This document shows positions 1 to 64,000 of a stretch of 64,000 bases of DNA, one piece after another (the stretch's first letter is position 1; the number at the start of each line of letters is the position of its first letter). Both the position numbers and the translations under genes were made by a program. Source of the DNA: Sipunculus nudus (Eukaryota; Annelida; Sipuncula; Golfingiida; Sipunculidae); assembly GCA_026874595.1 (NCBI GenBank), contig CM049318.1, positions 44,992,456 through 45,056,455 on the forward strand. The letters run 5' to 3'. The notes under the pieces were generated by a model. That model saw only the letters and a program-made list of their open reading frames with translations. It had not been told where the DNA came from and searched no databases.

Positions 1-1303
1 CGATGGGATGAAAATTGCGACCTGTAGAGACTGGACAGACAAACAAGCAAACAAACAAACAGACAAACAGACATCCGCGACTGACCAACCAGCTTGCGAA
101 AATCGAAGATTTCCGGCAAGCAATAAAGTTGTGACTGTGCCTCCAACATGTATGATCATAGATGGGGCCCGGAGAGGCCGTCACGCACCGCTGCACACGC
201 CGGCCGCCCACCGTAGGGACCCTGCCGCCACTTGCGGCGACGGCACGTGTCTTCGTGGTTTGGCGAAAAACGGCGCGAGATTTGACGAGACTAACAATGT
301 GACCCCTGAATGTGACTGCGAGTGTCAGCCGCTATCCAGCGCTGCAAACCATGTGTCTGTAGCGTGAAAAATGACATAATTATAGGCATTTCTTTGAATG
401 GTCACGTGTTCTCGTTTCACGAGAAACGGTGCGAGATATGACGAGACTTGCGATTGAATGACTAAGAACTAGAGGGATGCTGTCTAACGCCAAACACCAG
501 ACCTTTCTATCGCAAATATCAACAGAGAGAGAAGCTGGAAAACTCCGAATTTTCAGATTGTCAAGTTTTACCCCAAAATTTGGTAACCATGGTAACGGCA
601 GCACAAAGCAACATGTGCGAAGGGATAAGCCAATGTTCCTAGTTTCAGATACGACCCAAAAAATGGTGTCACGTTTAATATTTTTTGAGATATTGCAGAA
701 AAATGATATGTTACAGTGTTTCATGTACCACGCCCCCTGGTGGCTATTTCCAAAAAATGAAAAATTGATTTCGAGATATTTCTAAACAACACAAAATATG
801 TCATTTTCAAAGTCATAGTTTAAAAAATGCGACCTGTAAGCCATATCTAATGAAATCTCGAAAATTCTCGTTTGACGAGAAATGGTGCGAGATTTTACGA
901 GACTTTTACTTGTATGATAAAAAGCTTATTTAGTACTATATGATGCAAAAAACTAGGAATCTCTAGCTTTAAAAATGACAAAGTTAGAAAAATTAGGCCT
1001 TTTATTTTCGAAAATCATGAGATTTCCCCCAAAATGTGTAACCATAGAAACAGCAGATTTCAGCAACATATACATCAGAAGAAAGGCCTTGGAATGCCGA
1101 TTAAAAGGAGCCATGTTTGAAGTGGCTATGACAAATAGTAATGGAGATATGAAGAAAAGAGCACTTTAGGAACTTTTGATGACCTTGACCTTGACCTTTG
1201 ACCTATATTGCCCAAAAACAATAGGCTTCTTGCATTTTTGATTCTACACAAACTGTGAAAGTTTGAAAGCGATGGGATGAAAATTGCGACCTGTAGAGAC
1301 TGG

Positions 1304-1341
1304 ACAGACAAACAAACAAACAAACAAACAGACAAACAGAC
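1304..1341. repeat. CAAA/CAGA microsatellite inside satellite A
   Basis: Tetranucleotide tract of pattern ACAGAC-(AAAC)n-AGAC-AAAC-AGAC, recurring once in every 1269-bp unit. Its length is almost constant across copies, which is unusual for a freely slipping microsatellite and shows that it spreads with the whole unit. Variants: G for A at 47 in copy 1; an extra A in copy 19 near 22900; extra G bases flanking the tract in copy 18 near 21607-21618; an extra C before it in copy 20 near 24151. Read as protein it gives the KQTNKQTDKQT strings that dominate spurious frames. Confidence 0.93.
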
Positions 1342-1430
1342 ATCCGCGACTGACCAACCAGCTTGCGAAAATCGAAGATTTCCGGCAAGCAATAAAGTTG
1401 TGACTGTGCCTCCAACATGTATGATCATAG

Positions 1431-1518
1431 ATGGGGCCCGGAGAGGCCGTCACGCACCGCTGCACACGCCGGCCGCCCACCGTAGGGACCCTGCCGCCAC
1501 TTGCGGCGACGGCACGTG
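1431..1518. repeat. GC-rich, CpG-rich module of the satellite A unit
   Basis: An 88-bp stretch, roughly two-thirds G+C with many CpG, sits in an otherwise AT-leaning unit and recurs at the same place in every copy. It runs from ATGGGGCCCGG to GGCACGTG and contains GCCGC-cactt-GCGGC, a 5-bp stem with a 5-nt loop, followed by a CACGTG E-box core. Its composition differs sharply from the flanks, so it may have been captured from elsewhere. I see no coding or RNA-gene signature in it. Whether it is methylated or transcribed cannot be told from sequence. Confidence 0.8.
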
Positions 1519-1677
1519 TCTTCGTGGTTTGGCGAAAAACGGCGCGAGATTTGACGAGACTAACAATGTGACCCCTGAATGTGACTGCGAGTGTCAGCCG
1601 CTATCCAGCGCTGCAAACCATGTGTCTGTAGCGTGAAAAATGACATAATTATAGGCATTTCTTTGAATGGTCACGTG

Positions 1678-1694
1678 TTCTCGTTTCACGAGAA
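1678..1694. repeat. Hairpin B of satellite A (7-bp stem, TTC loop)
   Basis: TTCTCGT-TTC-ACGAGAA is a perfect 7-bp inverted repeat with a 3-nt loop. It is followed by a GGTGCGAGAT..GACGAGACTT string. The same arrangement returns exactly 456 bp later (2134-2150) with the loop changed to TTG but both stem arms intact, and the GCGAGAT..GACGAGAC tail also occurs 156 bp upstream. It recurs in each unit at the 1269-bp period. Confidence 0.85.
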
Positions 1695-2133
1695 ACGGTG
1701 CGAGATATGACGAGACTTGCGATTGAATGACTAAGAACTAGAGGGATGCTGTCTAACGCCAAACACCAGACCTTTCTATCGCAAATATCAACAGAGAGAG
1801 AAGCTGGAAAACTCCGAATTTTCAGATTGTCAAGTTTTACCCCAAAATTTGGTAACCATGGTAACGGCAGCACAAAGCAACATGTGCGAAGGGATAAGCC
1901 AATGTTCCTAGTTTCAGATACGACCCAAAAAATGGTGTCACGTTTAATATTTTTTGAGATATTGCAGAAAAATGATATGTTACAGTGTTTCATGTACCAC
2001 GCCCCCTGGTGGCTATTTCCAAAAAATGAAAAATTGATTTCGAGATATTTCTAAACAACACAAAATATGTCATTTTCAAAGTCATAGTTTAAAAAATGCG
2101 ACCTGTAAGCCATATCTAATGAAATCTCGAAAA

Positions 2134-2150
2134 TTCTCGTTTGACGAGAA
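2134..2150. repeat. Hairpin C of satellite A (7-bp stem, TTG loop)
   Basis: TTCTCGT-TTG-ACGAGAA is a second perfect 7-bp inverted repeat, exactly 456 bp after hairpin B. The flanking GGTGCGAGATTTTACGAGACTT is a diverged copy of the sequence after hairpin B. Stem retention with loop change suggests an old internal duplication in which the dyad was kept, though two examples cannot prove selection. Confidence 0.85.
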
Positions 2151-2448
2151 ATGGTGCGAGATTTTACGAGACTTTTACTTGTATGATAAAAAGCTTATTT
2201 AGTACTATATGATGCAAAAAACTAGGAATCTCTAGCTTTAAAAATGACAAAGTTAGAAAAATTAGGCCTTTTATTTTCGAAAATCATGAGATTTCCCCCA
2301 AAATGTGTAACCATAGAAACAGCAGATTTCAGCAACATATACATCAGAAGAAAGGCCTTGGAATGCCGATTAAAAGGAGCCATGTTTGAAGTGGCTATGA
2401 CAAATAGTAATGGAGATATGAAGAAAAGAGCACTTTAGGAACTTTTGA

Positions 2449-2473
2449 TGACCTTGACCTTGACCTTTGACCT
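2449..2473 (-). promoter_or_regulatory. Four TGACCT half-sites: nuclear-receptor-type AGGTCA cluster
   Basis: The plus strand reads TGACCT three times without spacing, then T, then TGACCT. On the minus strand this is AGGTCA-A-AGGTCA-AGGTCA-AGGTCA: a DR1 followed by two DR0 steps, and it also contains TCAAGGTCA, the monomer site used by SF-1/FTZ-F1 and ERR class receptors. The cluster is in every unit (first at 1180-1204) and is mostly intact even in error-prone copies. Whether any receptor binds it is unknown; simple repeat drift of a 6-mer could give the same pattern. Confidence 0.6.
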
Positions 2474-5400
2474 ATATTGCCCAAAAACAATAGGCTTCTT
2501 GCATTTTTGATTCTACACAAACTGTGAAAGTTTGAAAGCGATGGGATGAAAATTGCGACCTGTAGAGACTGGACAGACAAACAAACAAACAAACAAACAG
2601 ACAAACAGACATCCGCGACTGACCAACCAGCTTGCGAAAATCGAAGATTTCCGGCAAGCAATAAAGTTGTGACTGTGCCTCCAACATGTATGATCATAGA
2701 TGGGGCCCGGAGAGGCCGTCACGCACCGCTGCACACGCCGGCCGCCCACCGTAGGGACCCTGCCGCCACTTGCGGCGACGGCACGTGTCTTCGTGGTTTG
2801 GCGAAAAACGGCGCGAGATTTGACGAGACTAACAATGTGACCCCTGAATGTGACTGCGAGTGTCAGCCGCTATCCAGCGCTGCAAACCATGTGTCTGTAG
2901 CGTGAAAAATGACATAATTATAGGCATTTCTTTGAATGGTCACGTGTTCTCGTTTCACGAGAAACGGTGCGAGATATGACGAGACTTGCGATTGAATGAC
3001 TAAGAACTAGAGGGATGCTGTCTAACGCCAAACACCAGACCTTTCTATCGCAAATATCAACAGAGAGAGAAGCTGGAAAACTCCGAATTTTCAGATTGTC
3101 AAGTTTTACCCCAAAATTTGGTAACCATGGTAACGGCAGCACAAAGCAACATGTGCGAAGGGATAAGCCAATGTTCCTAGTTTCAGATACGACCCAAAAA
3201 ATGGTGTCACGTTTAATATTTTTTGAGATATTGCAGAAAAATGATATGTTACAGTGTTTCATGTACCACGCCCCCTGGTGGCTATTTCCAAAAAATGAAA
3301 AATTGATTTCGAGATATTTCTAAACAACACAAAATATGTCATTTTCAAAGTCATAGTTTAAAAAATGCGACCTGTAAGCCATATCTAATGAAATCTCGAA
3401 AATTCTCGTTTGACGAGAAATGGTGCGAGATTTTACGAGACTTTTACTTGTATGATAAAAAGCTTATTTAGTACTATATGATGCAAAAAACTAGGAATCT
3501 CTAGCTTTAAAAATGACAAAGTTAGAAAAATTAGGCCTTTTATTTTCGAAAATCATGAGATTTCCCCCAAAATGTGTAACCATAGAAACAGCAGATTTCA
3601 GCAACATATACATCAGAAGAAAGGCCTTGGAATGCCGATTAAAAGGAGCCATGTTTGAAGTGGCTATGACAAATAGTAATGGAGATATGAAGAAAAGAGC
3701 ACTTTAGGAACTTTTGATGACCTTGACCTTGACCTTTGACCTATATTGCCCAAAAACAATAGGCTTCTTGCATTTTTGATTCTACACAAACTGTGAAAGT
3801 TTGAAAGCGATGGGATGAAAATTGCGACCTGTAGAGACTGGACAGACAAACAAACAAACAAACAAACAGACAAACAGACATCCGCGACTGACCAACCAGC
3901 TTGCGAAAATCGAAGATTTCCGGCAAGCAATAAAGTTGTGACTGTGCCTCCAACATGTATGATCATAGATGGGGCCCGGAGAGGCCGTCACGCACCGCTG
4001 CACACGCCGGCCGCCCACCGTAGGGACCCTGCCGCCACTTGCGGCGACGGCACGTGTCTTCGTGGTTTGGCGAAAAACGGCGCGAGATTTGACGAGACTA
4101 ACAATGTGACCCCTGAATGTGACTGCGAGTGTCAGCCGCTATCCAGCGCTGCAAACCATGTGTCTGTAGCGTGAAAAATGACATAATTATAGGCATTTCT
4201 TTGAATGGTCACGTGTTCTCGTTTCACGAGAAACGGTGCGAGATATGACGAGACTTGCGATTGAATGACTAAGAACTAGAGGGATGCTGTCTAACGCCAA
4301 ACACCAGACCTTTCTATCGCAAATATCAACAGAGAGAGAAGCTGGAAAACTCCGAATTTTCAGATTGTCAAGTTTTACCCCAAAATTTGGTAACCATGGT
4401 AACGGCAGCACAAAGCAACATGTGCGAAGGGATAAGCCAATGTTCCTAGTTTCAGATACGACCCAAAAAATGGTGTCACGTTTAATATTTTTTGAGATAT
4501 TGCAGAAAAATGATATGTTACAGTGTTTCATGTACCACGCCCCCTGGTGGCTATTTCCAAAAAATGAAAAATTGATTTCGAGATATTTCTAAACAACACA
4601 AAATATGTCATTTTCAAAGTCATAGTTTAAAAAATGCGACCTGTAAGCCATATCTAATGAAATCTCGAAAATTCTCGTTTGACGAGAAATGGTGCGAGAT
4701 TTTACGAGACTTTTACTTGTATGATAAAAAGCTTATTTAGTACTATATGATGCAAAAAACTAGGAATCTCTAGCTTTAAAAATGACAAAGTTAGAAAAAT
4801 TAGGCCTTTTATTTTCGAAAATCATGAGATTTCCCCCAAAATGTGTAACCATAGAAACAGCAGATTTCAGCAACATATACATCAGAAGAAAGGCCTTGGA
4901 ATGCCGATTAAAAGGAGCCATGTTTGAAGTGGCTATGACAAATAGTAATGGAGATATGAAGAAAAGAGCACTTTAGGAACTTTTGATGACCTTGACCTTG
5001 ACCTTTGACCTATATTGCCCAAAAACAATAGGCTTCTTGCATTTTTGATTCTACACAAACTGTGAAAGTTTGAAAGCGATGGGATGAAAATTGCGACCTG
5101 TAGAGACTGGACAGACAAACAAACAAACAAACAAACAGACAAACAGACATCCGCGACTGACCAACCAGCTTGCGAAAATCGAAGATTTCCGGCAAGCAAT
5201 AAAGTTGTGACTGTGCCTCCAACATGTATGATCATAGATGGGGCCCGGAGAGGCCGTCACGCACCGCTGCACACGCCGGCCGCCCACCGTAGGGACCCTG
5301 CCGCCACTTGCGGCGACGGCACGTGTCTTCGTGGTTTGGCGAAAAACGGCGCGAGATTTGACGAGACTAACAATGTGACCCCTGAATGTGACTGCGAGTG

Positions 5401-8400
5401 TCAGCCGCTATCCAGCGCTGCAAACCATGTGTCTGTAGCGTGAAAAATGACATAATTATAGGCATTTCTTTGAATGGTCACGTGTTCTCGTTTCACGAGA
5501 AACGGTGCGAGATATGACGAGACTTGCGATTGAATGACTAAGAACTAGAGGGATGCTGTCTAACGCCAAACACCAGACCTTTCTATCGCAAATATCAACA
5601 GAGAGAGAAGCTGGAAAACTCCGAATTTTCAGATTGTCAAGTTTTACCCCAAAATTTGGTAACCATGGTAACGGCAGCACAAAGCAACATGTGCGAAGGG
5701 ATAAGCCAATGTTCCTAGTTTCAGATACGACCCAAAAAATGGTGTCACGTTTAATATTTTTTGAGATATTGCAGAAAAATGATATGTTACAGTGTTTCAT
5801 GTACCACGCCCCCTGGTGGCTATTTCCAAAAAATGAAAAATTGATTTCGAGATATTTCTAAACAACACAAAATATGTCATTTTCAAAGTCATAGTTTAAA
5901 AAATGCGACCTGTAAGCCATATCTAATGAAATCTCGAAAATTCTCGTTTGACGAGAAATGGTGCGAGATTTTACGAGACTTTTACTTGTATGATAAAAAG
6001 CTTATTTAGTACTATATGATGCAAAAAACTAGGAATCTCTAGCTTTAAAAATGACAAAGTTAGAAAAATTAGGCCTTTTATTTTCGAAAATCATGAGATT
6101 TCCCCCAAAATGTGTAACCATAGAAACAGCAGATTTCAGCAACATATACATCAGAAGAAAGGCCTTGGAATGCCGATTAAAAGGAGCCATGTTTGAAGTG
6201 GCTATGACAAATAGTAATGGAGATATGAAGAAAAGAGCACTTTAGGAACTTTTGATGACCTTGACCTTGACCTTTGACCTATATTGCCCAAAAACAATAG
6301 GCTTCTTGCATTTTTGATTCTACACAAACTGTGAAAGTTTGAAAGCGATGGGATGAAAATTGCGACCTGTAGAGACTGGACAGACAAACAAACAAACAAA
6401 CAAACAGACAAACAGACATCCGCGACTGACCAACCAGCTTGCGAAAATCGAAGATTTCCGGCAAGCAATAAAGTTGTGACTGTGCCTCCAACATGTATGA
6501 TCATAGATGGGGCCCGGAGAGGCCGTCACGCACCGCTGCACACGCCGGCCGCCCACCGTAGGGACCCTGCCGCCACTTGCGGCGACGGCACGTGTCTTCG
6601 TGGTTTGGCGAAAAACGGCGCGAGATTTGACGAGACTAACAATGTGACCCCTGAATGTGACTGCGAGTGTCAGCCGCTATCCAGCGCTGCAAACCATGTG
6701 TCTGTAGCGTGAAAAATGACATAATTATAGGCATTTCTTTGAATGGTCACGTGTTCTCGTTTCACGAGAAACGGTGCGAGATATGACGAGACTTGCGATT
6801 GAATGACTAAGAACTAGAGGGATGCTGTCTAACGCCAAACACCAGACCTTTCTATCGCAAATATCAACAGAGAGAGAAGCTGGAAAACTCCGAATTTTCA
6901 GATTGTCAAGTTTTACCCCAAAATTTGGTAACCATGGTAACGGCAGCACAAAGCAACATGTGCGAAGGGATAAGCCAATGTTCCTAGTTTCAGATACGAC
7001 CCAAAAAATGGTGTCACGTTTAATATTTTTTGAGATATTGCAGAAAAATGATATGTTACAGTGTTTCATGTACCACGCCCCCTGGTGGCTATTTCCAAAA
7101 AATGAAAAATTGATTTCGAGATATTTCTAAACAACACAAAATATGTCATTTTCAAAGTCATAGTTTAAAAAATGCGACCTGTAAGCCATATCTAATGAAA
7201 TCTCGAAAATTCTCGTTTGACGAGAAATGGTGCGAGATTTTACGAGACTTTTACTTGTATGATAAAAAGCTTATTTAGTACTATATGATGCAAAAAACTA
7301 GGAATCTCTAGCTTTAAAAATGACAAAGTTAGAAAAATTAGGCCTTTTATTTTCGAAAATCATGAGATTTCCCCCAAAATGTGTAACCATAGAAACAGCA
7401 GATTTCAGCAACATATACATCAGAAGAAAGGCCTTGGAATGCCGATTAAAAGGAGCCATGTTTGAAGTGGCTATGACAAATAGTAATGGAGATATGAAGA
7501 AAAGAGCACTTTAGGAACTTTTGATGACCTTGACCTTGACCTTTGACCTATATTGCCCAAAAACAATAGGCTTCTTGCATTTTTGATTCTACACAAACTG
7601 TGAAAGTTTGAAAGCGATGGGATGAAAATTGCGACCTGTAGAGACTGGACAGACAAACAAACAAACAAACAAACAGACAAACAGACATCCGCGACTGACC
7701 AACCAGCTTGCGAAAATCGAAGATTTCCGGCAAGCAATAAAGTTGTGACTGTGCCTCCAACATGTATGATCATAGATGGGGCCCGGAGAGGCCGTCACGC
7801 ACCGCTGCACACGCCGGCCGCCCACCGTAGGGACCCTGCCGCCACTTGCGGCGACGGCACGTGTCTTCGTGGTTTGGCGAAAAACGGCGCGAGATTTGAC
7901 GAGACTAACAATGTGACCCCTGAATGTGACTGCGAGTGTCAGCCGCTATCCAGCGCTGCAAACCATGTGTCTGTAGCGTGAAAAATGACATAATTATAGG
8001 CATTTCTTTGAATGGTCACGTGTTCTCGTTTCACGAGAAACGGTGCGAGATATGACGAGACTTGCGATTGAATGACTAAGAACTAGAGGGATGCTGTCTA
8101 ACGCCAAACACCAGACCTTTCTATCGCAAATATCAACAGAGAGAGAAGCTGGAAAACTCCGAATTTTCAGATTGTCAAGTTTTACCCCAAAATTTGGTAA
8201 CCATGGTAACGGCAGCACAAAGCAACATGTGCGAAGGGATAAGCCAATGTTCCTAGTTTCAGATACGACCCAAAAAATGGTGTCACGTTTAATATTTTTT
8301 GAGATATTGCAGAAAAATGATATGTTACAGTGTTTCATGTACCACGCCCCCTGGTGGCTATTTCCAAAAAATGAAAAATTGATTTCGAGATATTTCTAAA

Positions 8401-11400
8401 CAACACAAAATATGTCATTTTCAAAGTCATAGTTTAAAAAATGCGACCTGTAAGCCATATCTAATGAAATCTCGAAAATTCTCGTTTGACGAGAAATGGT
8501 GCGAGATTTTACGAGACTTTTACTTGTATGATAAAAAGCTTATTTAGTACTATATGATGCAAAAAACTAGGAATCTCTAGCTTTAAAAATGACAAAGTTA
8601 GAAAAATTAGGCCTTTTATTTTCGAAAATCATGAGATTTCCCCCAAAATGTGTAACCATAGAAACAGCAGATTTCAGCAACATATACATCAGAAGAAAGG
8701 CCTTGGAATGCCGATTAAAAGGAGCCATGTTTGAAGTGGCTATGACAAATAGTAATGGAGATATGAAGAAAAGAGCACTTTAGGAACTTTTGATGACCTT
8801 GACCTTGACCTTTGACCTATATTGCCCAAAAACAATAGGCTTCTTGCATTTTTGATTCTACACAAACTGTGAAAGTTTGAAAGCGATGGGATGAAAATTG
8901 CGACCTGTAGAGACTGGACAGACAAACAAACAAACAAACAAACAGACAAACAGACATCCGCGACTGACCAACCAGCTTGCGAAAATCGAAGATTTCCGGC
9001 AAGCAATAAAGTTGTGACTGTGCCTCCAACATGTATGATCATAGATGGGGCCCGGAGAGGCCGTCACGCACCGCTGCACACGCCGGCCGCCCACCGTAGG
9101 GACCCTGCCGCCACTTGCGGCGACGGCACGTGTCTTCGTGGTTTGGCGAAAAACGGCGCGAGATTTGACGAGACTAACAATGTGACCCCTGAATGTGACT
9201 GCGAGTGTCAGCCGCTATCCAGCGCTGCAAACCATGTGTCTGTAGCGTGAAAAATGACATAATTATAGGCATTTCTTTGAATGGTCACGTGTTCTCGTTT
9301 CACGAGAAACGGTGCGAGATATGACGAGACTTGCGATTGAATGACTAAGAACTAGAGGGATGCTGTCTAACGCCAAACACCAGACCTTTCTATCGCAAAT
9401 ATCAACAGAGAGAGAAGCTGGAAAACTCCGAATTTTCAGATTGTCAAGTTTTACCCCAAAATTTGGTAACCATGGTAACGGCAGCACAAAGCAACATGTG
9501 CGAAGGGATAAGCCAATGTTCCTAGTTTCAGATACGACCCAAAAAATGGTGTCACGTTTAATATTTTTTGAGATATTGCAGAAAAATGATATGTTACAGT
9601 GTTTCATGTACCACGCCCCCTGGTGGCTATTTCCAAAAAATGAAAAATTGATTTCGAGATATTTCTAAACAACACAAAATATGTCATTTTCAAAGTCATA
9701 GTTTAAAAAATGCGACCTGTAAGCCATATCTAATGAAATCTCGAAAATTCTCGTTTGACGAGAAATGGTGCGAGATTTTACGAGACTTTTACTTGTATGA
9801 TAAAAAGCTTATTTAGTACTATATGATGCAAAAAACTAGGAATCTCTAGCTTTAAAAATGACAAAGTTAGAAAAATTAGGCCTTTTATTTTCGAAAATCA
9901 TGAGATTTCCCCCAAAATGTGTAACCATAGAAACAGCAGATTTCAGCAACATATACATCAGAAGAAAGGCCTTGGAATGCCGATTAAAAGGAGCCATGTT
10001 TGAAGTGGCTATGACAAATAGTAATGGAGATATGAAGAAAAGAGCACTTTAGGAACTTTTGATGACCTTGACCTTGACCTTTGACCTATATTGCCCAAAA
10101 ACAATAGGCTTCTTGCATTTTTGATTCTACACAAACTGTGAAAGTTTGAAAGCGATGGGATGAAAATTGCGACCTGTAGAGACTGGACAGACAAACAAAC
10201 AAACAAACAAACAGACAAACAGACATCCGCGACTGACCAACCAGCTTGCGAAAATCGAAGATTTCCGGCAAGCAATAAAGTTGTGACTGTGCCTCCAACA
10301 TGTATGATCATAGATGGGGCCCGGAGAGGCCGTCACGCACCGCTGCACACGCCGGCCGCCCACCGTAGGGACCCTGCCGCCACTTGCGGCGACGGCACGT
10401 GTCTTCGTGGTTTGGCGAAAAACGGCGCGAGATTTGACGAGACTAACAATGTGACCCCTGAATGTGACTGCGAGTGTCAGCCGCTATCCAGCGCTGCAAA
10501 CCATGTGTCTGTAGCGTGAAAAATGACATAATTATAGGCATTTCTTTGAATGGTCACGTGTTCTCGTTTCACGAGAAACGGTGCGAGATATGACGAGACT
10601 TGCGATTGAATGACTAAGAACTAGAGGGATGCTGTCTAACGCCAAACACCAGACCTTTCTATCGCAAATATCAACAGAGAGAGAAGCTGGAAAACTCCGA
10701 ATTTTCAGATTGTCAAGTTTTACCCCAAAATTTGGTAACCATGGTAACGGCAGCACAAAGCAACATGTGCGAAGGGATAAGCCAATGTTCCTAGTTTCAG
10801 ATACGACCCAAAAAATGGTGTCACGTTTAATATTTTTTGAGATATTGCAGAAAAATGATATGTTACAGTGTTTCATGTACCACGCCCCCTGGTGGCTATT
10901 TCCAAAAAATGAAAAATTGATTTCGAGATATTTCTAAACAACACAAAATATGTCATTTTCAAAGTCATAGTTTAAAAAATGCGACCTGTAAGCCATATCT
11001 AATGAAATCTCGAAAATTCTCGTTTGACGAGAAATGGTGCGAGATTTTACGAGACTTTTACTTGTATGATAAAAAGCTTATTTAGTACTATATGATGCAA
11101 AAAACTAGGAATCTCTAGCTTTAAAAATGACAAAGTTAGAAAAATTAGGCCTTTTATTTTCGAAAATCATGAGATTTCCCCCAAAATGTGTAACCATAGA
11201 AACAGCAGATTTCAGCAACATATACATCAGAAGAAAGGCCTTGGAATGCCGATTAAAAGGAGCCATGTTTGAAGTGGCTATGACAAATAGTAATGGAGAT
11301 ATGAAGAAAAGAGCACTTTAGGAACTTTTGATGACCTTGACCTTGACCTTTGACCTATATTGCCCAAAAACAATAGGCTTCTTGCATTTTTGATTCTACA

Positions 11401-11421
11401 CAAACTGTGAAAGTTTGAAAG

Positions 11422-13959
11422 CGATGGGATGAAAATTGCGACCTGTAGAGACTGGACAGACAAACAAACAAACAAACAAACAGACAAACAGACATCCGCG
11501 ACTGACCAACCAGCTTGCGAAAATCGAAGATTTCCGGCAAGCAATAAAGTTGTGGACTGTGCCTCCCAACATGTATGATCATAGATGGGGCCCGGAGAGG
11601 CCGTCACGCACCGCTGCACACGCCGGCCGCCCACCGTAGGGACCCTGCCGCCACTTGCGGCGACGGGCACGTGTCTTCGTGGTTTGGCGAAAAACGGCGC
11701 GAGATTTGACGAGACTAACAATGTGACCCCTGAATGTGACTGCGAGTGTCAGCCGCTATCCAGCGCTGCAAACCATGTGTCTGTAGCGTGAAAAATGACA
11801 TAATTATAGGCATTTCTTTGAATGGTCACGTGTTCTCGTTTCACGAGAAACGGTGCGAGATATGACGAGACTTGCGATTGAATGACTAAGAACTAGAGGG
11901 ATGCTGTCTAACGCCAAACACCAGACCTTTCTATCGCAAATATCAACAGAGAGAGAAGCTGGAAAACTCCGAATTTTCAGATTGTCAAGTTTTACCCCAA
12001 AATTTGGTAACCATGGTAACGGCAGCACAAAGCAACATGTGCGAAGGGATAAGCCAATGTTCCTAGTTTCAGATACGGACCCAAAAAATGGGTGTCACGT
12101 TTAATATTTTTTGAGATATTGCAGAAAAATGATATGTTACAGTGTTTCATGTACCACGCCCCCTGGTGGCTATTTCCAAAAAATGAAAAATTGATTTCGA
12201 GATATTTCTAAACAACACAAAATATGTCATTTTCAAAAGTCATAGTTTAAAAAATGCGACCTGTAAGCCATATCTAATGAAATCTCGAAAATTCTCGTTT
12301 GACGAGAAATGGGTGCGAGATTTTACGAGACTTTTACTTGTATGATAAAAAGCTTATTTAGTACTATATGATGCAAAAAACTAGGAATCTCTAGCTTTAA
12401 AAATGACAAAGTTAGAAAAATTAGGCCTTTTATTTTCGAAAATCATGAGATTTCCCCCAAAATGTGTAACCATAGAAACAGCAGATTTCAGCAACATATA
12501 CATCAGAAGAAAGGCCTTGGAATGCGATTAAAAGGAGCCATGTTTGAAGTGGCTATGACAAATAGTAATGGAGATATGAAGAAAAGAGCACTTTAGGAAC
12601 TTTTGATGACCTTGACCTTGACCTTTGACCTATATTGCCCAAAAACAATAGGCTTCTTGCATTTTTGATTCTACACAAACTGTGAAAGTTTGAAAGCGAT
12701 GGGATGAAAATTGCGACCTGTAGAGACTGGACAGACAAACAAACAAACAAACAAACAGACAAACAGACATCCGCGACTGACCAACCAGCTTGCGAAAATC
12801 GAAGATTTCCGGCAAGCAATAAAGTTGTGACTGTGCCTCCAACATGTATGATCATAGATGGGGCCCGGAGAGGCCGTCACGCACCGCTGCACACGCCGGC
12901 CGCCCACCGTAGGGACCCTGCCGCCACTTGCGGCGACGGCACGTGTCTTCGTGGTTTGGCGAAAAACGGCGCGAGATTTGACGAGACTAACAATGTGACC
13001 CCTGAATGTGACTGCGAGTGTCAGCCGCTATCCAGCGCTGCCAAACCATGTGTCTGTAGCGTGAAAAATGACATAATTATAGGCATTTCTTTGAATGGTC
13101 ACGTGTTCTCGTTTCACGAGAAACGGTGCGAGATATGACGAGACTTGCGATTGAATGACTAAGAACTAGAGGGATGCTGTCCTAACGCCAAACACCAGAC
13201 CTTAAATATCAACAGAGAGAGAAGCTGGAAAACTCCGAATTTTCAGATTGTCAAGTTTTACCCCAAAATTTGGTAACCATGGTAACGGCAGCACAAAGCA
13301 ACATGTGCGAAGGGATAAGCCAATGTTCCTAGTTTCAGATACGACCCAAAAAATGGTGTCACGTTTAATATTTTTTGAGATATTGCAGAAAAATGATATG
13401 TTACAGTGTTTCATGTACCACGCCCCCTGGTGGCTATTTCCAAAAAATGAAAAATTGATTTCGAGATATTTCTAAACAACACAAAATATGTCATTTTCAA
13501 AGTCATAGTTTAAAAAATGCGACCTGTAAGCCATATCTAATGAAATCTCGAAAATTCTCGTTTGACGAGAAATGGTGCGAGATTTTACGAGACTTTTACT
13601 TGTATGATAAAAAGCTTATTTAGTACTATATGATGCAAAAAACTAGGAATCTCTAGCTTTAAAAATGACAAAGTTAGAAAAATTAGGCCTTTTATTTTCG
13701 AAAATCATGAGATTTCCCCCAAAATGTGTAACCATAGAAACAGCAGATTTCAGCAACATATACATCAGAAGAAAGGCCTTGGAATGCCGATTAAAAGGAG
13801 CCATGTTTGAAGTGGCTATGACAAATAGTAATGGAGATATGAAGAAAAGAGCACTTTAGGAACTTTTGATGACCTTGACCTTGACCTTTGACCTATATTG
13901 CCCAAAAACAATAGGCTTCTTGCATTTTTGATTCTACACAAACTGTGAAAGTTTGAAAG
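11422..13959. repeat. Indel-bearing copies 10 and 11 of satellite A
   Basis: Copy 10 (11422-12696) is 1275 bp: seven one-base gains, nearly all in short homopolymers (for example extra G near 11554, C near 11566, G near 11667, 12079 and 12091, A near 12237, G near 12312) and one lost C near 12525. Copy 11 (12697-13959) is 1263 bp: extra C near 13042 and near 13181, plus a clean 8-bp deletion at about 13204. Neighbours on both sides are standard. Homopolymer gains look like sequencing error at a local assembly join; the 8-bp loss may be real. Confidence 0.8.
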
Positions 13960-16900
13960 CGATGGGATGAAAATTGCGACCTGTAGAGACTGGACAGACA
14001 AACAAACAAACAAACAAACAGACAAACAGACATCCGCGACTGACCAACCAGCTTGCGAAAATCGAAGATTTCCGGCAAGCAATAAAGTTGTGACTGTGCC
14101 TCCAACATGTATGATCATAGAAGGGGCCCGGAGAGGCCGTCACGCACCGCTGCACACGCCGGCCGCCCACCGTAGGGACCCTGCCGCCACTTGCGGCGAC
14201 GGCACGTGTCTTCGTGGTTTGGCGAAAAACGGCGCGAGATTTGACGAGACTAACAATGTGACCCCTGAATGTGACTGCGAGTGTCAGCCGCTATCCAGCG
14301 CTGCAAACCATGTGTCTGTAGCGTGAAAAATGACATAATTATAGGCATTTCTTTGAATGGTCACGTGTTCTCGTTTCACGAGAAACGGTGCGAGATATGA
14401 CGAGACTTGCGATTGAATGACTAAGAACTAGAGGGATGCTGTCTAACGCCAAACACCAGACCTTTCTATCGCAAATATCAACAGAGAGAGAAGCTGGAAA
14501 ACTCCGAATTTTCAGATTGTCAAGTTTTACCCCAAAATTTGGTAACCATGGTAACGGCAGCACAAAGCAACATGTGCGAAGGGATAAGCCAATGTTCCTA
14601 GTTTCAGATACGACCCAAAAAATGGTGTCACGTTTAATATTTTTTGAGATATTGCAGAAAAATGATATGTTACAGTGTTTCATGTACCACGCCCCCTGGT
14701 GGCTATTTCCAAAAAATGAAAAATTGATTTCGAGATATTTCTAAACAACACAAAATATGTCATTTTCAAAGTCATAGTTTAAAAAATGCGACCTGTAAGC
14801 CATATCTAATGAAATCTCGAAAATTCTCGTTTGACGAGAAATGGTGCGAGATTTTACGAGACTTTTACTTGTATGATAAAAAGCTTATTTAGTACTATAT
14901 GATGCAAAAAACTAGGAATCTCTAGCTTTAAAAATGACAAAGTTAGAAAAATTAGGCCTTTTATTTTCGAAAATCATGAGATTTCCCCCAAAATGTGTAA
15001 CCATAGAAACAGCAGATTTCAGCAACATATACATCAGAAGAAAGGCCTTGGAATGCCGATTAAAAGGAGCCATGTTTGAAGTGGCTATGACAAATAGTAA
15101 TGGAGATATGAAGAAAAGAGCACTTTAGGAACTTTTGATGACCTTGACCTTGACCTTTGACCTATATTGCCCAAAAACAATAGGCTTCTTGCATTTTTGA
15201 TTCTACACAAACTGTGAAAGTTTGAAAGCGATGGGATGAAAATTGCGACCTGTAGAGACTGGACAGACAAACAAACAAACAAACAAACAGACAAACAGAC
15301 ATCCGCGACTGACCAACCAGCTTGCGAAAATCGAAGATTTCCGGCAAGCAATAAAGTTGTGACTGTGCCTCCAACATGTATGATCATAGATGGGGCCCGG
15401 AGAGGCCGTCACGCACCGCTGCACACGCCGGCCGCCCACCGTAGGGACCCTGCCGCCACTTGCGGCGACGGCACGTGTCTTCGTGGTTTGGCGAAAAACG
15501 GCGCGAGATTTGACGAGACTAACAATGTGACCCCTGAATGTGACTGCGAGTGTCAGCCGCTATCCAGCGCTGCAAACCATGTGTCTGTAGCGTGAAAAAT
15601 GACATAATTATAGGCATTTCTTTGAATGGTCACGTGTTCTCGTTTCACGAGAAACGGTGCGAGATATGACGAGACTTGCGATTGAATGACTAAGAACTAG
15701 AGGGATGCTGTCTAACGCCAAACACCAGACCTTTCTATCGCAAATATCAACAGAGAGAGAAGCTGGAAAACTCCGAATTTTCAGATTGTCAAGTTTTACC
15801 CCAAAATTTGGTAACCATGGTAACGGCAGCACAAAGCAACATGTGCGAAGGGATAAGCCAATGTTCCTAGTTTCAGATACGACCCAAAAAATGGTGTCAC
15901 GTTTAATATTTTTTGAGATATTGCAGAAAAATGATATGTTACAGTGTTTCATGTACCACGCCCCCTGGTGGCTATTTCCAAAAAATGAAAAATTGATTTC
16001 GAGATATTTCTAAACAACACAAAATATGTCATTTTCAAAGTCATAGTTTAAAAAATGCGACCTGTAAGCCATATCTAATGAAATCTCGAAAATTCTCGTT
16101 TGACGAGAAATGGTGCGAGATTTTACGAGACTTTTACTTGTATGATAAAAAGCTTATTTAGTACTATATGATGCAAAAAACTAGGAATCTCTAGCTTTAA
16201 AAATGACAAAGTTAGAAAAATTAGGCCTTTTATTTTCGAAAATCATGAGATTTCCCCCAAAATGTGTAACCATAGAAACAGCAGATTTCAGCAACATATA
16301 CATCAGAAGAAAGGCCTTGGAATGCCGATTAAAAGGAGCCATGTTTGAAGTGGCTATGACAAATAGTAATGGAGATATGAAGAAAAGAGCACTTTAGGAA
16401 CTTTTGATGACCTTGACCTTGACCTTTGACCTATATTGCCCAAAAAACAATAGGCTTCTTGCATTTTTGATTCTACACAAACTGTGAAAGTTTGAAAGCG
16501 ATGGGATGAAAATTGCGACCTGTAGAGACTGGACAGACAAACAAACAAACAAACAAACAGACAAACAGACATCCGCGACTGACCAACCAGCTTGCGAAAA
16601 TCGAAGATTTCCGGCAAGCAATAAAGTTGTGACTGTGCCTCCAACATGTATGATCATAGATGGGGCCCGGAGAGGCCGTCACGCACCGCTGCACACGCCG
16701 GCCGCCCACCGTAGGGACCCTGCCGCCACTTGCGGCGACGGCACGTGTCTTCGTGGTTTGGCGAAAAACGGCGCGAGATTTGACGAGACTAACAATGTGA
16801 CCCCTGAATGTGACTGCGAGTGTCAGCCGCTATCCAGCGCTGCAAACCATGTGTCTGTAGCGTGAAAAATGACATAATTATAGGCATTTCTTTGAATGGT

Positions 16901-17767
16901 CACGTGTTCTCGTTTCACGAGAAACGGTGCGAGATATGACGAGACTTGCGATTGAATGACTAAGAACTAGAGGGATGCTGTCTAACGCCAAACACCAGAC
17001 CTTTCTATCGCAAATATCAACAGAGAGAGAAGCTGGAAAACTCCGAATTTTCAGATTGTCAAGTTTTACCCCAAAATTTGGTAACCATGGTAACGGCAGC
17101 ACAAAGCAACATGTGCGAAGGGATAAGCCAATGTTCCTAGTTTCAGATACGACCCAAAAAATGGTGTCACGTTTAATATTTTTTGAGATATTGCAGAAAA
17201 ATGATATGTTACAGTGTTTCATGTACCACGCCCCCTGGTGGCTATTTCCAAAAAATGAAAAATTGATTTCGAGATATTTCTAAACAACACAAAATATGTC
17301 ATTTTCAAAGTCATAGTTTAAAAAATGCGACCTGTAAGCCATATCTAATGAAATCTCGAAAATTCTCGTTTGACGAGAAATGGTGCGAGATTTTACGAGA
17401 CTTTTACTTGTATGATAAAAAGCTTATTTAGTACTATATGATGCAAAAAACTAGGAATCTCTAGCTTTAAAAATGACAAAGTTAGAAAAATTAGGCCTTT
17501 TATTTTCGAAAATCATGAGATTTCCCCCAAAATGTGTAACCATAGAAACAGCAGATTTCAGCAACATATACATCAGAAGAAAGGCCTTGGAATGCCGATT
17601 AAAAGGAGCCATGTTTGAAGTGGCTATGACAAATAGTAATGGAGATATGAAGAAAAGAGCACTTTAGGAACTTTTGATGACCTTGACCTTGACCTTTGAC
17701 CTATATTGCCCAAAAACAATAGGCTTCTTGCATTTTTGATTCTACACAAACTGTGAAAGTTTGAAAG

Positions 17768-20700
17768 CGATGGGATGAAAATTGCGACCTGTAGAGACTG
17801 GACAGACAAACAAACAAACAAACAAACAGACAAACAGACATCCGCGACTGACCAACCAGCTTGCGAAAATCGAAGATTTCCGGCAAGCAATAAAGTTGTG
17901 ACTGTGCCTCCAACATGTATGATCATAGATGGGGCCCGGAGAGGCCGTCACGCACCGCTGCACACGCCGGCCGCCCACCGTAGGGACCCTGCCGCCACTT
18001 GCGGCGACGGCACGTGTCTTCGTGGTTTGGCGAAAAACGGCGCGAGATTTGACGAGACTAACAATGTGACCCCTGAATGTGACTGCGAGTGTCAGCCGCT
18101 ATCCAGCGCTGCAAACCATGTGTCTGTAGCGTGAAAAATGACATAATTATAGGCATTTCTTTGAATGGTCACGTGTTCTCGTTTCACGAGAAACGGTGCG
18201 AGATATGACGAGACTTGCGATTGAATGACTAAGAACTAGAGGGATGCTGTCTAACGCCAAACACCAGACCTTTCTATCGCAAATATCAACAGAGAGAGAA
18301 GCTGGAAAACTCCGAATTTTCAGATTGTCAAGTTTTACCCCAAAATTTGGTAACCATGGTAACGGCAGCACAAAGCAACATGGTGCGAAGGGATAAGCCA
18401 ATGTTCCTAGTTTCAGATACGACCCAAAAAATGGTGTCACGTTTAATATTTTTTGAGATATTGCAGAAAAATGATATGTTACAGTGTTTCATGTACCACG
18501 CCCCCTGGTGGCTATTTCCAAAAAATGAAAAATGATTTCGAGATATTTCTAAACAACACAAAATATGTCATTTTCAAAGTCATAGTTTAAAAAATGCGAC
18601 CTGTAAGCCATATCTAATGAAATCTCGAAAATTCTCGTTTGACGAGAAATGGTGCGAGATTTTACGAGACTTTTACTTGTATGATAAAAAGCTTATTTAG
18701 TACTATATGATGCAAAAAACTAGGAATCTCTAGCTTTAAAAATGACAAAGTTAGAAAAATTAGGCCTTTTATTTTCGAAAATCATGGAGATTTCCCCCAA
18801 AATGTGTAACCATAGAAACAGCAGATTTCAGCAACATATACATCAGAAGAAAGGCCTTGGAATGCCGATTAAAAGGAGCCATGTTGAAGTGGCTATGACA
18901 AATAGTAATGGAGATATGAAGAAAAGAGCACTTTAGGAACTTTTGATGACCTTGACCTTGACCTTTGACCTATATTGCCCAAAAACAATAGGCTTCTTGC
19001 ATTTTTGATTCTACACAAACTGTGAAAGTTTGAAAGCGATGGGATGAAAATTGCGACCTGTAGAGACTGGACAGACAAACAAACAAACAAACAAACAGAC
19101 AAACAGACATCCGCGACTGACCAACCAGCTTGCGAAAATCGAAGATTTCCGGCAAGCAATAAAGTTTGTGACTGTGCCTCCAACATGTATGATCATAGAT
19201 GGGGCCCGGAGAGGCCCGTCACGCACCGCTGCACACGCCGGCCGCCCACCGTAGGGACCCTGCCGCCACTTGCGGCGACGGCACGTGTCTTCGTGGTTTG
19301 GCGAAAAAACGGCGCGAGATTTGACGAGACTAACAATGTGACCCCTGAATGTGACTGCGAGTGTCAGCCGCTATCCAGCGCTGCAAACCATGTGTCTGTA
19401 GCGTGAAAAATGACATAATTATAGGCATTTCTTTGAATGGTCACGTGTTCTCGTTTCACGAGAAACGGTGCGAGATATGACGAGACTTGCGATTGAATGA
19501 CTAAGAACTAGAGGGATGCTGTCTAACGCCAAACACCAGACCTTTCTATCGCAAATATCAACAGAGAGAGAAGCTGGAAACTCCGAATTTTCAGATTGTC
19601 AAGTTTTACCCCAAAATTGGTAACCATGGTAACGGCAGCACAAAGCAACATGTGCGAAAGGGATAAGCCAATGTTCCTAGTTTCAGATACGACCCAAAAA
19701 ATGGTGTCACGTTTAATATTTTTTGAGATATTGCAGAAAAATGATATGTTACAGTGTTTCATGTACCACGCCCCCTGGTGGCTATTTCCAAAAAATGAAA
19801 AATTGATTTCGAGATATTCTAAACAACACAAAATATGTCATTTTCAAAGTCATAGTTTAAAAAATGCGACCTGTAAGCCATATCTAATGAAATCTCGAAA
19901 ATTCTCGTTTGACGAGAAATGGTGCGAGATTTTACGAGACTTTTACTTGTATGATAAAAAAGCTTATTTAGTACTATATGATGCAAAAAACTAGGAATCT
20001 CTAGCTTTAAAAATGACAAAGTTAGAAAAAATTAGGCCTTTTATTTTCGAAAATCATGAGATTTCCCCCAAAATGTGTAACCATAGAAACAGCAGATTTC
20101 AGCAACATATACATCAGAAGAAAGGCCTTGGAATGCCGATTAAAAGGAGCCATGTTTGAAGTGGCTATGACAAATAGTAATGGAGATATGAAGAAAAGAG
20201 CACTTTAGGAACTTTTGATGACCTTGACCTTGACCTTTGACCTATATTGCCCAAAAACAATAGGCTTCTTGCATTTTTGATTCTACACAAACTGTGAAAG
20301 TTTGAAAGCGATGGGATGAAAATTGCGACCTGTAGAGACTGGACAGACAAACAAACAAACAAACAAACAGACAAACAGACATCCGCGACTGACCAACCAG
20401 CTTGCGAAAATCGAAGATTTCCGGCAAGCAATAAAGTTGTGACTGTGCCTCCAACATGTATGATCATAGATGGGGCCCGGAGAGGCCGTCACGCACCGCT
20501 GCACACGCCGGCCGCCCACCGTAGGGACCCTGCCGCCACTTGCGGCGACGGCACGTGTCTTCGTGGTTTGGCGAAAAACGGCGCGAGATTTGACGAGACT
20601 AACAATGTGACCCTTGAATGTGACTGCGAGTGTCAGCCGCTATCCAGCGCTGCAAACCATGTGTCTGTAGCGTGAAAAATGACATAATTATAGGCATTTC

Positions 20701-23700
20701 TTTGAATGGTCCGTGTTCTCGTTTCACGAGAAACGGTGCGAGATATGACGAGACTTGCGATTGAATGACTAAGAACTAGAGGGATTGCTGTCTAACGCCA
20801 AACACCAGACCTTTCTATCGCAAATATCAACAGAGAGAGAAGCTGGAAAACTCCGAATTTTCAGATTGTCAAGTTTTACCCCAAAATTTGGTAACCATGG
20901 TAACGGCAGCACAAAGCAACATGTGCGAAGGGATAAGCCAATGTTCCTAGTTTCAGATACGACCCAAAAAATGGTGTCACGGTTTAATATTTTTTGAGAT
21001 ATTGCAGAAAAATGATATGTTACAGTGTTTCATGTACCACGCCCCCTGGTGGCTATTTCCAAAAAAATGAAAATTGATTTCGAGATATTTCTAAACAACA
21101 CAAAATATGTCATTTTCAAAGTCATAGTTTAAAAATGCGACCTGTAAGCCATATCTAATGAAATCTCCGAAAATTCTCGTTTGACGAGAAATGGTGCGAG
21201 ATTTTACGAGACTTTTACTTGTATGATAAAAAGCTTATTTAGTACTATATGATGCAAAAAACTAGGAATCTCTAGCTTTAAAAATGACAAAGTTAGAAAA
21301 ATTAGGCCTTTTATTTTCGAAAATCATGAGATTTCCCCCAAATGTGTAACCATAGAAACAGCAGATTCAGCAACATTATACATCAGAAGAAAGGCCTTGG
21401 AATGCCGATTAAAAGGAGCCATGTTTGAAGTGGCTATGACAAATAGTAATGGAGATATGAAGAAAAGAGCACTTTAGGAACTTTTGATGACCTTGACCTT
21501 GACCTTTGACCTATATTGCCCAAAAACAATAGGCTTCTTGCATTTTTGATTCTACACAAACTGTGGAAAGTTTGAAAGCGATGGGATGAAAATTGCGACC
21601 TGTAGAGGACTGGACAGGACAAACAAACAAACAAACAAACAGACAAACAGACATCCGCGACTGACCAACCAGCTTGCGAAAATCGAAGATTTCCGGCAAG
21701 CAATAAAGTTGTGACTGTGCCTCCAACATGTATGATCATAGATGGGGCCCGGAGAGGCCGTCACGCACCGCTGCACACGCCGGCCGCCCACCGTAGGGAC
21801 CCTGCCGCCACTTGCGGCGACGGCACGTGTCTTCGTGGTTTGGCGAAAACGGCGCGAGATTTGACGAGACTAACAATGTGACCCCTGAATGTGACATGCG
21901 AGTGTCAGCCGCTATCCAGCGCTGCAAACCATGTGTCTGTAGTGAAAAATGACATAATTATAGGCATTTCTTGATGGTCACGTGTTCTCGTTTCACGAGA
22001 ACGGTGCGAGATATGACGAGACTTGCGATTGAATGACTAAGAACTTAGAGGGATGCTGTCTAACGCCAAACACCAGGACCTTTCTATCGCAAATATCAAC
22101 AGAGAGAGAAGCTGGAAAACTCCGAATTTTCAGATTGTCAAGTTTTACCCCAAAATTGGTAACCATGTAACGGCAGCACAAAGCAACATGTGCGAAGGGA
22201 TAAGCCAATGTTCCTAGTTTCAGATACGACCCCAAAAAATGGTGTCACGTTTAATATTTTTGAGATATGCAGAAAAATGATATGTTACAGTGTTTCATGT
22301 ACCACGCCCCCTGGTGGCTATTTCCAAAAAATGAAAAATTGATTTCGAGGATATTCTAACAACACAAAAATATGTCATTTTTCAAAGTCATAGTTTAAAA
22401 AATGCGACCTGTAAGCCATATCTAATGAAATCTCGAAAATTCTCGTTTGACGAGAAATGGTGCGAGATTTTACGAGACTTTTACTTGTATGATAAAAAGC
22501 TTATTTAGTACTATATGATGCAAAAAACTAGGGAATCTCTAGCTTTAAAAATGACAAAGTTAGAAAATTAGGCCTTTTATTTTCGAAAATCATGAGATTT
22601 CCCCAAAATGTGTAACCATAGAAACAGCAGATTTCAGCAACATATACATCAGAAGAAAGGCCTTGGAATGCCGAATTAAAAGGAGCCATGTTTGAGTGGC
22701 TATGACAAATAGTAATGGAGATATGAAGAAAAGAGCACTTTAGGAACTTTTGATGACCTTGACCTTGACCTTTGACCCTATATTGCCCAAAAACAATAGG
22801 CTTCTTGCATTTTTGATTCTACACAAACTGTGAAAGTTTGAAAGCGATGGGATGAAAATTGCGACCTGTAGAGACTGGACAGACAAACAAACAAACAAAC
22901 AAAACAGACAAACAGACATCCGCGACTGACCAACCAGCTTGCGAAAATCGAAGATTTCCGGCAAGCAATAAAGTTGTGACTGTGCCTCCAACATGTATGA
23001 TCATAGATGGGGCCCGGAGAGGCCGTCACGCACCGCTGCACACGCCGGCCGCCCACCCGTAGGGACCCTGCCGCCACTTGCGGCGACGGCACGTGTCTTC
23101 GTGGTTTGGCGAAAAACGGCGCGAGATTTGACGAGACTAACAATGTGACCCCTGAATGTGACTGCGAGTGTCAGCCGCTATCCAGCGCTGCAAACCATGT
23201 GTCTGTAGCGTGAAAAATGACATAATTATAGGCATTTCTTTGAATGGTCACGTGTTCTCGTTTCACGAGAAACGGTGCGAGATATGACGAGACTTGCGAT
23301 TGAATGACTAAGAACTAGAGGGATGCTGTCTAACGCCAAAACACCAGACCTTTCTATCGCAAATATCAACAGAGAGAGAAGCTGGAAAACTCCGAATTTT
23401 CAGATTGTCAAGTTTTACCCCAAAATTTGGTAACCATGGTAACGGCAGCACAAAGCAACATGTGCGAAGGGATAAGCCAATGTTCCTAGTTTCAGATACG
23501 ACCCAAAAAATGGTGTCACGTTTAATATTTTTTGAGATATTGCAGAAAAATGATATGTTACAGTGTTTCATGTACCACGCCCCCTGGTGGCTATTTCCAA
23601 AAATGAAAAATTGATTTCGAGATATTTTCTAAACAACACAAAATATGTCATTTTCAAAGTCATAGTTTAAAAAATGCGACCTGTAAGCCATATCTAATGA

Positions 23701-24597
23701 ATCTCGAAAATTCTCGTTTGACGAGAAATGGTGCGAGATTTTACGAGACTTTTACTTGTATGATAAAAAGCTTATTTAGTACTATATGATGCAAAAAAAC
23801 TAGGAATCTCTAGCTTTAAAAATGACAAAGTTAGAAAAAATTAGGCCTTTTATTTCGAAAATCATGAGATTTCCCCAAAATGTGTAACCATAGAAACAGC
23901 AGATTTCAGCAACATATACATCAGAAGAAAGGCCTTGGAATGCGATTAAAAGGAAGCCATGTTTGAAGTGCTATGACAAATAGTAATGGAGATATGAAGA
24001 AAAGAGCACTTTAGGAACTTTTGATGACCTTGACCTTGACCTTTTGACCTATATTGCCCAAAACAATAGGCTTCTTGCATTTTTGATTCTACACAAACTG
24101 TGAAAGTTTGAAAGCGATGGGATGAAATTTGCGACCTGTAGAGACTGGACCAGACAAACAAACAAACAAACAAACAGACAAACAGACATCCGCGACTGAC
24201 CAACCAGCTTGCGAAAATCGAAGATTTCCGGCAAGCAATAAAGTTGTGACTGTGCCTCCAACATGTATGATCATAGATGGGGCCCGGAGAGGCCGTCACG
24301 CACCGCTGCACACGCCGGCCGCCCACCGTAGGGACCCTGCCGCCACTTGCGGCGACGGCACGTGTCTTCGTGGTTTGGCGAAAAACGGCGCGAGATTTGA
24401 CGAGGACTAACAATGTGACCCCTGAATGTGACTGCGAGTGTCAGCCGCTATCCAGCGCTGCAAACCATGTGTCTGTAGCGTGAAAAATGACATAATTATA
24501 GGCATTTCTTTGAATGGTCACGTGTTCTCGTTTCACGAGAAACGGTGCGAGATATGACGAGACTTGCGATTGAATGACTAAGAACTAGAGGGATGCT
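17768..24597. repeat. Degraded tail of satellite A toward the gap (copies 15-20)
   Basis: Copies 15 to 20 carry a rising number of one-base insertions and deletions compared with the standard unit, for example near 18381, 18533, 18786, 18884, 19167, 19217, 19309, 19614, 20710, 20998, 21340, 21618, 21850, 22159, 22260, 22360, 22672, 22908, 23058, 23340, 23860, 23965, 24044 and 24151. Copies 18 (21579-22844) and 20 are the most affected. Substitutions are few (C to T near 20614). This mix, dense next to the N run and absent in the first 11 kb, is typical of poorly polished consensus at a contig end rather than of mutational decay. Confidence 0.8.
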
Positions 24598-25097
24598 NNN
24601 NNNNNNNNNNNNNNNNNNNNNNNNNNNNNNNNNNNNNNNNNNNNNNNNNNNNNNNNNNNNNNNNNNNNNNNNNNNNNNNNNNNNNNNNNNNNNNNNNNNN
24701 NNNNNNNNNNNNNNNNNNNNNNNNNNNNNNNNNNNNNNNNNNNNNNNNNNNNNNNNNNNNNNNNNNNNNNNNNNNNNNNNNNNNNNNNNNNNNNNNNNNN
24801 NNNNNNNNNNNNNNNNNNNNNNNNNNNNNNNNNNNNNNNNNNNNNNNNNNNNNNNNNNNNNNNNNNNNNNNNNNNNNNNNNNNNNNNNNNNNNNNNNNNN
24901 NNNNNNNNNNNNNNNNNNNNNNNNNNNNNNNNNNNNNNNNNNNNNNNNNNNNNNNNNNNNNNNNNNNNNNNNNNNNNNNNNNNNNNNNNNNNNNNNNNNN
25001 NNNNNNNNNNNNNNNNNNNNNNNNNNNNNNNNNNNNNNNNNNNNNNNNNNNNNNNNNNNNNNNNNNNNNNNNNNNNNNNNNNNNNNNNNNNNNNNNN
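24598..25097. other. Assembly gap 1 (exactly 500 N)
   Basis: A run of exactly 500 N, a conventional placeholder for a gap of unknown size. Satellite A ends 483 bp into a unit before it, and satellite B starts inside a monomer after it. The true distance, and any transition sequence between the two families, is missing. Open frames that appear to cross it are not real. Confidence 0.99.
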
Positions 25098-25813
25098 AAG
25101 ATCGTGGTTTGTGCAAAAATGGCCGATTTAAATTGCGAAAGAAGCGTTTTAGAAGCTTCATTAGGCCATTTAGACCCTGTTACAAACGTCGTTTTCGCCG
25201 AAATCAGCTCGGTTTTCGCGTAATACAAGATCGTGTTTTCTGCAAAAGTGGCCGATTTAAATTGCGAAAGAAGCGTTTTAGAAGCTTCATTAGGCCATTT
25301 AGACCCTGTTACAAACGTCGTTTTCGCCGAAATCAGCTCGGTTTTCGCGTAATACAAGATCGTGTTTTCTGCAAAAGTGGCCGATTTAAATTGCGAAAGA
25401 AGCGTTTTAGAAGCTTCATTAGGCCATTTAGACCCTGTTACAAACGTCGTTTTCGCCGAAATGGGCTCGGTTTTCGCGTAATACAAGATCGTGTTTTGTG
25501 CAAAAATGGCCGAATTAAATAGAAAAAGAAGCGTTTCACAAGATTTATTAGGCCATTTAGAACCTGTTACAAACGTCGGTTTCGCCGAAATCAGCTCGGT
25601 TTCGGCGCAACACGAAATCGTTTTTTCTGCAAAAGTGGCCGATTTAAATTGCAAAAGATGCGTTTGAAAAGCTTCATTAGTCCATTCAGAACCTCTTACA
25701 AACGCCGTTTTCGCCGAAATTAGCTCGGTTTTCGCGTTATACAAGATCGGGTTTTGGCGAAAAATGGCCGATTTAAATAGCGAAAGAAGCGTTCACAAGC
25801 TTTATTAGGCCAG
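25098..25813 (+). repeat. Partial first higher-order repeat of satellite B
   Basis: About 5.5 monomers: canonical ones, two with the CTGCAAAAGTGG state, then the variant tail that begins with GAATTAAATAGAAAAAG and includes a GGCGCAACACGAAATCG monomer. The variant part matches the end of the next repeat about 3614 bp downstream, so this is the right end of another copy whose left part lies in the gap. Confidence 0.8.
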
Positions 25814-25817
25814 TTGA

Positions 25818-25827
25818 TAACCGGTTA
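25818..25827. repeat. TAACCGGTTA 10-bp palindrome in variant monomers
   Basis: Replaces the canonical GACCCTGTTAC context in variant monomers (CCAGTTGATAACCGGTTACAAACG). It is a perfect 10-bp palindrome that recurs at the same monomer position in the variant blocks. A second form, TTACCGGTAA, is at 26336-26345 and at matching places near 29947, 34208, 41271 and 63930. Confidence 0.85.
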
Positions 25828-26408
25828 CAAACGACGTTTTCGCCGAAATCAGCTCGGTTTCCTCGTAATACAAGATCGTGTTCGTGCAAAAATTGCCGAT
25901 TTAAATTGCGAAAGAAAGGTTTTAGAAGCTTCATTAGTCCAGTTGATAACCGGTTACAAGCGTCGTTTTCGCCGAAATCAGCTTGGTTTTCGCGTAATAC
26001 AAGGTCATGTTTTGTGCAAAAATGGCCGATTTAAATTCCGAAAAAAGCATTTTAGGAGCTTCACTGGTCCATTTAGAACCTGTTACAAACGCCGTTTTCG
26101 CCGAAATCAGCTCGGTTTCGGGCGCAACACGAAATCGTTTTTTGTGCAAAAATGGCCGATTTAAATTGCAAAAGATGTGTTTTAAAAACTTCATTAGTCC
26201 ATTCAGAACCTCTTACAATCGCCGTTTTCGCCGAAATTAGCTCGGTTTTCGCGTTATACAAGATCGTGTTTTGGCGAAAAATGGCCGATTTAAATAACGA
26301 AAGAAGCGTTTCACAAGCTTTATTAGGCCAGTTGATTACCGGTAACAAACGCCGTTTTCGCCGAAATCAGCTCGGTTTTCGCGTAATACAAGATCGTGTT
26401 TTGTGCAA

Positions 26409-26463
26409 AAATGGCCGATTTAAATTGCGAAAGAAGCGTTTTAGAAGCTTCATTAGGCCATTT
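26409..26463. repeat. AAATGGCC / GGCCATTT inverted repeat within the canonical monomer
   Basis: AAATGGCC at 26409-26416 and GGCCATTT at 26456-26463 are perfect 8-bp reverse complements separated by 39 bp. The loop contains the ATTTAAAT and GAAGCTTC palindromes. It is present in canonical monomers and lost in variant monomers that have GTCCATT instead of GGCCATT. Confidence 0.8.
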
Positions 26464-28089
26464 AGACCCTGTTACAAACGTCGTTTTCGCCGAAATCAGC
26501 TCGGTTTTCGCGTAATACAAGATCGTGTTTTGTGCAAAAATGGCCGATTTCAATTGCAAAAGAAGCGTTTTAGAAGCTTCATTAGGCCATTTAGACCCTG
26601 TTACAAACGTCGTTTTCGCCGAAATCAGCTCGGTTTTCGCGTAATACAAGATCGTGTTTTGTGCAAAAATGGCCGATTTAAATTGCGAAAGAAGCGTTTT
26701 AGAAGCTTCATTAGGCCATTTAGACCCTGTTACAAACGTCGTTTTCGCCGAAATGGGCTCGGTTTTCGCGTAATACAAGATCGTGTTTTGTGCAAAAATG
26801 GCCGATTTAAATTGCGAAAGAAGCGTTTTAGAAGCTTCATTAGGCCATTTAGACCCTGTTACAAACGTCGTTTTCGCCGAAATCAGCTCGGTTTTCGCGT
26901 AATACAAGATCGTGTTTTGTGCAAAAATGGCCGATTTAAATTGCGAAAGAAGCGTTTTAGAAGCTTCATTAGGCCATTTAGACCCTGTTACAAACGTCGT
27001 TTTCGCCGAAATCAGCTCGGTTTTCGCGTAATACAAGATCGTGTTTTCTGCAAAAGTGGCCGATTTAAATTGCGAAAGAAGCGTTTTAGAAGCTTCATTA
27101 GGCCATTTAGACCCTGTTACAAACGTCGTTTTCGCCGAAATCAGCTCGGTTTTCGCGTAATACAAGATCGTGTTTTGTGCAAAAATGGCCGATTTAAATT
27201 GCGAAAGAAGCGTTTTAGAAGCTTCATTAAGCCATTTAGACCCTGTTACAAACGTCGTTTTCGCCGAAATCAGCTCGGTTTTCGCGTAATACAAGATCGT
27301 GTTTTGTGCAAAAATGGCCGATTTAAATTGCGAAAGAAGCGTTTTAGAAGCTTCATTAGGCCATTTAGACCCTGTTACAAACGTCGTTTTCGCCGAAATG
27401 GGCTCGGTTTTCGCGTAATACAAGATCGTGTTTTGTGCAAAAATGGCCGATTTAAATTGCGAAAGAAGCATTTTAGAAGCTTCATTAGGCCATTTAGACC
27501 CTGTTACAAACGTCGTTTTCGCCGAAATCAGCTCGGTTTTCGCGTAATACAAGATCGTGTTTTGTGCAAAAATGGCCGATTTTAATTGCGAAAGAAGCGT
27601 TTTAGAAGCTTCATTAGGCCATTTAGACCCTGTTACAAACGTCGTTTTCGCCGAAATGGGCTCGGTTTTCGCGTAATACAAGATCGTGTTTTGTGCAAAA
27701 ATGGCCGATTTAAATTGCAAAAGAAGCGTTTTAGAAGCTTCATTAGGCCATTTAGACCCTGTTACAAACGTCGTTTTCGCCGAAATGGGCTCGGTTTTCG
27801 CGTAATACAAGATCGTGTTTTGTGCAAAAATGGCCGATTTAAATTGCGAAAGAAGCGTTTTAGAAGCTTCATTAGGCCATTTAGACCCTGTTACAAACGT
27901 CGTTTTCGCCGAAATCAGCTCGGTTTTCGCGTAATACAAGATCGTGTTTTGTGCAAAAATGGCCGATTTAAATTGCGAAAGAAGCGTTTTAGAAGCTTCA
28001 TTAGGCCATTTAGACCCTGTTACAAACGTCGTTTTCGCCGAAATCTGCTCGGTTTTCGCGTAATACAAGATCGTGTTTTCTGCAAAAAT

Positions 28090-28142
28090 GGCAGTTATCT
28101 GATGCTAAAGAAGCCATTTAGGATCTTCATTACCCGATTTAG
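28090..28142 (+). repeat. Landmark divergent monomer segment, copy 1
   Basis: After the normal TTTTCTGCAAAAATGG the sequence departs from the monomer (GCAGTTATCTGATGCTAAAG) and shows AAGCCATTTAGGATCTTCATTACCCGA in place of the usual centre, then returns to TTTAGACCCTGTTAC. The same variant appears 4258 bp later (33 monomers plus 1 bp), not 3614 bp, because the number of canonical monomers before it differs between the two higher-order copies. Confidence 0.8.
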
Positions 28143-29427
28143 ACCCTGTTACAAACGTCGTTTTCGCCGAAATCGGCTCGGTTTTCGCGTAATACAAGAT
28201 CGTGTTTTCTGCAAAAGTGGCCGATTTAAATTGCGAAAGAAGCGTTTTAGAAGCTTCATTAGGCCATTTAGACCCTGTTACAAACGTCGTTTTCGCCGAA
28301 ATGGGCTCGGTTTTCGCGTAATACAAGATCGTGTTTTGTGCAAAAATGGCCGATTTAAATTGCGAAAGAAGCGTTTTAGAAGCTTCATTAGGCCATTTAG
28401 ACCCTGTTACAAACGTCGTTTTCGCCGAAATGGGCTCGGTTTTCGCGTAATACAAGATCGTGTTTTGTGCAAAAATGGCCGATTTAAATTGCGAAAGAAG
28501 CGTTTTAGAAGCTTCATTAGGCCATTTAGACCCTGTTACAAACGTCGTTTTCGCCGAAATCAGCTCGGTTTTCGCGTAATACAAGATCGTGTTTTCTGCA
28601 AAAGTGGCCGATTTAAATTGCGAAAGAAGCGTTTTAGAAGCTTCATTAGGCCATTTAGACCCTGTTACAAACGTCGTTTTCGCCGAAATCAGCTCGGTTT
28701 TCGCGTAATACAAGATCGTGTTTTCTGCAAAAGTGGCCGATTTAAATTGCGAAAGAAGCGTTTTAGAAGCTTCATTAGGCCATTTAGACCCTGTTACAAA
28801 CGTCGTTTTCGCCGAAATGGGCTCGGTTTTCGCGTAATACAAGATCGTGTTTTGTGCAAAAATGGCCGATTTAAATTGCGAAAGAAGCGTTTTAGAAGCT
28901 TCATTAGGCCATTTAGACCCTGTTACAAACGTCGTTTTCGCCGAAATCAGCTCGGTTTTCGCGTAATACAAGATCGTGTTTTGTGCAAAAATGGCCGATA
29001 TAAATTGCGAAAGAAGCGTTTTAGAAACTTCATTAGTCTATTTAGACCCTGTCACAAACGCCGTTTTCGCCGAAATTTGCTCGGTTTTCGAGTTATACAA
29101 GATCGTGTTTTGTGCAAAAATGGCCGAATTAAATAGAAAAAGAAGCGTTTCACAAGATTTATTAGGCCATTTAGAACCTGTTACAAACGTCGGTTTCGCC
29201 GAAATCAGCTCGGTTTCGGCGCAACACGAAATCGTTTTTTCTGCAAAAGTGGCCGATTTAAATTGCAAAAGATGCGTTTGAAAAGCTTCATTAGTCCATT
29301 CAGAACCTCTTACAAACGCCGTTTTCGCCGAAATTAGCTCGGTTTTCGCGTTATACAAGATCGGGTTTTGGCGAAAAATGGCCGATTTAAATAGCGAAAG
29401 AAGCGTTCACAAGCTTTATTAGGCCAG

Positions 29428-32400
29428 TTGATAACCGGTTACAAACGACGTTTTCGCCGAAATCAGCTCGGTTTCCTCGTAATACAAGATCGTGTTCGTG
29501 CAAAAATTGCCGATTTAAATTGCGAAAGAAAGGTTTTAGAAGCTTCATTAGTCCAGTTGATAACCGGTTACAAGCGTCGTTTTCGCCGAAATCAGCTTGG
29601 TTTTCGCGTAATACAAGGTCATGTTTTGTGCAAAAATGGCCGATTTAAATTCCGAAAAAAGCATTTTAGGAGCTTCACTGGTCCATTTAGAACCTGTTAC
29701 AAACGCCGTTTTCGCCGAAATCAGCTCGGTTTCGGCGCAACACGAAATCGTTTTTTGTGCAAAAATGGCCGATTTAAATTGCAAAAGATGTGTTTTAAAA
29801 GCTTCATTAGTCCATTCAGAACCTCTTACAATCGCCGTTTTCGCCGAAATTAGCTCGGTTTTCGCGTTATACAAGATCGTGTTTTGGCGAAAAATGGCCG
29901 ATTTAAATAACGAAAGAAGCGTTTCACAAGCTTTATTAGGCCAGTTGATTACCGGTAACAAACGCCGTTTTCGCCGAAATCAGCTCGGTTTTCGCGTAAT
30001 ACAAGATCGTGTTTTGTGCAAAAATGGCCGATTTAAATTGCGAAAGAAGCGTTTTAGAAGCTTCATTAGGCCATTTAGACCCTGTTACAAACGTCGTTTT
30101 CGCCGAAATCAGCTCGGTTTTCGCGTAATACAAGATCGTGTTTTGTGCAAAAATGGCCGATTTAAATTGCGAAAGAAGCGTTTTAGAAGCTTCATTAGGC
30201 CATTTAGACCCTGTTACAAACGTCGTTTTCGCCGAAATGGGCTCGGTTTTCGCGTAATACAACATCGTGTTTTGTGCAAAAATGGCCGATTTAAATTGCG
30301 AAAGAAGCTTTTTAGAAGCTTCATTAGGCCATTTAGACCCTGTTACAAACGTCGTTTTCGCCGAAATCAGCTCGGTTTTCGCGTAATACAAGATCGTGTT
30401 TTCTGCAAAAATGGCCGATTTAAATTGCGAAAGAAGCGTTTTAGAAGCTTCATTAGGCCATTTAGTCCCTGTTACAAACGTCGTTTTCGCCGAAATGGGC
30501 TCGGTTTTCGCGTAATACAAGATCGTGTTTTGTGCAAAAATGGCCGATTTAAATTGCGAAAGAAGCGTTTTAGAAGCTTCATTAGGCCATTTAGACCCTG
30601 TTACAAACGTCGTTTTCGCCGAAATCAGCTCGGTTTTCGCGTAATACAAGATCGTGTTTTGTGGAAAAATGGCCGATTTAAATTGCGAAAGAAGCGTTTT
30701 AGAAGCTTCATTAGGCCATTTAGACCCTGTTACAAACGTCGTTTTCGCCGAAATCAGCTCGGTTTTCGCGTAATACAAGATCGTGTTTTGTGCAAAAATG
30801 GCCGATTTAAATTGCAAAAGAAGCGTTTTAGAAGCTTCATTAGGCCATTTAGACCCTGTTACAAACGTCGTTTTCGCCGAAATCAGCTCGGTTTTCGCGT
30901 AATACAAGATCGTGTTTTGTGCAAAAATGGCCGATTTAAATTGCGAAAGAAGCGTTTTAGAAGCTTCATTAGGCCATTTAGACCCTGTTACAAACGTCGT
31001 TTTCGCCGAAATGGGCTCGGTTTTCGCGTAATACAAGATCGTGTTTTGTGCAAAAATTGCCGATTTAAATTGCGAAAGAAGCGTTTTAGAAGCTTCATTA
31101 GGCCATTTAGACCCTGTTACAAACGTCGTTTTCGCCGAAATGGGCTCGGTTTTCGCGTAATACAAGATCGTGTTTTGTGCAAAAATGGCCGATTTAAATT
31201 GCGAAAGAAGCGTTTTAGAAGCTTCATTAGGCCATTTAGACCCTGTTACAAACGTCGTTTTCGCCGAAATCAGCTCGGTTTTCGCGTAATACAAGATCGT
31301 GTTTTCTGCAAAAGTGGCCGATTTAAATTGCGAAAGAAGCGTTTTAGAAGCTTCATTAGGCCATTTAGACCCTGTTACAAACGTCGTTTTCGCCGAAATC
31401 AGCTCGGTTTTCGCGTAATACAAGATCGTGTTTTGTGCAAAAATGGCCGATTTAAATTGCGAAAGAAGCGTTTTAGAAGCTTCATTAAGCCATTTAGACC
31501 CTGTTACAAACGTCGTTTTCGCCGAAATCAGCTCGGTTTTCGCGTAATACAAGATCGTGTTTTGTGCAAAAATGGCCGATTTAAATTGCGAAAGAAGCGT
31601 TTTAGAAGCTTCATTAGGCCATTTAGACCCTGTTACAAACGTCGTTTTCGCCGAAATGGGCTTGGTTTTCGCGTAATACAAGATCGTGTTTTGTGCAAAA
31701 ATGGCCGATTTAAATTGCGAAAGAAGCATTTTAGAAGCTTCATTAGGCCATTTAGACCCTGTTACAAACGTCGTTTTCGCCGAAATCAGCTCGGTTTTCG
31801 CGTAATACAAGATCGTGTTTTGTGCAAAAATGGCCGATTTTAATTGCGAAAGAAGCGTTTTAGAAGCTTCATTAGGCCATTTAGACCCTGTTACAAACGT
31901 CGTTTTCGCCGAAATGGGCTCGGTTTTCGCGTAATACAAGATCGTGTTTTGTGCAAAAATGGCCGATTTAAATTGCAAAAGAAGCGTTTTAGAAGCTTCA
32001 TTAGGCCATTTAGACCCTGTTACAAACGTCGTTTTCGCCGAAATGGGCTCGGTTTTCGCGTAATACAAGATCGTGTTTTGTGCAAAAATGGCCGATTTAA
32101 ATTGCGAAAGAAGCGTTTTAGAAGCTTCATTAGGCCATTTAGACCCTGTTACAAACGTCGTTTTCGCCGAAATCAGCTCGGTTTTCGCGTAATACAAGAT
32201 CGTGTTTTGTGCAAAAATGGCCGATTTAAATTGCGAAAGAAGCGTTTTAGAAGCTTCATTAGGCCATTTAGACCCTGTTACAAACGTCGTTTTCGCCGAA
32301 ATCTGCTCGGTTTTCGCGTAATACAAGATCGTGTTTTCTGCAAAAATGGCAGTTATCTGATGCTAAAGAAGCCATTTAGGATCTTCATTACCCGATTTAG

Positions 32401-33170
32401 ACCCTGTTACAAACGTCGTTTTCGCCGAAATCAGCTCGGTTTTCGCGTAATACAAGATCGTGTTTTCTGCAAAAGTGGCCGATTTAAATTGCGAAAGAAG
32501 CGTTTTAGAAGCTTCATTAGGCCATTTAGACCCTGTTACAAACGTCGTTTTTGCCGAAATGGGCTCGGTTTTCGCGTAATACAAGATCGTGTTTTGTGCA
32601 AAAATGGCCGATTTAAATTGCGAAAGAAGCGTTTTTAGAAGCTTCATTAGGCCATTTAGACCCTGTTACAAACGTCGTTTTCGCCGAAATCAGCTCGGTT
32701 TTCGCGTAATACAAGATCGTGTTTTGTGCAAAAATGGCCGATATAAATTGCGAAAGAAGCGTTTTAGAAACTTCATTAGTCCATTTAGACCCTGTCACAA
32801 ACGCCGTTTTCGCCGAAATTTGCTCGGTTTTCGAGTTATACAAGATCGTGTTTTGTGCAAAAATGGCCGAATTAAATAGAAAAAGAAGCGTTTCACAAGA
32901 TTTATTAGGCCATTTAGAACCTGTTACAAACGTCGGTTTCGCCGAAATCAGCTCGGTTTCGGCGCAACACGAAATCGTTTTTTCTGCAAAAGTGGCCGAT
33001 TTAAATTGCAAAAGATGCGTTTGAAAAGCTTCATTAGTCCATTCAGAACCTCTTACAAACGCCGTTTTCGCCGAAATTAGCTCGGTTTTCGCGTTATACA
33101 AGATCGGGTTTTGGCGAAAAATGGCCGATTTAAATAGCGAAAGAAGCGTTCACAAGCTTTATTAGGCCAG
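29428..33170 (+). repeat. Higher-order repeat copy 2, 29 monomers (3743 bp)
   Basis: Same layout as copy 1: variant block, canonical run, the GCAGTTATCTGATGC landmark near 32349, and the tail. It is one monomer longer (3743 = 29x129 + 2). Counting monomer states, there are about five extra monomers before the landmark and four fewer after it. One extra T occurs near 32635. The matching order of rare states before the landmark (CTGCAAAAGTGG, ATTAAGCC, GGGC with AAGCATTTTAG, TTTTAATTGCG) proves the two copies share ancestry as multi-monomer units. Confidence 0.85.
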
Positions 33171-34204
33171 TTGATAACCGGTTACAAACGACGTTTTCGC
33201 CGAAATCAGCTCGGTTTCCTCGTAATACAAGATCATGTTCGTGCAAAAATTGCCGATTTAAATTGCGAAAGAAAGGTTTTAGAAGCTTCATTAGTCCAGT
33301 TGATAACCGGTTACAAGCGTCGTTTTCGCCGAAATCAGCTTGGTTTTCGCGTAATACAAGGTCATGTTTTGTGCAAAAATGGCCGATTTAAATTCCGAAA
33401 AAAGCATTTTAGGAGCTTCACTGGTCCATTTAGAACCTGTTACAAACGCCGTTTTCGCCGAAATCAGCTCGGTTTCGGCGCAACACGAAATCGTTTTTTG
33501 TGCAAAAATGGCCGATTTAAATTGCAAAAGATGTGTTTTAAAAGCTTCATTAGTCCATTCAGAACCTCTTACAATCGCCGTTTTCGCCGAAATTAGCTCG
33601 GTTTTCGCGTTATACAAGATCGGGTTTTGGCGAAAAATGGCCGATTTAAATAGCGAAAGAAGCGTTCACAAGCTTTATTAGGCCAGTTGATAACCGGTTA
33701 CAAACGACGTTTTCGCCGAAATCAGCTCGGTTTCCTCGTAATACAAGATCGTGTTCGTGCAAAAATTGCCGATTTAAATTGCGAAAGAAAGGTTTTAGAA
33801 GCTTCATTAGTCCAGTTGATAACCGGTTACAAGCGTCGTTTTCGCCGAAATCAGCTTGGTTTTCGCGTAATACAAGGTCATGTTTTGTGCAAAAATGGCC
33901 GATTTAAATTCCGAAAAAAGCATTTTAGGAGCTTCACTGGTCCATTTAGAACCTGTTACAAACGCCGTTTTCGCCGAAATCAGCTCGGTTTCGGCGCAAC
34001 ACGAAATCGTTTTTTGTGCAAAAATGGCCGATTTAAATTGCAAAAGATGTGTTTTAAAAGCTTCATTAGTCCATTCAGAACCTCTTACAATCGCCGTTTT
34101 CGCCGAAATTAGCTCGGTTTTCGCGTTATACAAGATCGTGTTTTGGCGAAAAATGGCCGGATTTAAATAACGAAAGAAGCGTTTCACAAGCTTTATTAGG
34201 CCAG
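33171..34204 (+). repeat. Tandem duplication of a four-monomer variant block (2 x about 516 bp)
   Basis: The variant block that opens each long higher-order repeat occurs here twice in succession, at 33171-33686 and about 33687-34204, with no canonical run between. Offset is 516 = 4x129. Each copy carries AACCGGTTAC, the TTCCGAAAAAAGC monomer and the GGCGCAACACG monomer. The first ends in GGGTTTTGGCG and short GCGTTCACAAGC, the second in GTGTTTTGGCG, an extra G near 34160 and GATTACCGGTAAC. Confidence 0.8.
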
Positions 34205-35265
34205 TTGATTACCGGTAACAAACGCCGTTTTCGCCGAAATCAGCTCGGTTTCCTAGTAATACTAGATCGTATTTGTGCAAAAATGGCCGATTTAAATTGC
34301 GAAAGAAAAGTTTTAGAAGCTTTGATAACCGGTTACAAACGTCGTTTTCGCCGAAATCAGCTCGGTTTTCGCGTAATACAAGATCGCCTTTTCTGCAAAA
34401 ATGGCCGAATTAAATTGCGAAAGAAGCGTTTTAGAGGCATCAATAGTTCATTTAGAATCTGTTACAAACGCCGTTTCGCCGAAATCAGCTTGGTTTTCGC
34501 GTAATGCAAGATCATGTTTTGTGCAAAAATGGCCTATTTAAATTCCGAAAAAAAGCATTTTAGGAGCTTCACTGGTCCATTTAGAACCTGTTACAAACGC
34601 CGTTTTCGCCGAAATCAGCTCAGTTTCGGCGCAACACGAAATTGTTTTTTCTGGCAAAAATGGCCGATTTAAATTGCGAAAGATGCGTTTTAAAAGCTTC
34701 ATTAGTCCATTCAGAACCTCTTGCAAACGTGGTTTTTGCCGAAATCAGCTCGGTTTTCCAGTAATACAAGATCGTTTTTTCTGCAATAATGCTTCATTAG
34801 TCCATTCAGAACATGTTACAAATGGCGTTTTCACCGAGATCACCGCGAGTTTTGCGTAATAGAAGATCGTGTTCTCTGCAAAAATGGCCGATTTAAATTG
34901 CGAAAGAAGCGTTTTAGAAGCTTCATTAGTCCATTTAGAACTTGTTATAAACGTCGTTTTCGACAAAATCAGCTTGGTTTTCAAGTAATACAAGATCATG
35001 TTTTGTGCAAAAATGGCCGATTTAAATTCCGAAAAAATCATTTAAGGAGCTTCACTGGTCCATTCAGAACCTGTTACAAACGCCATTTTCGCCGAAATCA
35101 GCTCGATTTCGGCGCAACACGAAATCGTGTTTTGTGCAAAAATGGCCGATTTAAATTGCAAAAGATGCGTTTTTAAAAGCTTCATTAGTCCATTCAGAAC
35201 CCCTTACAATCGCCGTTTTCGCCGAAATTAGCTCGGTTTTCGCGTTATACAAGATCGTGTTTCGG
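33850..35265 (+). repeat. Segmental duplication unit P1 (partner about 40908-42320)
   Basis: A run of about 11 variant monomers recurs with a constant offset of about 7057-7060 bp: matching points are 33880/40938, 34538/41595, 34674/41731 and 34898/41955. Shared rare marks include the CTAGTAATACTAG variant, a 13-bp deletion that joins AGAAGCTT directly to GATAACCGG, the 95-bp truncated monomer, and ACAAAATCAGCTTGG. The partner differs by few bases, such as three extra T near 42040. The duplication covers a mixed series of monomers, so it moved as one block. Confidence 0.75.
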
Positions 35266-36165
35266 CGAAAAATGGGCCGATTTAAATAGCGAAAGAAGCG
35301 TTTCACAAGCTTTATTAGGCCAGTTGATAACCGGTTACAAACGCCGTTTTCGCCGAAAACAGCTCGGTTTCCTCGTAATACAAGATCGTGTTTGTGCAAA
35401 AATGGCCGATTTAAATTGCGAAAGAAACGTTTTAGAAGCTTCATTAGTCCAGTTGATAACGGGCTACAATCGTCGTTTTCGCCGAAATCAGCTCGGTTTT
35501 AGCGTAATACAAGATCGTGTTTTCTGCAAAAATGGCCGATTTAAATTGCGAAAGAAGCGTTTTAGAAACTTCATTAGGCCATTGACACCCTGTTACAAAC
35601 GCCGTTTTCGCCGAAATTCGCTCGGTTTTCGAGTAATACAAGATCGTGTTCTCTGCAAAAATGGCCGATTTAAATTGCAAAAGAAGCTCTTTAGAATCTT
35701 CATTAGTCTATTTAGAACCTGTTATAAACGTAGTTATCGCCGAAATCAGCTCGGTTTTCGTGTAATACAAGATCGTGTTTTGTGCAAAAATGGCCGATTT
35801 AAATTGCGAAAGAAGCGTTTAAGAAGCTTCATTAGGCCATTTAGACCCTGTTACAAACGTCGTTTTCGCCGAAATCAGCTCGGTTTTCGCGTAATACAAG
35901 ATCGTGTTTTGTGCAAAAATGGCCGATATAAATTGCGAAAGAAGCGTTTTAGAAACTTCATTAGTCCATTTAGACCCTGTCACAAACGCCGTTTTCGCCG
36001 AAATTTGCTCGGTTTTCGAGTTATACAAGATCGTGTTTTGTGCAAAAATGGCCGAATTAAATAGAAAAAGAAGCGTTTCACAAGATTTATTAGGCCATTT
36101 AGAACCTGTTACAAACGTCGGTTTCGCCGAAATCAGCTCGGTTTCGGCGCAACACGAAATCGTTT
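34540..36165 (+). repeat. Segmental duplication unit P2 (partner about 39057-40682)
   Basis: This overlaps P1 and matches a second place at an offset of 4517-4518 bp: 34745/39263, 35819/40336 and 35904/40421. It includes the TTAGAAACTTCATTAGGCCATTGACACCC monomer and the TAGTTATCGCCG monomer, which are rare elsewhere. Overlap of P1 and P2 shows that this part of the array grew by several rounds of block duplication with different endpoints. Confidence 0.75.
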
Positions 36166-36182
36166 TTTCTGCAAAAATGGGC

Positions 36183-38740
36183 CGATTTAAATTGCGAAAG
36201 AAACGTTTTAGAAGCTTCATTAGTCCAGTTGATAACGGGCTACAATCGTCGTTTTCGCCGAAATCAGCTCGCTTTTAGCGTAATACAAGATCGTCTTTTC
36301 TGCAAAAATTGCCGAATTAAATTGCGAAAGAAGCGTTTTAGAGGCATCATTAGTTCATTTAGAATCTTTTACAAACGTCGTTTTCGCCGAAATCAGCTTG
36401 GTTTTCGCGTAATACAAGGTCATGTTTTGTGCAAAAATGGCCGATTTAAATTCCGAAAAAAGCATTTTAGGAGCTTCACTGGTCCATTTAGAACCTGTTA
36501 CAAACGCCGTTTTCGCCGAAATCAGCTCGGTTTCGGCGCAACACGAAATCGTTTTTCTGGCAAAAATGGCCGATTTAAATTGCGAAAGATGCGTTTTAAA
36601 AGCTTCATTAGTCCATTCAGAACCTCTTACAAACGTGGTTTTTGCCGAAATCAGCTCGGTTTTCCAGTAATACAAGATCGTTTTTTCTGCAATAATGCTT
36701 CATTAGTCCATTCAGAACATGTTACAAACGTCGTTTTCACCGAAATCACCTCGGTTTTTGCGTAATAGAAGATCGTGTTCTCTGCAAAAATTGCCGATTT
36801 AAATTGCAAAAGATGCGTTTTAAAAGCTTCATTAGTCCATTCAGAACCTCTTACAAACGCCGTTTTCGCCGAAATTAGCTCGGTTTTCGCGTTATACAAG
36901 ATCGTGTTTTGGCGAAAAATGGCCGATGTAAATAACGAAAGAAGCGTTTCACGAGCTTTATTAGGCCAGTTCATAACCGGTTACAAACGCCGTTTTCGCC
37001 GAAATTAGCTCGGTTTTCGCGTTATACAAGATCGTGTTTCGGCGAAAAATGGCCGATTTAAATAGCGAAAGAAGCGTTTCACAAGCTTTATTAGGCCAGT
37101 TGATAACCGGTTACAAACGCCGTTTTCGCCGAAAACAGCTCGGTTTCCTCGTAATACAAGATCGTGTTTGTGCAAAAATGGCCGATTTAAATTGCGAAAG
37201 AAACGTTTTAGAAGCTTCATTAGTCCAGTTGATAACGGGCTACAATCGTCGTTTTCGCCGAAATCAGCTCGCTTTTAGCGTAATACAAGATCGTCTTTTC
37301 TGCAAAAATTGCCGAATTAAATTGCGAAAGAAGCGTTTTAGAGGCATCATTAGTTCATTTAGAATCTTTTACAAACGTCGTTTTCGCCGAAATCAGCTTG
37401 GTTTTCGCGTAATACAAGGTCATGTTTTGTGCAAAAATGGCCGATTTAAATTCCGAAAAAAGCATTTTAGGAGCTTCACTGGTCCATTTAGAACCTGTTA
37501 CAAACGCCGTTTTCGCCGAAATCAGCTCGGTTTCGGCGCAACACGAAATCGTTTTTCTGGCAAAAATGGCCGATTTAAATTGCGAAAGATGCGTTTTAAA
37601 AGCTTCATTAGTCCATTCAGAACCTCTTACAAACGTGGTTTTTGCCGAAATCAGCTCGGTTTTCCAGTAATACAAGATCGTTTTTTCTGCAATAATGCTT
37701 CATTAGTCCATTCAGAACATGTTACAAACGTCGTTTTCACCGAAATCACCTCGGTTTTTGCGTAATAGAAGATCGTGTTCTCTGCAAAAATTGCCGATTT
37801 AAATTGCAAAAGATGCGTTTTAAAAGCTTCATTAGTCCATTCAGAACCTCTTACAAACGCCGTTTTCGCCGAAATTAGCTCGGTTTTCGCGTTATACAAG
37901 ATCGGGTTTTGGCGAAAAATGGCCGATGTAAATAACGAAAGAAGCGTTTCACGAGCTTTATTAGGCCAGTTCATAACCGGTTACAAACGCCGTTTTCGCC
38001 GAAATTAGCTCGGTTTTCGCGTTATGCAAGATCGTGTTTCGGCGAAAAATGGCCGATTTAAATAGCGAAAGAAGCGTTTCACAAGCTTTATTAGGCCAGT
38101 TGATAACCGGTTACAAACGCCGTTTTCGCCGAAAACAGCTCGGTTTCCTCGTAATACAAGATCGTGTTTGTGCAAAAATGGCCGATTTAAATTGCGAAAG
38201 AAACGTTTTAGAAGCTTCACTGGTCCATTTAGAACCTGTTACAAACGCCGTTTTCGCCGAAATCAGCTCGGTTTCGGCGCAACACGAAATCGTTTTTCTG
38301 GCAAAAATGGCCGATTTAAATTGCAAAAGATGCGTTTTAAAAGCTTCATTAGTCCATTCAGAACCTCTTACAAACGTGGTTTTTGCCGAAATCAGCTCGG
38401 TTTTCCAGTAATACAAGATCGTTTTTTCTGCAATAATGCTTCATTAGTCCATTCAGAACATGTTACAAACGTCGTTTTCACCGAAATCACCTCGGTTTTT
38501 GCGTAATAGAAGATCGTGTTCTCTGCAAAAATTGCCGATTTAAATTGCAAAAGATGCGTTTTAAAAGCTTCATTAGTCCATTCAGAACCTCTTACAAACG
38601 CCGTTTTCGCCGAAATTAGCTCGGTTTTCGCGTTATACAAGATCGTGTTTTGGCGAAAAATGGCCGATGTAAATAACGAAAGAAGCGTTTCACGAGCTTT
38701 ATTAGGCCAGTTCATAACCGGTTACAAACGCCGTTTTCGC
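36183..38740 (+). repeat. 1000-bp higher-order repeat, about 2.7 copies, with a truncated monomer
   Basis: 36183-37182 and 37183-38182 match at an offset of exactly 1000 bp, and a third, shortened copy follows (offset 741, missing about two monomers) to about 38740. The period is not a multiple of 129 because one of eight monomers is only 95 bp: GATCG at 36676 to GATCG at 36771, with the segment between CTGCAA and GCTTCATTAG lost. Differences between copies are few, for example GTGTTTTGG to GGGTTTTGG near 37903. Confidence 0.85.
36676..36770 (+). repeat. 95-bp truncated satellite B monomer
   Basis: This lacks 34 bp of the monomer centre (the ATTTAAAT and GCGAAAGAAGCG part), reading CTGCAATAATGCTTCATTAG. 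Similar truncated monomers occur near 34781, 37687, 38428, 39300, 41839, 43617, 46304, 47822, 49610, 51340, 56410, 58168 and 62611 on the plus strand, and in reverse near 52370, 54140, 59330 and 60580. A shared deletion endpoint indicates one origin followed by spread, and both forward-to-reverse junctions contain it. Confidence 0.85.
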
Positions 38741-39056
38741 CGAAATCAGCTCGGTTTCCTAGTAATACTAGATCGTATTTGTGCAAAAATGGCCGATTTA
38801 AATTGCGAAAGAAAAGTTTTAGAAGCTTCATCAGTCCAGTTGATAACCGGTTACAAACGTCGTTTTCGCCGAAATCAGCTCGGTTTTCGCGTAATACAAG
38901 ATCGCCTTTTCTGCAAAAATTGCCGAATTAAATTGCGAAAGAAGCGTTTTAGAGGCATCAATAGTTCATTTAGAATCTGTTACAAACGCCGTTTTCGCCG
39001 AAATCAGCTTGGTTTTCGCGTAATGCAAGATCATGTTTTGTGCAAAAATGGCCTAT

Positions 39057-40682
39057 TTAAATTCCAAAAAAAGCATTTTAGGAGCTTCACTGGTCCATTT
39101 AGAACCTGTTACAAACGCCGTTTTCGCCGAAATCAGCTCAGTTTCGGCGCAACACGAAATCGTTTTTTCTGGCAAAAATGGCCGATTTAAATAGCGAAAG
39201 ATGCGTTTTAAAAGCTTCATTAGTCCATTCAGAACCTCTTGCAAACGTGGTTTTTGCCGAAATCAGCTCGGTTTTCCAGTAATACAAGATCGTTTTTTCT
39301 GCAATAATGCTTCATTAGTCCATTCAGAACATGTTACAAATGGCGTTTTCACCGAAATCACCGCGGTTTTTGCGTAATAGAAGATCGTGTTCTCTGCAAA
39401 AATGGCCGATTTAAATTGCGAAAGAAGCGTTTTAGAAGCTTCATTAGTCCATTTAGAACTTGTTATAAACGTCGTTTTCGACGAAATCAGCTTGCTTTTC
39501 AAGTAATACAAGATCATGTTTTGTGCAAAAATGGCCGATTTAAATTCCGAAAAAATCATTTTAGGAGCTTCACTTGTCCATTAAGAACCTGTTACAAACG
39601 CCGTTTTCGCCGAAATTAGCTCGATTTCGGCGCAACACGAAATCGTGTTTTGTGCAAAAATGGCCGATTTAAATTGCAAAAGATGCGTTTTTAAAAGCTT
39701 CATTAGTCCATTCAGAACCTCTTACAATCGCCGTTTTCGCCGAAATTAGCTCGGTTTTCGCGTTATACAAGATCGTGTTTCGGCGAAAAATGGCCGATTT
39801 AAATAGCAAAAGAAGCGTTTCACAAGCTTTATTAGGCCAGTTGATAACCGGTTACAAACGCCGTTTTCGCCGAAAACAGCTCGGTTTCCTCGTAATACAA
39901 GATCGTGTTTGTGCAAAAATGGCCGATTTAAATTGCGAAAGAAACGTTTTAGAAGCTTCATTAGTCCAGTTGATAACGGGCTACAATCGTCGTTTTCGCC
40001 GAAATCAGCTCGGTTTTAGCGTAATACAAGATCGTGTTTTCTGCAAAAATGGCCGATTTAAATTGCGAAAGAAGCGTTTTAGAAACTTCATTAGGCCATT
40101 GACACCCTGTTACAAACCCCGTTTTCGCCGAAATTCGCTCGGTTTTCGAGTAATACAAGATCGTGTTCTCTGCAAAAATGGCCGATTTAAATTGCAAAAG
40201 AAGCTCTTTAGAATCTTCATTAGTCCATTTAGAACCTGTTATAAACGTAGTTATCGCCGAAATCAGCTCGGTTTTCGTGTAATACAAGATCGTGTTTTGT
40301 GCAAAAATGGCCGATTTAAATTGCGAAAGAAGCGTTTAAGAAGCTTCATTAGGCCATTTAGACCCTGTTACAAACGTCGTTTTCGCCGAAATCAGCTCGG
40401 TTTTCGCGTAATACAAGATCGTGTTTTGTGCAAAAATGGCCGATATAAATTGCGAAAGAAGCGTTTTAGAAACTTCATTAGTCCATTTAGACCCTGTCAC
40501 AAACGCCGTTTTCGCCGAAATTTGCTCGGTTTTCGAGTTATACAAGATCGTGTTTTGTGCAAAAATGGCCGAATTAAATAGCAAAAGAAGCGTTTCACAA
40601 GCTTTATTAGGCCATTTAGAACCTGTTACAAACGTCGGTTTCGCCGAAATCAGCTCGGTTTCGGCGCAACACGAAATCGTTT
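39057..40682 (+). repeat. Partner copy of duplication P2
   Basis: Matches 34540-36165 at an offset of about 4517 bp, with the same series of variant monomers, including TAGTTATCGCCG and the four-monomer end with GCCGATATAAATTGCG. Differences include AAACCCCGTTTTCG near 40117 and a C instead of A in GAATTAAATAGCAAAAG near 40580. Confidence 0.75.
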
Positions 40683-40907
40683 TTTCTGCAAAAGTGGCCG
40701 ATTTAAATTGCAAAAGATGCGTTTTAAAAGCTTCATCAGTCCAGTTGATAACCGGTTACAAGCGTCGTTTTCGCCGAAATCAGCTCGCTTTTAGCGTAAT
40801 ACAAGATCGTCTTTTCTGCAAAAATTGCCGAATTAAATTGCGAAAGAAGCGTCTTAGAGGCATCATTAGTTCATTTAGAATCTGTTACAAACGTCGTTTT
40901 CGCCGAA

Positions 40908-42320
40908 ATCAGCTTGGTTTTCGCGTAATACAAGGTCATGTTTTGTGCAAAAATGGCCGATTTAAATTCCGAAAAAAGCATTTTAGGAGCTTCACTGGTC
41001 CATTTAGAACCTGTTACAAACGCCGTTTTCGCCGAAATCAGCTCGGTTTCGGCGCAACACGAAATCGTTTTTTGTGCAAAAATGGCCGATTTAAATTGCA
41101 AAAGATGTGTTTTAAAAGCTTCATTAGTCCATTCAGAACCTTTTACAATCGCCGTTTTCGCCGAAATTAGCTCGGTTTTCGCGTTATACAAGATCGTGTT
41201 TTGGCGAAAAATGGCCGATTTAAATAACGAAAGAAGCGTTTCACAAGCTTTATTAGGCCAGTTGATTACCGGTAACAAACGCCGTTTTCGCCGAAATCAG
41301 CTCGGTTTCCTAGTAATACTAGATCGTATTTGTGCAAAAATGGCCGATTTAAATTGCGAAAGAAAAGTTTTAGAAGCTTTGATAACCGGTTACAAACGTC
41401 GTTTTCGCCGAAATCAGCTCGGTTTTCGCGTAATACAAGATCGCCTTTTCTGCAAAAATGGCCGAATTAAATTGCGAAAGAAGCGTTTTAGAGGCATCAA
41501 TAGTTCATTTAGAATCTGTTACAAACGCCGTTTCGCCGAAATCAGCTTGGTTTTCGCGTAATGCAAGATCATGTTTTGTGCAAAAATGGCCTATTTAAAT
41601 TGAGAAAAAAAGCATTTTAGGAGCTTCACTGGTCCATTTAGAACCTGTTACAAACGCCGTTTTCGCCGAAATCAGCTCAGTTTCGGCGCAACACGAAATT
41701 GTTTTTTCTGGCAAAAATGGCCGATTTAAATTGCGAAAGATGCGTTTTAAAAGCTTCATTAGTCCATTCAGAACCTCTTGCAAACGTGGTTTTTGCCGAA
41801 ATCAGCTCGGTTTTCCAGTAATACAAGATCGTTTTTTCTGCAATAATGCTTCATTAGTCCATTCAGAACATGTTACAAATGGCGTTTTCACCGAGATCAC
41901 CGCGAGTTTTGCGTAATAGAAGATCGTGTTCTCTGCAAAAATGGCCGATTTAAATTGCGAAAGAAGCGTTTTAGAAGCTTCATTAGTCCATTTAGAACTT
42001 GTTATAAACGTCGTTTTCGACAAAATCAGCTTGGTTTTTTTCAAGTAATACAAGATCATGTTTTGTGCAAAAATGGCCGATTTAAATTCCGAAAAAATCA
42101 TTTAAGGAGCTTCACTGGTCCATTCAGAACCTGTTACAAACGCCATTTTCGCCGAAATCAGCTCGATTTCGGCGCAACACGAAATCGTGTTTTGTGCAAA
42201 AATGGCCGATTTAAATTGCAAAAGATGCGTTTTTAAAAGCTTCATTAGTCCAATCAGAACCCCTTACAATCGCCGTTTTCGCCGAAATTAGCTCGGTTTT
42301 CGCGTTATACAAGATCGTGT
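40908..42320 (+). repeat. Partner copy of duplication P1
   Basis: Matches 33850-35265 at an offset of about 7058 bp, including the 13-bp deletion at AGAAGCTTTGATAACCGG and the truncated monomer. It has GGTTTTTTTCAAG near 42035-42045, where the partner has a shorter T run, and TTGAGAAAAAAAGC near 41600 where the partner has TTCCGAAAAAAAGC. Confidence 0.75.
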
Positions 42321-42419
42321 TTTGGCGAAAAATGGCCGATGTAAATAACGAAAGAAGCGTTTCACGAGCTTTATTAGGCCAGTTCATAACCGGTTACAAA
42401 CGCCGTTTTCGCCGAAATT

Positions 42420-45400
42420 AGCTCGGTTTTCGCGTTATACAAGATCGTGTTTCGGCGAAAAATGGCCGATTTAAATAGCGAAAGAAGCGTTTCACAAGCT
42501 TTATTAGGCCAGTTGATAACCGGTTACAAACGCCGTTTTCGCCGAAAACAGCTCGGTTTCCTCGTAATACAAGACCGTGTTTGTGCAAAAATGGCCGATT
42601 TAAATTGCGAAAGAAACGTTTTAGAAGCTTCATTAGTCCAGTTGATAACGGGCTACAATCGTCGTTTTCGCCGAAATCAGCTCGGTTTTAGCGTAATACA
42701 AGATCGTGTTCTCTGCAAAAATGGCCGATTTAAATTGCGAAAGAAGCGTTTTAGAAGCTTCATTAGTCCATTAAGAACCTCTTACAATCGCCGTTTTCGC
42801 CGAAATTCGCTCGGTTTTCGAGAAATACAAGATCGTGTTCTCTGCAAAAATGGCCGATTTAAATTGCAAAAGAAGCTCTTTAGAAGCTTCATTAGTCCAT
42901 TTAGAACCTGTTATAAACGTAGTTATCGCCGAAATCAGCTCGGTTTTCGCGTAATACAAGATCGTGTTTTGTGCAAAAATGGCCGATTTAAATTGCGAAA
43001 GAAGCGTTTTAGAAGCTTCATTAGGCCATTTAGACCCTGTTACAAACGTCGTTTTCGCCGAAATCAGCTCGGTTTTCGCGTAATACAAGATCGTGTTTTG
43101 TGCAAAAATGGCCGATATAAATTGCGAAAGAAGCGTTTTAGAAACTTCATTAGTCCATTTAGACCCTGTTACAAACGCCGTTTTCGCCGAAATTCGCTCG
43201 GTTTTCGAGTTGTATAAGATCGTGTTTTGTGCAAAAATGGCCGAATTAAATAGCAAAGAAGCGTTTCACAAGCTTTATTATGCCATTTAGAACCTGTTAC
43301 AAACGGCGGTTTCGCCGAAATCAGCTTGGTTTTCGCGTAATACAAGGTCATGTTTTGTGCAAAAATGGCCGATTTAAATTCCGAAAAAAAGCATTTTAGG
43401 AGCTTTACTGGTCCATTTAGAACCTGTTACAAACGCCGTTTTCGCCGAAATCAGCTCGGTTTCGGCGCAACACGAAATCGTTTTTCTGGCAAAAATGGCC
43501 GATTTAAATTGCGAAAGATGCGTTTTAAAAGCTTCATTAGTCCATTCAGAACCTCTTACAAACGTGGTTTTTGCCGAAATCAGCTCGGTTTTCCAGTAAT
43601 ACAAGATCGTTTTTTCTGCAATAATGCTTCATTAGTCCATTCAGAACATGTTACAAACGTCGTTTTCACCGAAATCACCTCGGTTTTTGCGTAATAGAAG
43701 ATCGTGTTCTCTGCAAAAATTGCCGATTTAAATTGCAAAAGATGCGTTTTTAAAAGCTTCATTAGTCCATTCAGATCCTCTTACAAACGCCGTTTTCGCC
43801 GAAATTAGCTCGGTTTTCGCGTTATACAAGATCGTGTTTTGGCGAAAAATGGCCGATTTAAATAACGAAAGAAGCGTTTCACAAGCTTTATTAGGCCAGT
43901 TGATAACCGGTTACAAACGCCGTTTTCGCCGAAATCAGCTCGGTTTCCTAGTAATACTAGATCGTATTTGTGCAAAAATGGCCGATTTAAATTGCGAAAG
44001 AAGCGTTTTAGAAGCTTCATCAGTCCAGTTGATAACCGGTTACAAACGTCGTTTTCGCCGAAATCAGCTCGGTTTTCGCGTAATACAAGATCGCCTTTTC
44101 TGCAAAAATGGCCGATTTAAATTGCGAAAGAAACGTTTTAGAAGCTTCATTAGTCCAGTTGATAACGGGCTACAATCGTCGTTTTCGCCGAAATCAGCTC
44201 GGTTTTAGCGTAATACAAGATCGTGTTCTCTGCAAAAATGGCCGATTTAAAATTGCGAAAGAAGCGTTTTAGAAGCTTCATTAGTCCATTAAGAACCTCT
44301 TACAATCGCCGTTTTCTCCGAAATTCGCTCGGTTTTCGAGTAATACAAGATCGTGTTCTCTGCAAAAAATGGCCGATTTAAATTGCAAAAGAAGCTCTTT
44401 AGAAGCTTCATTAGTCCATTTAGAACCTGTTATAAACGTAGTTATCGCCGAAATCAGCTCGGTTTTCGCGTAATACAAGATCGTGTTTTGTGCAAAAATG
44501 GCCGATTTAAATTGCGAAAGAAGCGTTTTAGAAGCTTCATTAGGCCATTTAGACCCTGTTACAAACGTCGTTTTCGCCGAAATCAGCTCGGTTTTCGCGT
44601 AATACAAGATCGTGTTTTGTGCAAAAATGGCCGATATAAATTGCGAAAGAAGCGTTTTAGAAACTTCATTAGTCCATTTAGACCCTGTTACAAACGCCGT
44701 TTTCGCCGAAATCAGCTCGGTTTTCGAGTTGTACAAGATCGTGTTTTGTGCAAAAATGGCCGAATTAAATAGCAAAAGAAGCGTTTCACAAGCTTTATTA
44801 TGCCATTTAGAACCTGTTACAAACGGCGGTTTCGCCGAAATCAGCTTGGTTTTCGCGTAATACAAGATCATGTTTTGTGCAAAAATGGCCGATTTAAATT
44901 CCGAAAAAATCATTTAAGGAGCTTCACTGGTCCATTCAGAACCTGTTACAAACGCCATTTTCGCCGAAATCAGCTCGATTTCGGCGCAACACGAAATCGT
45001 GTTTTGTGCAAAAATGGCCGATTTAAATTGCAAAAGATGCGTTTTTAAAAGCTTCATTAGTCCAATCAGAACCCCTTACAATCGCCGTTTTCGCCGAAAT
45101 TAGCTCGGTTTTCGCGTTATACAAGATCGTGTTTCGGCGAAAAATGGCCGATTTAAATAGCGAAAGAAGCGTTTCACAAGCTTTATTAGGCCAGTTGATA
45201 ACCGGTTACAAACGCCGTTTTCGCCGAAAACAGCTCGGTTTCCTCGTAATACAAGACCGTGTTTGTGCAAAAATGGCCGATTTAAATTGCGAAAGAAAAC
45301 GTTTTAGAAGCTTCATTAGTCCAGTTGATAACGGGCTACAATCGTCGTTTTCGCCGAAATCAGCTCGGTTTTAGCGTAATACAAGATCGTGTTCTCTGCA

Positions 45401-47556
45401 AAAATGGCCGATTTAAATTGCGAAAGAAGCGTTTTAGTAGCTTCATTAGTCCATTAAGAACCTCTTACAATCGCCGTTTTCGCCGAAATTCGCTCGGTTT
45501 TCGAGAAATACAAGATCGTGTTCTCTGCAAAAATGGCCGATTTAAATTGCAAAAGAAGCTCTTTAGAAGCTTCATTAGTCCATTTAGAACCTGTTATAAA
45601 CGTAGTTATCGCCGAAATCAGCTCGGTTTTCGCGTAATACAAGATCGTGTTTTGTGCAAAAATGGCCGATTTAAATTGCGAAAGAAGCGTTTTAGAAGCT
45701 TCATTAGGCCATTTAGACCCTGTTACAAACGTCGTTTTCGCCGGAAATCAGCTCGGTTTTCGCGTAATACAAGATCGTGTTTTGTGCAAAAATGGCCGAT
45801 ATAAATTGCGAAAGAAGCGTTTTAGAAACTTCATTAGTCCATTTAGACCCCTGTTACAAACGCCGTTTTCGCCGAAATTCGCTCGGTTTTCGAGTTGTAT
45901 AAGATCGTGTTTTGTGCAAAAATGGCCGAATTAAATAGCAAAAGAAGCGTTTCACAAGCTTTATTATGCCATTTAGAACCTGTTACAAACGGCGGTTTCG
46001 CCGAAATCAGCTTGGTTTTCGCGTAATACAAGGTCATGTTTTGTGCAAAAATGGCCGATTTAAATTCCGAAAAAAAGCATTTTAGGAGCTTCACTGGTCC
46101 ATTTAGAACCTGTTACAAACGCCGTTTTCGCCGAAATCAGCTCGGTTTCGGCGCAACACGAAATCGTTTTTCTGGCAAAATGGCCGATTTAAATTGCGAA
46201 AGATGCGTTTTAAAAGCTTCATTAGTCCATTCAGAACCTCTTACAAACGTGGTTTTTGCCGAAATCAGCTCGGTTTTCCAGTAATACAAGATCGTTTTTT
46301 TCTGCAATAATGCTTCATTAGTCCATTCAGAACATGTTACAAACGTCGTTTTCACCGAAATCACCTCGGTTTTTGCGTAATAGAAGATCGTGTTCTCTGC
46401 AAAAATTGCCGATTTAAATTGCAAAAGATGCGTTTTAAAAGCTTCATTAGTCCATTCAGAACCTCTTACAAACGCCGTTTTCGCCGAAATTAGCTCGGTT
46501 TTCGCGTTATACAAGATCGTGTTTTGGCGAAAAATGGCCGATTTAAATAACGAAAGAAGCGTTTCACAAGCTTTATTAGGCCAGTTGATAACCGGTTACA
46601 AACGCCGTTTTCGCCGAAATCAGCTCGGTTTCCTAGTAATACTAGATCGTATTTGTGCAAAAATGGCCGATTTAAATTGCGAAAGAAGCGTTTTAGAAGC
46701 TTCATCAGTCCAGTTGATAACCGGTTACAAACGTCGTTTTCGCCGAAATCAGCTCGGTTTTCGCGTAATACAAGATCGCCTTTTCTGCAAAAATGGCCGA
46801 TTTAAATTGCGAAAGAAACGTTTTAGAAGCTTCATTAGTCCAGTTGATAACGGGCTACAATCGTCGTTTTCGCCGAAATCAGCTCGGTTTTAGCGTAATA
46901 CAAGATCGTGTTCTCTGCAAAAATGGCCGATTTAAATTGCGAAAGAAGCGTTTTAGAAGCTTCATTAGTCCATTAAGAACCTCTTACAATCGCCGTTTTC
47001 TCCGAAATTCGCTCGGTTTTCGAGTAATACAAGATCGTGTTCTCTGCAAAAATGGCCGATTTAAATTGCAAAAGAAGCTCTTTAGAAGCTTCATTAGTCC
47101 ATTTAGAAACCTGTTATAAACGTAGTTATCGCCGAAATCAGCTCGGTTTTCGCGTAATACAAGATCGTGTTTTGTGCAAAAATGGCCGATTTAAATTGCG
47201 AAAGAAGCGTTTTAGAAGCTTCATTAGGCCATTTAGAACCCTGTTACAAACGTTCGTTTTCGCCGAAATCAGCTCGGTTTTCGCGTAATACAAGATCGTG
47301 TTTTGTGCAAAAATGGCCGATATAAATTGCGAAAGAAGCGTTTTAGAAACTTCATTAGTCCATTTAGACCCTGTTACAAACGCCGTTTTCGCCGAAATTC
47401 GCTCGGTTTTCGAGTTGTACAAGATCGTGTTTTGTGCAAAAATGGCCGAATTAAATAGCAAAAGAAGCGTTTCACAAGCTTTATTATGCCATTTAGAACC
47501 TGTTACAAACGGCGGTTTCGCCGAAATCAGCTTGGTTTTCGCGTAATACAAGGTCA
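42420..47556 (+). repeat. 2.68-kb higher-order repeat, two copies
   Basis: 42420-44870 matches about 45102-47556 at an offset of 2682-2686 bp: 42447/45129, 43350/46036, 43835/46521 and 44612/47298. Each copy holds about 20 monomers plus one 95-bp truncated monomer. The copies diverge near 44870 and 47556, where different variants of the TTCCGAAAAAA monomer follow. Scattered one-base gains (near 44252, 44370, 45299, 45743, 45850, 47107, 47237 and 47251) may be consensus errors. Confidence 0.75.
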
Positions 47557-50188
47557 TGTTTTGTGCAAAAATGGCCGATTTAAATTCCGAAAAAAAGCAT
47601 TTTAGGAGCTTCACTGGTCCATTTAGAACCTGTTACAAACGCCGTTTTCGCCGAAATCAGCTCGGTTTCGGCGCAACACGAAATCGTGTTCTCTGCAAAA
47701 ATGGCCGATTTAAATTGCGAAAGAAGCGTTTTAGAAGCTTCATTAGTCCATTCAGAACCTCTTACAAACGTGGTTTTTGCCGAAATCAGCTCGGTTTTCC
47801 AGTAATACAAGATCGTTTTTTCTGCAATAATGCTTCATTAGTCCATTCAGAACATGTTACAAACGTCGTTTTCACCGAAATCACCTCGGTTTTTGCGTAA
47901 TAGAAGATCGTGTTCTCTGCAAAAATTGCCGAATTTAAAATTGCAAAAGATGCGTTTTAAAAGCTTCATTAGTCCATTCAGAAACCTCTTACAAACGCCG
48001 TTTTCGCCGAAATTAGCTCGGTTTTCGCGTTATACAAGATCGTGTTTTGGCGAAAAATGGCCGATTTAAATAACGAAAGAAGCGTTTCACAAGCTTTATT
48101 AGGCCAGTTGATAACCGGTTACAAACGCCGTTTTCGCCGAAATCAGCTCGGTTTCCTAGTAATACTAGATCGCCTTTTCTGCCAAAAATGGCCGATTTAA
48201 ATTGCGAAAGAAGCGTTTTAGAAGCTTCATTAGTCCATTAAGAACCTCTTACAATCGCCGTTTTCGCCGAAATTCGCTCGGTTTTCGAGTAATACAAAAT
48301 CGTGTTCTCTGCAAAAATGGCCGATTTAAATTGCAAAAGAAGCTCTTTAGAAGCTTCATTAGTCCATTTAGAACCTGTGATAAACGTATTTATCGCCGAA
48401 ATCAGCTCGGTTTTCGCGTAATACAAGATCGTGTTTTGTGCAAAAATGGCCGATTTAAATTGCGAAAGAAGCGTTTTAGAAGCTTCATTAGGCCATTTAG
48501 ACACTGTTACAAACGTCGTTTTCGCCGAAATCAGCTCGGTTTTCGCGTAATACAAGATCGTGTTTTGTGCAAAAATGGCCGATATAAATTGCGAAAGAAG
48601 CGTTTTAGAAACTTCATTAGTCCATTTAGACCCTGTTACAAACGCCGTTTTCGCCGAAATTCGCTCGGTTTTCGAGTTGTACAAGATCGTGTTTTGTGCA
48701 AAAATGGCCGAATTAAATAGCAAAAGAAGCGTTTCACAAGCTTTATTATGCCATTTAGAACCTGTTACAAACGTCGGTTTCGCCGAAATCAGCTCGGTTT
48801 TCGCGTAATACAAGATCGTGTTTTCTGCAAAAGTGGCCGATTTAAATTGAGGAAGAAGCATTTTAGAAGCTTCATTAGTCCATTTAGAACCTCTTACAAA
48901 CGCCGTTTTCGCCGAAATTAGCTCGGTTTTCGCGTTATACAAGATCGGGTTTTGGCGAAAAATGGCCGATTTAAATAGCGAAAGAAGCGTTCACAAGCTT
49001 TATTAGGCCAGTTGATAACCGGTTACAAACGACGTTTTCGCCGAAATCAGCTCGGTTTCCTCGTAATACAAGATCGTGTTCGTGCAAAAATGGCCGATTT
49101 AAATTGCGAAAGAAAGGTTTTAGAAGCTTCATCAGTCCAGTTGATAACCGGTTACAAACGTCGTTTTCGCCGAAATCAGCTCGCTTTTAGCGTAATACAA
49201 GATCGTCTTTTCTGCAAAAATTGCCGAATTAAATTGCGAAAGAAGCGTTTTAGAGGCATCATTAGTTCATTTAGAATCTGTTACAAACGTCGTTTTCGCC
49301 GAAATCAGCTTGGTTTTTCGCGTAATACAAGGTCATGTTTTGTGCAAAAAATGGCCGATTTAAAGCCCGAAAAAAGCATTTTAGGAGCTTCACTGGTCCA
49401 TTTAGAACCTGTTACAAACGCCGTTTTCGCCGAAATCAGCTCGGTTTCGGCGCAACACGAAATCGTTTTTCTGGCAAAAATGGCCGATTTAAATTGCGGA
49501 AGATGCGTTTTAAAAGCTTCATTAGTCCATTCAGAACCTCTTACAAACGTGGTTTTTGCCGAAATCAGCTCGGTTTTCCAGTAATACAAGATCGTTTTTT
49601 CTGCAATAATGCTTCATTAGTCCATTCAGAACATGTTACAAACGTCGTTTTCACCGAAATCACCTCGGTTTTTGCGTAATAGAAGATCGTGTTCTCTGCA
49701 AAAATTGCCGATTTAAATTGCAAAAGATGCGTTTTAAAAGCTTCATTAATCCATTCAGAACCTCTTACAAACGCCGTTTTCGCCGAAATTAGCTCGGTTT
49801 TCGCGTTATACAAGATCGTGTTTTGGCGAAAAATGGCCGATGTAAATAACGAAAGAAGCGTTTTCACAAGCTTTATTAGGCCAGTTGATAACCGGTTACA
49901 AACGCCGTTTTTCGCCGAAATCAGCTCGGTTTCCTAGTAATACTAGATCGTATTTGTGCAAAAATGGCCGATTTAAATTGCGAAAGAAAAGTTTTAGAAG
50001 CTTCATCAGTCCAGTTGATAACCGGTTACAAACGTCGTTTTCGCCGAAATCAGCTCGGTTTTCGCGTAATACAAGATCGCCTTTTCTTGCAAAAATTGCC
50101 GAATTAAATTGCGAAAGAAGCGTTTTAGAGGCATCAATAGTTCATTTAGAATCTGTTACAAACGCCGTTTTCGCCGAAATCAGCTTGG
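47557..50188 (+). repeat. Mosaic satellite B up to gap 2
   Basis: About 20 monomers that reuse blocks from the preceding repeats: the TTCCGAAAAAA monomer, truncated monomers near 47822 and 49610, the TATTTATCGCCG monomer near 48389, the GCCGATATAAATTGCG block near 48575, and the GATAACCGGTTAC block near 49012 known from 25814, 29428 and 33171. The N run interrupts the monomer right after CAGCTTGG. Extra bases near 49316, 49350, 49862, 49910 and 50088 increase toward the gap. Confidence 0.8.
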
Positions 50189-50688
50189 NNNNNNNNNNNN
50201 NNNNNNNNNNNNNNNNNNNNNNNNNNNNNNNNNNNNNNNNNNNNNNNNNNNNNNNNNNNNNNNNNNNNNNNNNNNNNNNNNNNNNNNNNNNNNNNNNNNN
50301 NNNNNNNNNNNNNNNNNNNNNNNNNNNNNNNNNNNNNNNNNNNNNNNNNNNNNNNNNNNNNNNNNNNNNNNNNNNNNNNNNNNNNNNNNNNNNNNNNNNN
50401 NNNNNNNNNNNNNNNNNNNNNNNNNNNNNNNNNNNNNNNNNNNNNNNNNNNNNNNNNNNNNNNNNNNNNNNNNNNNNNNNNNNNNNNNNNNNNNNNNNNN
50501 NNNNNNNNNNNNNNNNNNNNNNNNNNNNNNNNNNNNNNNNNNNNNNNNNNNNNNNNNNNNNNNNNNNNNNNNNNNNNNNNNNNNNNNNNNNNNNNNNNNN
50601 NNNNNNNNNNNNNNNNNNNNNNNNNNNNNNNNNNNNNNNNNNNNNNNNNNNNNNNNNNNNNNNNNNNNNNNNNNNNNNNNNNNNNNNN
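50189..50688. other. Assembly gap 2 (exactly 500 N)
   Basis: A second placeholder of exactly 500 N inside satellite B. To its left the array is forward. To its right it begins with the same CGAAAAA..CTTAAATAGGTTATTTAAATAGC junction found at the two reverse-to-forward switches downstream. The gap may therefore hide a reverse-oriented segment, but its size is unknown. Confidence 0.99.
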
Positions 50689-52345
50689 CGAAAAAAACCT
50701 TAAATAGGTTATTTAAATAGCGAAAGAAGCGTTTCACAAGCTTTATTAGGCCATTTAGAATATGTTACAAACGTCGGTTTCGCCAAAATCAGCTCGGTTT
50801 TCTCGTAATACAAGATCGTGTTTTGTGCAAAAATGGCCGATTTAAATTTCGAAAGAAGCGTTTAAGAAGCTTCATTAGTTCATTTAGAACCTGTTACAAA
50901 CGCCGTTTACGCCGAAATCAGCTCGGTTTCGGCGCAACACGAAATCGTTTTTTTGTGCAAAAATGGCCGATTTAAATTGCGAAAGATGCGTTTTAAAAGC
51001 TTCTTTAGTCCATTCAGAACCTCTTACAAACGCCGTTTTCGCCGAAATCAGCTCGGTTTTCCGTAATACAAGATTGTGTTTTTGCGAAAAATGTCCTATT
51101 AAAATAGCGAAAGAAGCGTTTTAGAAGCTTCATTAGTCAATTTAGAACCTGTTACAAACGCCGTTTTCGCCGAAGTTAGCTCAGTTTTCACGTTATACAA
51201 GATCGTGTTTTTGCGAAAAATGGCCGATTTAAATAGCGAAAGAAGCGTTTCACAAGCTTTATTAGGCCATTTAGAATCTGTCAAAAACGTCGTTTTCGCC
51301 GAAATCAGCTCGTTTTTCGGATAATACAAGATGGTGTTTCCTGCAATAATACTTCATTAGTCTATTTATAACCTGTTACAAACGCCGTTTTCGCCGAAGT
51401 TAGCTCAGTTTTTACGTTATACAAGATCGTGTTTTGGCGAAAAATGGCCGATTTAAATAGCGAAAGAAGCATTTCACAAGCTTTATTAGGCCATTTAGAA
51501 TCTGTTACAAACGTCAGTTTCGCCGAAATCAGCTCGGTATTCACGTAATACAAGATCGTGTTTGGTGCAAAAATAGCCAATTTAAATTGCGAAAGAAGCG
51601 TTTTTTAGTAGCTTATTAAGTTCATTTAGAACCTGTTACAAACGTCGTACTCGCCGAATTCATCTCGGTTTTCCCGTTATACAAGATCGTGTTTTCTGCA
51701 AAAATGGCCGATTTAAATTGCGAAAGAAGCGTTTTAGAAACTTCATTAGGCCATTTAGACCCTGTTACAAACGTCGTTTTCGCCGAAATCAGCTCGGTTT
51801 TCGCGTAATACAAGATCGTGTTTTGTGCAAAAATGGCCGATTTAAATTGCGAAAGAAGCAGTTCACAAGCTTTTTTAGGCCATTTAGATCCAGTTACAAA
51901 CGTCAGTTTCGCCGAAATCAGCTCGGTTTTCTCGTAATACAAGATCGTGTTTTGTGCAAAAATGGCCGATTTAAATTGCGAAAGAAGCGTTTTAGAAGCT
52001 TCATTAGTCCAGTTAATAATCGGTTACAAACGTCGTTTTCGCCGAAATCAGCTTGGTTTTAGCGTAATACAAGATCGTGTTTTCTGCAAAAATGGCCGAA
52101 TTAAATTGCGAAAGAAGCGTTTTAGAAGCTTCATTAGGCCATTTAGACCCTGTTACAAACGTCGTTTTCGCCGAAATCAGCTCGTTTTCCCGTAATACAA
52201 GATCGTGCTTTGTGCAAAAATGGCCGATTTGAATTGCGAAAGAAGCGTTTGAGAAGCTTCATTAGGCCATTTAGACCCTGTTACAAACAACGCTTTCGCC
52301 GAAATCAGCTCGGTTTTCGCGTAATACAAGATCGTGTTTTCTGCA
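50689..52345 (+). repeat. Forward arm F1 of the alternating super-repeat
   Basis: About 13 forward monomers, starting with the reverse-to-forward junction sequence and ending at the first forward-to-reverse junction. Its right half matches 58.0-59.3 kb at an offset of about 6958-6960 bp, including a TTCGCCGAATTCATCTCGG monomer and a GAAGCAGTTCACAAGC monomer. Its monomers are more diverged from each other than those at 26-33 kb. Confidence 0.85.
50700..50716. repeat. Reverse-to-forward junction hairpin, copy 1
   Basis: TTAAATA-GGT-TATTTAA is a perfect 7-bp AT stem with a 3-nt loop, preceded by an A-run and followed by a normal forward monomer. Here the reverse-oriented side is missing, because the N run ends 11 bp upstream. 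The same hairpin marks the switches at 55771 and 61970. Confidence 0.85.
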
Positions 52346-52397
52346 TGTTCTGAATGGACTAATGAAGCATTATTGCAGAAAAAACGATCTTGTATTA
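52322..52397. repeat. Forward-to-reverse junction palindrome, copy 1
   Basis: Left arm 52322-52345 (TAATACAAGATC..TTTTCTGCA) and right arm 52374-52397 (TGCAGAAAA..GATCTTGTATTA) are reverse complements with 23 of 24 bases matching, around a 28-bp spacer. Homology between the arms continues outward through whole monomers. The spacer and right arm are a truncated 95-bp-type monomer read backward (CATTATTGCAG). The array orientation changes here. Confidence 0.9.
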
Positions 52398-55300
52398 CTG
52401 GAAAACCGAGCTGATTTCGGCGATAACGACGTTTATAACAGGTTCTAAATGGACTATTGAAGCTTCTAAAACGCTCCTTTCTCAATTTAAATCGGCCATT
52501 TTTGCACAAAACACGAGCTTGTATTATGCGAAAACCAAGCTGATATCGGCGAAAACGAAGTTTGTAAAAGTTTCTAAATGGCCTAATAAACCTTCTAAAA
52601 CGCTTCTTTTGCAATATAAATCGGCTATTTTTGCACAAAACACGATCTTGTATTATGCGAAAACCAAGCTGATTTCGGCGAAAACGACGTTTCTAACAGA
52701 TTTTAAATGGACTAATGAAGCTTCAAAAACGCTTCTTTCGTTATCGAAATCGGTCATTTTTGGACAAAACACTATCTTGTATTACGCGAAAACCGAGCTG
52801 ATTTCGGCGAAAACGACGTTTGTAACAGGGTCTAAATGGCCTAATGAAGCTTCTAAAACGCTTCTTTCGCAATTTAAACCGGCCATTTTAGCACAAAATA
52901 CGATCTTGTATTACGCGAAAACCGAGCTGATTTCGGCGAAAACGACGTTTGTAATAGGGTCTAAATGGCCTAATGAAGCTTCTAAAACGCTTCTTTCTCA
53001 ATTTAAATCGGCCTTTTTTGCACAAAACACGATCTTGCATTACGCGAAAACCGAGCTGATTTCGGCGAAAACGACGTTTGTAACAGATTCGAAATAGACT
53101 AATGAAGCTTCTTAAACGCTTCTTTCGTAATTTAAATCGGCCATTTTTGCACAAAACACGATCTTGTATTATGCGAAAACCAAGCTGATTTCGGCGAAAA
53201 CGACGTTTCTAACAGATTTTAAATGGACTAATGAAGCTTCAAAAACGCTTCTTTCGTTATCGAAATCGGTCATTTTTGGACAAAACACTATCTTGTATTA
53301 CGCGAAAACCGAGCTGATTTCGGCGAAAACGACGTTTGTAACAGGGTCTAAATGGCCTAATGAAGCTTCTAAAACGCTTCTTTCGCAATTTAAAAAGGCC
53401 ATTTTAGCACAAAATACGATCTTGTATTACGCGAAAACCGAGCTGATTTCGGCGAAAACGACGTTTGTAATAGGGTCTAAATGGCCTAATGAAGCTTCTA
53501 AAACGCTTCTTTCTCAATTTAAATCGGCCTTTTTTGCACAAAACACGATCTTGCATTACGCGAAAACCGAGCTGATTTCGGCGAAAACGACGTTTGTAAC
53601 AGATTCGAAATAGACTAATGAAGCTTCTTAAACGCTTCTTTCGTAATTTAAATCGGCCATTTTTGCAGAAAACACGATCTTGTATTACGCGAAAACCGAG
53701 CTGATTTCGGTTAAAACGACGTTTGTAACATGTCCTTAATGGACTGATGAAGCTTCTAAAACGCTTCTTTCCCAATTTAAATTGGCCATTTTTACACAAG
53801 ACACGATCTTGTATTACGCGAAAACCGGGCTGATTTCGGCAAAACTGACGTTTGTAACAGGTTCTAAATGGCCTAGTAAAGCTTCTGAAACGCTTATTTT
53901 GCTATTTAATTCGGCCATATTTGCACAAAACACGATCTTGTATTACGCTAAACCGAGCTGATTTCGGCGAAAACGACGTTTGTAACAGGTTCTAAATGGA
54001 CTAATGAAGCTTCTAAAAACGCTTCTTTCGCAATTTAAATCGGCCATTTTTGCAGTGAACACGATCTTGTATTACGCAAGAACCGAGCTGATTTCGGTGA
54101 AAACGCCGTTTGTAACATGTTCTGAATGGACTACTGAAGCATTATTGCTGAAAAAATGATCTTGTATTACTGGAAAATCGAGCTGATTTCGGCGAAAACC
54201 ACGTTTGTAAGAGGTTCTGAATGGACTAATGAAGCTTTTAAAGCGCATCTTTCCCAATTTAAATCGGCCATTTTTGCACAAAAAACGATTTCGTGTTGCG
54301 CCGAAACCAATCTGATTTCGGCAGAAACGGCGTTTGTAACAGGTTCTAAATGGACCAGTGAAGCTCCTAAAATGCTTCTTTTGCAATTTAAATCGGCTAT
54401 TTTTGCACCAAACATGATCTTGTATTACGCGAAAACCCAGCTGGTTTCGGCGAAACCGAGGTTTGTAACAGGTTCTAAATGGCCTAATAAAGCTTGTGAA
54501 ACGCTTCTTTCGCTATTTAAATCGGCCATTTTCCGACAAAACACGATCTTGTATAACGCGAAAACCGAGCTACTTTCAGGGAAAACGGCGTTTTTAAGAG
54601 GTTCTGAACGGACTAATGAAGCTTTTAAAACGCATCTTTCGCAATTTAAATCGCCCACTTTTGCAGAAAACACGATCTTGTATTACGCGAAAACCCAGCT
54701 GGTTTCGTTAAAAACGACGTTTGTAACAGGTTCTAAATGGACTAATGAAGCTTCTAAACGCTTCTCTCGCAATTTAAATCGGCCATTTTTGCAGAAAATA
54801 CGATCTTGTATTTTGGGAACAACGAGCGGATTTCGGCGAAAACGACGTTTGTAACAGGGTCTAAATGGCCTAATGAAGCTTGTGAGACGATTCTTTTGCA
54901 ATTTAAATCGGCCACTTTTGCAGAAAACACGATCTTGTATTACGCGAAAACCGAGCTGATTTTGGCGAAAACGACGTTTGTATCAGGTTCTAAATGGACT
55001 AATGAAGCTTCTAAACGCTTCTCTCGCAATTTAAATCGGCCATTTTTGCAGAAAACACGATCTTGTATTAAGCGAAAACCAAGCTAATTTAGGCGAAAAC
55101 GACGTTTGTATCAGGTTCTAAATGGACTATTGAAGCTTTTTTTTGCAATTTAAATCGGGCATTTTTGCAGAAAATACGATCTTGTATTAGGCGAAAAACG
55201 AGTTGATTTCGGCGAAAACGATGTTTGTAACAGGTTCTAAATGGCCTAATGAAGGTTCTAAACGCTTTTTTTGCAATTTAAATCGGCCATTTTTGCAGAA

Positions 55301-55763
55301 AATACAATCTTGCATTAGGCGAACAACGAGTTGATTTCGGCGAAAATGACGCTTGTAACAGTTTCTAAATGGCATAATGAAGTTGTCAAACGCTTCTTTC
55401 GCAATTTAAGTATAGAAGCTTCTTTGGCAATTTAAACTGGCTATTTTTGCACAAGACACGATCTTGTATTACGCGAAAACCGAGCTGATTTCGGCGAAAA
55501 CGACGTTTGTAATGGTCTAAATGGCCTAATGAAGCTTCTAAAACGCTTCTTTCGCAATTTCAATCGGTCATTTTTGCACAAAACAGGATCTTGTATTACG
55601 CGAAAACCGAGCTGATTTCGGCGAAAACGACGTTTGTAACAGGGTCTAAATGGCCTAATGAAGCTTCTAAAACGCTTCTTTTGCAATTTAAATCGGACAT
55701 TTTTGCACAAAACACGATCTTGTATTACGCGAAAACCAAGCTGATTTCGTCGAAAACGACGAA
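52346..55763 (-). repeat. Reverse arm R1 of the alternating super-repeat
   Basis: About 26 monomers, all in reverse orientation (CGATCTTGTATTACGCGAAAACCGAGCTGATTTCGGCG). It includes an internal 516-bp tandem duplication (52645-53160 and 53161-53676), a truncated monomer near 54140, and a series of shorter, diverged monomers from about 54740 to 55440 with TTCTAAACGCTTCT. It ends in GTCGAAAACGACG and the junction hairpin. It is 763 bp longer than the second reverse arm, largely because of the 516-bp duplication and about two more monomers near 55440-55700. Confidence 0.9.
52645..53676 (-). repeat. 516-bp (four-monomer) tandem duplication inside R1
   Basis: 52645-53160 and 53161-53676 match at an offset of 516 bp, starting at ATCTTGTATTATGCG. 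Rare marks such as TTTCTAACAGATTTTAAATGG and TTCGTTATCGAAATCGG appear in both. A clear difference is AATTTAAACCGGCC near 52872 against AATTTAAAAAGGCC near 53388, and the copies differ again at the far end. The second reverse arm has this block only once, so the duplication is younger than the super-repeat. Confidence 0.8.
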
Positions 55764-58700
55764 AAAAGCCTTAAATAGGTTATTTAAATAGCAAAAGAAG
55801 CGTTTCACAAGCTTTATTAGGCCATTTAGAATATGTTACAAACGTCGGTTTTGCCGAAATCAGCTCGGTTTTCTCGTAATACAAGATCGTGTTTTGTGCA
55901 AAAATGGCCGATTTAAATTGCGAAAGAAGCGTTTTAGAAGCTTCATTAGTCCAGTTAATAATCGGTTACAAACGTTTTCGCCGAAATCAACTCGGTTTTA
56001 GCGTAATACAAGATATTCTTTTCTGCAAAAATGGCCGAATTAAATTGCGAAAGAAGCGTTTCAGAGGCATCATTAATTCATTTACAATCTGTTACAAACG
56101 TCGTTTTCGTCGAAATCAGCTTGGTTTTCGAGTAATACAAGGTCATGTTTTGTGCAAAAATGGCCGATGTTAATTCCGAAAAAAGCATTTTAGGAGCTTC
56201 ACTGGTCCATTTAGAACCTCTTACAAACACCGTTTTCGCCGAAATCAGATCGGTTTCGGCGCAACACGAAATCGTTTTATGTGCAAAAATGGCCGATTTA
56301 AATTGCTAAAGATGCGTTCTAAATGCTTCATTATTCCATTCAGAACCTCTTACAAACGTGGTTTTCGCCGAAATCAGCTCGGTTTTACAGTAATACAAGA
56401 TCGTTTTTTCTGCAATTATGCTTCATTAGTCCATTCAGAACATGTTACAAACGGAGTTTTCACCGAAATCAGCTCGGTTTTTGCGTAATACAAGATCGTG
56501 TTCTCTGCAAAAATGGCCGATTTAAATTGCGAAAGAAGCGTTTTAGAAGCTTCATTAGTCCATTTAGAACCTGTTATAAACGTAGTTATCGCCGAAATCA
56601 GCTTGGTTTTCCCGTAATACAAGATCGTGTTTTGTGTCAAAATGGTCGATTTAAATTGCGAAAGAAGCGTTTTAGAAGCTTCATTAGTCTACATAGAAAC
56701 CGGTTATAAACGTCGTTTTAACTGAAATCAGCTCGGTTTTCGCGTAATACAAGATCGTGTTCTCTGCAAAAATGGCCCAATTATAATGAGGAAGAAGCAT
56801 TTTAGAAGCTTCATAAGTCCATTTAGAACATATTACAAACGTCGTTTTCTCCAAAATCAGCTTGGTTTTCGCGTGATTCAAGATCGTGTTTTGTTTAAAA
56901 ATGGACGATTTATATTGCGAAAGAAGAGTTTTAGAAGCTTCATCAGTCCATTTAGAACCTTTTACAAACGCCGTTTTCGCCGAAATCAGCTCGGTTTCGG
57001 CGCAACACGAAATCTTTTTTGTGCAAAAATGGCCGATTTAAATTGCAAAAGATGCGTTTTAAAAGCTTTATTAGTCCATTCAGAACCTCTTACAAAAGCC
57101 GTTTTCGCCGAAATTAGCTTGGTTTTCGCGTTATATAAGATTGTGTTTTGGCGAAAAATGTCCTATCTAAATAGCGAAAGAAGCGTTTCACAAGCTTTAT
57201 TAGGCCAGTTGATAACCAGTTACAAACGCCGTTTTCGCCGAAACAGCTCGGTTTCGGCGCAATACGAAATCGTGTTTTGGCGAAAAATGGCCGATTTAAA
57301 TTGCGAAGGAAGCGTATTAGAACTTCATTAATCCAGTTGATAACCGGTAACAAACGTCGTTTTCGCCGAAATCAGATCGGTTTTAGGGTAATACAAGATC
57401 GTCTTTTTTGCAAAAATGGCCGAATTAAATTGCGAAAGAAGCGTTTTAGAGGCATCATTAGTTCATTTAGAATCTGTTACAAACGCCGTTTTCGCCGAAA
57501 TCAGCTCGGTTTCCTAGTAATACTAGATCGTATTTGTGCAAAAATGGCCGATTTAAATTGCGAAAGAAAAGTTTTAGAAGCTTTGATAACCGGTTACAAA
57601 CGTCGTTTTCGCCGAAATCAGCTCGGTTTTCGCGTAATACAAGATCGTGTTTTGTGCAAAAATGGCCGATTTAAATTGCGAAAGAAGCGTTTCGCAAACT
57701 TTATTAGGCCATTTAGAACCTGTTACAAACGTCGGTTTCGCCGAAATCAGCTCCGTTTTCGCGTAATACAAGATCGTGTTTTCTGCAAAAATGGCCGAAT
57801 TAAATTGCAAAAGAAGCCTTTTAGAAGCTTCATTGGTCCATATAGAATCTGTTACATGCGTAGTTTTCCGCGAAAACAGCTTGGTTTTAGCGTAATGCAG
57901 GATATTGTTTTCTGCAAAAATGGCCGATTTAAATTTCGAAAGAAGCGTTTTAGAAGCTTCATTAGTCCATTCAGAACCTCTTACAAACGCCGTTTTTGCC
58001 GAAATCAGCTCGGTTTTCCGTTATACAAGATCGTGATTTGGCGAAAAATGTCCTATTAAAATAGCGAAAGAAGCGTTTTAGAAGCTTCATTAGTCCATTT
58101 AGTATCTGTTAAAAACGTCGTTTTCGCCGAAATCAGCTCGTTTTTCGGATAATACAAGATGGTGTTTCCTGCAATAATACTTCATTAGTCCATTCAGAAC
58201 CTGTTATAAACGCCGTTTTCACCGAAATCACTTCGGTTTTTGCGTAATACAAGATCGTGTTTTCTGCAAAAATGGCCGATTTAAATTGCGAAAGAAGCGT
58301 TTTTAGAAGCTTCATTAGTCCATTTAGAACCTGTCACAAACGCCGTTTTCGCCGAAGTTAGCTCAGTTTTTACGTGATACAAGATCGTGTTTTGGCGAAA
58401 AATGGCCGATTTAAATAGCGAAAGAAGCGTTTCACAAGCTTTATTAGGCCATTTAGAATCTGTTACAAACGTCGGTTTCGCCGAAATCAGCCCGGTATTC
58501 ACGTAATACAAGATCGAGTTTTGTGCAAAAATAGCCAATTTAAATTGCGAAAGAAGCGTTTTTTAGTAGCTTCATCAGTCCATTTAGAACATGTTACAAA
58601 CGCCGTTTTCGCCGAATTCATCTCGGTTTTCCCGTTATACAAGATCGTGTTTTCTGCAAAAATGGCCGATTTAAAATGCGAAAGAAGCGTTTTAGAAGCT

Positions 58701-59304
58701 TCATTAGGCCATTTAGACCCTGTTACAAACGTCGTTTTCGCCGCAATCAGCTCAGTTTTCGCGTAATACAAGATCGTGTTTTGTGCAAAAATGGCCGATT
58801 TAAATTGCGAAAGAAGCAGTTCACAAGCTTTATTAGGCCATATAGATCCAGTTACAAACGTCAGTTTCGCCGAAATCAGCTCGATTTTCTCGTAATACAA
58901 GATCGTGTTTTGTGCAAAAATGGCCGATTTAAATTGCGAAAGAAGCGTTTTAGAAGCTTCATTAGTCCAGTTAATAATCGGTTACAAACGTCGTTTTTGC
59001 CGAAATCAGCTCTTTTTTAACGTAATACAAGATCGTGTTTTGTGCAAAAATGGCCGATTTAAATTGCGAAAGAAGCGTTTTAGATGCTTCATTAGGCCAT
59101 TTAGACCCTGTTACAAACGTCGTTTTCGCCGAAATCAGCTCGGTTTTCGCGTAATACAAGATCGTGCTTTGTGCAAAAATGGCCGATTTAAATTGCGAAA
59201 GAAGCGTTTTAGAAGCTTCATTAGGCCATTTAGACCCTGTTACAAACGTCGTTTTCGCCGAAATCAGCTCGGTTTTCGCGTAATACAAGATCGTGTTTTC
59301 TGCA
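55764..59304 (+). repeat. Forward arm F2 of the alternating super-repeat
   Basis: About 27 forward monomers between the AT-hairpin junction and the second palindromic junction. The first 1.7 kb matches the last forward arm (61961 on) at offsets of 6199-6202 bp; the last 1.3 kb matches F1 at about 6958 bp. It contains truncated monomers near 56410 and 58168 and the 13-bp deletion AAGCTTTGATAACCGG near 57580. Confidence 0.9.
55771..55787. repeat. Reverse-to-forward junction hairpin, copy 2
   Basis: TTAAATA-GGT-TATTTAA. Upstream is reverse satellite B ending CGAAAACGACG plus an A-run and GCC. Downstream is forward satellite B from AAATAGCAAAAGAAGCG. The 20-bp connector does not fit the monomer consensus in either direction and is shared by all three junctions. 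Confidence 0.88.
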
Positions 59305-59356
59305 TGTTATGAATGGACTAATGAAGCATTATTGCAGAAAATACGATCTTGTATTA
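59281..59356. repeat. Forward-to-reverse junction palindrome, copy 2
   Basis: Arms 59281-59304 and 59333-59356 match at 23 of 24 bases around a 28-bp spacer. It is the same breakpoint as at 52345, with minor changes (TGTTATGAATGG for TGTTCTGAATGG). Two junctions with the same breakpoint imply one inversion event later copied as part of a larger unit. Confidence 0.9.
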
Positions 59357-61960
59357 ATGGAAAACCGAGCTGATTTCGGCGATAACGACGTTTATAACAG
59401 GTTCTAAATGGACTAGTGAAGCTTCTAAAACGCTTCTTTCTCAATTTTTAATCGGCCATTTTTGCACAAAACACGAGCTTGTATTATGCGAAAACCAAGC
59501 TGATATCGCCGAAAACGAAGTTTGTAAAAGTTTCTAAATGGCCAAATAAACCTTCTAAAACGCTTCTTTGGCAATATAAATCGGCTATTTTTGCACAAAA
59601 CACGATCTTGTATTATGCGAAAACCAAGCTGATTTCGGCGAAAACGACGTTTGTAACAGGGTCTAAATGGACTAATGAAGCTTCAAAAACGCTTCTTTCG
59701 TTATCGAAATCGGCCATTTTTGGACAAAACACTATCTTGTATTAAGCGAAAACCGAGCTGATTTCGGCAAAAACGACGTTTATAACCGGTTACTTGGTGG
59801 ACTAATGAAGCTTCTAAAACGCTTCTTTCGCAATTTAACCGGCCATTTTGCACAAAACACGATCTTGTATTACGCGAAAACCGAGCTGATTTCGGCGAAA
59901 ACGACGTTTGTAATAGGGTCTCAATGGCCTAATGAAGCTTCTAAAACGCTTCTTTCTCAATTTAAATCGGCCATTTTTGCACAAAACACGATCTTGCATT
60001 TCGCGAAAACCGAGCTGATTTCGGCGAAAACGACGTTTGTAACAGATTCGAAATAGACTAATGAAGCTTCTTAAACGCTTCTTTCTCAATTTAAATCGGC
60101 CATTTTTGCAGAAAACACGATCTTGTATTACGCGAAAACCGAGCTGATTTCAGTTAAAACGACGTTTGTAACATATCCTTAATGGACTGATGAAGCTTCT
60201 AAAACGCTTCTTTCGCAATTTAAATTGGCCATTTTTACACAAGACACGATCTTGTATTACGCGAAAACCGGGCTGATTTCAGCAAAACCGACGTTTGTAA
60301 CAGGTTCTAAATGGCCTAGTAAAACTTCTGAAACTCTTATTTTGCTATTTAATTCGGCCATATTTGCACAAAACACGATCTTGTATTACGCTAAACCGAG
60401 CTGATTTCGGCGAAAACGACGTTTGTAACGGGTTCTAAATGGACTAATGAAGCTTCTAAAAACGCTTCTTTCGCAATATAAATCGGCCATTTTTGCAATG
60501 AACACGATCTTGTATTACGCAAAAACCGAGCTGATTTCGGTGAAAACGCCGTTTGTAACATGTTCTGAATGGACTACTGAAGCATTATTGCAGAAAAAAC
60601 GATCTTGTATTACTGGAAAATCGAGCTGATTTCGGCGAAAACCACGTTTGTAAGAGGTTCTGAATGGACTAATGAAGCTTTTAAATCGCATCTTTCCCAA
60701 TTTAAATCGGCCATTTTTGCACAAAAAACGATTTCGTGTTGCGCCGAAACCAATCTGATTTCGGCAGAAACGGCGTTTGTAACAGGTTCTAAATGGACCA
60801 GTGAAGCTCCTAAAATGCTTCTTTCGCAATTTAAATCGGCTATTTTTGCACCAAACATGATCTTGTATTACGCGAAAACCAAGCTGGTTTCGGCGAAACC
60901 GAGGTTTGTAACAGGTTCTAAATTTCCTAATAAAGCTTGTGAAACTCTTCTTTCGCTATTTAAATCGGCCATTTTCCGACAAAACACGATCTTGTATAAC
61001 GCGAAAACCGAGCTACTTTCGGGGAAAACGGCGTTTTTAAGAAGTTCTGAACGGACTAATGAAGCTTTTAAAACGCATCTTTCGCAATTTCAATCGGCCA
61101 CTTTTGCAGAAAACACGATCTTGTATTACGCGAAAACCTAGCTGGTTTCGTTGAAAACGACGTTTGTAACAGGTTCTAAATGGACTAATGAAGCTTCTAA
61201 ACGCTTCTCTTGCAATTTAAATCGGCCATTTTTGCAGAAAATACAATCTTGTATTTTGGGAACAACGAGCGGATTTCGGCGAAAACGACGTTTGTAACAG
61301 GTTCTAAATGGCCTAATGAAGCTTGTCAGACGATTCTTTCGCAATTTAAATCGGCCACTTTTGCAGAAAACACGATCTTGTATTACGCGAAAACCGAGCT
61401 GATTTTGGCGAAAACGACGTTTGTATCAGGTTCTAAATGGACTAATGAAGCTTCTAAACGCTTCTCTCGCAATTTAAATCGGCCATTTTTGCAGAAAATA
61501 CGATTTTGTATTAGGCGAAAAACGAGTTGATTTCGGCGAAAACGACGTTTGTAACAGGTTCTAAATGGCCTAATGAAGGTTCTAAACGCTTTTTTTTGCA
61601 ATTTAAATCGGCTATTTTTGCAGAAAATACGATCTTGCATTAGGCGAACAACGAGTTGGTTTCGGCGAAAAATGACGCTTGTAACAGTTTCTAAATGGAC
61701 TAATGAAGTTGTCAAACGCTTCTTTCGCAATTTAAGTATTGAAGCTTCTTTGGCAATTTAAACCGGTTATTTTTGCACAAGACACGATCTTGTATTACGC
61801 GAAAACCGAGCTGATTTCGGCGAAAACGACGTTTGTAACAGGGTCTAAATGGCCTAATGAAGCTTCTAAAACGCTTCTTTTGCAATTTAAATCGGACATT
61901 TTTGCACAAAACACGATCTTGTATTACGCGAAAACCGAGCTGATTTCGGCGAAAACGACG
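59305..61960 (-). repeat. Reverse arm R2 of the alternating super-repeat
   Basis: About 20 reverse monomers. Follows the same order as R1 without the 516-bp duplication. It carries an odd monomer near 59770-59790, where CGTTTATAACCGGTTACTTGGTGGAC replaces the usual TTTGTAACAGG..TAAATGG. It includes a truncated monomer near 60580 and ends with CGAAAACGACGGAAAAAGCC at the junction hairpin. Confidence 0.9.
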
Positions 61961-64000
61961 GAAAAAGCCTTAAATAGGTTATTTAAATAGCGAAAGAAGC
62001 GTTTCACAAGCTTTATTAGGCCATTTAGAATATGTTACAAACGTCGGTTTTGCCGAAATCAGCTCGGTTTTCTTGTAATACAAGATCGTGTTTTGTGCAA
62101 AAATGGCCGATTTAAATTGCGAAAGAAGCGTTTTAGAAGCTTCATTAGTCCAGTTAATAATCGGTTACAAACGTCGTTTTCGCCGAAATCAACTCGGTTT
62201 TAGCGTAATACAAGATATTCTTTTCTGCAAAAATGGCCGAATTAAATTGCGAAAGAAGCGTTTCAGAGGCATCATTAGTTCATTTAGAATCTGTTACAAA
62301 CGTCGTTTTCGTCGAAATCAGCTTGGTTTTCGAGTAATACAAGGTCATGTTTTGTGCAAAAATGGATGATGTAAATTCCGAAAAAAGCATTTTAGGAGCT
62401 TCACTGGTCCATTTAGAACTTCTTACAAACACCGTTTTCGCCGAAATCAGATCGGTTTCGGCGCAAGACGAAATCGTTTTATGTGCAAAAATGGCCGATT
62501 TAAATTGCTAAAGATGCGTTTTAAATGCTTCATTATTCCATTCAGAACCTCTTACAAACGTGGTTTTCGCCGAAATCAGCTCGGTGTTACAGTAATACAA
62601 GATCGTTTTTTCTGCAATAATGCTTCATTAGTCCATTCAGAACATGTTACAAACGGAGTTTTCACCGAAATCAGCTCGGTTTTTGCGTAATACAAGATCG
62701 TGTTCTCTGCAAAAATGGCCGATTTAAATTGCTAAAGAAGCGTTTTAGAAGCTTCATTAGTCCATTTAGAACCTGTTATAAACGTAGTTATCGCCGAAAT
62801 CAGCTTGGTTTTCCCGTAATACAAGATCGTGTTTTGTGTCAAAATGGTCGATTTAAATTGCGAAAGAAGCGTTTTAGAAGCTTCATTAGTCCACATAGAA
62901 ACCGGTTATAAACGTCGTTTTCGCCGAAATCAGCTCGGTTTTCGCGTAATACAAGATCGTGTTTTCTGCAAAAATGGCCCAATTATATTGAGGAAGAAGC
63001 ATTTTAGAAGCTTCATTAGTCCATTTAGAACATATTACAAACGTCGTTTTCTCCAAAATCAGCTTGGTTTTCGCGTGATTCAAGATCGTGTTTTGTTTAA
63101 AAATGGACGATTTATATTGCGAAAGAAGAGTTTTAGAAGCTTCATCAGTCCATTTAGAACCTGTTACAAACGCCGTTTTCGCCGAAATCAGCTCGGTTTC
63201 GGCGCAACACGAAATCTTTTTTGTGCAAAAATGGCCGATTTAAATTGCAAAAGATGCGTTTTAAAAGCTTCATTAGTCCATTCAGAACCTCTTACAAAAG
63301 CCGTTTTCGCCGAAATTAGCTTGGTTTTCGCGTTATACAAGATTGTGTTTTGGCGAAAAATGTCCTATCTAAATAGCGAAAGAAGCGTTTCACAAGCTTT
63401 ATTAGGCCAGTTGATAACCAGTTACAAACGCCGTTTTCGCCGAAACAGCTCGGTTTCGGCGCAATACGAAATCGTGTTTTGGCGAAAAATGGCCGATTTA
63501 AATTGCGAAGGAAGCGTATTAGAACTTCATTAATCCAGTTGATAACCGGTAACAAACGTCGTTTTCGCCGAAATCAGATCGGTTTTAGGGTAATACAAGA
63601 TCGTCTTTTTTGCAAAAATGGCCGAATTAAATTGCGAAAGAAGCGTTTTAGAGGCATCATTAGTTCATTTAGAATCTGTTACAAACGCCGTTTTCGCCGA
63701 AATCAGCTCGATTTCGGCGCAAAACGAAATCGTTTTTTGTGTAAAAATGGCCGATTTAAATTGCAAAAGATGTGTTTTAAAAGCTTCATTAGTCCATTCA
63801 GAACCTCTTACAATCGCCGTTTTCGCCGAAATTAGCTCGGTTTTCGCGTTATACAAGATCGTGTTTTGGCGAAAAATGGCCGATTTAAATAACGAAAGAA
63901 GCGTTTCACAAGCTTTATTAGGCCAGTTGATTACCGGTAACAAACGCCGTTTTCGCCGAAATCAGCTCGGTTTCCTAGTAATACTAGATCGTATTTGTGC
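61961..64000 (+). repeat. Forward arm F3 of the alternating super-repeat (runs off the window)
   Basis: Forward monomers matching F2 at an offset of 6199-6202 bp up to about 63700. There F3 holds two additional monomers (ATTTCGGCGCAAAACG and the GATTACCGGTAAC monomer) before rejoining F2 at CCTAGTAATACTAG (57514 against 63974, offset 6460 = 6202 + 258). The array continues beyond the window edge. Confidence 0.88.
61970..61986. repeat. Reverse-to-forward junction hairpin, copy 3
   Basis: TTAAATA-GGT-TATTTAA, preceded by GGCGAAAACGACGGAAAAAGCC and followed by AATAGCGAAAGAAGCG. Same connector as at 50700 and 55771, with one-base differences in the A-run. Confidence 0.88.

Follow-up and report, generated by a model that had tools for sequence, protein, structure and literature searches.

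A 129-bp satellite changes direction four times at the downstream end of the window, the stretch of 64,000 nucleotides of Sipunculus nudus DNA analyzed here (C13:44992456-45056455). Two questions are raised by this locus: whether the satellite alternates regularly, as the original prediction had it, and how its reversed blocks came about. The genome examined comprised 1.4265 Gb in 153 contigs. Monomers of the satellite were annotated on both strands over 264 kb (the window plus 200 kb downstream), tandem-repeat finding was also run on the whole window, and the letters from 50001 to 62000 were inspected directly.

Direction changes and the duplicated unit

The satellite runs forward up to 52345, backward up to 55761, forward up to 59304, backward up to 61960 and forward thereafter. 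These four direction changes lie within about 11 kb, at 52345, 55761/55762, 59304/59305 and 61960/61961, where flips had been predicted at 52345 and near 55764, 59305 and 61961 (Table 1). In the monomer annotation, the inner blocks are runs of 27 backward (52368-55762), 28 forward (55813-59320) and 21 backward monomers (59327-61961), which remain unchanged under a non-overlap rule and are flanked by forward arrays. Reversal affects entire blocks, each longer than 20 monomers, so chance need not be considered. Both types of joint, HH (forward to backward) and TT (backward to forward), recur in nearly identical form, in agreement with the prediction of one sequence for each type of junction. The contig that carries the flips (50689-88468) is bounded by 500-N gaps, and its 37,780 bases are taken up by 295 monomers of the 129-bp satellite.

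Table 1. Satellite blocks, joints and duplicated units, in window numbering.
Feature	Position	Strand	Remark
Scaffold gap, 500 N	50189..50688		Contig with flips starts directly after
F1, forward satellite block, cut by gap	50689..52345	+	
TT joint (backward to forward), truncated copy at contig end, filler variant	50689..50710	+	
HH joint 1 (forward to backward), 2-bp overlap CA	52344..52345		
R1, backward block, 27 monomers, internal 516-bp tandem duplication	52346..55761	-	
TT joint with filler of about 20-22 bp, first complete copy in window	55762..55782		
F2, forward block, 28 monomers, filler included	55762..59304	+	
HH joint 2, 2-bp overlap as in HH joint 1	59303..59304		
R2, backward block, 21 monomers	59305..61960	-	
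TT joint with filler, second complete copy in window	61961..61981		
F3 start, forward block	61961..64000	+	Unflipped to next gap, 88468
U1, duplicated unit (F-HH-R1-TT-F)	51400..57590		
U2, duplicated unit (F-HH-R2-TT-F)	58360..63790		

Offsets between repeated parts were obtained from 25-mers present exactly twice in 50689-66000. The main values (6202, 659 pairs; 6199, 68; 6958, 90; 6959, 62; 6960, 56) bear out the predicted matching points at 6199-6202 bp and 6958-6960 bp. Additional offsets of 6443 (519 pairs) and 516 (180 pairs) arise because R1 contains a 516-bp tandem duplication of four monomers (52669-53667). An offset of 1504 (284 shared 25-mers) corresponds to a repeat inside F3, at 63687-65973.

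The prediction that an inverted-repeat unit was copied at least twice holds: there are two complete copies, U1 and U2, and their identity over aligned bases is 97.6% (counted in whole 300-base steps). This value lies above the identity between monomers, as in a higher-order repeat, with two complete copies only. About 760 bases of U1 lack a counterpart in U2, a difference that fits the 516-bp duplication in R1 plus some 241 further bases. F2 and F3 are 97-100% identical over the first 1.6 kb, 95% up to 1.8 kb and 83.5-88.3% beyond, a drop which indicates that high likeness stops at the unit edge. The forward stretch of F2 is largely missing from F1; hence, the copies have been altered since the duplication. 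As read from the sequence, the layout is that of one segment bearing one backward piece, doubled.

Extent of the alternation and copies of the joints

Regular alternation, as predicted for this satellite, was not found: there are only two copies in 11.3 kb, and the neighboring array runs mostly one way. After 61961, the satellite is forward for 26.5 kb up to the next gap. Eight gap-free pieces of 25091, 37780, 25763, 26348, 39748, 28149, 46201 and 6323 bases (sum 235403) contain 0, 4, 0, 0, 0, 0, 1 and 0 flips, respectively, that is, five flips in about 235 kb, located in two of the eight pieces. The fifth piece includes a 2.7-kb non-satellite insert, and the eighth ends at the edge of the fetched sequence. 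Direction changes across gaps were left out of the count because contig orientation may be the choice of the scaffolder.

Other repeats and inserts were seen on C13. The first part of the window (1-24597) holds a second satellite, made of about 19 same-direction copies of a 1269-bp unit, in which an ACAA/ACAG microsatellite tract always occupies the same position; this region reads as a satellite/microsatellite composite. A 2.7-kb non-satellite insert lies within a forward array at L017:5453-8165.

Besides the two complete TT joints of the window, a third, incomplete one is found at 50689, with 96% identity to F2 over the first 200 bases and 75-86% afterwards. A fourth lies at 252501 (window numbering; its 401-bp match is C13:45244756-45245156), on a separate contig about 190 kb away in scaffold coordinates, and connects a 41.5-kb backward array (R4) to 4.6 kb of forward monomers. 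R4 is not a short insert, and its end is core-like (97.6% identity to the F3 core); the history at this fourth joint must therefore be more complex.

Among the matches listed, places with a full-length hit of 97-100% identity number at least three for the 401-bp TT query and at least two for the HH query, all on C13; identity to the other near-identical full-length copies is 97% for HH, and 98% and 97% for TT. Other nearly full-length matches among those listed show 80-85% identity (three on C13 and two on C2 for the TT query, two on C13 for the HH query). The C13 matches of this kind overlap joint positions in the opposite orientation, and thus represent a joint aligned with its own reverse complement. 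Exact-motif scans covered part of the phases, with the motif present in 1576 of 1774 long monomers and in 132 of 256 in the diverged zone. The TT scan yielded three places with spacings of 111-171 bases, all on C13, and none in the control. The HH scan yielded three places per strand with spacings of 2-62 bases, two of which are the known joints and the third of which, on C10, reads like 129-bp satellite; it is weak as a count, as its reversed-pattern control yielded 59 places.

Reversals were also detected in two 10-kb pieces of C2, both chosen by their match to the joint query. One of them (L030) has a single backward-to-forward flip between 5199 and 5238, with a different joint. The other (L029) contains two single backward monomers (4859-4987 and 8106-8234), 3247 bases apart within forward arrays; comparison of the two copies gives full identity along 800 bases that end within the backward monomer, 96% in the 200 bases that follow it and 81-90% farther upstream. 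Reversal followed by duplication thus seems to have occurred independently on C2. Flips were absent from four further 10-kb pieces (L031-L034, three with one-direction satellite and one without satellite) and from eight pieces of about 4.7 kb (L001-L008, which matched F1 plus a portion of R1 best). On C2, the satellite is interrupted by a non-satellite, AT-rich segment of about 3 kb (L030:123-3117).

Joint structure and origin of the reversed blocks

Direction changes of this kind might be produced by the assembly or by foldback reads. The assembly is broken by gaps, only 2 bp of the contig precede the filler of the TT joint at its start, and PMC9055855 warns that array reversals may be false and result from artefacts of nanopore reads. 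A foldback read, however, would yield nearly identical arms. Identity over 1-kb arms in mirror register, compared with eight shifted registers per joint, was 88.4% at HH1 (shifted, 86.7-89.2%), 87.0% at HH2 (85.6-89.6%), and 86.1% and 85.7% at the two complete TT joints in the window (84.0-85.8% and 83.4-85.7%). On the side of an artefact, the mirror register is top by 0.3 points at one TT joint, joint top at the other, and also top in a BLAST comparison of F1 with R1 (84.9% versus 84.3%, 84.5% and 84.2%). All these margins are under one point, which indicates that the arms are independent pieces of the satellite family, and a foldback artefact was rejected because mirror excess is not material at either HH or TT joints. 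Furthermore, sequence differences of a few percent separate the two HH joints and the three complete TT joints, whose surroundings also differ, and one complete TT joint sits in another contig. The concern about an assembly artefact is thus largely answered by the sequence, and we consider this explanation extremely improbable.

At HH joints, forward homology stops at the A of CTGCA (consensus position 89), and backward homology has its edge at 22-24, with a 2-bp overlap. At TT joints, the backward edge lies at CGACG (consensus 32), and forward homology restarts at about 100-102, with 20-22 bp in between. This filler is present at all four TT sites seen; it contains TTAAATAG, and a second copy of TTAAATAG directly adjoins it. 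Eight other loose matches to the filler (up to 5 mismatches in 20) were found in the 264 kb, all in ordinary-looking monomer sequence. Filler that repeats adjacent sequence is a known pattern of end joining by polymerase theta, and the combination of a 2-bp overlap at HH and a 20-22-bp filler at TT appears as in end joining. Self-complementarity of the monomer is 28, compared with a mean of 13.4 (sd 3.6, max 35) in 500 single-base shuffles, a difference that is suggestive only. The sequence habits TACATGTA and TGACCTTTGACC would point to a mollusc, which is a guess. No match to the RuBisCO large-chain family was obtained; as 5 of the 14 named controls were detected, all of them from prokaryotes, this result speaks only weakly against a plant.

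In monomer phase, the forward ends of the two joint types are 11-13 bases apart and the backward ends 8-10. These phases seem to fit better with a reversed piece at one break, or with two template switches, than with a plain inversion; the argument is post hoc and modest, the probability that both pairs lie that close by chance being about 0.03 by hand calculation. The origin that we consider probable is that a reversed piece of satellite was joined in at a single break by end joining, and that tandem duplication followed. The setting would be a more diverged part of a centromere-like 129-bp array, where an array piece of a few kilobases (21-27 monomers in the copies of today) may have been joined backwards at one break in the forward array. 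End joining at the edges of the insert would have left the 2-bp overlap on one side and the filler on the other. The break would have cost the target monomer about 10-12 bp, and the inserted piece would be a whole number of repeats less about 7-9 bp. Later, unequal exchange, the usual way in which satellite units duplicate in tandem, would have doubled a segment of about 5.4-6.2 kb together with its insert, to give F-R-F-R-F. An intact forward version of the insertion site was not encountered in the sequence covered by the analyses above.

A single HH and a single TT joint would most simply come from a plain inversion inside the forward array; the region would then have been duplicated in tandem, and the duplication of U1 and U2 fits this. 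Under such an inversion, however, the HH-forward edge (89) should match the TT-backward edge (32) in phase, and the two differ by 57 of 129; likewise, the HH-backward (22-24) and TT-forward (100-102) edges differ by 76-80 of 129 (49-53 the other way). Plain inversion was rejected on these phases, and we regard it as quite improbable. Two template switches in repair replication, in which the opposite strand or another array would be copied for a few kilobases before a return, and tandem duplication would follow, are unlikely to a lesser degree. They explain why the forward copy resumes near where it left off (phases 89 and 100-102), and also the 2-bp overlap and the filler, but it then becomes a coincidence that the backward ends (22-24 and 32) lie so close together. 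As the joints they predict are almost the same as those of an insertion, the two cannot be separated by sequence alone.

A further possibility is that the arrangement is a selected centromere structure, in which conserved joints would be the sites of hairpins or cruciforms made by the alternating arms, an idea put forward for Tribolium. In its favor, the 331-base strand around HH1 has a predicted folding energy of -137.3 kcal/mol as DNA, compared with -36.6 for 100 shuffles (z -27.3). A forward-only control of equal length gives z -0.3, with 41 of 100 shuffles folding at least as well. The strong predicted fold is explained by the inverted arms, and any inverted repeat of this kind would be expected to fold well. 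Also in favor, the satellite occupies, among the matches listed, one stretch each on C2, C3, C8, C9, C12, C13 and C17, two stretches on C4, and three small contigs. Flips, however, are as rare as reported above, and selection for structure seems to us highly unlikely. We infer that the reversed blocks arose by one-break insertion, end joining and unequal exchange, and that they have no dedicated function.

Comparison with known systems

The layout has closer precedents than the original prediction assumed. According to PMC13081366, TmSat1 and TmSat2 of T. madens form kilobase direct and inverted subarrays with conserved inversion sites, and macro-dyad satellite arrays of this kind are documented only in Tribolium. 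Resemblances to our locus are the reversal of arrays within kilobases, the conserved sequences at inversion sites (98.9% and 98.2% within two groups in Tribolium, 97-98% here in few copies) and a putatively (peri)centromeric location. At our locus, too, a single satellite forms subarrays of several kilobases in both orientations. The difference lies in scale and composition. In Tribolium, the inversion-site sequences number 2044 and 3486 for two types, and two satellites intermingle; here, within the sequence examined and the matches listed, there are two unit copies, one satellite and few joints (five flips in about 235 kb, near-identical joints at no fewer than two places for HH and three for TT, and other joints on C2). 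Intermingled major and minor satellites were not found in the contig with the flips, which the 129-bp family fills alone.

A further speculation, which we consider rather doubtful, is that the locus shows a macro-dyad satellite at an early stage and outside Tribolium, in which a reversed piece has entered a higher-order unit and begun to spread on one chromosome. On this reading, the piece would have been taken up at one break, with a satellite circle as a conceivable source. If true, such a reading would catch the origin of alternating arrays, and a small macro-dyad case outside Tribolium would separate origin from supposed function.

Other satellites show part of what is seen here. Directional switches are reported in mouse minor and major satellites (1.7% and 1.9%) in the portion of PMC10880262 considered, so that rare switches of orientation in centromeric or pericentromeric arrays are shared with our locus; that portion, unlike our locus, describes no repeated inverted unit. 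The excerpts of PMC12597820 and PMC7004042 contain nothing on a duplicated inverted-block layout. Alpha-satellite inversions in primates, for example one of 3.2 Mb in an orangutan centromere, are described in part of PMC11062924; they share with our locus reversed monomer blocks in centromeric arrays, but the primate blocks are large or polymorphic, in contrast to a duplicated unit of a few kilobases. Altogether, the inverted block appears to be a locally confined rearrangement whose general type is already known, and a new example with unusually readable joints, which show how satellite arrays gain reversed blocks and how such blocks amplify.
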